This document shows positions 1 to 64,000 of a stretch of 64,000 bases of DNA, piece by piece. A program made the translations under genes and the position numbers. The stretch comes from Parafrankia discariae. GTDB taxonomy: Bacteria; Actinomycetota; Actinomycetes; Frankiales; Frankiaceae. Location: the NCBI RefSeq assembly GCF_000373365.1, contig NZ_KB891263.1, positions 42,299 to 106,298 on the forward strand, written 5' to 3'. The notes below the pieces were generated by a model that was not told the origin of the DNA, did not search any database, and saw nothing but the letters and a program-made list of their open reading frames with translations. Positions within the stretch are counted from its first letter, which is position 1, and every line of letters starts with the position of its first letter.

Positions 1-770
1 ACGGCCGCGACGAACGAGCCGAAGGCCACGGTGAGGACACCAAGCATCGCCGCGAGGACGACTGCCACGAGGACGCCGGCGGCGACAGCCGGTTCCACGG
101 AGCCGAGCTGGCTCCGCTCGGACACTCCGTCCAGCGCCGTCCCGCCGAGCTCGACGTCGATGCCGGCGGCGCGGGCCGGGTCCGCGGCGGCGAACAGGGC
201 CGCCCGTGCCCCGGCGGTCAGCCGCGCGTAGCGGACGGTGTAGGTGACCTGTGTGTAGGCCGTCCGGCCGTCACTGGAGATCCCGCCTTCGACGGACCCG
301 ACGCCGGGGACGCCCGGCTCGCCGCCGGTGCCGGGCTCGCCGCCACCGAGGGGCCCGCCGCCGCCGAAGGGATCACCGACCCGCCCGACGAGCGGCGCCC
401 GCCCGAGGGCGGCGAGGACGTCCTCGATCGCGCGCCGGCGGTCGGGGTCGTCGAGGCGGCCCCGGGTGCCCCGCCGCGCGTCGAGGGTGAGGACCAGCCG
501 GACTGTCGCGGTGTCGACTTCGCCGCCCGGCAGCCGTCGCCGCAGCAGGTCGGCCGCCCGCTGCGACTCCGAGCCCACCGCGACGAGCCCGCCCCCGGAG
601 GCCGCGGTGGTACCCGCGCCGGTGAGAGCGCCGGTGGGTGTCGCGGTGCCCAGGCCGGTGAGAGTGGCGGTGCCCGCGCCGGCCAGCCCGAGCAGTGCCA
701 GCCACAGCGCGAGGACGACCCGCCGATGCCGGTGGGAGGCCCGGCCGAGCCGGTACAGGTAGGTGCCCAA
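1..770 (-). CDS. MMPL-family RND-type exporter, N-terminal part (runs off left edge)
   Basis: The first 256 or so residues are in the window; the rest lies beyond base 1. The TTG start at 770 sits 8 bases after an AAGGAG ribosome binding site, and no ATG fits better. Residues 14-35 form the first membrane helix (core VVLALWLALLGLAGAG). A long periplasmic-type domain with a Gly-rich insert near residues 140-165 follows, and a second helix (PAVAAGVLVAVVLAAML) appears near the edge. This helix, large loop, helix order is typical of MMPL transporters, which export lipids or drugs using the proton gradient. The substrate cannot be told. The TetR gene at 1048 is divergent and may control it. Confidence 0.72.
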   Translation of the reverse strand, partial: MGTYLYRLGRASHRHRRVVLALWLALLGLAGAGTATLTGLGTATPTGALTGAGTTAASGGGLVAVGSESQRAADLLRRRLPGGEVDTATVRLVLTLDARRGTRGRLDDPDRRRAIEDVLAALGRAPLVGRVGDPFGGGGPLGGGEPGTGGEPGVPGVGSVEGGISSDGRTAYTQVTYTVRYARLTAGARAALFAAADPARAAGIDVELGGTALDGVSERSQLGSVEPAVAAGVLVAVVLAAMLGVLTVAFGSFVAA

Positions 771-1047
771 CAGTCCGTCTCCTTGCGGGGTCGCCCGCGT
801 GCGTCGCGGGTTTCACGCGGACGCCCGGCCCGGCCCTCGTTCGTGGCCCCGGTGATGGCTCCTCGGCGCCACTCGACGGTGCCGCGTGACGGTGCCCCGT
901 ACCCCCGTTCGGGGCGGTCGGCCCGGACGGACGTCCGATGCCTGATTCGCGCGGATCTACCTGCTCGGTCCCCCCGTGGGAGTGTGGTGCGCCACAATGA
1001 GGGCCCCCTGAGCGAGGTGACCAGGGCCGGATGGGAGGGCCGAGATC

Positions 1048-1653
1048 GTGACTGCCGAGCTGGCGGAACGCCGGATTGGGCCGGGCGCCGGCCGGGAGCG
1101 CCTGCGGGCGACCGCCCTGGACCTGTTCACCGAGCGCGGTGTGAGCGCCACCTCACTCCAGATGATCGCGGACGCGATGGGCGTCACCAAGGCGGCCGTC
1201 TACCACCACTACAAGAGCAAGGACGAGATCGTCCTCGCGGTCGTGCGCCCGGCGCTCGAGCAGATCATGGGGCTGGTGCGGCTGGCCGAGAGCCGGCGGT
1301 CCCGGGCCACCCAGGTCGAGACGATGATCGTCGGCTTAGCCGATCTCATCATCGCCAACCGTCGGTTATACGGGCTGATGCAGGGCGATCCGACCTGTTC
1401 GACCATCCTGCAGCGGTACCCGGAGTTTCCCACCCTGGGCGAGCGTCTCGTCGCGCTGCTCGCCGGGCCGGACCCCGACCCGGGCTCCGTCATGGCGGCC
1501 GGCATGCTGCTGGCGGGGCTGCGCGGCGCCGGCTCCGACCCCCGGGTGACGGCGCTGGACGACGAGGAGTTCCGCCGTTACCTCGTCAGCTGCGCCCACC
1601 GCCTGATCCGGCCCCGCCGGCCGGCGTCCGGCACCGGTGCCGGCACCGGCTGA
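1048..1653 (+). CDS. TetR/AcrR-family transcriptional regulator
   Basis: A 201-residue protein of typical TetR length. The helix-turn-helix lies around residues 20-60: an ERLRATALDLFTERGV helix, then SLQMIADAMGVTKAAVYHHY, the standard TetR recognition unit. The C-terminal half is the ligand-binding dimer domain and is not specific enough to name an effector. GTG start at 1048, preceded by GGGAGGGC. The gene is divergent from the MMPL exporter, and TetR proteins commonly repress an adjacent exporter, so control of that gene is the natural inference. It converges with the LacI-family gene only 15 bases away. Confidence 0.85.
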   Translation: MTAELAERRIGPGAGRERLRATALDLFTERGVSATSLQMIADAMGVTKAAVYHHYKSKDEIVLAVVRPALEQIMGLVRLAESRRSRATQVETMIVGLADLIIANRRLYGLMQGDPTCSTILQRYPEFPTLGERLVALLAGPDPDPGSVMAAGMLLAGLRGAGSDPRVTALDDEEFRRYLVSCAHRLIRPRRPASGTGAGTG

Positions 1654-1668
1654 CCCCCCGGCCGGTGC

Positions 1669-2727
1669 TCAGACGCGGCGGGTGCTCTCCCGCTCGACCA
1701 GCTCCACCGGCAGCACGACCTCGCGGGGTCGGGCGTCGTCGCCGACCATGTCGATGAGGAGCCGGGCCGCCTCGGCCCCCAGCCGTTCGGGATGGCGGGC
1801 CACCGTCGTCAGTGACGGTTCGGTGAGCTCACCCCACGGGATTCCGTCGATTCCGGTGATCAGCACACCACCGGGCACCTGCCGGCCGGCGTGCCGCAAC
1901 GCCCGCATCGCGCCGACGGCCTGCAGATCGTTCGAACAGAAGATCGCGTCGACCTGAGGGTCGGCGGCGAGCAGCTGGTCGGCCGCCCAGCGCCCCGCCT
2001 CGATCGTGTACCGGCTGGCGATCGAGCGCCACGGTGGCAGCGAACGTCCCGAGGCCTGCAGCTCGGCGCGGAAGCCGGCGCGGCGGGCGCGGGCCGTGCC
2101 GAGGTGCTCCGGCCCGCAGATCATCGCGATCCGGCGCGCGCCGCGGGCGAGGATGTGCCCGGCGGCGAGCCGCCCGGCCGCGGCGTCGTCGGCGAAGATC
2201 CCGCCGGCGCCGGTCAGCTCCAGGCGCTCGTCGCAGGCCACCACGGCGACGCCGCTGTCGACCAGGTGCTGCAGCTGCTCGGCCTGCCCGGACGCAGAGC
2301 AGACCAGGAGGCCGTCGGCCGCCCCGGCCAGGCGGTCGAGGTAGTCGGCCTCGCGCGCGTCGTCGAGGTCGGTGTTGCCGAGGAACACCGCCCAGCCGGA
2401 CGACTGGGCCACCGTCTCGACGCCGTGCGCGATCTCGGCGAAGAACGGGTTGCGCGCGTCCGGGACGACGAGGCCGATGGCGTGCCGGCTCGGTGTCCGC
2501 ACCGGCCGCGCGGCGTCGACCGGGCGGTACCCGAGGCGGTGGGCCGCGGCGCGCACCCGGGCGCTGGACGCTCCGCTGACCGACCGCCGGCCGGCCAGCG
2601 CGTTGCTGACGGTCGACACGCTGACGCCGGCGAGCGCCGCGACCTCGCGGATCGTGGCGGGCCGCCGCACCGCCGCCTCGCGGGACGTGATGCGCTCGAT
2701 GTAGCGGTCTGTAGACATCGACTCCAT
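1669..2727 (-). CDS. LacI-family transcriptional regulator
   Basis: About 352 residues, normal for LacI/GalR repressors. The N-terminal helix-turn-helix is plain near residues 25-45 (TIREVAALAGVSVSTVSNAL), followed by the hinge and a periplasmic-binding-protein-like sugar domain (GLVVPDARNPFFAEIAHGVE and FCSNDLQAVGAMRAL). ATG codons at 2727 and 2718 are both possible; neither has a strong ribosome binding site. No sugar gene is adjacent, so the regulon is unknown. An imperfect inverted repeat TTGAG-N5-CTTAA at 2823-2837, about 100 bases upstream, could be an autoregulatory operator, but this is weak. Confidence 0.88.
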   Translation of the reverse strand: MESMSTDRYIERITSREAAVRRPATIREVAALAGVSVSTVSNALAGRRSVSGASSARVRAAAHRLGYRPVDAARPVRTPSRHAIGLVVPDARNPFFAEIAHGVETVAQSSGWAVFLGNTDLDDAREADYLDRLAGAADGLLVCSASGQAEQLQHLVDSGVAVVACDERLELTGAGGIFADDAAAGRLAAGHILARGARRIAMICGPEHLGTARARRAGFRAELQASGRSLPPWRSIASRYTIEAGRWAADQLLAADPQVDAIFCSNDLQAVGAMRALRHAGRQVPGGVLITGIDGIPWGELTEPSLTTVARHPERLGAEAARLLIDMVGDDARPREVVLPVELVERESTRRV

Positions 2728-2932
2728 TAAAGGTCGATGTCGCCCGCGCGGGAGGTCGCGTCGGTCACGATGCCAGCCCGCAAGGTCCACGGCGGGTGAC
2801 CGTCTCCGGATCCAAGGGTCTCTTGAGCCGTTCTTAAGCATCGTTTATGGCGGCGGTGCTGTGATGACGGTGTCGCTGCGAAGGTCCCCGGTCCACCCGG
2901 CGGAGGTACCCCCCACCCTCCGACGGGTCTCC

Positions 2933-2970
2933 GGCCCGGGTCGTGGTCTGTCCCAACCACGACCCGGGCC
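2933..2970 (-). terminator. Strong hairpin, probable gltX terminator
   Basis: A perfect 15-bp inverted repeat, GGCCCGGGTCGTGGT and its complement, with an 8-base loop. It lies about 50 bases past the gltX stop codon. There is no T-run, as is common for hairpin terminators in very GC-rich actinobacteria. The rest of 2728-3022 holds only the upstream region of the LacI gene. Confidence 0.65.
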
Positions 2971-3022
2971 CATGACGTCAGCGGACGGGCTGCCTGGACT
3001 CGGCGCGCCCAGGCCGGCACGT

Positions 3023-4516
3023 TCAGGCCGGGTTCGCCGCCGTACCGAGGCGCTCCACCGCGCCGCGCAGCCGCCGCAGCGTCTCCTCGCGGCCGAGGAT
3101 CGCCAACGACTCGAACAGCGGCGGGCCGACCGTCCGGCCGGTGACCGCCACCCGGACGGGCGCCTGGGCCTTCCCGAGCTTCAGCCCGTGCCGCTCCCCG
3201 ACCTCGATCAGCGTCTCGCGCAGGACGTCGTGATCCCAGGCGGCCTTCTCGTAGGCCTCGGCCGCCTCGGTGAGCAGGTCGAGGGCGGGGCCCTTCATGG
3301 TCTTCGCCCAGGCGGTCTCGTCCACCGGCGCCTCGGGCAGGAACAGGAAGTCGACCATTGGGACGATCTCCGACAGCACCGCCACCCGGGACTGCACCAG
3401 CGGCGCGGCGGCGGCGAAGACCTCGGCGGAGAACCGCTCCGGTGACCACGGCGGGGCCGGCACCGTCGTGGTCGCGCCCACGGCCCGGTCCTCCCCGGCC
3501 GCCGCCTCCGGCGCGCCGGGCGAGCCGGGCGCGGGCACGAGCCACGGCTCGCACGCGGCCACGAACTCCTCGACGGTCAGCGCGCGGATGTACTCACCGT
3601 TGAAGGCCCGCAGCTTCTTCTCGTCGAAGAACGCGGGAGAGGGCTTCACGTCCTCGAGCCGGAACGACGCCTCGATGGTCTCGAACGGGACGATCTCCTC
3701 GTCGCCGGGCGGAGCCCAGCCCAGGAGCATCAGGTAGTTGCGCATGGCCGTGGCGAGATAGCCCTCGGCGCGGTACGACTCCAGCGCGACCTTGTCGCGC
3801 CGCTTCGAGAGCTTCTGGCGCTTCTCGTTGACGATCACCGGGACGTGCGCCCAGACCGGCGGCGGCGTGCCGAGCGCCGCCCACAGCAGCTGCTGCTTCG
3901 GCGTGTTGGACAGGTGCTCCTCGCCGCGCACGACGTGGGTGATGCCCATGTCGAGATCGTCCACGACGTTCGCGAGCAGGAAGACCGCCGAGCCGTCCGC
4001 CCGGGCGATGACGAAGTCCTCAATGGTGTCGTTCGGGAACTCCGGCGTGCCGCGGATCACGTCGAGGACCACGGTGGTGCCCTCGTCGGGGGTGCGGAAC
4101 CGCAGCGCGCGCCCCGGGCCGGGGCCGAGCCCGCGCTCCCGGCAGAAGCCGTCGTAGCCGTGCTGGGCGTTGCCGGTGCGGGCGGCGAGCTCGTCGCGGG
4201 TGCAGCCGCAGTAGTAGGCGCGACCGGCGGCGAACAGGCCCGCGGCCGCCTCGGCGTGCCGGTCGGCCCGCTCCGACTGGAACACCGGGCCCTCGTAGCC
4301 ACCTGGGCTGATGCCCAGCCAGTCGAGCGCGCTGATGATGCCCTCGGTCCACTCCGGCCGGTTCCGCGAGGCGTCGGTGTCCTCGACGCGGAGGACGAAG
4401 TCACCGTCGGAGCCCCTGGCCACCAGCCAGTTGAAGAGCGCCGATCGTGCCCCGCCCACGTGGAAGATGCCGGTCGGCGACGGCGCGAACCGTACGCGCA
4501 CCCGTCCAGTGCTCAT
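3023..4516 (-). CDS. gltX: Glutamyl-tRNA synthetase
   Basis: A 497-residue class I aminoacyl-tRNA synthetase that charges tRNA with glutamate in the cytoplasm. The HIGH-type signature is at residues 11-22 ([12 protein letters not shown]) and the KMSKS-type signature at 235-239 (KLSKR). Cysteines 103, 105 and 125 sit in the zinc-binding insertion ([10 protein letters not shown] and FCRERG). The C-terminal anticodon-binding domain contains a Pro/Gly/Ala-rich insertion around residues 325-345. In actinobacteria this enzyme usually also charges tRNA-Gln, later corrected by GatCAB; that is family knowledge, not visible here. ATG start. It is transcribed alone and ends in the hairpin at 2933-2970. 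Confidence 0.97.
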
Positions 4517-4747
4517 GGTCGCCGAGCGTACAGGTCGCCCGTCAGGAGACGACCGACGTCACCCGGACCACAGGAGATCCGGACCGATCGCGTGGAATGT
4601 CGGTAGGGGCTCGTAAAATCGGAGAGCGTGACAGCGCCCGCGCGGCTCGCAGGTCGCGACCGTGATCCGGGTCGTGGCCGGCGCCCGGCCGTCCGCCGGC
4701 CGCAGGCCGGGGCCCAAGGTGTGAATCCGGCACCTCCTCTGGTCGAC

Positions 4748-5629
4748 ATGGTCGACCTGCCCAGAGTCCAGGTGGGTGCGCAGCCCCAGCACCTGCTCAC
4801 CACCCTGCTCGGTGACTACTGGGCCGGCCGCCGGGAGCACGTGCCGTCGGTGGTGCTGGTCAGCCTGCTCGCCGATTTCGACGTCAGCACGGTCGGCGCC
4901 CGGGCCGCGCTCAGCCGGCTGTCGCGGCGCGGCCTGTTGGAATCGTCCCGGATCGGCCGCAACACCTACTACGGCCTGACGGCGGAGGCCTCGGCCGCGA
5001 TCGACGCGTCGGCGAACCGGATCTTCACCTTCGGCCTGCGGCACGACCCGTGGGACGGACGCTGGACGGTGGCGGCCTTCTCCATCCCCGAGGACCAGCG
5101 CGACGTGCGGCACGCCGTGCGGGCACGACTGCGCTGGCTGGGTTTCGCCCCGCTCTACGACGGCATGTGGGTCACCCCGCGGTCCGCCGGTGAGGCGGCC
5201 CGCCGGGTCTTCGCCGAGCTGGGTGTCACCGCGTCGACGGTGCTGATCACCACGTCGGAAGCGCGCCGCAGCGATCCCCGCCCGCCGATGGCCGCCTGGG
5301 ATCTCAGCGAGCTGCAGCGCACCTACGAGGAGTTCGTCCGCACTTATGTTCCCCTGCTGGAGCGGGTCCGCCACGGCGAGGTGCGCGGCGCGGAGGCGCT
5401 GGCCGCGCGCACCGCGGTGATGGAGTCCTGGGGGCGCTTCCCGAGCCTCGACCCGGATCTTCCGATCGACCTGCTGCCTGGCCGCTGGCCGCGGCGGGAG
5501 GCCCGCACGGTCTTCGCCGAGATCTACGACGGGCTGGCCGTCCCGGCGGTGGCGCGGGTCCGCGAGCTGCTGACCGAGGTGTCCCCGGAGTTGGCCGACC
5601 TCGTCCGGCTGCGCACGACGGTCTCCTGA
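4748..5629 (+). CDS. PaaX-family transcriptional regulator
   Basis: From the ATG at 4748 the protein is 293 residues, the usual PaaX length. The N-terminal winged helix is visible (HLLTTLLGDYWAGRR and VGARAALSRLSRRGLLESS), followed by the central PaaX domain (YDGMWVTPRSAGEA) and the conserved C-terminal part. The reading frame stays open to a GTG at 4628 and another GTG at 4721. The extra N-terminal residues are Arg/Pro-rich and not family-like, so I prefer 4748. PaaX proteins often repress aromatic-acid or other catabolic operons in response to an acyl-CoA, but no such operon is adjacent. Target unknown. Confidence 0.82.
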   Translation: MVDLPRVQVGAQPQHLLTTLLGDYWAGRREHVPSVVLVSLLADFDVSTVGARAALSRLSRRGLLESSRIGRNTYYGLTAEASAAIDASANRIFTFGLRHDPWDGRWTVAAFSIPEDQRDVRHAVRARLRWLGFAPLYDGMWVTPRSAGEAARRVFAELGVTASTVLITTSEARRSDPRPPMAAWDLSELQRTYEEFVRTYVPLLERVRHGEVRGAEALAARTAVMESWGRFPSLDPDLPIDLLPGRWPRREARTVFAEIYDGLAVPAVARVRELLTEVSPELADLVRLRTTVS

Positions 5630-5657
5630 CCGGCCGGGCCCGAGTCTCCTGACCTGG

Positions 5658-6560
5658 TCAGCCCGCGGAGTTCCGGGGTGTCGGCATCGGCATCGGTCGG
5701 GTGCCCTCGAAGCCGCGGCCATGGGTGGCGGGCGGTGCGCCGAGCAGGTCGATGACGGTGCTGGGTGACTGGCTGGGGATGGTGGCGATGTGGGTGCGCC
5801 AGTGGGTTTCGGCGGCGTCGGTGTCGTGGCGGGCGATGAGGTCGAGGAGGTGGGTGTGGTCGTGGTGGTTGTGGGGGGTGGTGTGGGTGGGGAGGGTGGT
5901 GTGGGTGTCGAGGATGTGGCGGAGCATGCCGGCGATCATGGTGAGGGTCTGGTTGCCGGCGTGTTCGAGGAGTTGGTGGTGGAAGTGGGTGGGGTCGGGG
6001 TGGGTGAGGGCGGTGTGCAGGGTGGTGAGGGTGGTGTCGGTGTGGTGGGTGGCGAGGAGTCGGACGGCGGCGGGTTCGAGCAGGGTGTGGGCGGTGTGGA
6101 CGTCGGCGAGGGTGGTGTGGCGGTGTTCGAGGACGAGGCCGGCGTAGCGGGCGGCGACCTGGCCGTCGGGGGTGTGGACGCGGGCGCCGCCGTGGGCGCC
6201 TCGGCGGACGGAGATGAGGGCTTCGGATTCGAGGACGCGGAAGGCTTCGCGCAGGGTGGGTCGGGAGACGCCGAACTGTTCCATGAGGACGGCTTCGGGG
6301 GGTAGGGCGTCGCCTTCGACGAGCTCACCACGGACGATCTGGCGGCGGAGCTGGGCCGCGACGAGTTCGGCGGTCTTGGGCACGCGGACCTGCTGACCGA
6401 CCTTGTTCTCGGGGAGCAGGGGGATCCGCGGTGGGCCGGCTGATCCGGCGCCGGATCCGTCGGGTCCGGTCGTGGTGGCGCCCTCGCCGCCGCGCCGGGG
6501 CACCCGCAGCGCGTGCCCGTTCCGAGACGGGCTCACATTTGCCGGATTCAGTAACGCCAT
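5658..6560 (-). CDS. GntR/FadR-type regulator with FCD domain, Thr/His-rich
   Basis: The ATG at 6560 follows a GGGGGA site and gives 300 residues. An N-terminal extension of about 65 residues precedes the winged helix (LRRQIVRGELVEGDALPPEA and FGVSRPTLREAFRVLE), then an FCD ligand-binding domain. FCD proteins bind small organic acids, often through metal-coordinating histidines. The odd part is residues 180-290: long stretches almost limited to Thr, His, Leu and Asp, for example HNHHDHTHLLDLIARH, written with monotonous ACC and CAC codons. The plus strand there is therefore nearly pure G and T. The fold markers survive, so I treat it as a working gene with extreme codon and residue bias. Confidence 0.83.
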   Translation of the reverse strand: MALLNPANVSPSRNGHALRVPRRGGEGATTTGPDGSGAGSAGPPRIPLLPENKVGQQVRVPKTAELVAAQLRRQIVRGELVEGDALPPEAVLMEQFGVSRPTLREAFRVLESEALISVRRGAHGGARVHTPDGQVAARYAGLVLEHRHTTLADVHTAHTLLEPAAVRLLATHHTDTTLTTLHTALTHPDPTHFHHQLLEHAGNQTLTMIAGMLRHILDTHTTLPTHTTPHNHHDHTHLLDLIARHDTDAAETHWRTHIATIPSQSPSTVIDLLGAPPATHGRGFEGTRPMPMPTPRNSAG

Positions 6561-7238
6561 GGTGATGGTCCCCCAGTTCCTCGAGCTGCCGGTGCCCGCT
6601 CCTGTCGCGGCCGGCGGCGTCCGTGTCGCCGTTGTGCGCGCTCGTCGTCGGCGGTCGGCTCCGCCGGGCGGAGCCGTCGGTGCCCGTCGCCGCGCCGTCG
6701 CCCAACTTCGACTACAAGGCGTGCTTGTGAAGTTGCATTGTGACATCGGATGGACTGCCTGGTTGGGCTGCGCGGAATCAGACCACGGTGTAAACCAAAG
6801 CTGGCTTGGCGTAATGCGGCGGCATGGTTACTCAAAGTGCTGAAGTGAGGATGCTCAGACCTTGCCGTCGCCGTGCCGGCGAGAGCCCGGTCAGGCGCCG
6901 GATCTGCGTGTTCTCCGGTTGTGGCGGTGCGATCCGGGGCCGGGGTGGACTCCCGCGGCCCACGCGCGGGACCGGCTCGCGATCACGCTCGGTCGCCTTC
7001 GCCGGCCGGTCGACATTTACGGAGACCACGGCGAGCCGCGGCGGTCGCCGGCCGCGGGTGGCCCCGATCACGCGGGTGGCCCCCCTGGCCCGCGGGTGGC
7101 CCCGTGGCTCGTGGGTGGCCCCGTGGCCCGCGGGCGGCCCCGGACATGAGGATGGCCCGGCGCCGCGGTCGGGTGGACCGCGAGGCCGGGCCTCGATGAA
7201 TCAGCTGGGGGGGATGACGGGCCGGCGGCCCGGGTGGC
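6561..7238. other. Intergenic region with AT-richer promoter zone
   Basis: No credible gene. Bases 6710-6850 are clearly less GC-rich than the surroundings and probably hold the promoter of the FCD regulator on the minus strand; I could not identify a firm -10/-35 pair or operator. Bases 7056-7141 hold short direct repeats, listed separately. A 6-bp hairpin CGAGGC-CGG-GCCTCG at 7181-7195 lies just past the ahpD stop codon and may be a weak terminator. Confidence 0.5.
7056..7141. repeat. Five short direct repeats of GGGTGGCCCC
   Basis: GGGTGGCCCC occurs at 7056, 7074, 7094 and 7113, and as GGGCGGCCCC at 7132, so the period is 18-20 bases. Spacers are also similar (GTGGCCCGC and variants). It lies between two minus-strand genes and encodes nothing convincing. 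Probably a slippage-generated minisatellite. Confidence 0.75.
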
Positions 7239-7778
7239 TCAGGCGGTGGCCGGTACCTGCTCGTGGCTCTCGATCGTCACGGCCACCGCGTGCACGACCG
7301 AGGCGATCCGGATCGCGTCCTGGATGACTTCCCGAGGCACCCCGCGCTCACGCAGCTCGTGCTCGTGGGCGGTCAGGCACATGCCGCAGCCGTTCACCGC
7401 CGACGCCGCCAGCGACCAGAGCTCGAAGTCGACCTTGTCGACGCCGGGGTTGGCGATGGCGTTCATCCGCAGCCCGGCGCGCAGCCTGGAGTACTCCTTG
7501 TCCTCCAGCAGGTGCAGCGTCCGGTAGTACACGTTGTTCATCGCCATCAGCGCGGCGGCCGTACGAGCCGCCTTGGCGGCCTCGGGGCTGAGATGCTCCA
7601 GCGCCTCGGTCTCGAGCTCGGTCAGGGTGGTCGCGCCGCGGCTGGCGATCGCCGACGTCAGGACGGTGCCCCACAGCTGCTGGGGGTTCAGCTGCGACTG
7701 GGAGGTCACCGAGCCGAGGTTGAGGCGTAGGTCCTTGGCGTAGTCGGGAAGCAGCTCCCGCAGCCGGGCGACTCCCAT
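7239..7778 (-). CDS. ahpD: Alkyl hydroperoxide reductase AhpD (carboxymuconolactone-decarboxylase fold)
   Basis: A 179-residue AhpD, the small disulfide reductase that re-reduces AhpC with electrons passed from lipoylated proteins in mycobacteria. The catalytic set is complete: Glu119, Cys131, Cys134 and His138 in FELWSL and [10 protein letters not shown], matching the known proton-relay arrangement of the family. The ATG at 7778 overlaps the ahpC stop codon (TGATG), so the two are translated from one message with coupling. The pair is divergent from oxyR. Confidence 0.96.
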
Positions 7779-8341
7779 CAGGCCGCGACCTCCGCCGGGG
7801 CCGGCGCCGCGGCACCCAGGGTGGCCTCGCCCTTCTGCCAGTTGCACGGGCACAGCTCGTCGGTCTGCAGCGCGTCGAGCACCCGCAGCACCTCGGCCGG
7901 GTTCCGGCCGACGCTGCCGGCGGTGACCATGACGAACTGGATGACGCCGTCCGGGTCGATGACGAAGGTCGCCCGCTGCGCCACACCGTCGTCGCCGAGC
8001 ACCCCGGCGGCCGCGGTGAGCTCGCGCTTGATGTCCGCCAGCATCGGGAACGGGAGCTCGCGCAGGTCGGAGTGGTTCTGCCGCCACGCGAGGTGGACGT
8101 ACTCGCTGTCCGTGGAGACGCCGAGGACCTGCGCGTCGCGGTCGGCGAACTCGGAGTTGAGCCGGCCGAAGGCGGCGATCTCGGTCGGACACACGAAGGT
8201 GAAGTCCTTCGGCCAGAAGAACACGACCCGCCACTGCCCGGTGCGGCTGGTGGAGGTCTCCTGGACGAACGCGGTGTCGGGGTCGCTGGACACGACGCCG
8301 GTCAGGTCGTAGGCGGGGAACACGTCGCCGACGGTCAGCAC
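7778..8341 (-). CDS. ahpC: Alkyl hydroperoxide reductase AhpC, 2-Cys peroxiredoxin
   Basis: A 187-residue cytoplasmic peroxidase that reduces hydrogen peroxide and organic hydroperoxides. The peroxidatic Cys51 lies in the canonical FTFVCPTE motif. Cys164 and Cys166 in LCPCNW are the resolving pair near the C-terminus, an arrangement typical of actinobacterial AhpC enzymes that work with AhpD. It is the first gene of the ahpC-ahpD operon and is divergent from oxyR with a 111-base shared control region, the classical layout for OxyR-controlled peroxide defence. Confidence 0.97.
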
Positions 8342-8452
8342 CTGGACGATCTCCTCTCGGTGCGCCCCGGGGTGGGGCGACGGGCTCCACTCTTACGATC
8401 GGCGACTCAGAAGAGAAATCGAAAGATTCGGCAAGTCTGATAGCTTCTCCCT
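8342..8452. promoter_or_regulatory. Divergent ahpC / oxyR control region
   Basis: The 111 bases between the two start codons become AT-richer near oxyR (8395-8452). They contain ATCGGCGA, AATCGAAAGATT and TGATAG elements of the GAT/ATC kind seen in mycobacterial and Streptomyces OxyR sites. I cannot fix the exact operator. That OxyR binds here follows from gene arrangement, not from a proven site. Confidence 0.55.
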
Positions 8453-9415
8453 ATGGCTCAACCTCAGCCAACGCTCGCTCAGCTACGGGCCCTCGTGGGT
8501 GTCGCGGATCACCGGCACTTCGGTCGGGCCGCGACCTCGCTGCACGTCAGCCAGCCGACCCTGTCGAGCGCGATCGCCGCGCTGGAACGCACCCTGGGCA
8601 TCCAGCTGGTCGAGCGGACGACCCGCAGCGTGCTGCTGACGCCGGTGGGGGAGGAGATCGTCCAGCGGGCGCGCGGGGTGCTCGGCGCCGTCGACGACAT
8701 CGCCCAGCTCGCGATGCGCGCGCGGGCACCGCTGTCGGGCGACATCCGGCTCGGCGTGATCCCCACGGTGGCGCCCTACCTGCTGCCGCGGCTGCTGCCG
8801 TCGCTACGGGCCCGCCGGCCGGACGCCCGGCTGCGGCTGCGCGAGGCGCAGACGTCCGCGCTGCTGGAGGAGTTGCGCGGCGGCTCGCTGGACCTGGCGC
8901 TGCTCGCCCTGCCGACGGACGAGCCCGGGGTGGCCGAGCTGCCGCTCTACGACGAGGACTTCGTGCTCGTGATGCCCGTCGATCATCCGATGGCCGGCGG
9001 CGCCGCGCTGCCGGTGTCCTCCCTGTGCGGGCGGGATCTGCTCCTGCTGGAGGACGGGCACTGCTTCCGGGCGCAGGCCCTGGACGTCTGCCGCGAGGCC
9101 GGGGCACGCGAGCGCAGCGCGCTGCGCGCGGCGAGCCTGTCCACGATCGTGCAGATGGTCGCCGGCGGCCTGGGGCTGACGCTGATCCCGGCGGCGGCGG
9201 TGGGCGTCGAGGTGGGGGAGGGGCGCGGCCTGGCGACGGCGACCTTCCGCGACCCGGCGCCGCGCCGGCGCATCGGACTGGCCTACCGGACGACCTCGGC
9301 CCGGGTGGCGGACTGGACCCTGCTCGCGGCCGAGATCCGGGAGGCGCTGCCCGGCACCGGCCTGGAGGTGACACCGGTGCCCGCGCCCGAGCGGGTACCG
9401 GTCCCGGTCGGCTGA
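8453..9415 (+). CDS. oxyR: Hydrogen-peroxide sensor OxyR, LysR family
   Basis: A 320-residue LysR-type activator. The N-terminal helix-turn-helix is at residues 18-50 (FGRAATSLHVSQPTLSSAIA). The two redox cysteines are present: Cys204 in GHCFRAQ and Cys213 in DVCREAG, nine residues apart like Cys199 and Cys208 of the E. coli protein. A disulfide between them switches the protein to its active form. It is divergent from ahpC-ahpD, its expected target. A 7-bp hairpin CCGGCCC-N5-GGGCCGG follows directly after the stop codon. Confidence 0.94.
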   Translation: MAQPQPTLAQLRALVGVADHRHFGRAATSLHVSQPTLSSAIAALERTLGIQLVERTTRSVLLTPVGEEIVQRARGVLGAVDDIAQLAMRARAPLSGDIRLGVIPTVAPYLLPRLLPSLRARRPDARLRLREAQTSALLEELRGGSLDLALLALPTDEPGVAELPLYDEDFVLVMPVDHPMAGGAALPVSSLCGRDLLLLEDGHCFRAQALDVCREAGARERSALRAASLSTIVQMVAGGLGLTLIPAAAVGVEVGEGRGLATATFRDPAPRRRIGLAYRTTSARVADWTLLAAEIREALPGTGLEVTPVPAPERVPVPVG

Positions 9416-9416
9416 T

Positions 9417-9435
9417 CCGGCCCCAACCGGGCCGG
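9417..9435 (+). terminator. Short hairpin after oxyR
   Basis: CCGGCCC, a five-base loop, then GGGCCGG, starting two bases after the oxyR stop codon. No T-run. A plausible GC-type terminator. Confidence 0.45.
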
Positions 9436-10220
9436 GAAACGTCGCGCCCTCGGTGCCCGAATACCGTTTCCGTGGTCCCGGGCCGTCGCCGCGACGGTAA
9501 ATCGACGCGTGTTTGCGTGGGCGGCGGCTATTCGTCGGAATCGTCGCGCGTACCAGCACGCTGCCGGCCCGGCCGACGCCAGCCGACGCCGGCCGGGCCG
9601 CGTCGTCCGGTATCCCGAAACGGGTCGGTGGCCCCGCGTCCGCGCGCCCTGGCGATCCGTGGCCGGCCGGTGGCCGACCCGTACGGTGCTCCGTGCGGTG
9701 CCCGATGAGCTGCTTGCGGCTGATCCGTTCTGCCGCCCGCGAGGATGGAACGTGTGCGCCGCGACCCCGGCGGAACCGTCGCGCGGAGTCCGGCCGGGTG
9801 CGTCCCCAGGCGCCCGGAACATGCGCCGCGAGCAGGCAGGACGTGATGTCCATGGGTGTTTCATCACGGTTTTAACAGGTTCCCCGTGGGTACCACTAGC
9901 ATGCTGGTCCGGGTGGACGCGTGCTCCGGCCGGCGCGCAGGGCGTTGCCCGCTCCCGGCTCCGGCCGTGTGAGCGGTGGCCGTCGCGGACTCGGCCCGCA
10001 TGGAACCGCCATGCGTGGCGGACCGCGCAGGATGAGGTTCGGAGCCGACGTGAACATCGAGGACGGCGGCGCGGCCGCGGCGCGGGCGATTTCCGCGCCG
10101 GGCGCGGCACCATCGGAGACCGCTCCCGAAGAATTCCGATTCACGGCGACCTGTGACAGACTCAGGACATATCGCCGTGACCCCTCGGCCCTGTACGACA
10201 GTGACAGAGTGTAGGTATTC
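9436..10220. other. Long intergenic region before the ligase fusion gene
   Basis: About 785 bases without a well-supported gene. There are GC-rich inverted repeats near 9565-9600. A TTAACA...TAGCAT pair at 9870-9905 could be a promoter, with low certainty. An open frame of about 60 codons from an ATG at 10032 to a stop at 10214 ends six bases before the next gene. It has no ribosome binding site and no recognisable domain; I do not call it a gene, though a leader peptide is possible. Confidence 0.4.
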
Positions 10221-12824
10221 ATGAGCGACGCGCGGATCGCGGCCGTCGGTGTTGAAGAAGAATTCCACATTCTCGATCTCGCTACCAGGCAGCTGGTGCC
10301 CCGCGCGGAGGAGATCCTGCGCGGCCTCCCCGACGACCAGTACTCCCCGGAGCTGCTGCGCTCCGTGGTCGAAACCAACAGTCGGCCCTGTACGGACCTC
10401 TCCGACCTGCGGGCGGACCTGCTAGACCTGCGCCGCCGCCTCGCCGCGGTGGCCGAGCCGCTCGGCCTCGGCCCCGCCGCAGCGGGAACGGTGCCGATCG
10501 TCGACATGTCCGTCCTGGACGTCTCGCGGGACCCGCGCTACATCCAGATGACCGAGGAGTACCAGCTGCTCGCGCGCGAGCAGCTCATCTGCGGCGCCCA
10601 GGTCCACGTGGACGTCGCCGACCGTGACCTGGCGATGGCCGTCACCGCCTGGGTGGCGCCCTGGCTGCCGATGCTGCTGGCGCTCTCGGCGAGCTCGCCG
10701 TTCTGGCGCGGTTCCGACAGCGGCTACGCGAGCATGCGGACGATGGTCTGGCAGCGCTGGCCGACCGCCGGCGTGGCCGGGCCGTTCCGCACCGCCGCCG
10801 AGTACGACCAGTTGGTGGCGGACCTGGTGAAGTCCGGCGTCATCAGCGACCCGGGCATGGTCTACTTCGACGTCCGGCCGTCCGCCCACCTGCCGACCGT
10901 CGAGCTGCGCATCTGCGACGCCTGCCCGGACGTCGACAACGTCATCCTGATCGCGGGGCTGTTCCGGGCGCTGGTGTGCCGGGCGATCGAGGCGGTGGAG
11001 GCCGGCGCGCCGGCGCCGCCGCCGCGCGCCGAGCTGCTGCGCGCGGCCACCTGGCGGGCGGCCCGCTCCGGCATCGAGGGTGACCTCGTGGACCTGTCGG
11101 GCACCGGCAGCATGCCGGCCGAGGAGCTGCTGCGCCGACTGGTCACCGAGGTCCGCCCCGACCTGGAGAAGGTCGGCGACTGGGACCTGGTCCGTGACCT
11201 GGCCGAGGCGGCGGTGGGGCGGGGCAGCGCCGCGTCCCGTCAGCGGCGGGCCTTCGCCCGCCGCGGCCTGCTGACCGACGTCGCGGACCTCGTGCTGGCC
11301 GAGACCCGCGAGTCGCCGACGTCGGCGGTCCACCCGCCGGGCACCGTCGCGTCGGTGGGCGCGGCGGCCGCGCTGCCGCCGCTGCTGGACCGCTACCAGC
11401 CGTCCGGGTTCGACGAGGTCATCGCGGAGGACGGCGGCGTCCGGGCGCACTACCGCGGCGTCGTGCGCACCCTGGACCGCCTCGGCCCGGCCGTGCTCGC
11501 CGAACGCGGCGAGGCCATGCAGGCAGAGCAGATCGAGCGCGGCGTGGTGTTCCGGGTGAACGGCGAGACCGAGCAGCGCCCGTTCCCGTTCGACCTGGTT
11601 CCACGGGTCGTCACCCCGGGCGACTGGGAACGGCTGCAGGCCGGGCTCACCCAGCGGGTGCGGGCGCTGGAGGCGTTCCTGCGCGACACCTACTCGGAGC
11701 GCGCCGCGGTCGCCGACGGGGTGATCCCGGCCTGGCTGGTCAACGACTCGCCGGGGCTGCGCCACTCCGGCCGGGTCCTGTCCGGCGACGGGTCGCCACG
11801 CTCCGGCGGCATCCGGGTGACCGTGGCGGGCATCGACCTCGTCCGCGGCGCCGACGGCAAGTGGCTCGTGCTGGAGGACAACCTGCGGGTGCCCTCCGGG
11901 ATCGCCTACGCGGTCGAGGGCCGGCGGCTGACCCGTTCGGCGCTGCCCGAGCTCAACCCGCCCGGGGCCATCCTGGGCGTGGACGCGGTGCCGGCGCTGC
12001 TGCACGAGGCGCTGGTCGCCGCGGCCCCGCCGGCGGTGCGCGGGGAGCCCGCCGTCGCCGTCCTGACCGTCGGCGAGGAGGACTCCGCCTACTACGAGCA
12101 CACCTTCCTCGCCGAGGAGATGGGGGTGCCGCTGCTGACCCCGGCCGACATCCTGGTCGACGACGACGACGTGCTCTACGCCGTCGACGGCGGGCGGCGC
12201 CGCCGGATCGACGTCCTCTACCGGCGGGTGGACGAGGACGAGCTGACCGGGCTGCCGGGCGCCGACGGGCTGCCGCTGGGCCCCGGGCTGCTGCGCGCGG
12301 TGCGGGCCGGCACGCTCGCGCTGGCGAACGCGCTGGGCAACGGGGTCGCCGACGACAAGGTCGTCTACGCCTACGTCTCCAGGATGATCACTTACTACCT
12401 GGGTGAGCAGCCGCTGCTCGACGACGTCCCGACCTACGTCTGCGGTGACCAGGAGCAGTGCTCGCACGTCCTGGAGCATCTCGAGCAGCTCGTCGTGAAG
12501 CCGGTGGTGGACGGCTACGGCGGTTCCGGGGTGGTGATCGGCCCGCAGGCCGAGCCGTTCGAGCTGACCGAGGTCCGCGAGCGGATCCTGGCCGACCCGC
12601 GCGGCTGGATCGGCCAGGAGATGGTCGCGCTGTCGACCCATCCCACCTGGGTCGACGGTGAGCTCCAGCCGTGCGCGGTCGATCTGCGGGCCTTCGTCTA
12701 CGCCGGTCGCGAGACCGCCGTGGTCGCCCCGGCGGCTCTGAGTCGGGTCGCGCCGCCGGGCAGCCTGATCGTCAACTCGTCCCGGGGTGGCGGGTCGAAG
12801 GACACCTGGCTGCTGCGTCCCTGA
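10221..12824 (+). CDS. Fused YbdK-type carboxylate-amine ligase and circularly permuted ATP-grasp ligase
   Basis: An 867-residue, two-enzyme fusion. Residues 1 to about 365 are a GCS2/YbdK carboxylate-amine ligase (GVEEEFHIL at 10-18, then VPIVDMSV and TVELRICDACPDVD), related to glutamate-cysteine ligases. Residues 385-867 are a circularly permuted ATP-grasp of the DUF404/DUF407 type (LVLEDNLRVPSGIAY, DDKVVYAYVSRMITYYLGE, VVKPVVDGYGGSGVVIGP, RAFVYAGRETAVVAPAALSRVA). Both halves look complete. Together they could form two amide or peptide bonds using ATP. The next gene is an AsnO-type amidotransferase, which suggests a small blocked peptide as product; that is inference. A 14-bp terminator-like hairpin follows the stop. 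Confidence 0.9.
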   Translation: MSDARIAAVGVEEEFHILDLATRQLVPRAEEILRGLPDDQYSPELLRSVVETNSRPCTDLSDLRADLLDLRRRLAAVAEPLGLGPAAAGTVPIVDMSVLDVSRDPRYIQMTEEYQLLAREQLICGAQVHVDVADRDLAMAVTAWVAPWLPMLLALSASSPFWRGSDSGYASMRTMVWQRWPTAGVAGPFRTAAEYDQLVADLVKSGVISDPGMVYFDVRPSAHLPTVELRICDACPDVDNVILIAGLFRALVCRAIEAVEAGAPAPPPRAELLRAATWRAARSGIEGDLVDLSGTGSMPAEELLRRLVTEVRPDLEKVGDWDLVRDLAEAAVGRGSAASRQRRAFARRGLLTDVADLVLAETRESPTSAVHPPGTVASVGAAAALPPLLDRYQPSGFDEVIAEDGGVRAHYRGVVRTLDRLGPAVLAERGEAMQAEQIERGVVFRVNGETEQRPFPFDLVPRVVTPGDWERLQAGLTQRVRALEAFLRDTYSERAAVADGVIPAWLVNDSPGLRHSGRVLSGDGSPRSGGIRVTVAGIDLVRGADGKWLVLEDNLRVPSGIAYAVEGRRLTRSALPELNPPGAILGVDAVPALLHEALVAAAPPAVRGEPAVAVLTVGEEDSAYYEHTFLAEEMGVPLLTPADILVDDDDVLYAVDGGRRRRIDVLYRRVDEDELTGLPGADGLPLGPGLLRAVRAGTLALANALGNGVADDKVVYAYVSRMITYYLGEQPLLDDVPTYVCGDQEQCSHVLEHLEQLVVKPVVDGYGGSGVVIGPQAEPFELTEVRERILADPRGWIGQEMVALSTHPTWVDGELQPCAVDLRAFVYAGRETAVVAPAALSRVAPPGSLIVNSSRGGGSKDTWLLRP

Positions 12825-12830
12825 GCGTCC

Positions 12831-12868
12831 CCGACGGCCGGCGGTCCCCTGGGCCCGCCGGCCGTCGG
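12831..12868 (+). terminator. 14-bp hairpin after the ligase fusion gene
   Basis: CCGACGGCCGGCGG and its exact complement around a 10-base loop, beginning six bases past the stop codon. No T-run. If it terminates efficiently, the amidotransferase gene needs its own promoter in 12870-13081. Confidence 0.65.
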
Positions 12869-13081
12869 CGTGCGCGTGAACGGTCGCGCACCGCAACACC
12901 CTTGTCATTGTGGTGAAACCTGGGCCGTCGAATGTGGTCCTCGGCATCGCACCGCGCCACCCGCCGTCATCGCGGGGCACCCGCCCCGACGGTCCCGGCG
13001 GGTCCCCGGAACCGGGTGGGCGGACGTCGTCGAGGAGGGGAAGAACGGCCGTCCGACCAACCGATCGACGGGAGCTGGACT

Positions 13082-14863
13082 ATGTGCGGGTTGAGCGGGG
13101 AGCTGAGGTTCGACGGCCGGGAGGCGGACGTCGCCGCGGTGGGGCGGATGACCGCCGCGATGGAGGCCCGGGGCCCGGACGGGGTCGGCCTGTGGGCCAC
13201 CGGCCCGGTGGCGTTCGGCCACCGCCGACTGAAGATCATCGATCTGTCGGAGCGGGGCGCCCAGCCCATGGTCGACACCGCGCTCGGCCTCACCGCGGTG
13301 TTCAACGGCTGCATCTACAACTACCAGGAGCTGCGCGACCGGCTCGTCGACGCCGGCTACCGCTTCTTCTCCACCTCCGACACCGAGGTGATCCTCAAGG
13401 CCTACCACCACTGGGGTCCCCGGTGCGTCGACCACTTCGCCGGCATGTTCGCCTTCGCCGTGTACGAGCGTGACACCGGCCGGCTCGTCCTCGTCCGCGA
13501 CCGGCTCGGGATCAAGCCGCTCTACGTGGCCCGCGACCCGCACCGGCTGCGCTTCGCCTCCAGCCTGCCGGCCCTGCTCGCCGGCGGCGGGGTGTCCTCC
13601 GACATCGACCTGGTCGCCTTCCACCACTACCTGTCGTTCCACTCGGTGGTCCCGCCGCCGCACACGATCCTGGCCGGCGTGCGCAAGCTGCCGCAGGCCA
13701 CCATCCGGACCGTCGAGGCGGACGGCACCACCCGCGACGAGGTCTACTGGCGGCCCGACTTCACCCGCCAGGCCGACCACGCCTCCTGGACGGCGGACGA
13801 CTGGCGGGACGCGATCGGCGAGCGGCTGCGCACCGCCGTGCGCCGGCGCATGGTCGCCGACGTCCCCGTCGGGGTGCTGCTCTCCGGCGGTCTGGACTCC
13901 AGCCTCATCGTCGCGCTGCTCGCCGAGGCCGGGCAGCGCGACCTGGCCACGTTCAGCGTCGGCTTCGAGGCCGCCGGCGGCGAGTCCGGCGACGAGTTCC
14001 ACTACTCGGACATCATCGCCCGGCGCTTCGGCACCGACCACCACCAGATCCGCGTCCCCGGCGACCGGCTGCTGCCGGCGATCGACGCGGCCGTCGCCGC
14101 GATGAGCGAGCCGATGGTCAGCCACGACTGCGTCGCGTTCTACCTGCTCTCGCAGGAGGTGGCCCGGCACGTCAAGGTCGTGCAGTCCGGCCAGGGCGCC
14201 GACGAGGTCTTCGCCGGCTACTCCTGGTACCCGCCGCTGGCGAGCGTCCCGCGCGGCGACGCCGTCGACGCCTACCTGCGGGTGTTCGCCGACCGGCCGC
14301 ACTCCGAGCTGCCGGCGATGGTCGAGCCGCACCACCTCACCGAGGGCGATGCCAGCCGGCACTTCGTCGCCGAGCGGTTCGCCGAGCCCGGCGCGCAGAC
14401 CTCGGTCGACGCCGCGCTGCGCATCGACTCCACGGTGATGCTGGTCGACGACCCGGTGAAGCGGGTCGACAACATGACGATGGCGGCCGGCCTGGAGGCC
14501 CGCACCCCCTTCCTCGACCACGAGCTCGTCGAGCTCGCCGCCGCGTGCCCGCCCGAGCTGAAGCTCGCCTCCGGTGGCAAGGGCGTGCTCAAGGACCTCA
14601 GCCGGCCGCTGATGCCGGCGGACGTCATCGACCGGCCGAAGGGCTACTTCCCGGTGCCGGCGATCCGCCACCTCGACGGCCCGTTCCTGGCCCGGGTCGC
14701 CGACGCGCTGACCGACCCGGTCGCCCGGGGCCGCGGGCTGTTCCGCAAGGACTGGGTCGACGAGATGCTCGCCGACCCGAACTCGAACCGCACGACGCTC
14801 GGGGCGAACGCGCTCTGGCAGGCCGCCCTGCTCGAGATGTGGCTGCAGACACAGGGGGTGTGA
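13082..14863 (+). CDS. AsnO-type glutamine-dependent amidotransferase (asparagine synthase family)
   Basis: A 593-residue enzyme. The start at 13082 exposes Cys2 (MCGLSGEL), the glutaminase nucleophile once Met is removed. The class II glutaminase domain (RGPDGVGLW, FNGCIYNYQELR, RDRLGIKPLY) is followed by the AsnB-like synthetase domain with the PP-loop SGGLDSS at residues 268-274. The overall pattern, including RMVADVPVGVLLSGG and SHDCVAFYLLSQ, fits the subfamily that amidates N-acetylglutaminylglutamine (AsnO) better than ordinary AsnB. It likely converts a carboxylate on the product of the ligase at 10221 to an amide. A TnpB element end lies directly after its stop codon. Confidence 0.9.
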   Translation: MCGLSGELRFDGREADVAAVGRMTAAMEARGPDGVGLWATGPVAFGHRRLKIIDLSERGAQPMVDTALGLTAVFNGCIYNYQELRDRLVDAGYRFFSTSDTEVILKAYHHWGPRCVDHFAGMFAFAVYERDTGRLVLVRDRLGIKPLYVARDPHRLRFASSLPALLAGGGVSSDIDLVAFHHYLSFHSVVPPPHTILAGVRKLPQATIRTVEADGTTRDEVYWRPDFTRQADHASWTADDWRDAIGERLRTAVRRRMVADVPVGVLLSGGLDSSLIVALLAEAGQRDLATFSVGFEAAGGESGDEFHYSDIIARRFGTDHHQIRVPGDRLLPAIDAAVAAMSEPMVSHDCVAFYLLSQEVARHVKVVQSGQGADEVFAGYSWYPPLASVPRGDAVDAYLRVFADRPHSELPAMVEPHHLTEGDASRHFVAERFAEPGAQTSVDAALRIDSTVMLVDDPVKRVDNMTMAAGLEARTPFLDHELVELAAACPPELKLASGGKGVLKDLSRPLMPADVIDRPKGYFPVPAIRHLDGPFLARVADALTDPVARGRGLFRKDWVDEMLADPNSNRTTLGANALWQAALLEMWLQTQGV

Positions 14864-14865
14864 TT

Positions 14866-14908
14866 GACATCCTCCCCGCTCTGAGGGGCGGGGATTTCAA
14901 TTAATTTC
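14866..14908 (-). repeat. TnpB (IS1341-type) element right end with terminal hairpin
   Basis: Read on the minus strand, this is the conserved end of an IS200/IS605-group TnpB element: CCCCGC (14888-14893 complement) pairs with GCGGGG (14874-14879) across a short loop, followed by GGATGTCAAT. In active elements this hairpin closes the 3' end of the omega RNA, and the adjoining flank is the guide. The flank here is the 3' end of the amidotransferase gene. Confidence 0.65.
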
Positions 14909-15397
14909 ACACAACGACCAGAGGAGGTGTGGTTAGTTGAGGTTCACGGTTCACGGGCTTCGGCAATCCGATGCCTCCCCGCGCGGTCACGGCGTGCCCC
15001 GCCGCGATGTTCCTGGCCGCGTTCGCGTCGGCGACATGCCCGCAGGCAGAACAGAGCTGGGAGGTGTACGCGGCGGGTTTTTTCTCGACCCGGCCGGGCG
15101 CCTTGTCCTCAAGGCGCTTTACCGGCAGGCCCCACCCGTTCGCCGGGATCGCCCGGTTCGGGCCTGCTTTCTGTCGGACGTTCCTGCCCGGCCCGGTCCC
15201 TGGTGACCCGGTGCCGGTCCGCGTCGCGGCGTCCACCATGCCTGCTGTTCTACGGCAAGATTCCACACAAACCGCGCATGGTGGCAGTGGGATTCCAGTA
15301 CGGCAGCCTGTTCGGGTGCTGGGTAAAGCCGGAACCGGGACAGGTCGCATTCTACCGAAAGGATACGAACATGCGTTCTGACGTGGGACGGCGTTTC
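14907..15397 (-). pseudogene. tnpB: Degenerate TnpB (IS200/IS605-group RNA-guided nuclease) remnant
   Basis: Two TnpB pieces in different frames. The N-terminal piece (15119-15397) reads FRLYPAPEQAAVLESHCHHARFVWNLAVEQQ in short segments, typical of TnpB starts. The C-terminal piece (14907 to about 15170) reads YTSQLCSACGHV then ADANAARNIAAG, the zinc ribbon and last RuvC motif. The whole middle of the protein (about 300 residues) is gone, the second CxxC pair of the zinc ribbon is missing, and the frames do not match. It cannot make a working nuclease. The end hairpin beside it is intact. Confidence 0.82.
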
Positions 15398-15438
15398 CGC
15401 CCCGGTATGAAGGTCCGGGTCGCCACACCGCAAACCCG

Positions 15439-17718
15439 ATGATCCGTCCGGTCGAGTCGGTTCTCACCGGCTTCCCGCCCCAAACCGTCGCGGCGCGGTG
15501 TGAGACCACCGCGGCACCAGCCGGTGCGCTGCCGGCTGGTGCCGTCCCGGTCCAACCGGTGGACTCGCCGATCCTGGGAGCGGTGGAGTCGTCGCCCCCG
15601 GCCCCGCGGGACCTGGTGGACGAGTGGGCCGCGCCGCCGAGTGTGCGCGGGCCCGCACCCGGCCCGGACGGCTCGATCGCCTTCGTCGGGGACGCCACCG
15701 GCCGGCCGGCCCTGTGGGTCCGCGCGGCCGACGGGACGGAACGGGTCCTCGACACCGGCCCGGCGCACGTCCGGGCGGCGCTGTGGTCCCCGGACGGCGC
15801 CTGGATCGCGATCACCGTCGCCCCGGGCGGCGGAGAGCACACCGAGGTCCACCTCGTCCGCCCGGACGGCACGGTCCGCCCGGACGGCACGGTCCGCCCG
15901 GACGGCACGGCGACGCACCGGCTGGCCGGTGGCGTCCGGCCCGGCACGGCGGGAGCCGTGGAGGCGTGCGCGGCCACGGCCTCCCGGTGGGCGGCGGGCG
16001 GGCGGCTGCTCGTGGTCACCGAGTCCGCCCGCTCCGGGCTGACCCACGTGGTCGCCGTCGACCCGGCCGGGCACCGCCGCCACCTCGCCGTGGGACTGGC
16101 CCTGCAGGTCTGCGCTGTCCACGAGACCGCCGACCGGTGGCTGCTGCTCCTGCGGGAGGGCCCGCGCGGCGCCCGGCGCGTGCTGGTGGCCCGGGTCGAC
16201 GCGCCCGACCCGCTGGGACCGGGCGCAGCCCCGCTCGAGGCGTTCCCGCTCAACGACGAGATGACCAGCGGACTGGCCGCGGGGGCGGTCGGCGGCGGGA
16301 CCGCCGGCGGGGTCGCGGTCGAGGCGTTCGAGGTCGCGGGCGGCACCGCCACGGCCGTCTCGGGCACGTTCGCCGCGGACGCCTCCCGCGCCCTGCTCGC
16401 CTGCGACCTCGGCCGCGACCGGGTGGGCCTGCTCGAGGTGCTCCTCGACCCGGCCGGCCGGCCGGGGCCGACCCGGCTGCTCGCCGGCCGCGCCGACGCG
16501 GACCTCGAGCGCCTGCTGCTCCTCGACCCGGCCACGGCCGTGCTCGGCTGGAACGTCGGCGGGCGCACCGAGCTCGCCGTCCACAGCCTGGCCGACGGGA
16601 CGTCGCGCCCCCTGCCGTCGTTGCCCCGCGAGGTGGTCACCGGCCTGCTCCCCGGCCCCGACGGGGCGGGCCTGCTCCTGGCACTGGACGGCTCCACCGC
16701 CCCCGGCGAGGTGTGGACCTGCGACCTGACCGACGCCTCGGCGGGCACGGCGGGCACGGCGGGCGGCGGCGGGCCGGCCTACCGCTGCCTGATCTCGCAC
16801 ACGCCGACGGCGTACCCCACCGTCGAGATCACGGATGTCGCCACGAACGGCCCGGAGGACGTGGGCTACCGGTTCGTCCGCCCGGTCGCGCGCCGCTTCC
16901 TCGCCCACGACGGGCTGGAGCTCACCGGCTGGTGGTACCGCCCGCGGGTGGGCCCGGGGCCGGTGCCCACTCTGCTCTACTTCCACGGCGGACCGGAGGC
17001 GCAGGAGCGCCCGGTCCTCAACCCGCTCTTCCACGCGCTGCTCGCCCGCGGCATCGCCGTGTTCGCGCCGAACGTGCGCGGCTCCACCGGGTTCGGCCGC
17101 TCGTTCGAGGAGGCCGACCACCTGGCCGGCCGCTTCGCCGGGATCGCCGACGTCGCGAGCGCCGTGAACCACCTGGTCACCGAGGGCCTGGCCGCGCCGG
17201 GCCACATCGGCGTGGCCGGCCGCTCCTACGGCGGCTACCTGACGCTGGCCGCGCTGGTCCGCCACCCCGAGCTGTTCGCCGTCGGCGTCGACGTGTGCGG
17301 GATGGCCGACCTGGAGACCTTCTACCGGCACACCGAACCGTGGATCGCGGCTCCGGCGGTCACCAAGTACGGCGACCCGGCCACCGACCGCGACCTGCTG
17401 CGCGCGCTGTCGCCGCTGCACCGGATGGACGCGCTCGCGGCCCCGCTGCTGGTCGTGCACGGGGCCAACGACACCAACGTCCCCGTGTGCGAGGCCGAGC
17501 AGACCGTCGCGGCGGCCCGGGCCCGCGGGATCCCGTGTGAGTACCTGCTCTTCGAGGGGGAGGGCCACGAGGTCGCCGAGCGCGCGAACCGGCTGGTGTT
17601 CGTCCGCACCGTGGTGGAGTTCGTCGCGGGCCGGCTGACCGGCGCGCGGACGCCGGCGGACCACCTCGGCGAGGCCGGACTGCCGGTCGCGGCCGGGCGA
17701 CCGGTCGAGGTCGGCTGA
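15439..17718 (+). CDS. S9-family serine peptidase (prolyl oligopeptidase / acylaminoacyl-peptidase type)
   Basis: A 759-residue protein with a beta-propeller N-terminal half and an alpha/beta-hydrolase peptidase C-terminal half. The catalytic triad is complete: Ser596 (GRSYGGYL), Asp678 (GANDTNVP) and His710 (EGEGHEVA). LLYFHGGPEAQ provides the oxyanion region. Such enzymes cleave short peptides or release N-acylated residues. The ATG at 15439 has no clear ribosome binding site and lies just past the TnpB relic, so the true 5' end may have been altered by insertion. Residues 142-160 contain three perfect RPDGT repeats (18-base units). It follows a peptide-ligase and amidotransferase pair and could recycle their product; that is inference. 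Confidence 0.86.
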   Translation: MIRPVESVLTGFPPQTVAARCETTAAPAGALPAGAVPVQPVDSPILGAVESSPPAPRDLVDEWAAPPSVRGPAPGPDGSIAFVGDATGRPALWVRAADGTERVLDTGPAHVRAALWSPDGAWIAITVAPGGGEHTEVHLVRPDGTVRPDGTVRPDGTATHRLAGGVRPGTAGAVEACAATASRWAAGGRLLVVTESARSGLTHVVAVDPAGHRRHLAVGLALQVCAVHETADRWLLLLREGPRGARRVLVARVDAPDPLGPGAAPLEAFPLNDEMTSGLAAGAVGGGTAGGVAVEAFEVAGGTATAVSGTFAADASRALLACDLGRDRVGLLEVLLDPAGRPGPTRLLAGRADADLERLLLLDPATAVLGWNVGGRTELAVHSLADGTSRPLPSLPREVVTGLLPGPDGAGLLLALDGSTAPGEVWTCDLTDASAGTAGTAGGGGPAYRCLISHTPTAYPTVEITDVATNGPEDVGYRFVRPVARRFLAHDGLELTGWWYRPRVGPGPVPTLLYFHGGPEAQERPVLNPLFHALLARGIAVFAPNVRGSTGFGRSFEEADHLAGRFAGIADVASAVNHLVTEGLAAPGHIGVAGRSYGGYLTLAALVRHPELFAVGVDVCGMADLETFYRHTEPWIAAPAVTKYGDPATDRDLLRALSPLHRMDALAAPLLVVHGANDTNVPVCEAEQTVAAARARGIPCEYLLFEGEGHEVAERANRLVFVRTVVEFVAGRLTGARTPADHLGEAGLPVAAGRPVEVG

Positions 17719-17767
17719 CCGGACGGGAGCCGTCGGACCGGTCGCGCCCGCGACGGTCAGCGGGCGG

Positions 17768-18409
17768 TCAGCGGCGGGCGGATGGGCCGGTGGGGTGGTC
17801 CGCCCGCGCGCGTTCCAGCAGCAGCAGCTCGCCGGCCTCCTCGTCGTGCGCCCGGCCGATCACCGACAGGCCCAGCCGGCGCGCGACGCCGACCGACGCG
17901 TCGTGCGCCGGCGGGACGACGGCGAGCACCCGCCGGACCCGCGGGTCCTCGAACACCCAGTCGAGCAGCAGCCGCCCGCCCTCGACCGCGTACCCGCGCC
18001 CAACGAACTCGGGGTAGGTGGCGTACCCGAACTCGACGGTGCCGTCCGCGTCGGGCGGGCCGGACAGCGCCGGCGACCCGACCGCGGCCCCGGTGGCGCG
18101 GTCGACGGCGAGCCAGGCCCACCAGCCCAGCTCGGCCGGGCTGGCGGCCAGGCGGTCGCGCATCCGGGAGAGGGCGCCCTCCTCCAACGGGGGAGCCGCC
18201 AGCGGATCGGGGAAGACCGCCCCGGTGGCCCGCTGCGCGCCCGCGCGGTCGCCGCCGAGCAGCGCTCCCAGCGCCTCGACAGTCAGCGGCCGCAGGCACA
18301 GCCGCGGACCGTTCAGCGCCGGGCCACCCGCGCCGGGACGGGGCGGCTCGGGACAGTGGGGGTCGGGACGGGGTGGGTCAGCCGGCGACAACGCTGCTCC
18401 TGAAGGCAT
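17768..18409 (-). CDS. GNAT-family N-acetyltransferase, RimJ/RimL-like
   Basis: A 213-residue GNAT. Residues 1-30 are a Pro-rich extension, then LRPLTVEALGALL, and the acetyl-CoA binding segment FVGRGYAVEGGRLLLDWVF near residues 135-155, typical of the RimJ/RimL branch that acetylates protein N-termini or small amines. Substrate not predictable. It converges with the S9 peptidase gene, 49 bases apart. A hairpin GCCCGCCC-GGT-GGGCGGGC at 18431-18449 lies in its 5' region. Confidence 0.78.
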   Translation of the reverse strand: MPSGAALSPADPPRPDPHCPEPPRPGAGGPALNGPRLCLRPLTVEALGALLGGDRAGAQRATGAVFPDPLAAPPLEEGALSRMRDRLAASPAELGWWAWLAVDRATGAAVGSPALSGPPDADGTVEFGYATYPEFVGRGYAVEGGRLLLDWVFEDPRVRRVLAVVPPAHDASVGVARRLGLSVIGRAHDEEAGELLLLERARADHPTGPSARR

Positions 18410-18668
18410 CCTGTAGGTCTCTCTGTGTACGCCCGCCCGGTGGGCGGGCCCGCGCGACCGGCGCCGATCTCCCGGTCGCGCTGGGGACCCTAGCCGGGGG
18501 GTCCGACAGTTCGCGAGGTGTTTTCGGCCCGGGTGGCGGGCCCGGGCCGCCGGACGGGCGCCGCGTCCCGGGCGCCACGCCCGGCGTGATGTATGTCATC
18601 CGCACCTGGCGTCCGCCTATGCCCGTCCACACATCCCTGTCCACACGTCACGCCATCGAGCTGTAACA
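18410..18668. other. Divergent promoter region between two GNAT genes
   Basis: No gene. Contains the perfect 8-bp hairpin GCCCGCCC-GGT-GGGCGGGC at 18431-18449 in the probable leader of the minus-strand GNAT gene, and an AT-richer stretch at 18585-18670 before the plus-strand GNAT gene. Confidence 0.45.
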
Positions 18669-19103
18669 ATGCGTAATGTGAAGATAGAGGAGCTGGAGGC
18701 CGAACGCACCTGGCTGGCTTTCGATCCCATGCGGCAGCTGCGTCCTCATCTGACCTCGACCGGGTTCGTCAAGCTGGTGAACGAGGTGCAGCGTCCGCAG
18801 GGATACCGCCTGGTGGGGTCGTGGGACGGCGAGACCGGGAGGGTCGTGGCGGCCGTCGGCTTCCGGGAGAGCAGCTCGCTCGCCTACGGGCGGCACCTGC
18901 TCGTGGACGACCTGACGACGATGCCCGGGATGCGGGGGCGCGGGCACGCCACCCGGCTGCTCGCCTGGGTCGAACGGGAGGCGAAGCGCCTGGGCTGTGC
19001 CCAGATCCACCTGGACGCCGGCACGCACCGCCACGAGGCCCACCGCCTCTATCTGCGCAGCGGCTACATCATCCCGTCGTTCCACTTCGCCCGCCGGCTC
19101 TGA
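18669..19103 (+). CDS. Small GNAT-family N-acetyltransferase
   Basis: A 144-residue single-domain GNAT. The core LVDDLTTMPGMRGRGHATRLL (residues 78-98) holds the acetyl-CoA pyrophosphate-binding motif, and IHLDAGTHRHEAHRLYLRSGY is motif B. The start at 18669 has no clear ribosome binding site; the message may be leaderless or start a few codons later. In N-acetylglutaminylglutamine amide loci an acetyltransferase is the third activity, and this one lies 4 kb from the amidotransferase. That link is a guess based on proximity. Confidence 0.82.
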   Translation: MRNVKIEELEAERTWLAFDPMRQLRPHLTSTGFVKLVNEVQRPQGYRLVGSWDGETGRVVAAVGFRESSSLAYGRHLLVDDLTTMPGMRGRGHATRLLAWVEREAKRLGCAQIHLDAGTHRHEAHRLYLRSGYIIPSFHFARRL

Positions 19104-19340
19104 TCGTCCCCGCCGACTCACCGACCCCGCGGCCTCGGCCACCCCGTCCCGTTCCGCTCGTTCGCCCGCCGGCGCCGACCGCGCCCCCCCAGTCGCGTGA
19201 TCATCACGGCTGGAGGTGCGGTTAGCCCCCGGACGAACTGACGGGCCAGCTCGGTCGCCGGGCCGGGCACCGGCGATCTACCGTCGGCACGGACGGTCCT
19301 GACCCGTCGTCGGGCCCGGGCCCGCCGGGCGGATGCGGCA

Positions 19341-20876
19341 GTGGACGGAGCAGAGGTGAGCGAGGTACAGGTCGGCGCGTCGGCGGCACCGACGCCGGAC
19401 GGACTGCCGGGACGGCCGGACCAGCCGGCCGCCCCGCCGCCCGGCGCGGTGGCGCCTGGAACAGTGACGCCCGGAACGACGGAGCCCGGGACTGCGCCGC
19501 CCGGGACGACGGAGCCTGGGGCAGCGGTGTCCGGGACGACGGAGCCCGGGACGACGGCGTCCGGGGCGGCACGCGGGGTGCGCCGTGCGATCGTGGGTGC
19601 CGCGCGGGCGACCTACGGGTCGGCAGGCTGGACCGCCACCATCTTCGTCGCCCAGTCGGCGGTGATCGCCACCGTGGCCTTCGTCGTGGTTCTCGTCGCG
19701 ATCGCCGCCGGCGTCCCGATGATGTTCGTGGCGCTCCTCGGCCTGCCCCTGCTGTGGTTCGCCCTGTTCAGCGCGCGGACGGCGGCCGTCGTGGACGCCT
19801 GGCGGTTCCGGGTCGTGCTCCGCCAGCGGCTGTGGCTGCGCTCCCCGCCGGGCTCGGTGCCCCCCGGTACGCCCCCCGCCGACACCCCGAGCTGGTACCG
19901 CCGCGGCTGGCTCCGGCTGCGTGGCCGGGGGAGCTGGCTGGAGGTCCTCTACGCCCTGGTCATCCTGCCGCTGTTCGGCTGGCTGGGCGCCTGGCTGGTC
20001 TTCTCCGCGTGGGGCGGCGGCCTGTCGTTCCTGATGTTCCCGCTGTACGGGCACGCGCTCGCCGACGGCGACCGGGTGTTCGGGATGGACCTGGGCTACG
20101 GCGGCTCACTGGCGTTCCACGTGGGTGTCGGGCTGGTCGTCCTGCTCGCGGCGCCGTGGCTCGCCCGCGGGGTGGTCACCGCGCACCTGGCGCTGGCGCG
20201 GCTGGTCCTCTCCCCGCCGGGTGATCCCGAGCTGCTGGCCCGGGTGGACGACCTGGAGTCCAGCCGGGCCGGGATGGTCGCCGCGGCCGCCGCCGAGCGG
20301 CGCCGCATCGAGCGGGATCTGCACGACGGCGCCCAGCAGCGCCTCGTCGCCGTCGCGATGACCCTGGGCCGCGCCCAGGCCCGTTTCGCCGACGACCCGG
20401 ACGGCGCCCACGGGCTCATCGCCGAGGCCCACGCGGAGACCAAGCGGGCGTTGGCCGAGCTGCGGGACCTGGCCCGCGGGATCCACCCGTCGGTGCTCAC
20501 CGACCGCGGGCTGGACGCCGCGCTGTCCGGTCTCGCCGCGCGCTCCCCGGTGCCCGTCACCCTGGACATAACGACCACACCGCGACCGGACATCTCGACC
20601 GAGTCGGTGGCCTACTTCTTCGTCGCGGAGGCGCTGACCAACATCGCCCGCCACGCGCAGGCCCGGCACGTCCGCATCGCCGTGCGCCGGGCCGGCGACC
20701 GGCTGACGGTCGAGGTGTCCGACGACGGGCGGGGCGGGGCCAGCGAGGGCGCCGGCTCCGGCATCGCCGGCCTGCGCGACCGCGCCCGCGCCGTCGACGG
20801 AGCGTTCGAGCTCGTCAGCCCCCCCGGCGGCGGGACGACCCTGCGGATGGAGCTGCCATGCGGGGACGCGGCGTGA
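19341..20876 (+). CDS. NarL-type membrane sensor histidine kinase
   Basis: A 511-residue kinase. Residues 35-75 are a decapeptide repeat built on GTTEPG (about 30 bases per unit). Membrane helices lie near residues 100-145, 200-225 and 255-275. The HisKA_3 dimerisation domain carries the phosphate-accepting His328 in ERDLHDGAQQRL, followed by an HATPase_c domain (EALTNIARHAQARH, VSDDGRGG, SGIAGLRDRARAVDG). GTG starts at 19341 and 19356 are possible; the second has a GGAG five bases upstream. It sits upstream of the response regulator at 20908 and a DUF4097 gene in one operon. The signal is unknown. Confidence 0.92.
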   Translation: MDGAEVSEVQVGASAAPTPDGLPGRPDQPAAPPPGAVAPGTVTPGTTEPGTAPPGTTEPGAAVSGTTEPGTTASGAARGVRRAIVGAARATYGSAGWTATIFVAQSAVIATVAFVVVLVAIAAGVPMMFVALLGLPLLWFALFSARTAAVVDAWRFRVVLRQRLWLRSPPGSVPPGTPPADTPSWYRRGWLRLRGRGSWLEVLYALVILPLFGWLGAWLVFSAWGGGLSFLMFPLYGHALADGDRVFGMDLGYGGSLAFHVGVGLVVLLAAPWLARGVVTAHLALARLVLSPPGDPELLARVDDLESSRAGMVAAAAAERRRIERDLHDGAQQRLVAVAMTLGRAQARFADDPDGAHGLIAEAHAETKRALAELRDLARGIHPSVLTDRGLDAALSGLAARSPVPVTLDITTTPRPDISTESVAYFFVAEALTNIARHAQARHVRIAVRRAGDRLTVEVSDDGRGGASEGAGSGIAGLRDRARAVDGAFELVSPPGGGTTLRMELPCGDAA

Positions 20877-20907
20877 CCGGGCCCGGCCGGCCCGGGGAGG
20901 TGGCCCG

Positions 20908-21624
20908 GTGAACATCATGATCGCGGAGGACTCGGTCCTGCTGCGGGAGGGGCTGACCAGGCTCCTCGAGGAGGACGGCTGCACCGTCACCGCCGCGGTC
21001 GGCGACGGCGAGGACCTGCTGCGGGCGGTCGCCCGGAACCGGCCGCGGGTGTGCGTCGTCGACGTCCGCCTGCCGCCGACCTTCACCGATGAGGGCATCC
21101 GCACCGCGCTCGTCCTGCGCCGGCAGTGGCCGGAGGTCGCGGTGCTCGTGCTGTCCCAGTACGTCGAGGAGCGCTACGCCGTCGACCTGATCGCCGGGCG
21201 GGCGCGGGGCGTCGGCTACCTGCTCAAGGACCGGGTCTCCGACGTGGCCGACTTCCGCGAGGCGCTGCACCGGATCGCCGCCGGCGGCACCGTGCTCGAC
21301 CCGGAGGTCGTCGCCCAGCTGTTGCTCCGCTCGCGCCGGCGGGACCCGCTCGCCAGCCTGACCAGACGGGAGTCCGAGGTGCTGGCGCTGATGGCGCAGG
21401 GCCGGTCGAACACCGCGATCGCGGACGCGCTCGTGGTCACCGAGCGGGCGGTCGAGAAGCACGTGACCGGCATCTTCGGCAAGTTCGGTCTGGCTCCGGC
21501 CGAGGACGACCACCGCCGCGTGCTCGCCGTCCTGCGCTTCCTGGACTCCGCCGCCGGCGCCCGCGGCGAACAGCCGGCCCGTCCGGCGGGCGCGCGGGCG
21601 AGTGGGGGGCACGGCGATGTCTGA
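20908..21624 (+). CDS. NarL/FixJ-family response regulator
   Basis: A 238-residue regulator. The receiver domain has the phosphate-accepting Asp52 (VCVVDVRLPP), with the acidic pocket at the start (IAEDSV) and Lys in YLLKDRV. The LuxR-type helix-turn-helix at about 150-195 reads LTRRESEVLALMAQGRSNTA and VEKHVTGIFGKFGL. It is phosphorylated by the kinase encoded just upstream (31-base gap). Its 3' end overlaps the DUF4097 gene by 8 bases. Confidence 0.94.
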   Translation: MNIMIAEDSVLLREGLTRLLEEDGCTVTAAVGDGEDLLRAVARNRPRVCVVDVRLPPTFTDEGIRTALVLRRQWPEVAVLVLSQYVEERYAVDLIAGRARGVGYLLKDRVSDVADFREALHRIAAGGTVLDPEVVAQLLLRSRRRDPLASLTRRESEVLALMAQGRSNTAIADALVVTERAVEKHVTGIFGKFGLAPAEDDHRRVLAVLRFLDSAAGARGEQPARPAGARASGGHGDV

Positions 21625-22393
21625 GCCGGGCCGGCGGGTGGCGCTCGCCGTCGGCGCCCTGCTCGCCGTGGTGGGTACCACCGTCTGCGGCGTGCAGACC
21701 GTCGACGAGACGTCCGGCGAGGTGCGGCGGGTGGAGCACCGGGTGTTCCCCGGCGACGTCCAGATGGTCCGGGTGTACACCAACTCCGGCCGGATCCAGA
21801 TCGCCGGCGCCGCCGGGCGTGTCGTCGACGTCGAGGGCAGCCTCGCCGGGACGGTCGCCGTCCCGGCGATGTCGGCCGAGGTCCGCGACGGCGTCCTCAC
21901 CCTCGACGCCGACTGCGGCGGGGGATTCTGGGACTGCGAGGCGTCGTTCGCGGTCCGCGTGCCGGCGGGCGTCCGGGTGGTCGCCGAGACGGGCTCCGGC
22001 GAGGTCGAGGCGACCGACCTGCTCTCCGCGGCGACGCTGCGCAGCGGATCCGGGACCATCCGGGTGGACGGTGCCCGCGCGGAGCTGACGATGTCGACGG
22101 CCTCGGGGAACCTGCGCGCGGTCGATGTCACCGCCACCGAGGTCGACGCGTCCACGGCGTCCGGGAACGTGCGCATCGAGCTGGCCACCGCCCCCGAGGA
22201 CGTCTCCGCGCATTCGGCGTCGGGCAACGTGCGGATCACGGTGCCGGACGACGGCGCGGTGTACGCGACCGAGGTCCACACCGGGTCGGGCAACACCCTG
22301 GTCGGCGTGCGGACGGACCCGTTGGCACCGCGCCGCCTGCGCGCGTCAACCAGCTCGGGGAACGCCGAGATCGACTACGCCGATCCGGCCTGA
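21617..22393 (+). CDS. DUF4097-family putative adhesin-like exported protein
   Basis: The ATG at 21617 overlaps the end of the response regulator gene and gives 258 residues. Residues 8-26 are a hydrophobic segment (VALAVGALLAVVGTTVCGV) that is either a signal peptide or an anchor; Cys24 is not in a good lipobox. The rest is a right-handed beta-repeat with recurring T-A-S-G-N and G-S-G units (MSTASGNLRAVDV, ASTASGNVRIEL, AHSASGNVRITV), the signature of DUF4097. Such proteins are often co-encoded with two-component or membrane-stress systems. It may report envelope state to the kinase; function unproven. Confidence 0.82.
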   Translation: MSEPGRRVALAVGALLAVVGTTVCGVQTVDETSGEVRRVEHRVFPGDVQMVRVYTNSGRIQIAGAAGRVVDVEGSLAGTVAVPAMSAEVRDGVLTLDADCGGGFWDCEASFAVRVPAGVRVVAETGSGEVEATDLLSAATLRSGSGTIRVDGARAELTMSTASGNLRAVDVTATEVDASTASGNVRIELATAPEDVSAHSASGNVRITVPDDGAVYATEVHTGSGNTLVGVRTDPLAPRRLRASTSSGNAEIDYADPA

Positions 22394-22691
22394 GGCCGTC
22401 CGCATCCGGCACGGTCGGGCTGAGCTCCCGAGCGACGTCCGTCCGGCGGCGTCCCGACCGGCGTGGCCCGGGAGCGGCCGTATCGGATCGGGCCGGCTTC
22501 GGTGAAGGTCGCGACAGCGGTTAGCGCATCGTCGCTTCACCGCCGATGTCGACAGATTGCGGCGTTCGCCTCCGGTAAGGACATTGTTCTCCGCGGGTGT
22601 CGGCGCCGTTCTCATCTCCGCAGGCCACAGGGGTAGGGCGGCGCCTTCCAAGGCGATGCGCCCGCGTGCCCCGAGTGGTCTTTTGGTGCAC
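22394..22691. other. Intergenic region downstream of the DUF4097 gene
   Basis: I see no gene or convincing signal in 22394-22680. The last part leads into the candidate small RNA promoter. Confidence 0.4.
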
Positions 22692-22787
22692 TATGCTGGG
22701 GCAGCCGTCGGGGGGGGGCGTGGTTCCGCTCTCCTCGCGGCTGCCACGTCGCCTCGTAAGCCCAGCCCGGGCTACGGGGCTTTTTTT
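22692..22787 (+). ncRNA. Candidate small RNA or attenuator with intrinsic terminator
   Basis: A TATGCT -10-like box (22692-22697) is followed at once by an 8-bp stem, GGCAGCCG (22700-22707) with CGGCTGCC (22738-22745), enclosing a loop with a run of nine G. A second long stem, GCCTCGTAAGCCC with GGGCTACGGGGC (22751-22780, one bulge), leads straight into seven T (22781-22787). This is the only textbook rho-independent terminator I see in the window. A transcript of about 85-90 bases with two hairpins is predicted. No clear -35 box is seen. It could be a free small RNA or the premature-termination leader of the small gene downstream. Confidence 0.5.
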
Positions 22788-22851
22788 CTCTGAAGGAGAA
22801 AAATAGGACGTCCTGTTTGAGCGCGCACAACTTGAGTACTTTGCGTAACCG

Positions 22852-22903
22852 CCCCGGCACTGCTGACGCTAGATCTTTGGCGAGACGGCCAGCAGTGCCG
22901 GGG
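22852..22903 (+). promoter_or_regulatory. 14-bp perfect inverted repeat upstream of a small membrane gene
   Basis: CCCCGGCACTGCTG (22852-22865) and its exact complement (22890-22903) enclose 24 bases. If the small gene starts at 22937, the hairpin lies in its leader, 33 bases before the start. It may be an RNA control element or a regulator binding site. Confidence 0.5.
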
Positions 22904-22936
22904 GATGATCCCACCTTGTCTGAAGGGACCACTTCC

Positions 22937-23173
22937 TTGGATACACCATCAACGCCTCCCGCGTCGCCATCTCCCCCACCGAGGGGCGGAAATTGGGGAC
23001 CTCTGGTGATCACCGTCGTCGTCATCCTCATCGTCGTCGTTGTTGGCTGGCTGTCGCTCCGAACGCTGGCGGGCATCCTGGTGGCCGAGGCGCTCCGGAC
23101 TGCGCTCACCTGTCGGCCGCGACGCCGGTCGATTCCGCCGGATGACGGTCCGGACGAAGCGCCCGACAGGTAG
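22937..23173 (+). CDS. Small single-pass membrane protein, unknown function
   Basis: From the TTG at 22937, preceded by GAAGGGA at good spacing, the protein has 78 residues. A Pro/Ser-rich N-terminus (TPSTPPASPSPPPRGG) is followed by one strong membrane helix (LVITVVVILIVVVVGW) and an Arg-rich, acidic-tailed C-terminus. The frame stays open to another TTG at 22817, which would place the 14-bp inverted repeat inside the gene. I recognise no family. Confidence 0.45.
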   Translation: MDTPSTPPASPSPPPRGGNWGPLVITVVVILIVVVVGWLSLRTLAGILVAEALRTALTCRPRRRSIPPDDGPDEAPDR

Positions 23174-23663
23174 TCCCGTACCTTCCGGGTGCGCACGGGG
23201 CGGGGTTGTGGGGCAAATCCCGACCTGACATCGGAGCCCTTCCAGGGCCCGCTCAAGACTGCGGCGGCGCTGCCGAGACGGGGGGCGGCGGCGCCGCGGC
23301 TTCTCCGGTGCGACTTCCGGAAGCTGCTCGACCTGGGTGTCGGCCGGGAATCGCCGTGGTTCCCGGCGAAATACCTGTCAAGTATTTTGCTATTAGATGC
23401 CTAATGAAATCTTCGTTTCCGTTCCGGTCCTCCTCCGGCGCGCGGGATGATGGACGAATTTACGCCGGATACGCTGCCGCCGGGCGGCCCGTGTCGCCAG
23501 CGTGACCATGAGTCGCACGGTCACCGGGCGATCGGGTGAGGCGCGTCGTCAACCCCGTCCGCAAGGTGGTCGGACTGCCGGGGAGGTCGTCCCGTCCACC
23601 GGGAATGGCGCGGCAATTCATACCATTCATCGCACTCGGGCACCACGCGGTCACGTCGGCGGC
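23174..23663. other. Intergenic region with an AT-rich palindrome
   Basis: No credible gene. Bases 23370-23420 are unusually AT-rich and include ATTAG-ATGC-CTAAT (23392-23405), a perfect 5-bp inverted repeat that could be an operator or part of a promoter with no obvious gene to serve. Confidence 0.35.
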
Positions 23664-23705
23664 TCCACCACCGTGCGCCGCCGGCCGGCGGCGCACGGTG
23701 GTGGA
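23664..23705 (-). terminator. 42-bp perfect palindrome after the pectate lyase gene
   Basis: Bases 23664-23705 are self-complementary over their full length, each arm 21 bases with no loop (arm core CCACCACCGTGCGCCGCC). It begins four bases past the pectate lyase stop codon, so a terminator is likely. Perfect arms without a spacer are also typical of cruciform-forming sites. Confidence 0.6.
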
Positions 23706-23709
23706 CGCC

Positions 23710-24819
23710 CTACCGGTAGGTGATGTCGGACGCCGCGTAGCGGCAGTACGTCCCGTCCGCCCCGCTGCCCGTCTTCGTCGGCTCGGAGCCGCTGCTGTTG
23801 CCGGTGTAGCGGTCGCAGATACTGATCTTCCTGCCGCTGTCCCCGACGATGGTGATGCCGGACAGCTGCGCGGTGTCGCCGTAGTTGGTGTTGATGCCGA
23901 CCAGCGTCTTGCCCGGGGCCGTCACGGTGACGCCGCGGACGATGACGTGCCGGGCGTACTGCTTCGAGCAGTTCCCGCACGACCGGTACAGCTTGCCGAA
24001 GTCCTGCACCTGGACGTTCTGAATGATCATCGTGCCGGGCCCGTTGTGCTGGAACACCTTGTCCGAGGCGCCGCGGGCCCCGCCGCCGTCGATGGTCATG
24101 GTCTGCGACGCGGACGTGCCCTTGAACGTCGCCGCGTCCTCGCCGACGTCCTCCCACCACACGTTGCGCAGTGTGCAGCTGCCCTTGCAGTGGATGCCGT
24201 CCGCGGCCGGCGACCCGATGATCACGTTCTGGACCGTCCCGCCGTCGGCCACCTCGAAGATCGGGTCCTGGCCCTCCTCCTGGCCGCCGTCGCTGACGCC
24301 GGAGTAGCGCTTGAGGCCACCGTCGAACGTTCCGGTCACCGAGATGGTGCTGTCGACGTCCACGTCCGCCGTGGCACGCGGCCAGCTCGCCGGCGGCCCC
24401 TGTGACGCGGGCGCGCCCGGGTTCGCGGAGGTCGTCGGCTCCGCGGGCGAGGCCGTGGCCGGTGCCCCGGTCGGACTCACCGGAGCGGACGGTCCCGCGC
24501 TCGGCGTGGCGCCGACCGGCGGCGCCGACGGCGTCGAGCCACCCGGCCCGGCGCTCGGCGTCCCCGCGGCCGGGGTGGTCGGGCCGGCGCTCGGCGAGGA
24601 CGTCGGTGCCGGGGCGCCCCCGCCGCCCACCGGGGTGCCGTCGAACGGCTGGCACCCGGCGAACAGCGTGCCGGCCCCGAGGGCCAGCGTCGCCATCAGG
24701 ACGGGCAGACCCCACCCGGCCCGCGGCCGCGCCCCGCGCGCCGGGCCGGCCGGTGCCGCCTCCCCGCTCGAGGTCGATTCACCCAGGTACGTGTGTCTGG
24801 TGCGTGTTCGGCGTGCCAC
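23710..24819 (-). CDS. Pectate lyase, polysaccharide lyase family 3 type, probable lipoprotein
   Basis: The GTG at 24819 has AAAGGA eight bases upstream (a TTG codon is next to it) and gives 369 residues. Residues 35-56 form a signal peptide ending in LFAGC, a fair lipobox, so the mature protein is probably anchored at Cys56. Residues 60-165 are a Pro/Ala/Ser/Gly-rich linker. The catalytic part (about 175-369) is a parallel beta-helix of PL3 type: VQNVIIGSPAADGIHCKGSC, VWWEDVGEDAATFKG, and YARHVIVRGVTV. PL3 enzymes cleave de-esterified pectin by beta-elimination with calcium. It ends in the palindrome at 23664-23705. Confidence 0.84.
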   Translation of the reverse strand: MARRTRTRHTYLGESTSSGEAAPAGPARGARPRAGWGLPVLMATLALGAGTLFAGCQPFDGTPVGGGGAPAPTSSPSAGPTTPAAGTPSAGPGGSTPSAPPVGATPSAGPSAPVSPTGAPATASPAEPTTSANPGAPASQGPPASWPRATADVDVDSTISVTGTFDGGLKRYSGVSDGGQEEGQDPIFEVADGGTVQNVIIGSPAADGIHCKGSCTLRNVWWEDVGEDAATFKGTSASQTMTIDGGGARGASDKVFQHNGPGTMIIQNVQVQDFGKLYRSCGNCSKQYARHVIVRGVTVTAPGKTLVGINTNYGDTAQLSGITIVGDSGRKISICDRYTGNSSGSEPTKTGSGADGTYCRYAASDITYR

Positions 24820-25208
24820 CAATGTCGTCCTTTCAGCGGCGGCCACCAGCCGACCCGTCTTCGCCCCTCCTCGGTGGATGCCGCTCTCCGACGCTTCCAC
24901 CAGAACTGTCGCCGTGGAGGGTCGGAAGGTTGCTCTCGGCGTCGCCACTTTCCGCACAACACAGGATGCTCACGGTCACCCGACGGGTTGGCGGAGCCCC
25001 GGGCGGTCGATCCAGGACCATCTCGATGAGTTCTCGGGTCGGGGCGGGTCTGGGGAGCGAACCGCCCGTCACGAGGAGTGCCGAAAAGGTCCGTCCCGTA
25101 CCCGCCGACACCGCCGTACCCGCCGACCCCGCCACGCCGGCCGTGTCCGCCGACCCGGCCGCCGGGGAGCCAGGCCGCCGGGGGTGGGGACCGTGCCAGA
25201 CTGCGGGC
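24820..25208. other. Intergenic region between divergent genes
   Basis: Upstream of both the pectate lyase and the DUF3995 gene. I see no further gene. Bases 25100-25190 encode repeated Pro/Ala/Asp-type triplets in one frame that are probably non-coding. Confidence 0.35.
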
Positions 25209-25733
25209 GTGAGCGTGGCGGCGGTGAGTCGGTGGACGGGCGCGGTGGGCCTGGCGGGGGCCGGGGTCCTCCACGCGGCCTGGGGTGCCGGGGCGAGCTG
25301 GCCGATGCCCGACCGGGCGGCGCTCGCCGATGCCGTCGTCGGCAGAGCCGCGGTGCCGGGTGGGCCGGCGGCGTCGGCCGTGCCGGGTGGGCCGGCCTCA
25401 TCGGACGGTCCGGGGGCCGGCCCGTGCTTCGCCGTCGCGGGTGCGCTGGTCACGGCGGCCGCCGTCGTCGCGCACCCGCCCCGCCGCATACCGCGTCTGG
25501 ACGCTCTGCACCGCGCCGGTGTCACCGGCGTCGTCGCCGTGCTCGCGGCCCGCGGGTCACTGGGGGCCGCAGGCCGGACCGATCTTGTCGCCCGGGGCTC
25601 CGTCTCCGACCGGTTCCGCCGGCTGGACCGCCGCGTCTACTCGCCGCTGTGCCTCGCCCTGGCGGGACTGTCCGCCGCCGGGGTCCTGCTCGACCGCGCG
25701 GAACCGCGGGGCTCCGGAGCGGGCCGGAAGTGA
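25209..25733 (+). CDS. DUF3995-family integral membrane protein
   Basis: A GTG start at 25209 gives 174 residues. Four hydrophobic segments are visible: VGLAGAGVLHAAWGAGASW near the start, VAGALVTAAAVVA, GVTGVVAVLAAR, and PLCLALAGLSAAGVLL at the end. The HAAWGAGASWP and RRLDRRVYSPLCL features match DUF3995 proteins of actinobacteria. The function of the family is unknown. A low-complexity Gly/Pro/Ala stretch lies at about residues 45-70. Confidence 0.68.
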   Translation: MSVAAVSRWTGAVGLAGAGVLHAAWGAGASWPMPDRAALADAVVGRAAVPGGPAASAVPGGPASSDGPGAGPCFAVAGALVTAAAVVAHPPRRIPRLDALHRAGVTGVVAVLAARGSLGAAGRTDLVARGSVSDRFRRLDRRVYSPLCLALAGLSAAGVLLDRAEPRGSGAGRK

Positions 25734-25898
25734 TGAACACTCACGCCGGCCAGCCCTGCCGGCACGGTGCCGAGTAACCGTGGCGGTCGAGCGACAGCCC
25801 GGACCCACCTGACCGCCACACATCGCCCGGAGACAGGAGCTGGGTGCACACAAGGGCCGGCCGGCGCGAGGAAGGAGCTGGGAGGAGCAGGGGGAGGG

Positions 25899-26672
25899 TC
25901 AGAACCAGCCGCGGCGGGCGCCGAGGGCCTGCAGCTGCTGGTGCAGCGCGCCGGCGAGCTGGTGGCGGTCGGTGTCGTGGTGGCCGACCCGGAACCGGCT
26001 GAGCTGGTCGCCGCCGGAGGAGAGCAGCCCGCCGCGGCGGTCCGCCTCCAGGACGATGTCCATCCCGTTGCCGTCGACGAGGAAGGTCACCTCCAGCTCC
26101 TTGATCCGCCGGGCGTACTCGCCGGACGGCTTGAGTTCGATCTCCTGGTAGAAGGGCAGGTCGGAGCCGTGCAGCCGGCCCTTCTCGACGTCCGCGGTGT
26201 GGAAGTGGAAGCCCAGGTCGCCGAGCGCGGCGAGCACCGCCTCCTGCACGGGCAGCGGGTGCACCGACACCGGGTCCAGATCACCCGGGTCCAGCGCGCC
26301 GGGGATCGACAGGGTCGTCCGCACCCCGATCTTCATCCCGCGCAGGTGCCAGCCGGCGACGTCCGTGATCGGGGTCTGCCAGGGCACCGGCAGCTCGAAG
26401 CGCCCGGACTGCTCCTGCCCGGGCTGGATGACGAAGCCGCCGCCGATCTGCTGCGAACCGAAGGTCACCTGCTCGTACCAGGTGGAGTCGTCCCGCTCGA
26501 CCTCGACCGTCGCCTCCAGCGCGACGAGCACCTTCTCGATCTCCTGCTCGACCTTGCCGCCCTTGATGGTGGTCAGTCCGGTCACCACCGCGCCGGGCAG
26601 TGCGTCCGGACGATCCAGCACGGTCTCCACCTCGGCGGCGCCGACCCCGAGCCGCGACATGAACCGCTTCAT
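25899..26672 (-). CDS. Spo0M-like sporulation-control protein
   Basis: The ATG at 26672 (MKRF) is placed five bases after GAGGGA and gives 257 residues; another ATG lies six bases upstream. The sequence KRFMSRLGVGAAEVETVL, then GGFVIQPGQEQSGRFELPVP and ELKPSGEYARRIKELEVTFL, matches the Spo0M family, arrestin-like beta-sandwich proteins that affect sporulation and cytoskeleton in Bacillus. In actinobacteria the role is unclear. Transcribed alone, divergent from fdhD. Confidence 0.88.
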   Translation of the reverse strand: MKRFMSRLGVGAAEVETVLDRPDALPGAVVTGLTTIKGGKVEQEIEKVLVALEATVEVERDDSTWYEQVTFGSQQIGGGFVIQPGQEQSGRFELPVPWQTPITDVAGWHLRGMKIGVRTTLSIPGALDPGDLDPVSVHPLPVQEAVLAALGDLGFHFHTADVEKGRLHGSDLPFYQEIELKPSGEYARRIKELEVTFLVDGNGMDIVLEADRRGGLLSSGGDQLSRFRVGHHDTDRHQLAGALHQQLQALGARRGWF

Positions 26673-26995
26673 TCCCATCCCTCTTCCAGCCTTTCGTCCG
26701 TGAGTTCCGGTTGTCCTGTGGCGGGCGGCGCCGATCCCACAGCCGCACACTCCGCCACATAGCTGTAGCAGGTGCCCGCCGCCGCGCCGCCCCGCGTCGC
26801 CGAACAGACACCGCTTCCCCGCCGCGGGGCGTCCCACGGGGCGGGATGGTGCGCTCTGGCGGACAGCGCCGGGTTTCCGACTTTGTGTCCAGATGTGCTC
26901 CGTCCGTCCCGATGTGATCGCCGAGGAGGCGGTGACCGTGACGCCGAAGGCTCGACATGATGGATTTCTCGTCCCTCCTGGGGGACGGTTGGCCC
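26673..26995. other. Divergent promoter region, Spo0M-like / fdhD
   Basis: About 320 bases with no additional gene. An alternative fdhD start at 26957 lies in this interval, with GAAGG six bases upstream. Confidence 0.4.
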
Positions 26996-27856
26996 ATGGG
27001 GCGAGCAAGCACGCGACGCCGGGTCATGCGGGTGACTCTGGGGACGGAGCCGACGCTGCGGCCCGACACCGTCGTCGGGGAGGAACCGCTCGAGATCCGG
27101 GTCGGCGGCCAGCCACTGGCGGTCACGATGCGGACCCCGGGGGACGACATGGACCTCGCCGTCGGCTTCCTGATCGGTGAGGGCCTGATCGGGACCGCCG
27201 CGGACGTCGCGGGCATGCGGTACTGCGCCGCCAGCGAGGGCGCCGTCGACGACGAGGGCCGGCTGACCTACAACGTGCTGGACGTGACCCTGGCCCCCGG
27301 CGTGCCCGAGCCGGAGGTCGACCTGCGACGGAACTTCTACACCACCAGTTCGTGCGGGGTGTGCGGGCGGGCGAGCATCGACGCCGTGCGGCTGCGCGGG
27401 CGCTACGAGATCCGCGACGACCCGCTGCGCATCACCGCCGAGGTGCTCGTCGACCTGCCGGGACGGCTGCGCCGCGCGCAGCGGCTGTTCGCCACGACCG
27501 GTGGCCTGCACGCCGCCGCCCTCGCGGACGTCGACGGCGAGGTGCTGGCCGTGCGCGAGGACGTCGGCCGGCACAACGCGGTCGACAAGGTCGTCGGGTG
27601 GGCGGCGCGCGCGGGGATGGTGCCGCTGCGCGGGCTGGTGCTCCTGGTCAGCGGCCGCGCCTCGTTCGAGCTGGTCCAGAAGGCGCTGCTGGCCGGGATC
27701 CCGGTGCTCGCCGCGGTGTCGGCGCCCTCGGCGCTCGCCGTCGACCTGGCCGAGGAGTCCGGGATGACGTTGGCCGGGTTCGTCCGCGGGTCGTCGATGA
27801 ACCTCTACGCCGGAACCCACCGGGTGATCCTGCCCGCGGTCGCCGCCGCCCACTGA
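26996..27856 (+). CDS. fdhD: FdhD sulfur carrier for formate dehydrogenase cofactor
   Basis: From 26996 the protein has 286 residues and begins MGRASTRRRVMRV, as FdhD proteins usually do. An upstream ATG at 26957 has a better ribosome binding site and would add 13 residues. The catalytic Cys-x-x-Cys loop is present (TSSCGVCGRAS, Cys120 and Cys123), with EEPLEIRVGG, GLIGT and FATTGGLHAAAL as further family motifs. FdhD passes sulfur from a cysteine desulfurase to the molybdenum cofactor of formate dehydrogenase. No formate dehydrogenase gene lies in the window. Confidence 0.95.
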   Translation: MGRASTRRRVMRVTLGTEPTLRPDTVVGEEPLEIRVGGQPLAVTMRTPGDDMDLAVGFLIGEGLIGTAADVAGMRYCAASEGAVDDEGRLTYNVLDVTLAPGVPEPEVDLRRNFYTTSSCGVCGRASIDAVRLRGRYEIRDDPLRITAEVLVDLPGRLRRAQRLFATTGGLHAAALADVDGEVLAVREDVGRHNAVDKVVGWAARAGMVPLRGLVLLVSGRASFELVQKALLAGIPVLAAVSAPSALAVDLAEESGMTLAGFVRGSSMNLYAGTHRVILPAVAAAH

Positions 27857-27973
27857 AGATCCCGGACCGCCCCCGGTGGAAACCCGTCCCGGGATGGGAT
27901 CCGGGCAGGTCGGGAGGGGACAAAGGGGATGAGGTCGCCGGGCCGTCCGAAGCACCGGATAGCATCCTCAACC

Positions 27974-28561
27974 GTGACCTGCATCGTCGGTGTGGAGCAC
28001 GACGGACGGGTCGTGATCGGGGGAGACAGCGCCGGCGTAGCCGGCTGGTCGATCACGGTCCGGGCGGATACGAAGGTCTTCCGCAACGGCGAGTTCGTCA
28101 TGGGCTTCACGGACTCGTTCCGGATGGGGCAGCTGCTTCGGTACAGCCTCGTCCCGCCCGTGCCGCACAGCTGGGACCTCGACCGCTTCATGGCCACCGA
28201 GTTCGTCTCGGTCGTCCGTGACTGCCTGCGCGACGGCGGTTTCGCCCGCAACGACGCCGGCAACGAGTCGGGCGGGCTGTTTCTCGTCGGCATCCGGGGC
28301 CAGCTGTACCGGATCGACTCGGACTACCAGATCGGCCGCACCCTCGACAACTACGACGCGGCGGGCTGCGGCGAGGAGTACGCGCGCGGGTCGCTGCACA
28401 GCACGGTGGGGGAGGAACCCGAGGAGCGGGTGCGCAAGGCCCTGGAGGCCGCCGCCCACCACTCGACCGGGGTCTGCCCGCCGTTCCACATCCTCTCCGA
28501 CGACGGCTTCGACGGCGGCGGCCACGGCCCCGACGATCACGGCGGCCAGCCACTGATGTAG
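27974..28561 (+). CDS. HslV/proteasome-like Ntn hydrolase, orphan
   Basis: A GTG at 27974 gives 195 residues beginning V-T-C-I-V-G-V-E-H-D-G-R-V-V-I-G-G-D-S. Removing the first residue would leave Thr2 as an N-terminal nucleophile, and the following VVIGGDSAG with a conserved Asp and Lys33 (ADTKVF) matches the beta-subunit fold of HslV and the bacterial proteasome-like Anbu proteins. The C-terminal part (GRTLDNYDAAGCGEEYARGS, then EERVRKALEAAAHHSTGV) is also family-like. No HslU or other ATPase partner is nearby, so it may act alone. The substrate is unknown. The Gly/Asp/His-rich tail is disordered. Confidence 0.7.
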   Translation: MTCIVGVEHDGRVVIGGDSAGVAGWSITVRADTKVFRNGEFVMGFTDSFRMGQLLRYSLVPPVPHSWDLDRFMATEFVSVVRDCLRDGGFARNDAGNESGGLFLVGIRGQLYRIDSDYQIGRTLDNYDAAGCGEEYARGSLHSTVGEEPEERVRKALEAAAHHSTGVCPPFHILSDDGFDGGGHGPDDHGGQPLM

Positions 28562-28602
28562 CCGCTGTGACCGGGGCGACCGAGGTAGGCGCCGGCCGGC
28601 GG

Positions 28603-29637
28603 TCAGGGGCGGCGCATCCGCTCCGCCGCGACGGCGGCCCACGAGGCGGGGCCGGTCAGCGGCCGGAAGTTCTCCGCGGCCGAGGTCAGGGCGTCGTACT
28701 CGGCGTCGGTCAGCTCGATGTCGGCGGCCGCCGCGTTGCTCTCCACCTGCGCCACGCTCGACGCGCCCGGGATCGCGACCACCGACGGATGGTGGATCAC
28801 CCACGCCAGCGCGATCTGCGCCGCGCTGGCGCCGTGCGCCGCCCCGACCTCGCGCAGGGCGTCCAGCAGGGGCGTCAGCCGGGCCAGGTTCTCGGTCAGG
28901 AACAGCGGGTTCGCCATCCGCACGGCGCCGGTGGGCCGGCTCGTGACGTCGTAGCGCCCGGAGAGCAGGCCCTGCGCCAGCGGGCTGTAGGCGATGATCA
29001 GGCGCCCCTCCCGGCGGGCGTACGGCAGCAGGTCGCGCTCCGGCTCGCGGCGCACCAGACTGTACTGGACCTGGTTGGACAGGACGCGGTCACCGAGGGC
29101 GGCCTCGGCGGCGCGCCAGCGCTCGAGCGAGTAGTTGCTGACCCCGACCTCGTCGATGAGGCCGACCCGGCGCAGCGCGGCCATCCCGCGCATCGTCGTG
29201 CCGTCCCGAACGACGGGATTGGGCTGGTGCACCTGGTACAGGTCGATCGTGCGCACGCCGAGCCGGTTGGCGCTGCCGACGGCGCGCTGCTCGACGACCG
29301 GCGCCAGTGGCAGCACCGGGAAGATCTTGGTGGCGACGAAGGCCGCCTCCGGCGGCACGGCGGTCGCGGCGACCGCCGTGTCCGCACCCGGGTGCACGCC
29401 ATCGCCGGGGGCGGCGGCCAGCGCCTGACCGAGGATGCGTTCACTGCGTCCGAACGCGTACATCTCAGCGGTGTCGAACAGGGTCACGCCGAGCTCGAGG
29501 GCGCGCCGGACGATCAGGGCGGCGTCGGTCTGCGCGTAGGCCGAGCCGTAGCCCCACTCCCGTGAGCCGAACTGCCAGGTGCCGAGCCCGATCTTGGAGA
29601 TCTTCTTCGTGGTGGAGAGGCCAGCCGCGTAGCGCAT
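28603..29637 (-). CDS. Aldo/keto reductase
   Basis: The ATG at 29637 gives 344 residues. A TIM-barrel NADPH-dependent oxidoreductase with the complete catalytic tetrad: Asp and Tyr in LFDTAEMYAFGRSE, Lys in AFVATKIFP, His in DLYQVHQPN. The C-terminal cofactor-binding part (AIPGASSVAQVESNAAA) is intact. The substrate cannot be told. It is divergent from the TerD/AIM24 operon with about 300 bases between, in which I see no further gene. Confidence 0.92.
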   Translation of the reverse strand: MRYAAGLSTTKKISKIGLGTWQFGSREWGYGSAYAQTDAALIVRRALELGVTLFDTAEMYAFGRSERILGQALAAAPGDGVHPGADTAVAATAVPPEAAFVATKIFPVLPLAPVVEQRAVGSANRLGVRTIDLYQVHQPNPVVRDGTTMRGMAALRRVGLIDEVGVSNYSLERWRAAEAALGDRVLSNQVQYSLVRREPERDLLPYARREGRLIIAYSPLAQGLLSGRYDVTSRPTGAVRMANPLFLTENLARLTPLLDALREVGAAHGASAAQIALAWVIHHPSVVAIPGASSVAQVESNAAAADIELTDAEYDALTSAAENFRPLTGPASWAAVAAERMRRP

Positions 29638-29936
29638 GGGAACAGTCAACGCCAGGTACGCATCCGGGGCGAGGGCGCGGTCCGATGTGTCCCGCCGCCA
29701 CCCCTCCGACCCGGGCGGGCCCGGCCAGTTCGCGCGGCCCTGCCGCCGGGAGCGCGGCCGGGCTCCTCGGTCGCGCTGTGTGTCCGCGGTCCGACAGGCC
29801 TTCAGGCGCACACAGGTTCTGCCGTGGGCCGTCCGGGCTGCTAGTTTCCGGACAGTCCGGTTCGTGTGGGTGCGGTCGGGCCACGCGCGCGACGCCCGCG
29901 CGCCGATTCAGCGGCATGCTGACGGGAGGGAGCGCG

Positions 29937-31547
29937 GTGGCAACGCAGTTCGGTCGGGGGCAGAAGTCCCAACTGTCGGCGATCACCGCTGGCACCGATC
30001 TGTACATCGGGATCCAGATCAACGCGCCGGGCGAATGGGACGTGTCCTGCTTCGGGCTGGACGGCACCGACCGGCTCTCGGACGACCGGTACTTCGTCTT
30101 CTTCAACCAGCCGAACTCGCCCGAGTCCTCGATCCAGCTGCTTGGTGCCCAGTCCGGTGACACCCAGTCGTTCCGGGTGACGCTCGACAAGGTCCCCGAC
30201 GCGATCCAGAAGCTGTCGTTCTGCGCGGCGCTCGACGGCCCGGGCAGCGCCGCGCAGATCACGTCCGGCTACCTGCGCATCGTGGCCGGTGGTACGGAGG
30301 TGCTCCGCTACGCGTTCACCGGCGCGGACTTCTCCGACGAGCGCGCCGTCATGATCGGTGACGTCTACCGCAAGGGTGTCTGGCGGGTCGCCGCGGTCGG
30401 CCAGGGGTTCCGGGGCGGCCTGGCGGAGCTGATCCGCAGCTACGGCGGCGAGGTGGCCGACGAGCCCGAGCCCACGCCGGCGCCCGCGCCCGGGGCTCCG
30501 GGCGCTCCGGGGTTCGGTGCCCCGCCCGCGCCCGCCTTCAGCCAGCAGAAGCCACCCGCCGCGCCGGGCTTCGGTGCCCCGCCCGGGGGACCACTCCCGC
30601 CGCCGCCCCCGCCCGCTCCGGCGCCTCCCGGTCAGGGCTACGGCCAGCCGCAGCCGGCCTACGGCCAGGTCGGCAGCGCGCAGCAGGGCTACGGCCAGCC
30701 TCCCGGTGCGCAGCAGGGCTACGGCCAGCCCCCGCCGGCGATGCCCGCCGCCCAGGGCTACGACGCCCAGGGCTACGGCCCGCCCGGTCAGCAGCAACCC
30801 GGCCAGCCGATGCCCGGACAGCACCCGCCGGGCCGTCCCACGCCGGGCGGCTTCGGGCCGACGGAGGTCCTGCCGTCGCAGGCTCAGCCTGTCCAGCCCG
30901 GCGCCATGAACAGCCTGAACCCGTACCGCGAGGTGCCGACCGCGGGGCGCTGGACCCAGCAGAACGGCAAGCTGGTCAAGGTCACCCTGGGCCCGGAAGC
31001 CCTGGCGCTGCGCGGTTCGATGGTCGCCTACCAGGGCAACGTCGAGTTCGACTACAAGAGCGGCGGGATCCGCGGGCTGATCGAGGAGAAGCTCACCGGT
31101 CAGGGCCTCAAGCTCATGACGTGCAAGGGCAACGGCGAGGTCTTCCTCGCCCAGGACGCCGCCGACCTGCACATCGTCGAGCTCGGCAACCAGTCGCTGT
31201 GCATCAACTCGAAGAACCTGCTGGCGATGGACGCCACCGTGCGCTCGGAGATCCGCCGGATCGAGAGCCCCGGCATCCCCGGCGGCGGCTTCTTCCACTT
31301 CGAGGTCTCCGGCCCCGGGTCGGTCGTCGTGATGACCAAGGGCACGCCGATGACCCTCAACGTCGCCGGCCCCACGTTCGCCGACATGAACGCGCTGGTG
31401 GCGTGGACGTCCGGCATGCGGGTCAGTGTGTCCACCCAGGTCCGGATCTCCCGGCAGATCTACGCGGGAGCCAGCGGCGAGTCGTTCGCGTTGCAGTTCA
31501 TGGGATTCGCCGGGCATTTCGTCGTCGTCCAGCCGTATGAGGTCTGA
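29937..31547 (+). CDS. TerD domain fused to AIM24 domain via Pro/Gly/Gln linker
   Basis: A GTG at 29937, with GGGAGGG seven bases upstream, gives 536 residues. Residues 1-180 are a TerD domain (LSAITAGTDLYIGIQI, DRYFVFFNQPNSPESSI, RYAFTGADFSDERAV), the calcium-binding stress fold of tellurite-resistance systems. Residues 185-330 are a disordered linker with repeated QGYGQP units. Residues 335-536 are an AIM24 domain (ALRGSMVAYQGNVEFDY, VLSG-type strands, HFVVVQPYEV at the end). First gene of three. TerD and AIM24 are known to occur together in predicted membrane-associated Ter stress complexes. Confidence 0.9.
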   Translation: MATQFGRGQKSQLSAITAGTDLYIGIQINAPGEWDVSCFGLDGTDRLSDDRYFVFFNQPNSPESSIQLLGAQSGDTQSFRVTLDKVPDAIQKLSFCAALDGPGSAAQITSGYLRIVAGGTEVLRYAFTGADFSDERAVMIGDVYRKGVWRVAAVGQGFRGGLAELIRSYGGEVADEPEPTPAPAPGAPGAPGFGAPPAPAFSQQKPPAAPGFGAPPGGPLPPPPPPAPAPPGQGYGQPQPAYGQVGSAQQGYGQPPGAQQGYGQPPPAMPAAQGYDAQGYGPPGQQQPGQPMPGQHPPGRPTPGGFGPTEVLPSQAQPVQPGAMNSLNPYREVPTAGRWTQQNGKLVKVTLGPEALALRGSMVAYQGNVEFDYKSGGIRGLIEEKLTGQGLKLMTCKGNGEVFLAQDAADLHIVELGNQSLCINSKNLLAMDATVRSEIRRIESPGIPGGGFFHFEVSGPGSVVVMTKGTPMTLNVAGPTFADMNALVAWTSGMRVSVSTQVRISRQIYAGASGESFALQFMGFAGHFVVVQPYEV

Positions 31548-31625
31548 CAGCCGGACGAGGTCCGGGACGCGCGCCGGGGCGATCCCGGGCATTCCCGCGG
31601 GTGCGCGGGGAGAGGGGAGCAGGCC

Positions 31626-32303
31626 GTGCAGGGCAGCCTGATGAACAACTACGGCCCGACCCCGATCATGGACCGGATGAGCAGGCACGGGTCCAAGATC
31701 GCCAAGGTGGTCATGCAGCCGGGCCAGGACCTGTTCGCCCGGGTCGGCTCGATGATCGCCTACGAGGGGCTCATCGACTTCAACCCGCAGCCGCCGCAGC
31801 TCGGGCGGATGGCCTCCTCCTGGGCGACCGGCGAGGGCGTCCCGCTGATGACCGCCACCGGCCAGGGCCTGCTCTATCTGGCGGACTACGGCAAGGAGGT
31901 CATCGTCGTCCAGCTCGCCGGCGAGGGCCTGTCCATCAACGGGAAGAACATCCTCGCCTTCGACGCGCACCTGCAGTGGGGCATCGAGCGGGTCAAGGGC
32001 GTGAACATGCTCTCCGGCATGGGCATGTTCAACGTCGTCGTGCGCGGCCACGGCTGGGTGGCGCTGACCGCCAAGGGCAACCCGATCATGCTGGACACCC
32101 GGGAGGCACCGACGTTCGTCGACACCGACGCGCTCGTCGCCTACACCGACGGCCTGCGCGTCGAACCGCGGCGCACCGCCCGGCTCGGCGGGTTGATCGG
32201 GCGCGGTTCGGGGGAGGCGTTCCAGCTCGGTTTCTCGGGCCAGGGCTTCGTCGTGGTACAGCCGAGCGAGGACGAGCGGCCCTCGTTCTCGATGCGCGGC
32301 TGA
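31626..32303 (+). CDS. AIM24-family protein
   Basis: A GTG at 31626 with GGGGAG upstream gives 225 residues, all of it one AIM24 domain: VMQPGQDLFARVGSMIAYEG, LLYLADYGKEVIVVQL, GLSINGKNILAFD, QGFVVVQPSE. No signal peptide or membrane helix. Second gene of the TerD/AIM24 operon, 78 bases after the first. AIM24 proteins are beta-trefoil-like and their molecular role in bacteria is not settled. Confidence 0.9.
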   Translation: MQGSLMNNYGPTPIMDRMSRHGSKIAKVVMQPGQDLFARVGSMIAYEGLIDFNPQPPQLGRMASSWATGEGVPLMTATGQGLLYLADYGKEVIVVQLAGEGLSINGKNILAFDAHLQWGIERVKGVNMLSGMGMFNVVVRGHGWVALTAKGNPIMLDTREAPTFVDTDALVAYTDGLRVEPRRTARLGGLIGRGSGEAFQLGFSGQGFVVVQPSEDERPSFSMRG

Positions 32304-32331
32304 CCGTCGGCGTGGGTGAGAGGATCTGATC

Positions 32332-33393
32332 ATGACGCATGGCGGGATGTACGGCGGCCAGCCCGGTGGGATGCCCGGCGGCCACCCGGGCGGAATGCCC
32401 CCTGGCGGCTTTCCGCCCGGCCCCGGCCCCGGCATGCCCGGCGGGATGCCTCCCGGCGGGATGCCGCCGATGCCGCCCGGTGGGATGCCGCCCGGCCCCG
32501 GTGGGCCCGCGGGGGGCATCCGCAGCAGCCTGCTGAACAACCCGGAGGTCACCAGCGGCGAGCGGTTCGCCCTGCAGAACGGCAAGATGCTCAAGGCGAC
32601 CCTCGGCGCGCAGGGGATGCGTGAGTTCTACGCCCGGCGCGGCGCCATGGTCGCCTACCAGGGCGCCGCGACCTTCGACGCCCACTGGGAGGGCTGGGGC
32701 TCCCGGTTCCGCAGCTTCTTCAGTGGCGGCGAGGGCCTGAACCTGATGAACGTCGCCGGCTCCGGCACGGTCTACCTCGCCAACCAGGCCCAGGACGTCC
32801 ACATTCTCGACCTGGCGGGTGACGGCCTCACCGTGGACGGCAAGAACGTGCTCGCGTTCGACGCCGGCCTGAACTGGGATCTCGTCCGCGTCGACAGCCA
32901 GGTGGGCATCGCCGGTGTCGGTGGCTACCAGATCGAGCTGCGCGGCAACGGCCAGGCCGTCGTGTGCACCTCGGGCGCCCCGCTGGTGATGCGGGTGACC
33001 TCCCAGAACTACTACTTCGCGGACGCCGACGCCGTCGTCGGCTGGTCGTCGAGCCTGCAGGTCTCGATGCAGGCCGCGGTCACCTCCAGCGCGGCCTGGA
33101 AGCCGCGGGGCAACACGGGGGAAAGCTGGCAGCTCCAGTTCTCCGGTGAGGGCTTCGTGATCGTCCAGCCCTGCGAGCTGCTGCCGCCGTACAACGCGCT
33201 CGCCGGCTCCGGCCTGGCCGGCCAGTTCGGGCTCGGCCAGGGGGGCTTCGCCGGCAACCAGCTCGGCGGGCACGGCGGTGGTCACGGTGGCCAGGGCGGC
33301 CATGGCGGCGGGTTCGGCGGCCTCGGTGGGTTCGGCGGCGGTGGCCCCGGCGGCTTCGGCGGCCTGTTCGGCAACCAGGGCGGCCGCCACTGA
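32332..33393 (+). CDS. AIM24-family protein with Gly/Pro/Met head and Gly/His tail
   Basis: A 353-residue protein; ATG at 32332 after GAGAGGA. Residues 1-60 are a low-complexity Gly/Pro/Met head (repeats of PGGMP). The AIM24 domain spans about 75-285 (ARRGAMVAYQGAATFDAHWE, VYLANQAQDVHILDLAGDGL, GKNVLAFDAGLNWD, GEGFVIVQPCEL). The tail, residues 300-353, is Gly-rich with HGGGHGGQGGHGGG, a potential metal-binding or aggregation-prone stretch. Third gene of the operon, 28 bases after the second. It converges with the transporter gene at 33416. Confidence 0.88.
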   Translation: MTHGGMYGGQPGGMPGGHPGGMPPGGFPPGPGPGMPGGMPPGGMPPMPPGGMPPGPGGPAGGIRSSLLNNPEVTSGERFALQNGKMLKATLGAQGMREFYARRGAMVAYQGAATFDAHWEGWGSRFRSFFSGGEGLNLMNVAGSGTVYLANQAQDVHILDLAGDGLTVDGKNVLAFDAGLNWDLVRVDSQVGIAGVGGYQIELRGNGQAVVCTSGAPLVMRVTSQNYYFADADAVVGWSSSLQVSMQAAVTSSAAWKPRGNTGESWQLQFSGEGFVIVQPCELLPPYNALAGSGLAGQFGLGQGGFAGNQLGGHGGGHGGQGGHGGGFGGLGGFGGGGPGGFGGLFGNQGGRH

Positions 33394-33415
33394 CCAGGCC
33401 GCCGCACGGCAGCGG

Positions 33416-34309
33416 TCAGGGCAGCTGGCGGCTGGGCCGGGGCAGGGTGGGCGTGCGGGCGAGCAGTGCGACACCGGTGACGATCAGTCCCGTGCCCACG
33501 GTGACGCCGAGAAGCTGGACGGCCGTGCTCGGCGCCGGGGCGCCGTAGAGCAGCACCGCCAGCAGGCAGGAGACCACCGGGTTGGTGATGTTCATGGCGG
33601 TGAGCGCCGGCGCCAGCGGCCCGCTGGCGTAGGCGGCCTGCCCGAGCAGCATGCTGGACAGCGTGGCCGCGGCGAGCCCGAAGCCACACCAGTCCGCCGC
33701 CGTGGCCAGGAACCCGTCCGTCACGAGCCGGTCCGCGGACTCCTTCATCAGGACGGCGGTCAGCGCGTAGACCATGCCCGCGGCGACCCCGAACAGCACG
33801 GCCCGCGCGGTGGGCGACCGGCCGAGAGAGACCACGGTCAGCACACCGGCGACGAGCACCATCGCCCCGATGGTGAGGAGCAGCCGCGGCCGGTCGACCC
33901 CGGCCGCTGTCGGTAGATCCCCCCGGGACGACAACAGAGCGGCCAGCCCGGCGCAGATGCCCGCCGCGCCCCACCAGGCCACGCCGGACATCCGCCGGCC
34001 GGTGCCGACCAGGCCGAGCGGGAGCGCGAACAGCAGCTGACAGACCATCAGCGGCTGTACCTCGGCCACCGACCCCAGGTGCAGCGCGGCGGCCTGCACG
34101 CAGAACCCGCTGATGTTCGCCGTCCAGCCCAGCACCCACAGCCTGTCCTGGACGAGCTCGGCCAGCAGGCCCACCCCGGGCACGGCGTGCGCGCTGTCGG
34201 CGCGCTTCGCGAAACTGCTCCGCCCGGCGGCGCGTTGCTGGAGGGCGGCGGACGAGGCGAACAGAAAGGACGCCAGCAGACTGACGGGGACGACGGCGGG
34301 CATGGTCAC
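33416..34309 (-). CDS. DMT-type (EamA-like) multi-pass membrane transporter
   Basis: A 297-residue protein with about nine hydrophobic helices: VVPVSLLASFLFASSAALQQ at the start, WWGAAGICAGLAALL, TIGAMVLVAGVLTVVSL, AVLFGVAAGMVYALTAVLM, and LLGVTVGTGLIVTGVALLA at the end. The arrangement fits the drug/metabolite transporter superfamily, close to the NIPA-like DUF family common in actinobacteria. Substrate unknown. ATG at 34309. It ends 22 bases from the AIM24 gene; the shared stop region contains a small inverted repeat CTGACC/GGTCAG. Confidence 0.78.
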   Translation of the reverse strand: MTMPAVVPVSLLASFLFASSAALQQRAAGRSSFAKRADSAHAVPGVGLLAELVQDRLWVLGWTANISGFCVQAAALHLGSVAEVQPLMVCQLLFALPLGLVGTGRRMSGVAWWGAAGICAGLAALLSSRGDLPTAAGVDRPRLLLTIGAMVLVAGVLTVVSLGRSPTARAVLFGVAAGMVYALTAVLMKESADRLVTDGFLATAADWCGFGLAAATLSSMLLGQAAYASGPLAPALTAMNITNPVVSCLLAVLLYGAPAPSTAVQLLGVTVGTGLIVTGVALLARTPTLPRPSRQLP

Positions 34310-34579
34310 CCAACCAGGATGGCTACCGGACAGACAAGATCACGGGATCGGAATTGTCACAGAACCGGATCGACCCGCACGGGACGGTCACCGGACCGCG
34401 GTAGCCAGCCCGCTGACCTCGGCGCATGCCCAGATCCGCGCGGCCCACCCGGCGATCGCCGGGCCGCCGAGCGCCGAACACGACGCTCAGCCGAAGGCGA
34501 CGGCCTGCACCCAGGTGGGCCTCCCACCATCGCCCACCGCCGTCGGCACGGCCCGCGCCAGCGCACCGTCCGCGCCGGC

Positions 34580-35908
34580 TCACCTGGGTTTGCGAGTGAT
34601 GCGGTAGTGGAGAACGAGGAAGGGGATGCCGAACAGGGCGAAGGCGTGCTCGGCGCGGAGGTCACCGTCCTGCCGGTACACGTCGAGATCCTCGGCGAAG
34701 CCGTGGACGGCCAGCGCGGTGAGACTGTCGTCGGACGGGTCACGGTAGGCGAGGTAGTGGCCGGGGTGCTCCAGATCGCTGCGGCTGGTCAGGGCCAGAC
34801 CGCCGTCCGCCCGGGCGCGCGGCAGCAGAGTCGCGGTGAAACTGGACTGGGCCAGCGGGAAGCCGACGCTGACATAGCCCCGGTCGCCATCCCGATAGGT
34901 CGTGTAGATGCCCACGTAGATGGGTTCGTCGGTGTCGGCGAACGAGCGGATCCAGCCACGGACCGCCACCGCGTCGGTACCGGGACCGGTGCCGGTGCCG
35001 GTGCCGGGAAGGGTGATCGTGTCGATCCGGCTCCGGATGCCCCGCTGCGTCTCACGCTGGTTCATCGGCACGTTCGCCTGCCCCAGCGGGCGGGCCAGCG
35101 CGTAACGGTAGAGCAGGTAGCCGGGGCGGACCCACAGCCGCCACCGCGGCACGATGTCGAGCGTGAACCGGGTGGTGTGCTCGTAGAACTCCCGGACGAG
35201 GGGGTCGACGCCCGCCGGATCGAAGTCCGGGCCGGCCAGGTCGTCCATGGAGGCGACGATTCCCACGTCGGCCGCGTCGGCGACATAGCCGCCGCCGAGC
35301 TCCCCGGCCAGCTCCCGGACATAGCCGGTGCCGACGACGCGTGAGCGCGACTGCCAGGGCACGACGAACGGCAGCTTCTCCGCCGGAACCCGCTCGGCGA
35401 GCAGATCGACCTGCGGATCCCGGAAAACCAGCGAGGAGGCGGTCCGGTAGGCCGCCATCGTGACGGCGGCGACGGCGGCGGCCGGCATGGGGCTGCCGTG
35501 GGCGCGGCCGTGCGCCACCAACGCCGCGCCCACGGCGGCGCCGAAGGGCGGCCCGAGCAGCACCTTCTGGGGCCGGAGTCCGAGCAGGCCACCGACGCTC
35601 CCGCTCGCCGCCCCCACCGCGACGGGGCCGGCGCCGGTCAGCCGCCCGGCCGCCCACCCGGCGGGTGCCACGAGCGCCGCGCTGGTCACGATCCGCTGCC
35701 ACAACGCGGGTATCTCGCCGGGCCGCTGCCGGGCCCGCGCGACGGCTTCAGTGGCCGCCAGCGCGGCCGCACCCGCCAACCCACCCAGCCCGGCCGCCCG
35801 CCGGCCCCGGTGACCGGCGAGTGACGCCCCCGCCGCACCTCCGATGACGGCCGCGGACAGCACCGCCGCGCCGAGTCCCGCCGACTTCGTCCCCTCGCCC
35901 GCCGCCAC
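34580..35908 (-). CDS. Actinobacterial membrane protein with large soluble C-terminal domain, unknown
   Basis: From a GTG at 35908 the protein has 442 residues. The first 160 are Ala/Gly-rich with several short hydrophobic helices ([48 protein letters not shown]). The remaining 280 residues are soluble-looking and well conserved in character ([54 protein letters not shown]). A GTGTGT slippage repeat is present around residue 320. I recognise no named family. The start is uncertain because no ribosome binding site is seen. Confidence 0.7.
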
Positions 35909-36161
35909 CGGCCCAACGTATCGCCGGCCCGGCCCGGCGACAGGCCGTCCGGGGCGGGCGGAATCCCGGGTATCCCTACCGGTTTGATGGGTTTGCTGTC
36001 TGGGTCCTTCTGGAGTCCTAACGTGAGGGTGAGGACACGGCGGACGGGGGCCTTCGGGGAGCGGGCAGGAACGTTTCCACAGGTTCTCGGGTCCAGGTGG
36101 TGCGGGTGCGCGGAGACATCCGCCGGACCCCAGGCCGCCCGGGAACTGGAGGGCGACACAG

Positions 36162-37247
36162 ATGAAGTTCCTGGCGATCACTCTGATCGTCCACGCGCCC
36201 GACCCGTTGACCGGGGTGCGCCGGTCGACCACGGCCCGGCTCCGTGAGGTGGTCGACAACGCGGTGCTGGCAGAGGAGCTGGGGTTCGACGGTTTCGGGG
36301 TCGGCGAGCGGCACGAGCGGCCGTTCATCTCCTCCTCGCCGCCGGTGGTGCTCAGCCACATCGCGGCCCGTACGTCCAGGATCCGGCTGTTCACCGCCGT
36401 CACGACGTTGAGTCTGCTCGACCCGGTGCGGGCCTTCGAGGACTACGCCACCCTCGACCAGCTGTCCGGGGGGCGGCTGGAGCTGATGGTCGGCAAGGGC
36501 AACGGCGCCGCGCAGGCAGAGCTGTTCCACGTCACCGCGGCGGACCAGTGGGACCGCAACCGCGAGTCCTACGAACTGTTCCGCCGGCTGTGGCGAGAGG
36601 ACAAGGTCACCTGGTCCGGCCGGTTCCGCCCGCCACTGGAGGAGGCCGAGACCTGGCCGCGCCCGCTGCAGCCGGAGATCCGGATCTGGCACGGCAGCGC
36701 GACCAGCGAGGCGTCGGTGGACCTCGCGGCCCGGTACGGCGACCCGTTGTTCTCCGCCAACGTGACCAATCCGGTCGAGCCGTACGCTGAGCTGGTCCGC
36801 CACTACCGGGAGCGCTGGGTGGCCTACGGGCGCGACCCGGCCGCCGTCCTCGTCGGCGCCGGAACGGCCGGTTACTACAGCGCCCGCCGCTCGCAGGACG
36901 CCGTCGCGCGCTACCGGCCGATCTTCGACGCCCGGACGGCGATGTTCCGGAGGATGGGGCTGGAGCCGGTCTTCCCGACCCTTGAGGACGCGATCGAACG
37001 CAGCTCGATCCTCGTGGGCAGCCCACAGCAGATCATCGAGAAGGTCCAGTGGTACCACGAGCGGCTCGGCCACGAGGTGATGCACCTGCACGCCGACGCG
37101 GACGGCCTCAGCCCGAAGGAGCACCGCGAGACGATGGAGCTCTTCCAGAGCGACATCGCGCCGGTGCTGCGAAGGAAGATCCCGAGCCGCCCCTTCCCCT
37201 CCCCGCCGCCGCTTCCCGCCGACACCCTCCCCGACGCCCCGCGGTGA
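36162..37247 (+). CDS. LLM-class flavin-dependent oxidoreductase (luciferase-like monooxygenase)
   Basis: A 361-residue TIM-barrel enzyme of the bacterial luciferase superfamily, using FMN or F420. Motifs: [50 protein letters not shown], and the C-terminal [12 protein letters not shown]. The ATG follows GGAGG by eight bases. The upstream stretch near 35965-36000 contains CTACCGGTTTGATGGG, possibly a regulator site. Converges with the SnoaL-like pair. Substrate unknown. Confidence 0.9.
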
Positions 37248-37259
37248 CGGCGGAGTCGA

Positions 37260-37697
37260 TCAACCCTCGGCCGGTATCCAGGTGGCGGCGGACAGGGTCC
37301 GCGTCGAGGGGCCGTCGGGGTCGTTGTCGGGCCGGTTGCCGCGGCTGACCGACCGTTCGGCGATCCGCCAGCCCCGCGACGTGCGGACCACGGTGTCCTG
37401 GTAGTCACCCGATCCCGCGGTGCCGTCGCCGCGGATCACGAAGTACTTCGCCCACACCCGCAGCGTGTCGTCGTCGACCCGGTGGACGGCGATGTCGGTG
37501 GTGTGGTGCGGGTACATCACCCGCCCGAACGGGAGCCCGCTCGCGACCTGCGCCAGCGGCGCCCCGCCCATCACCGCGTCGCCGGTGTAAGCAGTCGGCA
37601 TGGCGCCCAGCGCGATGTTGTCGAACACATGCGGATGCCTGGCGAGCAGGCCGCACACTTCGGCGTAGGTGGCCGCGTCGACCGGCGCGATCCTCAC
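37260..37697 (-). CDS. SnoaL-like (NTF2-fold) protein
   Basis: The GTG at 37697 shares GTGA with the stop codon of the upstream gene, the classic four-base overlap, giving 145 residues. Fold markers are TYAEVCGLLARHPHVFDNIA, then VHRVDDDTLRVWAKYFVIR and YQDTVVRTSRGWRIAERSV, typical of SnoaL/ketosteroid-isomerase-like domains. Another GTG at 37703 is possible. No catalytic assignment. It is second in a two-gene operon of similar folds and may form a heterodimer. Confidence 0.7.
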   Translation of the reverse strand: MRIAPVDAATYAEVCGLLARHPHVFDNIALGAMPTAYTGDAVMGGAPLAQVASGLPFGRVMYPHHTTDIAVHRVDDDTLRVWAKYFVIRGDGTAGSGDYQDTVVRTSRGWRIAERSVSRGNRPDNDPDGPSTRTLSAATWIPAEG

Positions 37698-38179
37698 GCC
37701 CACGGTGCCTCCCCGTCGGTGACGACGGCCGGTCCGCCATGGCGCGGGTGAACGGTCCGACTGGCCACCCGCCAGCCGGCCGGCGTCTCGGTGAGCGCGT
37801 CGACGACGTCGGCGCTCGCGACGCTGCCGTCGCCGGCGATCGTCACCAGCCTGCTCCACGCGGCGAGACCGCCGGGGACCCGTTTCACCTCCGTGTTGAC
37901 GGTGTGGTGGGACGGGGACGTCGCCGGGTCGAGGGCCGGCGGGTCGATGAACACCTGTGCCAGAAGCTCCGTGTCACCGTTGTCGACCGCATGTCCGAAG
38001 AGCGCGAGAACCTGAACCACCGCCGCGGTCTCCTCGCTCGTCGCGTCACGCAGTGCGGCGAAGGCGGCGTATGTCCGCGGCAGGCGGTGCTGCTCCACCT
38101 TCACGTCGGCGCTGTCGCGTACGCCCCCCGGCGGATGGCCGCCGGGCCGCAGGTGCCCCGCGATGTGGTCCGTCGTCAT
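37694..38179 (-). CDS. SnoaL-like (NTF2-fold) protein, first of a coupled pair
   Basis: A 161-residue protein. After an N-terminal lead of about 40 residues comes VVQVLALFGHAVDNGDTELL, then a beta-rich part ending ALTETPAGWRVASRTVHP, the usual NTF2-like ending. Its stop codon overlaps the GTG of the next gene. Together the two could form a small-molecule-binding dimer. No substrate is suggested by context. Confidence 0.65.
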   Translation of the reverse strand: MTTDHIAGHLRPGGHPPGGVRDSADVKVEQHRLPRTYAAFAALRDATSEETAAVVQVLALFGHAVDNGDTELLAQVFIDPPALDPATSPSHHTVNTEVKRVPGGLAAWSRLVTIAGDGSVASADVVDALTETPAGWRVASRTVHPRHGGPAVVTDGEAPWA

Positions 38180-38279
38180 GGCCTGGACGTTAGTTCACCT
38201 GGTGATACGGCGTGCTCGATAGTCAGAGACGGACGGGAGTGATCCGCGGAGCGCACCGCGGCCTGCCGCCGGTCGTAGC

Positions 38280-38533
38280 ATGGCCGCGATATCAACCCTT
38301 CTGATCGTCCGTCACACGCCGTCGCCATCCATGCAGGCGCTGCTGGAGGCCGTGCTGTCCGGGGCCCGGGACGACACGATCGAAGGCGTCGGCGTCGGCG
38401 TCGGCGTCCGACCGGCGTTGAGCGCGACGGCGACGGACGTGCTCGCCTCCGACGGGCACCTGCTCGGCACCCGGCGAGCATCGGTCACATGAGTGGCGCT
38501 CTCAAGCATTTCCTCGATCAGAAGGAGCGGGCA
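38280..38533 (+). pseudogene. Flavodoxin-like gene, 5' half only (copy A)
   Basis: The first 80 or so codons of the intact gene at 44076 are recognisable: STLLIVRHTPSPSMQALLEA, ARDDTIEGV, and then SGALKHFLDQ. A one-base deletion near 38470 breaks the frame (stop at 38490-38492), and a GTCGGC slippage expansion adds GVGVGV. The gene is cut after FLDQK. The sequence GAAGGAGCG just past the cut serves as ribosome binding site of the next gene. It is a direct repeat of copy B at 40815. Confidence 0.78.
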
Positions 38534-38794
38534 ATGGAATTTTCCTGGCCCGAATTCGCATCGAATGGACCTGGCGACGGGGGGCGCGCGTGGATGGCGG
38601 CATTCGACAGCTACGACCAGTACCGCGAACTCTGTTATTACCTGGTAAAGATATTCGACGGAGACCGGCAGGTGGGCGAGGTTACAGCCGAGGTGGGGAC
38701 CGAATTCGCCGGAGACGACTGGACCACGCCGGCCTTCGGACGCGAGTTGCGAGCGCGGATAGCGCAGGTCGCCGCCGCCTTCTCCGGGTCGTAG
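38534..38794 (+). CDS. Small acidic protein, unknown function
   Basis: An ATG at 38534 follows AAGGAG by seven bases and gives 86 residues: begins MEFSWPEFASNGPGDGG, then YDQYRELCYYLVKIFDG and a Phe/Ala-rich end. Base composition is lower in GC than the neighbourhood. I recognise no family. It lies between a broken flavodoxin copy and the TIR-WD40 gene, in the opposite direction to the latter. Confidence 0.6.
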   Translation: MEFSWPEFASNGPGDGGRAWMAAFDSYDQYRELCYYLVKIFDGDRQVGEVTAEVGTEFAGDDWTTPAFGRELRARIAQVAAAFSGS

Positions 38795-38924
38795 GGGGCG
38801 GAGGCGCGTCTGACGCTCAGCTCTTGATACGCGGGTCTTCGCCGTCGCCTTGAAGGTCGCTTAAAGTCGATCTCAGCTCAAGGTCGGTCAATTCCTTGCC
38901 CCGATCGAGAACGGCCGTTCCTGG

Positions 38925-40571
38925 TCACGAAGGCGGCTCCCAGAGGAGTACGGTCCCGTCCACGCCCCCGGTGGCCAGCAATCGGTGGTCGGGTGACCAG
39001 GACACCGTCCCCACGGACCGACGATGATCTGCAAGGGCTGCTCGGCGAACTGGTTCGGCCGGGTCGGCCAGGTCCCACAGCCTCACAGTCCTGTCGTCAC
39101 CTCCGGAGGCCAACCATCGGCCGTCCGGCGACCAGGACACCGCTCGTACGGCCTTGCGATGATCTGTAAGGATTCCCCGCCGTACTGGTTCAGCTGGGTC
39201 GGACAGGTCCCACAAGCCTACGGCATTGTTTGAACCTCCAGTGGCGAGCCATCGGCCGTCCGGCGACCAGGAGACATCAATTACTCTGGGATGACGCGAC
39301 TCGATAACGGCCCGCTGCGCAGGCGTCTCTGGATTTTCCATGTCCCAGATTTTCAGCACGCTGCCGAGGCTGGTAACCAGCCACCGACCGTCCGGTGACC
39401 ACTGGAGCAGACCCCATAATGGCTGGTCGACGGCGATGGCTGGAAGAGAGGACCGTAGGCCTGGACCGGTAGGGCCGGCGGTATCCCACAGGGCGATTTT
39501 TGTCATCCCTGGAGTGGGATCTCGATATCGTCCGGGAATGCAGGCGAGCAGCCAGCGAGCGTCCGGCGACCAGCACATTCTTCCTGTGTCATGCCGGTAG
39601 TAGCCACGGCTCAGACTGGCGACGCTCGCAGGCCGCGCCGGGTCGGCCATGTCCCATAGTTCCATATTCCAGCCGTCGTGGACCGGGTCCGACCCGATAG
39701 TTTCGCTGCCGGATGCCAGCCAGCGCCTGTCCGGCGACCACTCTAGTACCTTTATCGTGCCACGGTCCGAGTCTTTGAACGAGGTCAACCACTGCGGACT
39801 TGCCGGGGCGGTCGTGTCCCAGATGTGAATTTCTCGGCCGCTGACCGTGGCCAGAAATCTGCCATCCCCCGACCAGCACAGGGAGCTCATACCTGCCATG
39901 CGGATGCTGCGGGAAAGGGAGTTCCCATGACGCAGGACCGCGCAAGGTTCTGGCGCCGCCGAGCTGTTACCGGAGTACGGTACAAGGGGCGGCGACTGGC
40001 GGCCGGCGCGGTTGGAATTCTCGGGGGACGCCGATGTGAACGCGGGAGCGTCTCGCGGGCCAGGAAACGCCGGGGTTGTGGGTGGCTTCGCCCGGCCGGC
40101 TTGAATGGCCTCCACCTGTTCCAGCAGCAGTGCCGCGGCATGTGTTTCCGGGAGGCCGAACAGATCGAACGAGACAATCGTCCCGAGCAGGCCCGGCCGT
40201 CGACAGTCGGCGACCCTTATGGGCACCAGCTTGCGTGCTAACCCCGATGGATCCTTTTTGATGGCGGACTGAAACTCAAGTCTTCCAAATTCCGAGTCAA
40301 GATAGGCTTCGGAAATAAGGGCGATCGTGCGGTCCGCTTCCGCCACTCCTTTTTCCATACCCTGAAACCAGTTGGTTCCCGGGACGAAGTCCCAGGCCTG
40401 GATCAACACCCGCCATCCGACCCGCTCCAGCTGCCACGCGACCCATTCCGCCCACTGGCGGTCGGCCTGTGTGTAAGAGATGAAGAAGTCCCAGCGTGGC
40501 GCTTGCTCCGATTGTGGGTCCTCGGCCCATGACCCTTCACTCGCGCTGTTCATTCTGATCTTGTCGGGCAT
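38925..40571 (-). CDS. TIR domain fused to a seven-bladed WD40 propeller
   Basis: A 548-residue protein. Residues 27-165 are a TIR domain (WDFFISYTQADRQWAEWVA at the start, then WDFVPGTNWFQGMEKGVAEA and ALISEAYLDSEFGRLEFQSA). Residues 170-210 are a linker. Residues 215-548 hold exactly seven WD40 repeats, each with a W-S-P-D-x-R-W-L core and an ending such as LWD, enough for one closed propeller. Bacterial TIR domains are commonly NAD-cleaving enzymes in defence or signalling, and WD40 propellers bind partners. The ATG at 40571 is preceded by GGGGGA. The gene sits between two direct repeats. A defence role is likely but unproven. Confidence 0.9.
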   Translation of the reverse strand: MPDKIRMNSASEGSWAEDPQSEQAPRWDFFISYTQADRQWAEWVAWQLERVGWRVLIQAWDFVPGTNWFQGMEKGVAEADRTIALISEAYLDSEFGRLEFQSAIKKDPSGLARKLVPIRVADCRRPGLLGTIVSFDLFGLPETHAAALLLEQVEAIQAGRAKPPTTPAFPGPRDAPAFTSASPENSNRAGRQSPPLVPYSGNSSAAPEPCAVLRHGNSLSRSIRMAGMSSLCWSGDGRFLATVSGREIHIWDTTAPASPQWLTSFKDSDRGTIKVLEWSPDRRWLASGSETIGSDPVHDGWNMELWDMADPARPASVASLSRGYYRHDTGRMCWSPDARWLLACIPGRYRDPTPGMTKIALWDTAGPTGPGLRSSLPAIAVDQPLWGLLQWSPDGRWLVTSLGSVLKIWDMENPETPAQRAVIESRHPRVIDVSWSPDGRWLATGGSNNAVGLWDLSDPAEPVRRGILTDHRKAVRAVSWSPDGRWLASGGDDRTVRLWDLADPAEPVRRAALADHRRSVGTVSWSPDHRLLATGGVDGTVLLWEPPS

Positions 40572-40616
40572 CGGTCCGGTCCCCCGTACTCGGCCGATAC
40601 GAGCCGCCGCGACTGG

Positions 40617-40742
40617 TTACGAGGTAGGTCGGCGGCTGCGTTCGTCCATCTTGGCTGCTTCTACGGTAACAGTCCGGTTGCTGTTGGCGATCGCCTCGCT
40701 GACGACGAACGGGCAGGCACCCTCGTGGAGCTGAGCTTCCAT
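40617..40742 (-). CDS. Possible 41-residue peptide upstream of the TIR-WD40 gene
   Basis: An ATG at 40742 opens 41 codons (EAQLHEGACPFVVSEAIANS in the first half, Arg-rich end), in the same direction as the TIR-WD40 gene and 45 bases before it. No good ribosome binding site and no family match. The composition looks protein-like, so it may be a remnant or a small partner. Confidence 0.25.
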   Translation of the reverse strand: MEAQLHEGACPFVVSEAIANSNRTVTVEAAKMDERSRRPTS

Positions 40743-40814
40743 GACGAGAAAGCGCGCGGCCGGCGACGCTGCCGAGGGCGCGGACCACGACCAGGCACTC
40801 GCCGAGGCCATAAC

Positions 40815-41069
40815 ATGGCCGCGATGTCAACGCTCCTGATCGTCCACCACACCCCGTCGCCGACGATGCGGGCGATGTTGGAAGCGGTGCTGGTCGGCGC
40901 CCGGGATGACGCGATCGAGGGTGTCGACGTCGTCGTCCGTCCGGCGCTGGCCGCGACAGTGGTCGACGCGCTCGCCGCGGCCGGCTACGTGCTCGGCACG
41001 CCGGCGAACATCGGCTATATGAGCGGAGCACTCAAGCACTTCTTCGACCAGAAGCAGCGCGAACCCTGT
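40815..41069 (+). pseudogene. Flavodoxin-like gene, 5' half only (copy B)
   Basis: Starts at 40815 and follows the intact gene closely for about 80 codons (STLLIVHHTPSPTMRAMLEA, then NIGYMSGALKHFFDQ) with its frame intact. It is then cut at the same place as copy A: after FFDQK both copies continue GAAG(C/G)AGCG, whereas the intact gene continues into IYYP. The frame runs on into unrelated sequence to a stop at 41216. Confidence 0.8.
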
Positions 41070-41289
41070 GCCGGATGGCTCTGGAGCGCTCAAGGGCGCG
41101 CAGAAGATCTTTCTTCGTGCGCCCGGGGGCGCTGTTCCCGGGATCACTCATGGTGTCAGACCTCGCCGCAAGGGTGGCTGCCGCGGCGTCAGCCGGCACC
41201 CCGCTGTTGGCCATAGCGGCGGAACCACCGCGAGCGTCCTGGCTGCCTGTCGGGCGCGGACTCCTTCTCCCGCGGGTCCTCCCACCGGA

Positions 41290-41891
41290 TCAGGGCGCCG
41301 GCGAGAGGTGCCCGAGCCCCGGGATCGGGTCGTCCGGCCGCAGCATGCGGACGGTCGGATCGACATCGCCGTCCAGCTTGTGGGTGCTGTCCGGGCAACA
41401 CCGCCCACCCGCGAGGAGGAAGGGTGACGAGCGTGGCGACCCCCTCGCCGGAGGGGCAGCGCCAGAGCCGGACGGTTCCGTCCGTGCCGCCGGTGGCGAG
41501 CAGCGCACCGTCAGGGCTGAACGCCAGCGCGTTGACCACCCTGGAACGGTCCGTCAGCAGACGTAGCGGGCGCGGATCCGTCCCCGGCTCCAGAGGATCG
41601 AGTAGCGGGATGCCACTGCCGGAGACGACCGCGAGCAGCGTTCCGTCGGGGAAGTAGGCCAGGGCCCGCGCCCTGTCCAGCGGGGACAGCAGCATCACCT
41701 CTGCCGGGTCCCGGCCGATGACGGCTGGCATCGGCCATGCCCTCGGGCAGGTTCGGGGGGGGGGGGGGGCCGAGCACCGCGGCCCGTTGCCAGCGGCTTC
41801 CGGTGAAGCGAGCATCGGTCAGCGTCGCCCGCGCCGTGTCGCCGAGTGCCGCCAGGTCCGCAGGGTCCTCGCCGATCTCCCAAGGCGACAT
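41290..41891 (-). pseudogene. Broken pentapeptide/WD40-type gene with a 15-G tract
   Basis: The upstream part reads PWEIGEDPADLAALGDTARA and DARFTGSRWQRAAVLG, as found before the propeller in large NACHT- or pentapeptide-WD40 proteins. Then comes a tract of 15 consecutive G on the plus strand (41755-41769). Downstream in another frame comes VIGRDPAEVMLLSP and NALAFSPDGALLATGGTDGT, a WD40 segment. A second frameshift near 41395 leads to a tail STHKLDGDVDPTVRML. Only one to two propeller blades remain, so it is probably dead, but the tract makes the frame variable. Confidence 0.7.
41755..41769. repeat. Homopolymer tract of 15 G
   Basis: Fifteen consecutive G on the plus strand (C on the coding strand), at the exact point where the reading frame of the broken WD40 gene changes. 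Prone to slippage in replication and to sequencing error. Confidence 0.9.
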
Positions 41892-42241
41892 TTCTACAAT
41901 TTCATCTACTGTTCCGTCCTGGACGCCGCCGCCCGGGAGCCCTGCCGGGACCTTGACGCCACGGCCGCCGCGTCGCTGACGGCCGACTGGCGACCCCGGA
42001 CCCCAGAGCTGGTGTGTCTCGACGGCCGGGATCTCGCGGTCACTGCCGCCGGGGGAATGCTCACTATTGCCGTCGACATTGTGGAGTGCGGTTCCGAGGC
42101 CTCCTGGGGGCGCGGGCCGGTAGCGGATTCGGAGGGGCGGGCTCCCGGCGTCGGTGAATCCCGTGTGCTCGGGTCCGTGCGGCGCGAAGGCGGTGGCACC
42201 CGTGGATGCCACCGCCTCGAACGTGTCTGTGGGAGCGCCGT

Positions 42242-42595
42242 CTACTTGGCCGCCGCCAGTGTCCGGCACGCGGCCGCGGCCCTGCGGCAGGCCTCCGCGC
42301 AGGCCGCCATCTGCTGGTCGTCGGGCATCTTCGCGCACATGTCGGCGCACCGGGTGCACATGTCCGCGCACATGCGGCATATGTCCTTCATGCTGCCCGA
42401 GTCCCGCATGATCATGTCGGCGCACGTGCCGCACATGTCGCTGCAGTCCAGGAGCATCCGCATCAGGGCGGCGTCCATCATCGCCCCGCCCTGGCGCATA
42501 CAGTAGTCCATGGTGCTACGACACACCGAGCGGCAGTCGATGCATGCGTCAATGCATTCCTGCATCTCGCCGGTACGCACAGAAAGAGTGGCCAC
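42242..42595 (-). CDS. Cys/Met-rich four-helix-bundle copper-binding protein (Csp/DUF326 type)
   Basis: A GTG at 42595, seven bases after AAGGAG, gives 117 residues with 16 cysteines and many methionines. Cysteines recur every three to four residues along predicted helices (MQECIDACIDCRSVCRST, CSDMCGTCADMIM, CRMCADMCTRCADMC, CAEACRRAAAAC). That is the pattern of Csp copper-storage proteins and DUF326, where Cys side chains inside a four-helix bundle hold many Cu(I) ions. No signal sequence, so cytosolic. Intact despite lying among gene remnants. Confidence 0.88.
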   Translation of the reverse strand: MATLSVRTGEMQECIDACIDCRSVCRSTMDYCMRQGGAMMDAALMRMLLDCSDMCGTCADMIMRDSGSMKDICRMCADMCTRCADMCAKMPDDQQMAACAEACRRAAAACRTLAAAK

Positions 42596-42842
42596 TGCAC
42601 TTCTCCTTATTGAGGGTAAGCCTGATGGAAATTGCCGAGAGCGTGACCGTGGTGCGCCTTCATGAATGGGCGGACGATTCGTCGCGCGCGGCAATTTCAG
42701 CGTAGCACCGCGTGATAGTGCCAGCAAGGCGTGGTAAATAGATCAGGGGCAGTGGCCGGCAATTCTTGGTGCGGCCGGGTCTCGGTCGCGGTTCCGATTT
42801 TCTACCGCCGTGTGGTGGGGTGTGCTCGTCGCCGTATTCGGC

Positions 42843-43025
42843 CGGTTGAAGCAGGTCGGCGAGGAAGCGAGGCCTGCGCTCCAGGAAGGCGGCGACATCA
42901 CTCTCCGACTCGAGTGGCAGGGGGTGCACGAGGAGACGGGCGACCCCGAGATCGGCATACCGGTGAGCTGATCCCGCATCGACCTCGACCGGATCGAGCC
43001 GCAGATAGATGATCTCCAGGGGCCG
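42843..43025 (-). pseudogene. LLM-class oxidoreductase, C-terminal fragment
   Basis: About 60 codons: PLEIIYLRLDPVEVDAG, then YADLGVARLLVHPLPLESES and DVAAFLERRPRFLADL. This matches the C-terminus of the intact LLM gene at 55773-56618 almost position for position (RLEIIYMQLDPIEV, LLVYPLPIESERDVAAFLER). Nothing of the upstream enzyme remains, so it is a relic. Confidence 0.72.
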
Positions 43026-43185
43026 AGTCGGCCCGGTCCCGAGCACGGCGTCGACTGCCGTCCAGGGCCGGTAAGGCCCGCCTCGCGGGTGGGAGTCCGG
43101 CTCAGGGGATCTGCCGCAAGGACGCTGCTCGGTACCTTTTTCGCGTGATCGCCCGACTCTGCCGGCCCACCTCGGTCGGCCTGGC

Positions 43186-43621
43186 TCAGGCGGGGATCTG
43201 GTCGTCGGGATACCAGCCGTAGGGGCTGGGCTGGCTGACGTTGGCGCGGCGGGGCTCGTACTGCTGGACGTAGAGGGCGGCGACCAGTTCGGCGCGGGTG
43301 CGCACGCCGGTCTTGGCGAACACCGCCTTGAGGTGGTCCTGCGCGGTGAAGGGGGAGATGCCCAGCGCGGTGGCCGTCTGCCGGGTGGATCCGCCCTGGG
43401 CGGCGAGCCCGACGACCTCGCGTTCGCGCGGCGTGAGGCCGTAGGCGTCGGCGATCACTGGCGAGCCAGGCGCGGCCGTCGTCGGTGACCGACTCGATCT
43501 CGCCGCGGGCGGTGACGATCAGCAGGCCCGGCGGCCGTCCGACGCTTCCCGGCGAGGCGAGCGCGGCGCGGAGCATGGTGAGGCGGAACAGGTCGGCGAC
43601 GGCGGTCAGGGCGGCGCGCAT
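43186..43621 (-). pseudogene. LuxR-type regulator with internal deletion and frameshift
   Basis: The intact C-terminal LuxR helix-turn-helix (43186-43458) reads YGLTPREREVVGLAAQGGST and then FTAQDHLKAVFAKTGVRTRA. Just upstream in another frame (to 43621) is MRAALTAVADLFRLTMLRAA and VTARGEIESVTDDGRAWLA, the end of a GAF-like and start of a PAS-like region. The two meet at about 43455-43465 with the frame broken and most of the sensor region missing. A GTG or ATG within the second part could still express the DNA-binding domain alone. Confidence 0.7.
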
Positions 43622-43692
43622 GGACGCCTCGTCCCGGTCGCTGGACGGCCGGCCCGAGCCCGTGCGGCAGAGCGTCAGCGTTCCCCCAGGTC

Positions 43693-43977
43693 ATGGCGCG
43701 GGTCTGGGAACTGTGCGGCGGCGAGGAGATCGCCGTGACCCGCGCCCGCTTCATGGCCGACACGACCCCGGAGGTGATGGCCACGACGCTGCGGTACATG
43801 CTCCCCGCCCTGGAGCGGCCCACCCGGCACGCCCTGGTCGCCCGGCTGGCCGCCACCGCGCCCCCGCCCGTCCTGCAGGGACTCCTCCAGATCGGCGAGC
43901 GCGTCCTGGACCCCGCCGCCTTCGCCGACGTGCGCGCGGTCGCCGCTGCCGCTGTTGCCGCGGCGGCACACGGCTGA
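43693..43977 (+). pseudogene. Fragment resembling a hemerythrin-type protein C-terminus
   Basis: Ninety-four codons from an ATG at 43693 (MARVWELCGGEEIAV, then FMADTTPEVMATTLRYMLPA). The helical, Ala/Leu-rich character and the ATTLRYMLPAL stretch resemble the part after the HHE metal site in actinobacterial hemerythrin-like proteins. The iron-binding N-terminal part is absent, so this is probably a truncated relic. The assignment is weak. Confidence 0.4.
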
Positions 43978-44075
43978 CCGCACGGAGCCCTGCGCGACGG
44001 ATCGTCACGACGCCCGTCACCGTGCCGGCCGATCACCGTGCCGACCGGTCGGCACGGTGAGGCCGGGGCAATAGC

Positions 44076-44540
44076 ATGACCGCGATGCCGACGCTCCTGA
44101 TCGTCCACCACACGCCGTCACCGACGATGCAGGCGATGCTGGAGGCGGTGCTCGTCGGTGCCCGGGACGACGCGATCGAGGGCGTCGACGTCGTCGTCCG
44201 CCCGGCGCTGGCCGCCACAGCGGTCGACGTGCTCGCCGCGGACGGCTACCTGCTCGGCACCCCGGCCAACATCGGCTACATGTCCGGCGCGCTCAAGCAC
44301 TTCTTCGACCAGATCTACTACCCGTGCCTCGACGCGACCATCGGCCGTCCGTATGCCCTCTACGTCCATGGCAACAGCGACACGACCGGAGCGATCCGCG
44401 GGGTCGAGACCATCGCGACCGGGCTGAGATGGAAGCGCCTGCGGGAGCCGCTGTCCACCATCGGCGAGGTAGATGCCGCTGTACGCGAGGCCTGTTGGGA
44501 GCTCGGCGCCACAGTTGCGGCCAGCCTGATACCCAATTGA
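44076..44540 (+). CDS. Flavodoxin-like / NAD(P)H-dependent FMN oxidoreductase (intact copy C)
   Basis: A 154-residue flavodoxin-fold protein. The phosphate-binding loop is HHTPSPTMQAML after the first strand (PTLLIV). GTPANIGYMSGALKHFFDQ and YVHGNSDTTGAIRGVE form the FMN- and partner-binding loops. ATG at 44076; a second ATG lies nine bases on. It is the only complete copy among five related pieces in 38.2-49.0 kb. It probably transfers electrons or reduces small quinones or dyes; the substrate is unknown. Confidence 0.82.
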   Translation: MTAMPTLLIVHHTPSPTMQAMLEAVLVGARDDAIEGVDVVVRPALAATAVDVLAADGYLLGTPANIGYMSGALKHFFDQIYYPCLDATIGRPYALYVHGNSDTTGAIRGVETIATGLRWKRLREPLSTIGEVDAAVREACWELGATVAASLIPN

Positions 44541-44597
44541 CGCGGGCTCGCCGGTATGGCGCTCAGCGCGACCGCACGGCGCACGCAACTTTTCTCA

Positions 44598-44640
44598 TGT
44601 TTTGGGGCCAGATCTACTATCCCTCGCTTGAGGTCGCCGC
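44598..44640 (+). pseudogene. Flavodoxin-like scrap (copy E)
   Basis: A short match only: the frame reads FWGQIYYPSLEVAADTAS, resembling the intact gene where the two cut copies end (FFDQIYYPCLDATIG). It lies 58 bases after the intact copy. Too short to be certain. Confidence 0.4.
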
Positions 44641-44666
44641 GGACACGGCATCGATACGCGCGCGGC

Positions 44667-45092
44667 GACCTTGTCGTGATGATCGACTGCCGTGACCTGG
44701 ACCGTCCCGCCCGGTTCTGGACCGCCGCGCTCGGCTCTGTCGCTGAGGGCGAGGCCATGAAAGGCCGGGTCGCGAAAGGCCGGGTCGCGGAAGGCAAGGT
44801 CGCGGGAAGGCGAGCGGCGGCACGAACCGGAGCCTGCGCCCGCATGACGAGCAGGGCATCGAGTTCTCCTGCAGCGCACCGCCGACATGAAAGGTTGCGG
44901 AGAGCCGTCTTCACCTGGACCTGCGTGCCCGGGACCTAACCGCCGAGGTCCGCCGGTCACCGACCTGGGAGCGGCCCTGCTCACGGGCGTCCGGGCCGCA
45001 AGAACGGCAGGACCTGGCACATCCTGGCGGATCCGGACGGCAACGAGTTCTGCGTTATGGCCCCGCCCGACGCCTACCGGACGGGGCCATAA
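44667..45092 (+). pseudogene. VOC-family (glyoxalase-like) gene, frameshifted
   Basis: Three pieces in three frames: DLVVMIDCRDLDRPARFWTA at the start, HLDLRARDLTAEV near 44915, and GRTWHILADPDGNEFCVMAP at the end with TAA at 45090. The order is that of a VOC domain (glyoxalase/bleomycin-resistance fold). The middle contains a slippage repeat of GGTCGCG(A/G)AAGGC units near 44765-44815 that shifts the frame. Not expressible as one protein. Confidence 0.75.
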
Positions 45093-45093
45093 C
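45054..45093. terminator. 12-bp perfect hairpin spanning the VOC stop codon
   Basis: GTTATGGCCCCG (45054-45065) and its exact complement (45082-45093) enclose 16 bases, including the TAA stop. It lies between the VOC remnant and the converging reductase gene that ends at 45131, so it could terminate both directions. Confidence 0.55.
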
Positions 45094-45130
45094 ACGGCTG
45101 GACCATACCGCTGCCCGCGCCAACCTGCGG

Positions 45131-45799
45131 TTACCGCGTTGCGGCGGACAGTGCCGCGCGGATGGCGTCCTCTCCGACCGGCTGGCCCTTCTCGTTCGAG
45201 AACGGCCCGTACGGGGTCCCCCACACCGGCGTGCCCGTGGCCTGCCGCCAGCTATCGGCCAGCGGCCCCGCGTCCAGCACGCTGTACCCGATGGATTCGA
45301 TGAATTCGGTCACCGCCGCCTTCGCCGACGCGGAGTCCCCGGCGATCGGCAGGTAGGAGCGGTCGGCCGCCCCCGCCGGGCGGGCGAGTGACAGCAGGTG
45401 CTTGAAGAAGATGTTGTTGAACGCTTTCACGAGCATGGCGTCCGGGATGTACCGCAGCAGCAGCTCGCTCGAGGTGAGCGACTTGCTGTCGAGCTCGGGG
45501 ATGTGCCCGTCACGCTCGGAGCCGTAATTGCACGTGTCGATGACCGTCTTCCCTGCCAGTGGCGCGGCGGGAAAGTAGGGGAAGGCCTTGACCGGCACCG
45601 TGACCACGACGATGTCACCGGCCGCCGCGGCCTCCCCGCTCGTCGCCGCGGACGCCCGTGACCCCAGTTCCGCGGCCGTGTCCGCGAGCGTTTCGGGACC
45701 GCGCGAGTTGCTGAGCACGACCTGGTGTCCGGCCTCGACGGCGAGCCGCGCGATGGTGCTGCCGATGGCGCCGCTTCCGATGAATCCCACAGTCGTCAT
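45131..45799 (-). CDS. NADPH-dependent F420 reductase-like dehydrogenase
   Basis: A 222-residue Rossmann protein from the ATG at 45799. The nucleotide-binding loop is VGFIGSGAIGSTIARLAVEA, followed by VVLSNSRGPETL, whose Ser-Asn-Ser-Arg suits NADPH, and VVVTVPVKAFPYFP. The C-terminal helical part (MLVKAFNNIFFKHLLSLARP) is typical of the Npd/F420-reductase-like family, which moves hydride between NADPH and F420 or related substrates. Last of three co-directional genes. Confidence 0.85.
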   Translation of the reverse strand: MTTVGFIGSGAIGSTIARLAVEAGHQVVLSNSRGPETLADTAAELGSRASAATSGEAAAAGDIVVVTVPVKAFPYFPAAPLAGKTVIDTCNYGSERDGHIPELDSKSLTSSELLLRYIPDAMLVKAFNNIFFKHLLSLARPAGAADRSYLPIAGDSASAKAAVTEFIESIGYSVLDAGPLADSWRQATGTPVWGTPYGPFSNEKGQPVGEDAIRAALSAATR

Positions 45800-45870
45800 A
45801 TTCTCAGCGTCCCCCAGAAGAGCCGAACCCTTGTCATTCGCCGGACTCGTTGCGATTCGGGTCCCTGCCA

Positions 45871-46806
45871 TCAGCTGGCGGAGAAGTAATGGCCGTTGTC
45901 CAAATCGGCGAGCAGGCTGGGCTGAGCGGGCTCCCAGCCGAGGGTCCGGCGGGTGATGAGGCTGGACGCCGGGTAGCTCTGCGTGACTATGTTCGCGAGG
46001 AACCCAAAGTATCCCGGCACCATCAGTACGTCCACGGGAACGCTCACGACGGGCAGGCCCAGACGGCTGCCAATGGCCTCGGCGATCTCGCGGAACGGGA
46101 TGCCCCCGTCCTCAACCGCGTGCCAGTATTTGCCAGCAGGCCCCTTCTCCAGCGCCAGGCGGAACAAGGAGGCGACATCGCGGACGTGCACGGCGTTCCA
46201 CAGGTTCGCGCCGTCTCCGGGGTAGCCGACGAAACCCTTCTCCTTCGCGAGCGCGATCAGCTGCACGAGGAAGCCGGCACGATCGGTCGTGCTGTGCGCG
46301 ATGTTGGCAATCCGCACGACCGAAGACCGCACTCCCCGCTCAGCGAGGCCGACTACGGCGGTTTCCACGACGTTACGGGCGTGCAGGGTGCCCTTGTACT
46401 CATCGCCGCCGGGAAGAGCCGGGTCCTCCTCGGTGGCCGGCCGGCCCAGGCTCCCCGGCGAGCCTATGCTCCCCGCCGCGACCAGCGGTTTTCCGGTTCC
46501 CGCCAGTGCCTCGCCGTACGCGAACATGATCGGGACCTCCGCGGCGGCCACGGCGTCGATCCCGCCGGATGGAAGCAGGTCCTGCCTGTGCGCGACGTGA
46601 ATGACGCCGTCGGAGTCCGCGGCCGCCTCCTTGAGCCCGTCGAGATCCTCGAGGCTGCCGTGACGCACCTTCGCGCCATGCGCGGACAGCGCCGCCGCGG
46701 CCGTGTCCGACCGGGCCAGGCCGGTGACCTCGTGCCCGGCGGCGATGAGCTCGAGGACGATGTACGAACCGGAATGGCCGGTCCCGCCAGTGACGAAGAC
46801 GCGCAA
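45871..46806 (-). CDS. NAD(P)-dependent epimerase/reductase (extended SDR)
   Basis: A 311-residue protein. The cofactor loop is FVTGGTGHSGSYIVLELIAA at the N-terminus. LHARNVVETAVVGLAERGVR and VRIANIAHSTTDR lie in the middle, and WNAVHVRDVASLFRLALEK leads the C-terminal substrate part. A tyrosine in DEYKGTLH may be the catalytic one of a YxxxK-like pair. Middle gene of the three-gene group. Substrate unknown. Confidence 0.88.
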   Translation of the reverse strand: MRVFVTGGTGHSGSYIVLELIAAGHEVTGLARSDTAAAALSAHGAKVRHGSLEDLDGLKEAAADSDGVIHVAHRQDLLPSGGIDAVAAAEVPIMFAYGEALAGTGKPLVAAGSIGSPGSLGRPATEEDPALPGGDEYKGTLHARNVVETAVVGLAERGVRSSVVRIANIAHSTTDRAGFLVQLIALAKEKGFVGYPGDGANLWNAVHVRDVASLFRLALEKGPAGKYWHAVEDGGIPFREIAEAIGSRLGLPVVSVPVDVLMVPGYFGFLANIVTQSYPASSLITRRTLGWEPAQPSLLADLDNGHYFSAS

Positions 46807-46858
46807 GCTTCTGCTCCTTGTCAGTGATGTGGTGCGAGAAGTGGCGGTGCGGGTGTGC

Positions 46859-47482
46859 TCAGCTGAGACTGCTGACGCCGAGGGAGAAGTTGAAGTCCCC
46901 CACGCCGTGGCGGGCCAGGCTGATCATCAGCAGGCCCGCCCCTTCCAGCCAGTGCGCCATCTCCAGGCCTCCGGCATCCAGGGGGCGCAACCCGAGGCTC
47001 TCGATGAACGCCGATACGCTTGCCTTGGCCCGCGCGTCGTCGCCGGCGAAGAGCACGTCCAGCGGGCGGCCCTGGGCCAGGACGTGGCCGAAGACGGTGT
47101 TGAACGCCTTCACGACGGGCGCGCTTGCCGGGGCGGCCTTGGCGATTTCCTGCGCGGCGGAAGTGCCGTCAGGGGTGACCAGCCCGGTGGCGTCGGCATT
47201 CATGGGGTTGATGATGTCGATGATGACCTTGCCGACGAGCGCGTTCCCGTACTGGGCGACGACCGGCACGGCGCTGGCGTTCGGCACGGCGAGGATGACG
47301 ATGTCGCCGGCTGGGGCGGTGCCGAATGTCCCGGCCGTGGCGCCGCCGCCGAGCACGGCGGCGAAGTCCTTGGCCTTGGCCGCGTCGCGACCGACTACCT
47401 CGACGGCGTTGCCGCCCTCGACCGCGCGGGCGCCTATGGCGCGGGCCATGCCCCCCAGGCCGATAATGCTGATGCTGCTCAT
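46859..47482 (-). CDS. NADPH-dependent F420 reductase-like dehydrogenase (paralogue)
   Basis: A 207-residue Rossmann protein from the ATG at 47482: ISIIGLGGMARAIGARAVEG, VEVVGRDAAKAKDFA, IVILAVPNASAVPVVAQYG, then APVVKAFNTVFGHVLAQG. It is a paralogue of the gene at 45131, sharing the KAFN(N/T)(I/V)F motif. First gene of the reductase-epimerase-reductase group, divergent from the LysR gene at 47682, which probably controls it. Confidence 0.88.
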   Translation of the reverse strand: MSSISIIGLGGMARAIGARAVEGGNAVEVVGRDAAKAKDFAAVLGGGATAGTFGTAPAGDIVILAVPNASAVPVVAQYGNALVGKVIIDIINPMNADATGLVTPDGTSAAQEIAKAAPASAPVVKAFNTVFGHVLAQGRPLDVLFAGDDARAKASVSAFIESLGLRPLDAGGLEMAHWLEGAGLLMISLARHGVGDFNFSLGVSSLS

Positions 47483-47645
47483 GGAGTGCCTGCTTTCTAG
47501 GGCTGGATAGCTGCACAGAACGCGGACGCCCACCCCGTTGTTGTTAACGGTGGTGTCGGCGACGCCCTTGAATGACGCAATGAACGGCGCTCAATTCCAC
47601 GGTGCCACTGGCCTGAGTGGGTGTCCAAGACCTCTTCAGCCGTTG

Positions 47646-47664
47646 CGATACCCTGAAGGCATCG
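47646..47664. promoter_or_regulatory. Candidate LysR operator
   Basis: CGATACC-CTGAA-GGCATCG: 7-base arms with one mismatch, fitting the T-N11-A form of LysR boxes. It lies 18 bases before the LysR start codon in the divergent region. Confidence 0.45.
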
Positions 47665-47681
47665 CCGGACCGGGAGGCTCC

Positions 47682-48605
47682 ATGGATCTGGACCTGCGCA
47701 AGTTGCGCTACTTCGTCGCCGTCGCCGACACGTTGCACTTCGGCCGCGCAGCCGATGAGCTGCACATCGCGCAGCCGGTGCTCAGTCGGCAGATCCGGGC
47801 GCTGGAACAGGATCTCGGCGCTCCGCTGTTCATCAGGGACAGCCACGGCGTGGCGCTGACCGACGCCGGCAGGCAGTTGCTGACCGACGCCGGCCCGCTG
47901 CTGGCCTCCGCGCGCGCGGTCCGCCGCCGGGTGACCGTGGCCGCACGCGGCAGCCGACGGCTAATGGTCGGCTTCCGGGCCGGGATCCCGGTCATCCCGG
48001 CAGCGCGGGCGTTCGAGGCCCGGCACCCGGACGTGGTCGTGGACGTGCAGCGGATCGAATGGGACGATCAGGCCCCGATGCTGCTCGACGGCCGTATCGA
48101 CGTCGGCTATGTGCGGCTGCCCATCGACGAGGCCGGCCTGCGCGTCACCCCGCTGTACACCGAGCCGCGGGTGGCGGTGCTCCCTGCCGGCCACCAACTG
48201 GCCGGCAGGGAGCAGGTCACCGAGGCCGAGCTGGCCGGCGAGCCGCTGGTCTGGCACGGCGACACGAGCACGCAGCCCACCAGGCGCGCGCACTCTAACG
48301 CCGGGTACCTGGTGCGCGGGGTGGACGAGACGCTCGAGCATGTCGCGGCCGGCCGGGGCATCTCGTTCCTGGCCCGTTCGGCGACCGTGTTCTACTCACA
48401 TCCGGACATCAGCTACGTGCCCATCCCGGATCTGGCGCCCGACCAGGTGTGCCTCGCGATGGCGGCATCGCGCACCTCGCCGGTGGTCGACGACTTCTTC
48501 GCCGCGGCTCAGGCGACGGCCGAGATCACGGCAGAATGTGGGAACTATGAAATGTGGCAGCTTGTGAGCGGTGCCGTTTCAAGCACGACTGAGCGGCCCG
48601 ACTGA
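47682..48605 (+). CDS. LysR-family transcriptional regulator
   Basis: A 307-residue regulator; ATG at 47682, five bases after GGGAGG. The helix-turn-helix (FGRAADELHIAQPVLSRQIR) is at residues 20-40 and the inducer-binding domain follows (GFRAGIPVIPAARAFEARHP, AAGRGISFLARSAT). No redox cysteine pair. Divergent from the reductase/epimerase/reductase group, with a candidate LysR box between. Confidence 0.92.
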   Translation: MDLDLRKLRYFVAVADTLHFGRAADELHIAQPVLSRQIRALEQDLGAPLFIRDSHGVALTDAGRQLLTDAGPLLASARAVRRRVTVAARGSRRLMVGFRAGIPVIPAARAFEARHPDVVVDVQRIEWDDQAPMLLDGRIDVGYVRLPIDEAGLRVTPLYTEPRVAVLPAGHQLAGREQVTEAELAGEPLVWHGDTSTQPTRRAHSNAGYLVRGVDETLEHVAAGRGISFLARSATVFYSHPDISYVPIPDLAPDQVCLAMAASRTSPVVDDFFAAAQATAEITAECGNYEMWQLVSGAVSSTTERPD

Positions 48606-48738
48606 CAACAGCAGCGCCAACAAAGGGCGCGCGGCCACAGCAATGGCAAATGCATTGAGCTCGGGACCGGAGGTCGATGGCATATGCGGTTCGTGACGGC
48701 GAGCCTCAGGCGAGACGTGGCGCGACGACGCGACGCAC

Positions 48739-48993
48739 GCGAGTTTCCGCAAGTTCTGCGACACGATCTACTACCCGGTGCTGGAGGCCACCGTCGGACG
48801 GCCCTACGCGCTCTACGTCCACGGCAACAGCGACACGACCGGTGCGATTCGTGGCGTCGAGACCATCACGACCGGACTGAAGTGGAAGCGCCTGCGCGAG
48901 CCGCTGTCGATCGTCGGCGAGGTGGACGCCGCCGCGCGCGAGGCCTGCTGGGAGCTCGGAGCGACGGCTGCCGCCAGCCTCATGGACGGGTGA
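48739..48993 (+). pseudogene. Flavodoxin-like gene, 3' half only (copy D)
   Basis: Reads FRKFCDTIYYPVLEATVGRP then ALYVHGNSDTTGAIRGVETI and WKRLREPLSIVGEVDAAARE, ending ATAAASLMDG. This equals the second half of the intact gene at 44076 with high similarity. The first 70 or so codons are missing. A GTG or ATG start for the remainder is lacking, so it is probably not expressed as a protein. Confidence 0.8.
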
Positions 48994-49000
48994 CGTCTGC

Positions 49001-50266
49001 TCAGGCCGGGCGCCTCCGTTCCTGTGCGGGTGGTTCCTGTGCGTCCTGCGGTGGTGCCGGCCGGACCTCGGGCAGGAACGTGGCCAGGAGCAGACCCGGC
49101 ACCGGGACGAGGCAGAGGACCGAGAACACCGCGGCGATTCCCCATGTGTCGGCGATCGCCCCCAGACCCGGTACCCCAAGACCTCCGATGCTGACAGCGA
49201 GCCCCAGGGTGACACCGGCGGCGGTTCCCGGTCGGGTCGGCAGGTAGTCCTGACCCAGTTTGACGAGTACCGAGAACGGAATGTTGATGGCCACTCCGGT
49301 GGTCATGGCGGCCAGTAGCGCGGTTCCCGGGCCGGGCGCGGCACGCAGTGCGACCAGCGTCGGGATCGCCAGCGCGGTGCCTGCCTGGACCGTGCGCACG
49401 GCACCGGCGCGGTCGGCGACCCGCCCGCCGGCCAGTGTGCCGGCGACCCCGCCGGCCAGGAAGCAGGCCAGCGCGGCGCCGGCCGCGGTGTGACCCGCGT
49501 GCAGATGGCGGAGCCAGTACAGCTCGATGAACGTGTTCACGCCGACAAAGAGCACCGACCGCGCGATCTCGACCGTGGTGAGGAGGAGGAAGGGGCTCCA
49601 GAGATCCTTGCCGCCGGCCGTGGTGACCGCCGCCACCTTCGCGGCCGCCGCCTGCCGTTGGTGGGCCCGTAGCAGCACGAAGCCGACGGGCACCGCGGGA
49701 AGGACGAACAGCGCCGTGGCGGCCAGGCCCAGGGTGGCCAGCGCCGGGGCGGCGAGGACGGGAGCCAGGAAGAATCCGACGCTGCCACCGGCGGCGAAGA
49801 TGCTCATCGCCGCCGTGCTGTCACCCGCGTCGATCCGAGCCGCCCGCCCGGCCACGGGGTGGAACATCGCCACGCCGATCCCGGAAAGCAGCACCAGCGA
49901 CCAGGTCAGAGCGTAGCCGGGCACGAGCCCGGCGAGCCCGGCGAGAACCACGCCGACTGCGGCCAGCGGGCCGACCCGTCGGCGGTCGACGAGCAGGCCG
50001 ATCGCCGGTTGCGGCAGCGCACTGCCCAGCGCCGCGGCCAGTGTCAACCCGGAGACGGCGAGGTAGCCGGAGTTCCGCTCGAGGACGAAGTACGGAACAC
50101 TCGCCGGCACCAGTCCCTGATAAAGATCGTCTACGGCGTGGGCTGCGGCCCACATCCGCATCCGCCGCCAGGGTGTCGCCGACGCCGCCGCCGGCGGGCC
50201 AAGCCCGGGGGTGACCGGGGCCGGAGCGGGGAGCGCCGCCGCCCGCGGGCCGTCGACGGCGGTCAT
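49001..50266 (-). CDS. MFS transporter, fosmidomycin-resistance-like
   Basis: A 421-residue protein with about 12 hydrophobic helices in two groups of six (SGLTLAAALGSALPQPAIG, LSGIGVAMFHPVAGRAAR, MSIFAAGGSVGFFLAPVLA; later AALACFLAGGVAGTLAGGRV). The GVAMFHPVAGRAAR and AAGGSVGFFLAP motifs fit the FSR branch of drug-exporting MFS proteins. Its ATG overlaps the stop codon of the upstream gene by four bases (ATGA), so the two are coupled. Confidence 0.88.
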   Translation of the reverse strand: MTAVDGPRAAALPAPAPVTPGLGPPAAASATPWRRMRMWAAAHAVDDLYQGLVPASVPYFVLERNSGYLAVSGLTLAAALGSALPQPAIGLLVDRRRVGPLAAVGVVLAGLAGLVPGYALTWSLVLLSGIGVAMFHPVAGRAARIDAGDSTAAMSIFAAGGSVGFFLAPVLAAPALATLGLAATALFVLPAVPVGFVLLRAHQRQAAAAKVAAVTTAGGKDLWSPFLLLTTVEIARSVLFVGVNTFIELYWLRHLHAGHTAAGAALACFLAGGVAGTLAGGRVADRAGAVRTVQAGTALAIPTLVALRAAPGPGTALLAAMTTGVAINIPFSVLVKLGQDYLPTRPGTAAGVTLGLAVSIGGLGVPGLGAIADTWGIAAVFSVLCLVPVPGLLLATFLPEVRPAPPQDAQEPPAQERRRPA

Positions 50267-51141
50267 GCCAGGCGTCTCGTCGCCTCGGCCGGTCGCGCGG
50301 TGGTCGTCCGTGCGTCGGGCACGGCCGCCGGACCGCCGAGGAAGTCCAGCAGCTCCGGCATGAGCGCGTCGGCCAGTTCCTCTCCGGTCCGGACGGTCGG
50401 CCCGATCTCGGCCATCGCCATCGTGGCCGCAGGCATCACCCGCGCGGCCGCCTCGGCGAGCGCGCGTGGGTGGCGCCAGTCGGTGCCGGCGAAGACCAGC
50501 GCCGGCACCCGGACCGCTGCCAGGTCGTCGACGTGGCGGAAGCTACGGTCCCGCGCGATGGACGCGGCTGCGGCGATGCTGGCCGGGTCGCTGCGTCGGA
50601 TCGCGTCGGTGACCATCGCCTCGACGACCGGCGGCAGCCTGGCGACGACCGGCGCCCAGGCGGCAGCCAGCCCCTCGTCGCGGACGCGGTCGGCGAACGC
50701 GTCGAAATACGCGATCTCGGCTGCCTTGGCCTCGTCGTCCTCGATGTCCTCGACGCCGAGGGCCGCCACCGCCGCCACCCGGTCGGGCCGGGTGATGGCC
50801 AGGCGAAGCGCAATCGTGGAGCCAAGCCCGACCCCGGCCACCACCACACCCACGTTCGCCGCCACCACGCCGGCCTCGGCGAGCCCGTCGAGCACCGTGA
50901 GGACGTCGACGGCGTACTGGTCCCAGGTGTGGCGAGCCGGGTCGCGGCAGACGGAGCCGCCGTAGCCCCGGATGTCCGGCTGCACGACCGTGTGACGGCC
51001 GGCCAGCCGCCGGGCGAACGGATCGAGACTGTGTCGGTCGGGACCGCCCGCGTGCAGCAGCACCACGACCGAGCCATGCCCGCTCACCTCCGCGACGAGA
51101 ACGCAGCCGTCGGGGGCGGAAATCCGGTGCGGCACGGTCAT
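50263..51141 (-). CDS. Alpha/beta-hydrolase fold protein lacking the catalytic serine
   Basis: From the ATG at 51141 the protein has 292 residues with a clear hydrolase fold: SVVVLLHAGGPDRHS, VVQPDIRGYGGSV, then VVVAGVGLGSTIALRLA. The nucleophile elbow normally reads G-x-S-x-G, but here it is G-V-G-L-G, so the serine is a glycine. The usual C-terminal histidine is also not evident (MAMAEIGPTVRTGEEL). It may bind rather than cleave a ligand. Coupled to the MFS gene by a four-base overlap and divergent from an AraC gene, so it may be a sensor or carrier in an efflux unit. Confidence 0.82.
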   Translation of the reverse strand: MTVPHRISAPDGCVLVAEVSGHGSVVVLLHAGGPDRHSLDPFARRLAGRHTVVQPDIRGYGGSVCRDPARHTWDQYAVDVLTVLDGLAEAGVVAANVGVVVAGVGLGSTIALRLAITRPDRVAAVAALGVEDIEDDEAKAAEIAYFDAFADRVRDEGLAAAWAPVVARLPPVVEAMVTDAIRRSDPASIAAAASIARDRSFRHVDDLAAVRVPALVFAGTDWRHPRALAEAAARVMPAATMAMAEIGPTVRTGEELADALMPELLDFLGGPAAVPDARTTTARPAEATRRLA

Positions 51142-51235
51142 GACGGTCTCCCTGACGTCGGTTCTTCGAGGGCGGACCGCCAGCATGGGCGTCGACTCGG
51201 GCGGCGGGCCACCGCCAGGCCGTAGAGTTCTGTCG

Positions 51236-51976
51236 ATGAACCGCCGTTTCCTGGCCGGCCCCGAGCTGCGGCGGTTGACGGACCGGGAACGGATCGACTG
51301 GCACGACCACACCGACCACCAGCTCATCTATCCGGGCACCGGGGTCCTGCGAGTGGTGACCCGGGTCGGTTCGTGGGTGGTGCCGCCGCTGCGGGCTGTG
51401 TGGCTGCCGGCCGGTGTGGCGCACGCGCACCAGGCGCACGGCCCCACACACATGCACTCACTGGCCTTCTCGGACGTGGACGACCCGTTCGGTTCCCCCG
51501 ACCCGACCGTGGTCGCAGTACCCGCCCTGCTGCGTGAGATCATCCGGGCGCTCACCGCGACGGGCCTGGCCGCCGCCGACCGCCGCGACCTGACCGCCGT
51601 CCTGCTGCGCTCGCTGCGGCCGGTGACCGAGCTGCGGCTTCGCCTGCCCCAGCCGCGCGACGACCGCCTCGTCGCTCTCACGGCGGCGCTGGCCGCTGAC
51701 CCCGCCGATCCGCGGACCCTGGCCGAGCTCGGCGCCGCCGTCGGGGCGAGCGAACGTACCCTGAGCCGCCTGTTCCGCCGTCAGACCGGGATGACCTTCC
51801 CGCAGTGGCGGGCCCAGCTCCGGCTGCACCATGGCCTTACCCTGCTCGCCGCGGGTGAGCCGGTCACCACCGTCGCGTTTGCCTGTGGCTACAGCAACCC
51901 GAGCGCCTTCACCGCCGCGTTCCGGGATGCCTTCGGTGTCACGCCCGCCCGCTACGCCCGCGAGACGCGGCAGTGA
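51236..51976 (+). CDS. AraC-family transcriptional regulator with cupin domain
   Basis: A 246-residue regulator from the ATG at 51236. The N-terminal cupin-like part contains WHDHTDHQLIYPG and LPAGVAHAHQAHG, whose histidines could bind metal or ligand. The C-terminal AraC double helix-turn-helix reads LAELGAAVGASERTLSRLFR and FACGYSNPSAFTAAFRDAFG. Divergent from the hydrolase/MFS pair and very likely its regulator. Confidence 0.92.
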   Translation: MNRRFLAGPELRRLTDRERIDWHDHTDHQLIYPGTGVLRVVTRVGSWVVPPLRAVWLPAGVAHAHQAHGPTHMHSLAFSDVDDPFGSPDPTVVAVPALLREIIRALTATGLAAADRRDLTAVLLRSLRPVTELRLRLPQPRDDRLVALTAALAADPADPRTLAELGAAVGASERTLSRLFRRQTGMTFPQWRAQLRLHHGLTLLAAGEPVTTVAFACGYSNPSAFTAAFRDAFGVTPARYARETRQ

Positions 51977-52211
51977 ACGATCCCGGAAGGTCCTGCCTCA
52001 CAAAGCGGGTCGATCGCGTCGGCACGGGGCCGCGAGTGATCAGGACCTCAGGCAGAGGGCCGGCGGAGCCACCCGTGCTGGGCACGGGCCGATGGGCGAG
52101 GCGTCACGGGCCCTCTGCCGGGAGCCGCGCGACGAGCGTCAGGCGATGAACCCCATCCGTCTGGGCGTGGAAGCGGGCGCACCTCGCCACCCTTCGGTGT
52201 CGCGGGCGGCT

Positions 52212-52622
52212 TCAGATGGTCGTGGCTCTGCCGCGTAGTGCGTTCTTCTTGGCGAGGTTGCCACATCGGTCCATCGAGCACCATCGGCGTGTACCCGGAC
52301 GCGAGCTGTCGAGGAACACGGCCCCGCAGCTCGGGTTGGCACAGCCACGGACACGGGCGATGGCGGAGGACGCGGCGAGATCAAGGGCGTCGCGGGCGAC
52401 GAGAGCGAGGGTCGCCGACACGGGATTGTCGGCGTGCCAGTGCAGCGTGCCCGAAACGTCCATGCTGGGCGCTTGGTCCGATGCCCTGTGCGGCCTCGCG
52501 CCGGCCGGCAGCGGGACCGCCTCGCCCGGTCGCGGGTGCCTTGGGGGGGCGTGGACGGTGTGGCTCCGGGGTTCCGGCGTTCCAACCGCCACGTCGATGG
52601 TCTGGGGTCGGAGTCTGGCCAT
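52212..52622 (-). CDS. CGNR zinc-finger protein, N-terminally degenerate
   Basis: From an ATG at 52622 the protein has 136 residues. The C-terminal CGNR zinc finger is intact: CANPSCGAVFLDSSRPGTRR, then WCSMDRCGNLAKKNALR, with the Cys set in place. The N-terminal ABATE domain that usually precedes it is not recognisable; the residues before about 55 are Pro/His/Arg-rich and look frameshifted. Such proteins are presumed DNA-binding regulators. Either a shortened gene or a pseudogene. Confidence 0.6.
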   Translation of the reverse strand: MARLRPQTIDVAVGTPEPRSHTVHAPPRHPRPGEAVPLPAGARPHRASDQAPSMDVSGTLHWHADNPVSATLALVARDALDLAASSAIARVRGCANPSCGAVFLDSSRPGTRRWCSMDRCGNLAKKNALRGRATTI

Positions 52623-52676
52623 TAAGGATGCGCGCAGATAGTCTTCGCGAAGTCTAATTTCCAGAGAGGTGCCAGG

Positions 52677-53114
52677 ATGTGGAGCTGTGAGCATGGCGTG
52701 GTCACGACGGCGTCGCCGGACGCGGTCTGGCGGCTGTGGGCGGATGTGGCCGGTTGGGGCAGCTGGAACGCCGACATCAAGTCCATCGACGTCGACGGTC
52801 CGTTCGAGGTCGGTACCGTCATCGTCATGAACCCCGCCAGCGACGACCCGGTGCGGCTGCGGCTGTCCGAGGTGCAGCCGCCGGAGCGGTTCGTCGACGA
52901 GGCCGAGCTCGATGACATCGTCGTGCGCACGACCCACCTCGTCGGGCGCATCGACGCCGAGCACTGCCGGGTCAGCTACCGGATGGAGATCGACGGCCCG
53001 GCCGCCGACGAACTCGGTCCCCGGATCGGCCCGGCGATCTCCGGCGACTTCCCCGAGACGATCGCCGCGCTCACCCGCCTCGCGGAGGCGGCGGCGGCTC
53101 CGGCGCGGCCCTGA
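52677..53114 (+). CDS. SRPBCC-family (START-like) protein
   Basis: A 145-residue SRPBCC/polyketide-cyclase-type small-molecule binding protein: VVTTASPDAVWRLWADVAGW at the start, DIKSIDVDGPFEVGTVIVMN, and DFPETIAALTRLAEAA forming the long C-terminal helix. ATG at 52677. The MarR gene follows 23 bases later in the same direction, so the two probably form an operon. Ligand unknown. Confidence 0.87.
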   Translation: MWSCEHGVVTTASPDAVWRLWADVAGWGSWNADIKSIDVDGPFEVGTVIVMNPASDDPVRLRLSEVQPPERFVDEAELDDIVVRTTHLVGRIDAEHCRVSYRMEIDGPAADELGPRIGPAISGDFPETIAALTRLAEAAAAPARP

Positions 53115-53137
53115 CAGGAAAGGACGACCAGCTCAGC

Positions 53138-53569
53138 GTGGCGCTGCATCCCAGCGAGTCTCCCGGCTTCCTGCTCTGGCACGCCACGCTGCGCTGGCAG
53201 CGTGCCATCACGGTCGCGCTCGCGCCGTTCGAGCTCACGCACGTCCAGTTTGTCCTGCTCACGTCGGTGTGGTGGCTGGATGGCCAGGGGGAGCGGCCCA
53301 ATCAGCTCGCGGTCGCCGCGTACGCCGGCACGGACGTGAAAATGACGTCCCAGGTGCTGCGCACCCTGGAAAGCAACGGTCTGGTCCGACGCGAGACCGA
53401 TCCCGCCGACACCCGGGCCAAGCTGGTGCGGGTCACGGAGCATGGTGCCGAGCTCGCTCCTCAGGCGCTCGCGGCCGTCGAGCAGGTCGATGCCGACTTC
53501 TTCCGTCCCGTTCCCACGGCCGAGGCGCTGCGTCTGCTGCGCCCGCTCACGGGTCAACCCGAGGCCTGA
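53138..53569 (+). CDS. MarR-family transcriptional regulator
   Basis: A 143-residue MarR protein from a GTG at 53138, with AAAGGA some 13 bases upstream. The winged helix reads LAVAAYAGTDVKMTSQVLRT and LVRRETDPADTRAKLVRVTE, including the Asp-x-Arg-x-K wing. The N-terminal dimer helices start GFLLWHATLRWQRAITVA. Probably co-transcribed with the SRPBCC gene and likely autoregulated. Confidence 0.92.
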   Translation: MALHPSESPGFLLWHATLRWQRAITVALAPFELTHVQFVLLTSVWWLDGQGERPNQLAVAAYAGTDVKMTSQVLRTLESNGLVRRETDPADTRAKLVRVTEHGAELAPQALAAVEQVDADFFRPVPTAEALRLLRPLTGQPEA

Positions 53570-53615
53570 GCGGGCGCGGTGCCGATGAAGATTGTCCTGG
53601 TCGGACCACGTGCGG

Positions 53616-54575
53616 TCAGGAATGGCTGAAGGTCCGGCGGTAGTCGCTGGGTGACACCCCGCGGTGAAGGACGAACTGTTCACGGAAAACGGCCGCGTTG
53701 CGATAGCCGACCCGCGTCGCGACCTGTTCGACGGACAGGTTGGTCGTCTCCAGTAGTTCCTCGGCGAGTGAGAGGCGCTGGGTCCGCAGCCAGGCGTGCG
53801 GGGATGTCCCGGTGGCTGACCTGAAGTGGCGGATGAAGGAGCGGCGGCTCATCAGGGCCTGAGAGGCCAGCGTGTCGAGGGTTATCCGATGGTCCAGATG
53901 TTCCCGGGCCCAGGCGATGGCCGCGGCCAGGCGTTGGTCCTCGCTGTCCGAAGGCACCGGGGTACTGACGTACTGGGCCTGACCACCGTCGCGGTGGGGT
54001 GGTATCACCAGCCCGCGCGCGATCGTGTTCGCCAGTCCGGCGCCGTGTTCGCGGCGGATCAGATGGAGGCACATGTCCATGCCGGCCGCGGCTCCCGCTC
54101 CGGTGATGATCGCGCCTTCGTCGATGTAGAGGGCCTCCGGCGCGACCTTCACCTCGGGATGGCGGCCGGCGAGCTCGTCGGCGAACTGCCAGTGGGTCGT
54201 CACGGTGAGGCCGTCGAGCAGGCCGGCGGCCGCCAGGGTGAAGGTGCCGACGCAGTGGGCGGCGATGGTCGCACCTCGGTCGCGGGCCGCGCGCAGCATG
54301 GGGAGAACGGGGTGCGAGGGTTCGACGTGGTAGTCGACGGCCGGCAGAATGATGATCAGATCGGCCGTCGTCAGCAGTCCGAGGTCGTTCTCCACTGTCA
54401 GCGGTAGGCCGAGATCGGTCTGGAGGGGACCGGGGTGGCGCGCGCAGATGGCGAGGTCGAAGCCAGGAATGCCGGGCCGAGGACCGAAGGTCGCGTTGAC
54501 GATCCCGAGGCCGAGAGCGGTGGCGCCCGGCGGGGCATAGGCGACGACGCGGCGGAAGGCCATGCCGTCGATCAT
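53616..54575 (-). CDS. GlxA-type regulator: DJ-1/PfpI domain plus AraC domain
   Basis: A 319-residue protein from the ATG at 54575 (another ATG at 54563). The N-terminal DJ-1/PfpI-like domain has the nucleophile elbow AAHCVGTFTLAAAGLLDG with Cys108, though these regulators are not usually enzymes. The C-terminal AraC domain reads LASQALMSRRSFIRHFRSAT and VATRVGYRNAAVFREQFVLH. Divergent from the NmrA-like gene at 54658, its probable target. Confidence 0.92.
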   Translation of the reverse strand: MIDGMAFRRVVAYAPPGATALGLGIVNATFGPRPGIPGFDLAICARHPGPLQTDLGLPLTVENDLGLLTTADLIIILPAVDYHVEPSHPVLPMLRAARDRGATIAAHCVGTFTLAAAGLLDGLTVTTHWQFADELAGRHPEVKVAPEALYIDEGAIITGAGAAAGMDMCLHLIRREHGAGLANTIARGLVIPPHRDGGQAQYVSTPVPSDSEDQRLAAAIAWAREHLDHRITLDTLASQALMSRRSFIRHFRSATGTSPHAWLRTQRLSLAEELLETTNLSVEQVATRVGYRNAAVFREQFVLHRGVSPSDYRRTFSHS

Positions 54576-54657
54576 GCCTGAGAGGTTGGCGCAAAACCTG
54601 CGGATGCTGGCCTTCGGGCCAGCGGACGGCCCGGATCCGATGCGGAAGTCTCGCGGT

Positions 54658-55623
54658 ATGCGCGAAGACGACGAGACGACGAGACGGAACCGGGCGCCAG
54701 ACGAGACCCGGACCGAGGGCGTCCTGGGTGACAAGGCCACAAAGGTCATCCTGGTGACCGGCGCCACCGGCAAACAGGGCGGAGCCGCCGCCGCGCGCCT
54801 GCTCGCCGATGGCTGGCGGGTGCGGGCCCTGACCCGCGATCCGGCGTCCGGGGCCGCGCGGCGGCTCGCCGCGGCCGGCGCGCAGGTGGTCGAGGGCGAC
54901 CTGGACGACCGCGGGTCGCTGGATGCCGCCGTCGAGGGCGTCCATGGGGTGTTCAGCGTGCAGCAGGGCGCCTTGGGCGCACCGCCGGTGCCCTTCGACG
55001 ATGAGGTCAGGCGGGGCAGGCACGTGGCCGACGCGGCGGCGGCCGCCCGGGTCCGGCACCTGGTCTACGCCTCGGTCGCCGGTGTGGAGCGTGGCGGCGG
55101 TGGCCGTGCCTTCGCGAGCAAGTGGGCGATCGAGGAGCATATTCGCCGTGTCGGTATCCCTGCGACGATCCTGCGCCCGGTCTCGTTCATGGAGAACTAC
55201 GCGGACCCGGCCTTTGGCGTGCAGACCGGAACCCTGGCCACGCCGTTCGCGCCGGACGTCCCCGAACAGCTGATCGCCCTTGAGGACATCGGTGCCTTCG
55301 TCGCCCTCGCCTTCGCTGATCCGGCGCGCTATTCGGGGACGGCCGTCTCGATCGCCGGCGACGCGCTCCGCCCGGGGCAGACGGCGGAGGCGCTCAGCCT
55401 CGCCACCGGACGCGATATCCGCTACCTGCATGTGCCGGTCGAGGTTGTCCGTGGTCAGAGCGAGGAGGTCGCGGACGTCGCGAGCTTCCTGAACGATCGG
55501 GGCGGGTATGGCGTCGACATCGCCGCCACCCGCGCCCGGTATCCGGGGCTGACGAGTTTCGGGACCTGGCTGGCCGGCAGCGGCCGGGTGAGACTCGCCG
55601 AGCTGTTCGAGGGCACGGCGTGA
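54658..55623 (+). CDS. NmrA-like NAD(P)-binding protein (atypical SDR)
   Basis: From an ATG at 54658 the protein has 321 residues after a charged 25-residue lead. The nucleotide loop VTGATGKQGG at residues 33-42 is typical of NmrA/HSCARG proteins. VHGVFSVQQGALGAPP, HLVYASVAGVERGG and PATILRPVSFMENY follow the family closely. NmrA-like proteins bind NADP without the usual Tyr-Lys catalysis and may sense redox state; others reduce quinones. The frame is open upstream to 54562, overlapping the divergent GlxA gene. Confidence 0.88.
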   Translation: MREDDETTRRNRAPDETRTEGVLGDKATKVILVTGATGKQGGAAAARLLADGWRVRALTRDPASGAARRLAAAGAQVVEGDLDDRGSLDAAVEGVHGVFSVQQGALGAPPVPFDDEVRRGRHVADAAAAARVRHLVYASVAGVERGGGGRAFASKWAIEEHIRRVGIPATILRPVSFMENYADPAFGVQTGTLATPFAPDVPEQLIALEDIGAFVALAFADPARYSGTAVSIAGDALRPGQTAEALSLATGRDIRYLHVPVEVVRGQSEEVADVASFLNDRGGYGVDIAATRARYPGLTSFGTWLAGSGRVRLAELFEGTA

Positions 55624-55772
55624 ACCCGACTCGGTGTCGCGACCAGCCCCGTTCGCGGCGAAGAGACGATCGCCATTGATTCGAAAGGGAAGCGAGCTCG
55701 GCCGCCCGTTCTGGTCACGGAGGGGCCGGGTGCCAGGCCGGCGAGGAAGTCGACGACCGCTGTCGTGCCGGC

Positions 55773-56618
55773 CTACGCCCGAAGGGAGGCGTGCCGTTCC
55801 AGAAAGGCGGCGACGTCACGCTCCGACTCGATCGGCAGCGGATACACGAGGAGACGGTCCACCCCGAGTTCGGCGTACCGACGGGCCGCGGCGGCGGTGA
55901 CCTCGATCGGATCGAGCTGCATGTAGATGATTTCCAGGCGGCCGAGCCGGGCCGGTCGCTCGACCTCGGCCGCGGCCGCGGCCAGTCCGGACAGGTGGGT
56001 GGCGAGGTCGGCGGCGGTGCCGTTGCCGAACCATCCGTGCCCGCGGGCGACCGCGCGTCGGTAGGCGGCCGGACTGTGGCCGCCGATCACGACTCGCGGG
56101 CCGCCTGGGCGGACGGGGCGCGGGTGCGCGTCGACGTCCGCGAACGAGACGTACTGCCCCCGGTAGGAGGGCAGGGGATCGAGCCAGAGAGAGGTCATCG
56201 CGTCCAGGTACTCGTCCATGCGCCGGCCGCGCCCGGCCATCGGTACCCCGATGGCGGACATCTCCGGCTCCAGGTAGCCGGCGCCGACGCCGAGCAGGAC
56301 CCGCCCTCCGCTCAGCACGTCCAGGCTTGCCACCTGCTTGGCCAGAACCAGCGGGTTGCGCTGGGGAAGGATGACGATCCCGGTGCCCAGTTCGAGCCGC
56401 CGGGTGGCCGCGGCCACACAGGTCAGGTGAATCAGCGGGTCGAGGATCGGGTCCGTCGCCTCCATCGGCGATGCCGGCACCCGAGGGCTGGGCAGGACGA
56501 CGTGCTCATTGGCCCACCAGGAGCTGTACCCCAGCTCCTCGGCCAGCCGGGCCAGGCGGACGGTCGCCTCCGGGCCGGCCGTCGCCTTCGCGTTCAGACC
56601 ACTGACACCGAGTTCCAC
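55773..56618 (-). CDS. LLM-class F420-dependent oxidoreductase
   Basis: A 281-residue luciferase-like enzyme of the F420-type subfamily: LARLAEELGYSSWWANEHVV, LELGTGIVILPQRNPLVLAK, GGRVLLGVGAGYLEPEMSAI, and VVIGGHSPAAYRRAVARGHG. The C-terminal end RLLVYPLPIESERDVAAFLE reappears as a relic at 42843-43025. ATG at 56618. Substrate unknown; reduced F420 or FMN is the likely cofactor. Confidence 0.9.
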   Translation of the reverse strand: MELGVSGLNAKATAGPEATVRLARLAEELGYSSWWANEHVVLPSPRVPASPMEATDPILDPLIHLTCVAAATRRLELGTGIVILPQRNPLVLAKQVASLDVLSGGRVLLGVGAGYLEPEMSAIGVPMAGRGRRMDEYLDAMTSLWLDPLPSYRGQYVSFADVDAHPRPVRPGGPRVVIGGHSPAAYRRAVARGHGWFGNGTAADLATHLSGLAAAAAEVERPARLGRLEIIYMQLDPIEVTAAAARRYAELGVDRLLVYPLPIESERDVAAFLERHASLRA

Positions 56619-56809
56619 GCTCGCGCTCCTTCAGGATCTCTGCTCGGATGGAAAACTTGCTCGGACGTCGCCTCGCCGGCCGTTCCGCCGGCCGGAGGCC
56701 CTGGCCAGCCCGTCGAGCCGTCAGCGGCAGTTCGGGTCGCGACGGCCGCTGAAGATCTGGTGCGACAACCGACGAGCGGATGCCCACCGTGGCCGATGGC
56801 GTCGCCTCG

Positions 56810-57727
56810 TCAGGCCGGCACGTCGAGGACGGCCTTGCCCGCGACGCGGCGGGACAGCAGCGCCTCGGCGGCTTCGGGCGCCCGCTCCCAGGGGCCCCGC
56901 CAGCCGATCTGCGAGTCCAGCTCGCCCCGGTCGAGCAACCGGACGAGGTAGCCGAGGTCCTCGGCCAGCCCGGAGCCGATGACGAACGGCTCGATCCGCC
57001 GGTCGCCGGGCCGATGCCGTTCCGCCTCGAAGTCGATGGTGGTCGCCCGGCCGGACGCCTTACCGATGGACAGCGCGACCCCGCCCGGCTCGAGCAGCGC
57101 GAACGCGTCGGCGAGCTGCTGTCCGCCCACGTTGTCGAGAACCCCGTGGACCGATCCGGTCACGTTCCTCGGACCGATGACGATGGCGGTGGCACCCAAC
57201 CGGTCGAGCCCCTCGCCGCGCGCCGGGCTCCCGACCGATGCGACGACATCGGCGCCAGCGCGGGCAGCCAGCTGTACGGCGAACCGTCCCACCCCACCGG
57301 AAGCTCCGGTGATCAGGACGCGGCGGCCGAGGACCGAACCCAGCCGACGGACCGCGCGCAGCGCGGTAACTCCGGCGACGGGCAGCGCCGCCGCCGCGCC
57401 TGGATCGAGCGCGACCGGCAGCTCCGCCATGTCCGCCGTGGAGACGGCGCGGCGGCGCGCCCAGGCGCCGTTCCAGCCGAAGGTCACGACTGGCGTGCCG
57501 GGCGGCGGGCCGGATCCGTCCTCGGCGGCGGCGGCGACCACCCCGGCGGCGTCCCACCCGTGGACCTCCCCAGGCCGGGCGTGCCCTGTCCGGTAGGCCA
57601 GCTCGCCGAAGTTCAACGAGATCGCGCGAACCTCGACCAGCGCCTGGTCGGGCCTGGGAGCCGGTTCGACCACCTCCGCCAGCCGCAGGCCAGCGGGCTG
57701 GTCCGGGTCGTAGACGAGTGCCTGCAT
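56810..57727 (-). CDS. Zinc-independent quinone oxidoreductase / MDR-type alcohol dehydrogenase
   Basis: A 305-residue MDR enzyme from the ATG at 57727 ([20 protein letters not shown]). The domain order is catalytic GroES-like fold ([37 protein letters not shown]), then Rossmann fold with [20 protein letters not shown]. No Cys/His set for catalytic or structural zinc, as in NADPH:quinone reductases. Divergent from the LysR gene at 57833 with a good LysR box between the two. Confidence 0.92.
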
Positions 57728-57819
57728 GGCGGCCTTCCTGGGACTGGGTGCCGGGGCAGTCGGGAGCCCCGCCAGATCACCGTGCCTGGTTCCGCCGTGC
57801 TGGTCCAAGACCCGTTGCT

Positions 57820-57834
57820 ATAACCAATGGCTAT
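57820..57834. promoter_or_regulatory. Candidate LysR box between quinone reductase and lysR
   Basis: ATAACC-AAT-GGCTAT, arms matching at five of six positions, in the T-N11-A form. It overlaps the possible LysR start codons at 57827 and 57833, which fits autorepression and control of the divergent reductase gene. Confidence 0.5.
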
Positions 57835-58759
57835 GGACGTGCATGTGCGGGATCTCCGTTACTTCGTGGCGGTCGCCGAGGAACAGAGCTTCACCCGGGC
57901 GGCGACCCAGCGGCTGTTCATCTCGCAGCCGGCGTTGAGCAAGCAGATCCGCCAGCTGGAACAGTCGTTACGGACCGTCCTTTTCTATCGGGAGCGGCGG
58001 GCGGTCCGGTTGACGCCGGCCGGAGAGGCCCTGCTGCCGTATGCCCGGCGGCTCACCGAGGACTGGGAAGCGGCGCTGCTCGCGGTGTCGGAGGCGTCGG
58101 CCCGGTCCGGGACAACGGTGCGGGTCGGTTTTCAGACGCGGATCGGTCGCGGGCTCATCCCAGCCGTCACCGCGCGGATGCGACAGCGGCTGCCCGGCTG
58201 GAAGCTGGTGTTCCGCCAGGTCTCCTGGGCCGATCCCACGGTTGGCCTGGCCCATGGCGAGGTGGACGTGGCGATCGCCTGGCTGCCGGTGCCCGACACC
58301 GGCGCGCTTTCCTGGCGGGTCGTGGCACGCGAGGACGTCTGGGTCGCACTTGCGCCACGTCACCGCCTCGCCGGCCTGCTTACGGTGCCCTTCGCCGATC
58401 TGGTCGACGAGCCCTTCATCGCGTTGCCGAGGACGGCCGGCGCCCAGCGGGACTTCTGGCTCGGGGCGGCGGCCCGGCAGTCACCGGCCGTCATCGTCGC
58501 GGAGGCCGAGACCGCCGAGGAGTCCTTCGAAGCGGTCGCCTCTGGACTGGGGATCACCCTGCTCTCCGCCGGCAACGCCGAGATCTACCACCGCGACGAC
58601 GTCGTCTGCCGGCCGGTCAGCGGACTGCCGCCCAGCGAACTGGCGGTTGTCTGGCGCACGGTCGACAACCGCCCGTTCGTCGACGTCTTCACCGATACCT
58701 GCCGTGCCTGCTCCCGTCCCGCGAGGGTGGCTTGCCACGCGGGCGAGCCGGAACCGTGA
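57833..58759 (+). CDS. LysR-family transcriptional regulator
   Basis: A 308-residue LysR regulator; ATG at 57833, with another ATG at 57827. The helix-turn-helix is FTRAATQRLFISQPALSKQI, followed by EQSLRTVLFYRERRAVRLTP, with a substrate domain ending ASGLGITLLSAGNAEI. Divergent from the quinone reductase gene at 56810, its likely target. Confidence 0.92.
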   Translation: MDVHVRDLRYFVAVAEEQSFTRAATQRLFISQPALSKQIRQLEQSLRTVLFYRERRAVRLTPAGEALLPYARRLTEDWEAALLAVSEASARSGTTVRVGFQTRIGRGLIPAVTARMRQRLPGWKLVFRQVSWADPTVGLAHGEVDVAIAWLPVPDTGALSWRVVAREDVWVALAPRHRLAGLLTVPFADLVDEPFIALPRTAGAQRDFWLGAAARQSPAVIVAEAETAEESFEAVASGLGITLLSAGNAEIYHRDDVVCRPVSGLPPSELAVVWRTVDNRPFVDVFTDTCRACSRPARVACHAGEPEP

Positions 58760-58916
58760 GCCGGGTGGAGGGCAGTGCACGGGCACCCACGGGCACGGGA
58801 CCGGGGCAGCGGGGCAGCAGCGGTGGGCTGGCGCAGGCGGGCCGTGTGGCGCCCGTGCCGACTGGCCCCCGGACATGACGGAACGTGGTGAGATCCGCAC
58901 GACTGCGACGGGGTGG

Positions 58917-60266
58917 TCAGGCAGCGCCGGATACCTCACACGCGCGGAACCGGTCGCTGACGGCTTTCTGGACGCGGAAGAGGACGGCGGCGAGCGCGAG
59001 CAGGCCGAGGGCGCGCAGGTAGACGGTGCCCTCGCGGTGGACCAGCGGGGAGGCCAGCGTCGCGCAGGACAGCGCGCCGAGTGCCGGGGCCCAGATGGGG
59101 GCACGGTAGGCGCCCGGTGGGGCGGGCTCGCGTCGCAGCACCAGCGCGCTGAGGTTGACGACGAAGAAGACCAGCAGCAGGAGCAGGACGGTGGTGTCGG
59201 CAAGGCCGGCCAGCTGGCCGGTGCTGGCCAGCGTCACCGCCAGGGCCGTCACGAAGCCGATCGCTATCGGCGGGGTGCGTCGGCCGGGCAGCACCCGCGC
59301 GAAGACGCTCGGGATCGTGCCCTGGGCAGCCATGCCGTAGACGAGACGGGAGGCCATCACCATGTTCATCAGGGCGGTGTTGGCGACCGCGACCAGCGCG
59401 ACCGCGGCGAAGAGCTTCGACGGCACCGGCACGTCGGAGGCCTTCACCACCTCCAGCAGCGGGGCACCGGAGCCGGCGAGGATGTCGGGATCCACCAGCA
59501 TCGCGCAGGTGAACGCGACGAACAGGTAGACCGTGCCGGCGATGGACATGCCGCCGAACAGCGCCCGGGGCAGGTCCCGGCGCGGCCGGCGGGCCTCCTC
59601 GACGAGGTTCACCGAGTTCTCGAAGCCGAGCATCGCGTACAACGCGAGCGTCGTGCCGGCGAGCAGGGCGAGCGGCGCAGGCCCCTCGGTACGCAGCTCG
59701 AAGGCCCGTCCCGGTTCGCCCGCTCCGGTAGCCAGCGCGTGCACGCCGATCCCGACGATCAGCAACAGCCCGGCCAGCTCGATCACGGTGAGGACAAGGT
59801 TCACCCGGGCCGACTCCGCGATCCCGCGGGCGTTGAGGGCCGCGGTCAGCAGGATGAACACGACCGCGACGAGGACCGTCGGGGCCGCCACGAACTCCGC
59901 GAGGTATTTGCCCCCGATGGCCCGCGCGGCGGTGGCGGTGGAGGTGATCCCGGCGGCCAGCACGGTGAAGCCGACCATGAAGGTGAGAAACGGGCGGCGG
60001 AACGCCTCGTTGGCGTAGAGCGCCGCTCCGGCCGCCTGGGGGAACTTGCCGACAAGCTCGGCGTAGGCCGTCCCGGTGAGGAACGCCAGCGCGAAGGCGA
60101 TCAGGAACGGTGCCCAGATCATCCCGCCGACGTCGGCGGCGATCTGCCCGGTGAGCGCGTAGATCCCCGATCCGAGGACGTCACCGAGCACGAGGAACAA
60201 CAGCATCCGCCCACTCAGGACGCGCGCCAGGGCGGGCTGTGCGGCGGGCGCCGTTCGCCCGGTCAC
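58917..60266 (-). CDS. APC-family amino acid permease
   Basis: A 449-residue integral membrane protein with about 12 helices. The first reads MLLFLVLGDVLGSGIYALTG, with the Gly-Ser-Gly-Ile-Tyr loop that binds the amino acid in APC transporters. Others include VLAAGITSTATAARAIGGKY and LALYAMLGFENSVNLVEEAR, the latter with the conserved Phe-Glu-x-x-x-N segment. Probably imports or exchanges an amino acid or polyamine. ATG at 60266. Alone in its transcription unit. Confidence 0.92.
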   Translation of the reverse strand: MTGRTAPAAQPALARVLSGRMLLFLVLGDVLGSGIYALTGQIAADVGGMIWAPFLIAFALAFLTGTAYAELVGKFPQAAGAALYANEAFRRPFLTFMVGFTVLAAGITSTATAARAIGGKYLAEFVAAPTVLVAVVFILLTAALNARGIAESARVNLVLTVIELAGLLLIVGIGVHALATGAGEPGRAFELRTEGPAPLALLAGTTLALYAMLGFENSVNLVEEARRPRRDLPRALFGGMSIAGTVYLFVAFTCAMLVDPDILAGSGAPLLEVVKASDVPVPSKLFAAVALVAVANTALMNMVMASRLVYGMAAQGTIPSVFARVLPGRRTPPIAIGFVTALAVTLASTGQLAGLADTTVLLLLLVFFVVNLSALVLRREPAPPGAYRAPIWAPALGALSCATLASPLVHREGTVYLRALGLLALAAVLFRVQKAVSDRFRACEVSGAA

Positions 60267-60661
60267 CGCCGTCTCGTCATCGGTTGTCCTGTCCCCGCGG
60301 GCTTGGCCGGCCGTCGTCCCGGCCGATATTGGTCGGACGCCCGTTCATCGGGTGGCTGCCCCTGATGCGTGGGCTGGTCGCTGCCCGTCACGCCGTCGGG
60401 AGAGCCGGGCTGACGTCCCCCGACCGAATACTGACACCGTGCCTGCCAGCCCGCCTGTTGGAGCCTGCCCGGCTCAGATGGTCACGATCGGGAACCGTCG
60501 GACCCGGCGCTGATCTCCGTTGCGCGACGCACATCTGCGCGACGCGGGACTTGGGGACCGCCGGCGGACAACGGCGGCGGTACTCGGGGCCGGCGGGAGA
60601 ACTGCCAGGTCGGGAGGGACGTTCCTTAAGGAGCTGTGGCCGGTCCGATTACCGTGGCGGC
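60267..60661. other. Intergenic region before the PemK/MazF-like gene
   Basis: About 395 bases between divergent genes. No gene found; a TTAAGGAG at 60627-60634 lies 28 bases before the next start, too far to act as its ribosome binding site. Confidence 0.35.
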
Positions 60662-61303
60662 ATGGGACTGCTGGGGGATCTGATCAAGGTCGTGTCCGAC
60701 CTGGTGACGAGCGGCCGCCGTCGGGGCGAGGCACCCGCGCGGGAGGTGGGACGGGAGGGCCGGCGGCGGTCGACGTCAACACCGACGGCCCGTTCCACCT
60801 CTTCGTCCTCGGCGGCGGCCGCGCGCGGCCGCCCGGCCCGGGAGCGGGCGCGGCCGTCCCGCGCGAACGCGGAGGCCTCGCCGGGCGAAGCCGGGCCGAG
60901 CGCCACCACGGAGGTCGATCCGCGTCGCGTCGGGCCGGTGCGGATGAGCTACTCTCCGCAATCGGACGGGGCCCCGGATCCCGGCGAGATCGTCTGGACG
61001 TGGGTGCCGTTCGAGGAGAATGACGGACGGGGCAAGGACCGGCCGGTCCTCGTGGTGGCCGCCGAATCCGCGGGCACCTACCTGGCTGTGCAGCTGACCA
61101 GCAAGGACCACGACGGCGAGGGTGACTTTGTGCCCGTCGGCGCGGGCGGGTGGGACCGCGAGCACCGACCGTCCTGGGCCAATCTGGACCGGGTGATCCG
61201 GGTGCACGAGGGCGGGATGCGTCGAGAGGCGACGGCCCTGCCGCGCGAGCCGTTCGAGCGGGTCACGGACCGGCTGCATCAGCGCTACGGTTGGCGCCAG
61301 TAG
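60662..61303 (+). CDS. PemK/MazF-like protein with long low-complexity N-terminus
   Basis: A 213-residue protein from the ATG at 60662. The first 20 residues are an amphipathic helix (GLLGDLIKVVSDLVTSGRRR), residues 25-85 are Ser/Thr/Arg/Ala-rich and disordered, and residues 95-213 are the domain: PDPGEIVWTWVPFEENDGRG, DRPVLVVAA and PSWANLDRVIRVHEGGM. This fits the actinobacterial PemK/MazF-like family. No antitoxin gene adjoins it, so it may be solitary or have another role than mRNA cleavage. Confidence 0.75.
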   Translation: MGLLGDLIKVVSDLVTSGRRRGEAPAREVGREGRRRSTSTPTARSTSSSSAAAARGRPARERARPSRANAEASPGEAGPSATTEVDPRRVGPVRMSYSPQSDGAPDPGEIVWTWVPFEENDGRGKDRPVLVVAAESAGTYLAVQLTSKDHDGEGDFVPVGAGGWDREHRPSWANLDRVIRVHEGGMRREATALPREPFERVTDRLHQRYGWRQ

Positions 61304-62047
61304 CTCGTCGCCTCTGGCTTTCGGCGGGGTACGGGCAGCGTGGCCCCGGGGCCGGCTACGGTGATCGGATGGCTGCCGGTTCGTCCGGGAACGACGAAGT
61401 GCCCGGTGCCCGGTGCCCGGTGCGATCGCGGTGATGGCCGCTGGCAGTCGTGTACGGCCGGTCCGGCGGCGGCGAGCTCTCTGCGACACGTAATGTGACC
61501 GTGCGACGCGCGCGACTTTTCGAACGACGGGTGTGGTGACCGTCTGGACCGGCACCGGCGTGATCCGTAAGGGCTGACCCCTCCACTCCCTCCGTGTGGT
61601 CCGGCCGGCAGCGATCAGTGTTTCGGCCGGCCCGCGCGGGTCTGCCCTGCCCTGCGCGGTGGTGGTGGCTGGGGGCGGTGAGGAAGACGTAGGCGAGCAT
61701 CGCGAGCAGGTCCGTAGGGTCCGGCGGTGTCAGGAAGTCCAGGTTGTCGCCTGAGGTGGCTCGTGACTCCGGGCGCGTTTCGTTCCTCGTCCCGCGGCTG
61801 TCCCGCGGCTGTCCCGCGGCTGTCCCGCGGCTGTCCGGCGACTGTCCGGCGAAGGGGCGGGCCCGGTCTGCCAGGGGCGACGCGGGGCGGAACCGCGGTT
61901 GCGGGGCCGGTCCGTGCCGGGTTCACCACGAGCTGACCGCCGTCGCGGGCTTGACCCGCAGCGCGCTCGACGTTGGAGACTGGGCCTGTACGGCGCCCGC
62001 CTGACGTGGCGCCGGCTGATCCCTCATCGGAGAGGACTCCGCCCAAG
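61304..62047. other. Intergenic region with 11-bp tandem repeats
   Basis: About 745 bases with no supported gene. There are GTGCCCG-type 7-base repeats near 61395-61425 and the 11-base array at 61790-61855. On the minus strand near 61640-61760 a short frame reads TPPDPTDLLAMLAYVFLTAP, perhaps a transposase or gene-end remnant, not enough to name. Confidence 0.4.
61790..61855. repeat. Tandem array of TCCCGCGGCTG units
   Basis: Four perfect 11-base units, TCCCGCGGCTG, from 61790 to 61833, then two diverged units, TCCGGCGACTG and TCCGGCGAAGG, to 61855. The unit contains CCGCGG. A slippage-type minisatellite in a non-coding stretch. Confidence 0.8.
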
Positions 62048-63043
62048 ATGCAGTTCACACAGCTCGGTCGTTCCGGTCTGTCCGTCTCGCGTCTGTGCCT
62101 CGGCACGATGAACTTCGGCCCCCTGACCAGCGAGGACGACTCCCACAAGATCATGGAGTCGGCGCATGGGCACGGCATCAACTTCTTCGACACGGCCAAC
62201 GCCTACGGTCTGCGTTCGGCCGGCGTGTCGGGCCTCGGTGAGGGCAGGGGCTACACCGAGTCGATCATCGGCCGTTGGTTCGCGCGGGGCGGTGGGCGCC
62301 GGGAGCGCACTGTGCTGGCGACCAAGGTCTACAGCCCCATGGGGGAGTGGCCCAACGAGGGCAGGCTGTCGGCGCTCAACATCCGCCGTGCCCTGGACGC
62401 GAGCCTGACCCGCCTGCAGACCGACTACATCGATCTCTACCAGTTCCACCACGTCGACCGCGCCACCCCGTGGGATGAGATCTGGCAGGCTGTCGACGTC
62501 GCCGTCACGGCCGGCAAGATCCTCTACGTCGGCAGCAGCAATTTCGCCGGCTGGCACATCGCCCAGGCGCAGGCCGCCGCAGCCCAGCGCGGGACGTTCG
62601 GCCTGGTCAGCGAGCAGCCGATCTACAACCTCCTCACCCGGGAGGTCGAGCTGGAGGTGTTGCCCGCCGCGCAGCACTACGGCGTGGGCCTCCTCCCGTG
62701 GTCGCCGCTGCAGAGCGGGCTGCTCGGTGGTGTGCTGCGCAAGGAGCGCGAGAGCCTGCGTCGCCTCGAAGGCCGTGCCGCGCAGACGCTGGAGGCCAGC
62801 CGCCCCCAGATCGAGGCCTACGAGGACTTCGCCGCCGAGCTCGGCCACGAACCCGGTGACGTCGCGCTCGCCTGGCTGCTGCACCAGCCGGCCGTCACCG
62901 CGCCGATCGTCGGCCCGCGCATCCAGCAGCACCTCGACGACGCCGTCCGGGCGCTCGACGTCCACCTGGACGAGAAGGCGCTCGCCCGGCTGGACGAGAT
63001 CTTCCCGGGCTACCGGACGGCCCCCGAGCACTTCGCCTGGTAG
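62048..63043 (+). CDS. Aldo/keto reductase
   Basis: A 331-residue enzyme from the ATG at 62048: QLGRSGLSVSRLCLGTMNFG, with the catalytic Asp and Tyr in NFFDTANAYG, Lys in TVLATKVYSP and His in DLYQFHHVD. SSNFAGWHIAQAQAAA and SEQPIYNLLTREVELEVLPA are typical of the YghZ/tas-like group. NADPH-dependent reduction of aldehydes or ketones is expected; substrate unknown. Confidence 0.95.
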   Translation: MQFTQLGRSGLSVSRLCLGTMNFGPLTSEDDSHKIMESAHGHGINFFDTANAYGLRSAGVSGLGEGRGYTESIIGRWFARGGGRRERTVLATKVYSPMGEWPNEGRLSALNIRRALDASLTRLQTDYIDLYQFHHVDRATPWDEIWQAVDVAVTAGKILYVGSSNFAGWHIAQAQAAAAQRGTFGLVSEQPIYNLLTREVELEVLPAAQHYGVGLLPWSPLQSGLLGGVLRKERESLRRLEGRAAQTLEASRPQIEAYEDFAAELGHEPGDVALAWLLHQPAVTAPIVGPRIQQHLDDAVRALDVHLDEKALARLDEIFPGYRTAPEHFAW

Positions 63044-63134
63044 CGAGGACCGCCCGCCGCGTCGGCCACCGCGCCATGGTCGAGGTGGTCGCCGCGGGCG
63101 GGCCCGGTCCGACCAGTTCGGGTGTGGCCGTGGG

Positions 63135-64000
63135 CTACTTGGACTCGAGTCGGCCCAGTGGGTGGTCGCTGTCGGCCAGCGCCCTGTGGGCCGTCCGCCA
63201 GCTGGCGTCCTCGACGCCCAGGGCGTGGCGCAGGTAGGCCCAGGTGACCTGCTGGAGCAGGGCGACGCGGGCGGGGTTCTCGTCAGTGGTCTCGGTGACC
63301 TGGTAGCCGGAGATCCCGCCCAGGAAGTGCTGGGCGCCGTTCAGGACGAGCAGGCTCTTGGGCCCGGGGCTGAGGTGGTAGGGGTCCGCGGTCCAGGCCG
63401 CGCCGCGCACGGTCAGCGGCAGGTCGTCCTGGTCGCCCATGACCACCAGGGCCGGCGTGGTCATCTGGGCGAAGCTCTGCTCGCGCAGCCACGGCAGGTT
63501 CTCCACCGCGAACGGCGTCAGGCCCGCCCCGCCCTGTCCGGCCGTGGCCAGCAGAACCCCGGCCTTGATCCGCGGGTCGGACAGGTCCTGGGCGATGCCG
63601 GTCCGCGGGTCGGTCACGCGCAGGCCCAGCAGGATGCCCGCGGTCTGGCCGCCGAAGGAGTGCCCGACAGCGGCGATCCGGCCGCGGTCGGTGCGCCCGG
63701 AGAGGCCCGGGACGGCTGCTTCCAGCCCGTCGAGGTGGTCCAGGATGCGCTTGTTGTCCTCCACCCGGTATCTCCAGGTGTCGGGCCCGCGCGGGTCGGC
63801 GGGGTCCGGGCCCGCCGTCCGCGAGTCCAGGTGGGTGGCCTGGATCACCACGAAGCCGTGCGCGGCCCAGAAGTCGACCAGCGGGCCGTAGCCCTCCAGC
63901 GAGGACCCGAAGCCGTGCGAGAAGACGATGATCGGCAGATTCCGCCCGGTCGCGGGCGCCGAGACCCGGACCAGCTGGTCGCGGCCGCGGCCCGGGGCCG
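63135..64000 (-). CDS. Alpha/beta hydrolase (PAF-acetylhydrolase/cutinase-like), 5' end off right edge
   Basis: About 288 residues are in the window; the N-terminus lies past base 64000. The oxyanion motif IIVFSHGFGSSLEGYGPLVD, the nucleophile Ser in AAVGHSFGGQTAGIL, the acid in LVVMGDQDDLPL and His in LNGAQHFLGG are all present. It resembles platelet-activating-factor acetylhydrolase-like esterases of actinobacteria. Secretion cannot be judged without the N-terminus. Confidence 0.85.
   Translation of the reverse strand, partial: APGRGRDQLVRVSAPATGRNLPIIVFSHGFGSSLEGYGPLVDFWAAHGFVVIQATHLDSRTAGPDPADPRGPDTWRYRVEDNKRILDHLDGLEAAVPGLSGRTDRGRIAAVGHSFGGQTAGILLGLRVTDPRTGIAQDLSDPRIKAGVLLATAGQGGAGLTPFAVENLPWLREQSFAQMTTPALVVMGDQDDLPLTVRGAAWTADPYHLSPGPKSLLVLNGAQHFLGGISGYQVTETTDENPARVALLQQVTWAYLRHALGVEDASWRTAHRALADSDHPLGRLESK

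Follow-up and report, generated by a model that had tools for sequence, protein, structure and literature searches.

A 64,000-nucleotide stretch of Parafrankia discariae DNA (hereafter, the window) carries an operon for a genuine variant of the N-acetylglutaminylglutamine amide (NAGGN)-type pathway, one that is conserved and has apparently gone unrecognised; its product and role are predictions. Our preferred reading, to which we assign a probability of roughly 0.6, is that the operon combines a ligase, an amide-capping enzyme and a turnover enzyme as the NAGGN system does, though with a ligase of the glutathione style, and that it would make a gamma-glutamyl peptide amide. The domains and folds, the conserved linkage of the genes, the mutually exclusive partners of AsnO and the near identity of AsnO across those partners are directly supported. 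The original prediction had proposed a new counterpart to the NAGGN system with both ligase and peptidase replaced. The replacement is borne out, as Ngg is missing, an S9 peptidase stands in for M42 and the partners are exclusive; the novelty extends to a variant that is apparently unrecognised, but Casuarina Frankia have already been credited with an ‘asnO-ngg cluster’ (PMC5563000).

The fused ligase

The first gene (10221–12824, + strand) is a single open frame of 867 residues. Pfam and NCBIfam models, an AF2 model with its PDB matches and a conserved position beside AsnO identify the product as a bifunctional ligase, a YbdK-type GCS2 domain fused to a circularly permuted (CP) ATP-grasp, confirming the domain composition first proposed for it. 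It is 98% identical to its counterpart in Parafrankia soli NRRL B-16219; the host genome is 7.9 Mb. The AF2 model has a pLDDT of 81 and a pTM of 0.58, with uncertain geometry between the domains.

The GCS2/YbdK domain (residues 6–364; 10236–11312, + strand) shares with YbdK/GCS2 carboxylate-amine ligases the PF04107 match (residues 9–284, E = 1e-55), the NCBIfam subfamily NF010041 (378 bits, cut-off 332) and the fold, matching 1TT4/1R8G with Z about 40 in structure comparison with the PDB; it differs from them in adjoining AsnO and S9 genes and in its fusion to a CP-ATP-grasp. The domain is a putative gamma-glutamyl ligase; its residues E12–E14, H129, E228 and R230 are at least 90% conserved. 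The CP_ATPgrasp_2 domain (residues 461–844; 11601–12752, + strand) matches PF14403 over its full length (profile positions 1–374 of 374, E = 2.8e-124). Its closest structural match is 3N6X, a CP ATP-grasp protein and putative glutathionylspermidine synthase (39% identity over 423 aligned residues, Z 33), followed by eukaryotic-type glutathione synthetases (Z 22–23) and glutathionylspermidine synthetase; unlike 3N6X and similar proteins, it is joined to GCS2 and linked to AsnO.

On the strength of these YbdK, 3N6X and glutathione synthetase fold matches, the modelled fusion is shaped like a two-step glutathione-style synthetase; shared folds do not fix substrates. Bifunctional glutathione synthetases such as 3LN7 likewise place a gamma-glutamyl ligase domain before an ATP-grasp, and glutathione amide is a precedent for amidation at the C-terminus of a gamma-glutamyl peptide. 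Here, however, the ligase and ATP-grasp domains belong to other families, a dedicated AsnO would do the capping and cysteine is at most a possible substrate. No glutamate-cysteine ligase equivalog model matches the fusion above its cut-off (gshA_cyano 37 against 249, EgtA 19.6 against 370.8, the other PRK1351x models lower too). The ATP-grasp domain is also distinct (29–35% identity) from same-phylum ATP-grasp proteins linked to the c6, c13 and c14 gene families (L112–L123, L125); the CP-ATP-grasp loci L112–L123 were rejected as relatives of this operon, having neither GCS2 nor AsnO and a different gene neighbourhood.

AsnO and the peptidase

The next gene, asnO (13082–14863, + strand), encodes a NAGGN-family glutamine amidotransferase/amide synthetase that belongs to TIGR03104 and the AsnO clade and carries Cys2. 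It scores 995.5 bits against TIGR03104 (cut-off 570.1) and 267.7 bits against the E. coli-type AsnB model PRK09431, below the cut-off of 499, and is therefore nearer AsnO than AsnB, as had been suggested. It also passes the broad model TIGR01536, as does the Ngg-linked AsnO of Azospirillum. We place its start at 13082 and not at 12932 because the Cys2 nucleophile (MCG...) has to come right after the first Met; Cys2 is present in 85 of 85 aligned AsnO sequences. The enzyme is 58.9% identical to that of S. meliloti pSymB.

In a tree with AsnB-like rows L174–L188 as outgroup, AsnO forms one clade on a long stem, separated from AsnB-like rows of the same phylum with support of 99–100. Another outgroup candidate, L015, was dropped as a GlmS-like protein. 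The clade also takes in the NAGGN-type AsnO of S. meliloti and Azospirillum, and the AsnB-like enzymes fall outside it, which upholds the phylogenetic placement on which the original prediction depended. Of 593 alignment columns, 198 are nearly invariant whatever the partner type, and 28 of these (for example M345, S347, H348, Q368 and K460) do not occur in the AsnB-like rows. An identity as ordinary AsnB is rejected by the model scores, by the tree and by these signature columns. Only columns 528, 570 and 574 discriminate Ngg-linked from GCS2-linked AsnO, from which we infer that the amidated end of the acceptor would be alike in both pathways; the remainder of the molecule may differ.

The third gene (15439–17718, + strand) encodes an S9 (prolyl oligopeptidase family) peptidase, a putative turnover enzyme, which matches PF00326 (4.5e-42) and retains the catalytic-triad motifs GRSYGG, HGANDTNV and GEGHE; the S9 assignment made at the outset stands.

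Exclusive partners and conserved linkage

NAGGN is a known peptide of salt stress whose synthesis AsnO completes. The operon shares with the NAGGN system (AsnO-Ngg-M42; S. meliloti and Pseudomonas aeruginosa PA3459–PA3461; reaction scheme as summarised in PMC8070244) the AsnO equivalog family and clade and an organisation of ligase, amidotransferase and peptidase. It differs in that Ngg, a GNAT/ATP-grasp protein, gives way to GCS2 with or without CP-ATP-grasp, and M42 to S9. The best match to Ngg (TIGR03103) in the host genome reaches 31 bits against a cut-off of 569, none of the Frankiaceae genomes listed has an Ngg, and no GCS2-linked locus, including the sister locus L088, has an M42 match, S9 being found instead. 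Membership of the NAGGN system proper is rejected on the absence of Ngg and M42.

Our class sample of 297 genomes contains AsnO in 85 (86 loci). By gene coordinates, the neighbour is Ngg at 44 loci, GCS2 or the fusion at 38, neither at 4 and both at 0; 42 of the 86 loci in this actinomycete sample are without an adjacent Ngg. One locus (G216), with its GCS2 half on a different contig, was counted by its adjacent ATP-grasp. The peptidases follow the ligases: among 87 loci read with flanks, Ngg occurs with M42 in 16 and GCS2 with S9 in 51, with 0 crossovers (Fisher P = 9e-16, uncorrected for kinship, which inflates the significance). GCS2-linked AsnO is found in at least four lineages of the tree, so the split is not a one-lineage effect. 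S9 adjoins GCS2-AsnO in 51 of 59 GCS2-linked loci; the proposed substitution of S9 for M42 thus meets no crossover, but S9 is missing from one Frankiaceae subgroup.

The fusion and AsnO genes are adjacent on the same strand in 24 of 25 AsnO-bearing Frankiaceae genomes and also in other families and classes, which argues against chance and extends the predicted co-occurrence beyond close relatives. The trio GCS2-AsnO-S9 recurs in Streptomyces (AsnO in 18 of 25 loci), Nonomuraea, Streptosporangiaceae and other families. We distinguish the arrangements as types I–VI. Type I is AsnO-Ngg, usually with M42. Type II is fusion-AsnO, usually with S9 (Frankiaceae, L100, L109, L110 and, in another class, L218 with fusion-AsnO-S9), and type III a stand-alone GCS2 with AsnO, again usually with S9 (Streptomyces, Nonomuraea, f17, f18 and, in another class, L221 with GCS2-AsnO). 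In type IV no recognised ligase accompanies AsnO, but S9 mostly does (L105, L108, L153); type V is the fusion without AsnO, either with S9 (L124, L134–136) or without it (L132, L133). Type VI, seen in f56, is CP-ATP-grasp-AsnO-DUF1028, to which L223 adds a divergent GCS2 gene (GCS2-ATPgrasp-AsnO-DUF1028, another class).

Because fusion-S9, fusion alone and AsnO-S9 each occur, the modules separate (types IV and V) and do not prove a pathway in which all three enzymes are obligate. Beyond Frankiaceae, ATP-grasp is missing from most GCS2-linked loci, so the GCS2 step is the core and the ATP-grasp step an extension. The idea that a ligase pair takes the place of Ngg consequently holds for the replacement but not for the pair, since GCS2 stands alone in Streptomyces and Streptosporangiaceae. 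Type VI AsnO is nested within the Ngg clade, from which a ligase exchange probably happened in that lineage. The AsnO tree does not separate its deepest branches and is compatible with either Ngg or GCS2 as the ancestral partner.

Proteobacteria were sampled through plasmid records only. In L139, an orphan Ngg is preceded by an open frame that matches no Pfam family and is perhaps not a gene.

Proposed pathway and alternatives

For the substrates, the order of steps, the amidation site and the turnover and osmolyte roles, we infer the following scheme. The GCS2 domain would couple an amino acid, possibly glutamine, to glutamate at the gamma-carboxyl of the latter; the ATP-grasp domain, where fused, would extend the peptide carboxyl by one residue in the manner of glutathione synthetase. 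AsnO would then use glutamine-derived ammonia to turn the terminal carboxyl of the peptide into an amide, and the S9 peptidase may hydrolyse the product when demand for it ends. The expected compound is a gamma-glutamyl peptide amide, small and either uncharged or zwitterionic, which would most likely serve as a compatible solute or stress metabolite.

The locus might instead make NAGGN itself, the fusion and a small GNAT replacing Ngg by acetylating glutamine and coupling it to another, with AsnO performing its known reaction. The small GNAT (18669–19103, + strand; PF00583) is kept beside AsnO in Frankiaceae (a 14-locus cluster), Ngg-linked and GCS2-linked AsnO are nearly indistinguishable, and NAGGN has been assumed for Frankia (PMC5563000). 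In Streptomyces and Streptosporangiaceae, however, the GCS2-AsnO-S9 loci have no conserved GNAT, so that this route could serve in Frankiaceae but not readily where the GNAT is absent. Those GCS2 enzymes whose activity is known use the glutamate gamma-carboxyl for ligation, which also speaks against this route. Moreover, genome G197 holds both an AsnO-Ngg-M42 locus (L165) and a second AsnO near GCS2 (L111, where a glutamine synthetase gene sits between the two). Synthesis of NAGGN by this operon is therefore unlikely.

The resemblance of the fusion to glutamate-cysteine ligase plus glutathione synthetase would also suit a redox pathway, in which a glutathione-like gamma-Glu-Cys-X is capped by AsnO to give a thiol like glutathione amide, which occurs in nature (PMC8877833). 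In part of the Frankiaceae, genes for OxyR and AhpC lie upstream. In the window these are an OxyR-like regulator (8453–9415, + strand; PRK11151 264.6 bits, below the cut-off of 329) and, divergent from it, an AhpC-like peroxiredoxin (7778–8341, − strand) named by reading its sequence. The OxyR-like gene precedes the fusion in many Frankiaceae loci, with uncertain relevance, and the AhpC-like gene is a conserved neighbour in part of the family. This linkage is nevertheless limited to some Frankiaceae, the thiol normally used by actinobacteria is mycothiol, and AsnO carries the signature of NAGGN-type enzymes; we regard a thiol product as quite improbable.

An amidated peptide that is excreted as a signal or acts like an antibiotic, as opposed to a stress solute, would accord with the variable accessory genes and patchy presence in Streptomyces, which fit specialised metabolism, and with the oligopeptide ABC transporter genes that flank one type VI locus (L216). 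It is very unlikely given that the loci share no conserved exporter, resistance gene or tailoring enzyme and that the fusion is near-universal in AsnO-bearing Frankiaceae, which fits a basic physiological role. Finally, the notion that AsnO is the ordinary asparagine synthetase of the cell, with unrelated neighbours, is barely tenable: no other protein of the genome matches the TIGR01536 family with an E-value as low as 1e-40, but the same is true of the classical AsnO-Ngg genomes G012 and G019, AsnO forms its own clade on a long stem, its GCS2 linkage is kept across families and classes, and the host genome has GatB and no AsnRS above cut-off, so that asparagine can form on tRNA and a free-asparagine synthetase is unnecessary for translation.

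Returning to a gamma-glutamyl peptide amide as the product, a wider and more tentative picture can be drawn from the comparison of loci. AsnO might be an interchangeable capping enzyme of several peptide-solute pathways, among which GCS2-AsnO-S9, widespread in Actinomycetota, would make an undescribed gamma-glutamyl peptide amide; Ngg and NAGGN may be a derived branch with a new ligase, and further exchange (type VI) may have followed.

Relation to published and database annotations

The gene order fusion-AsnO-S9-GNAT is found in L093, which we take to be F. casuarinae CcI3. In the published ‘asnO-ngg cluster’ of Casuarina Frankia, AsnO is >60% identical to other AsnO, the ‘Ngg’ is <15% identical to other Ngg, and a dipeptidase lies between ‘Ngg’ and AsnO (PMC5563000). 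Given the order in L093, the small GNAT is probably what was described as ‘Ngg’, and the upstream fusion the true ligase. In F. alni, FRAAL1888 has been described as an osmotically induced NAGGN enzyme (PMC5768760); no match between FRAAL1888 and the AsnO studied here was established. NCBI names the Streptomyces trio ‘glutamate-cysteine ligase / N-acetylglutaminylglutamine amidotransferase / alpha/beta fold hydrolase’, and we saw two examples of a non-Ngg AsnO named ‘N-acetylglutaminylglutamine amidotransferase’. ‘NAGGN’ labels, including that of the published Frankia cluster, are probably over-assigned, and genomes with this gene set (Frankia, Streptomyces and many other actinobacteria) that are labelled as NAGGN makers probably produce an uncharacterised relative of NAGGN instead.

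The open-access literature that we searched yielded no earlier mention of the GCS2-AsnO-S9 neighbourhood, though one may exist elsewhere. If our reading is correct, a small metabolite that is widespread among soil and nitrogen-fixing symbiotic actinobacteria awaits discovery, the operon names the three enzymes to assay, and a solute pathway would have evolved by replacing its ligase and its peptidase while the capping enzyme stayed constant.

Other features of the locus

A second GNAT gene lies on the opposite strand (17768–18409, − strand; PF13302). Both predicted GNAT genes are thus present, but only the + strand one is conserved, and that in Frankiaceae only; the reverse-strand gene, weakly conserved and found in few loci, is probably unrelated to the pathway. 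The 575 bp that separate asnO from the S9 gene (14864–15438, − strand) are occupied by the relic of an IS605-family element with N- and C-terminal TnpB fragments (HTH_OrfB_IS605, 5e-9; TNB domain, 9.5e-5, under its cut-off). Sister strain L088 does not have the relic, and only a few bases lie between its asnO and S9 genes; the host genome contains one full copy of the element.

AsnO and ATP-grasp neighbourhoods in other genomes

In family f56, a circularly permuted (CP) ATP-grasp gene adjoins that of AsnO, the NAGGN-family amidotransferase, at loci L216, L223 and L232. Both of the f56 loci that were scanned (L216 and L223) also encode a DUF1028 protein, and these AsnO/CP-ATP-grasp/DUF1028 loci possibly represent a third peptidase variant. 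L223 contains a divergent GCS2 gene in addition, and L216 is surrounded by oligopeptide ABC transporter genes.

CP-ATP-grasp proteins of approximately 860 residues at L112–L123 form a distinct conserved neighbourhood, usually adjoining the same two to three gene families (sizes about 300, 335 and 1,100 residues), with both GCS2 and AsnO absent from these loci.

AsnO, type I glutamine synthetase and GCS2 genes adjoin one another at L111 (G197:C3, 8816–13545), in a genome that also holds a classical AsnO–Ngg–M42 locus (L165). Genome G064 encodes Ngg, the known ligase partner of AsnO (L139, G064:C6, 8790–10421), with no AsnO found nearby or elsewhere in that genome at a threshold of E 1e-150; the same genome carries a fusion–S9 peptidase pair without AsnO (L124). 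The fusion looks degraded at L097, in a small Frankiaceae genome, where a 71-residue remnant of the ATP-grasp C terminus (G181:C155, 7756–7971) adjoins AsnO–S9.

Local features of the window locus

Residues 760–768 of the window fusion read KPVVDGYGG, with one additional valine, encoded by a tandem GTG, in the ATP-grasp loop. This valine is absent from all aligned relatives, including the sister strain (KPVDGYGG or similar), and is either a natural variant or a sequencing error. The stretch that separates asnO from the S9 gene (window 14864–15438) is precisely an inserted IS605-family relic, comprising N- and C-terminal TnpB fragments; the genome has only one full copy of this element.
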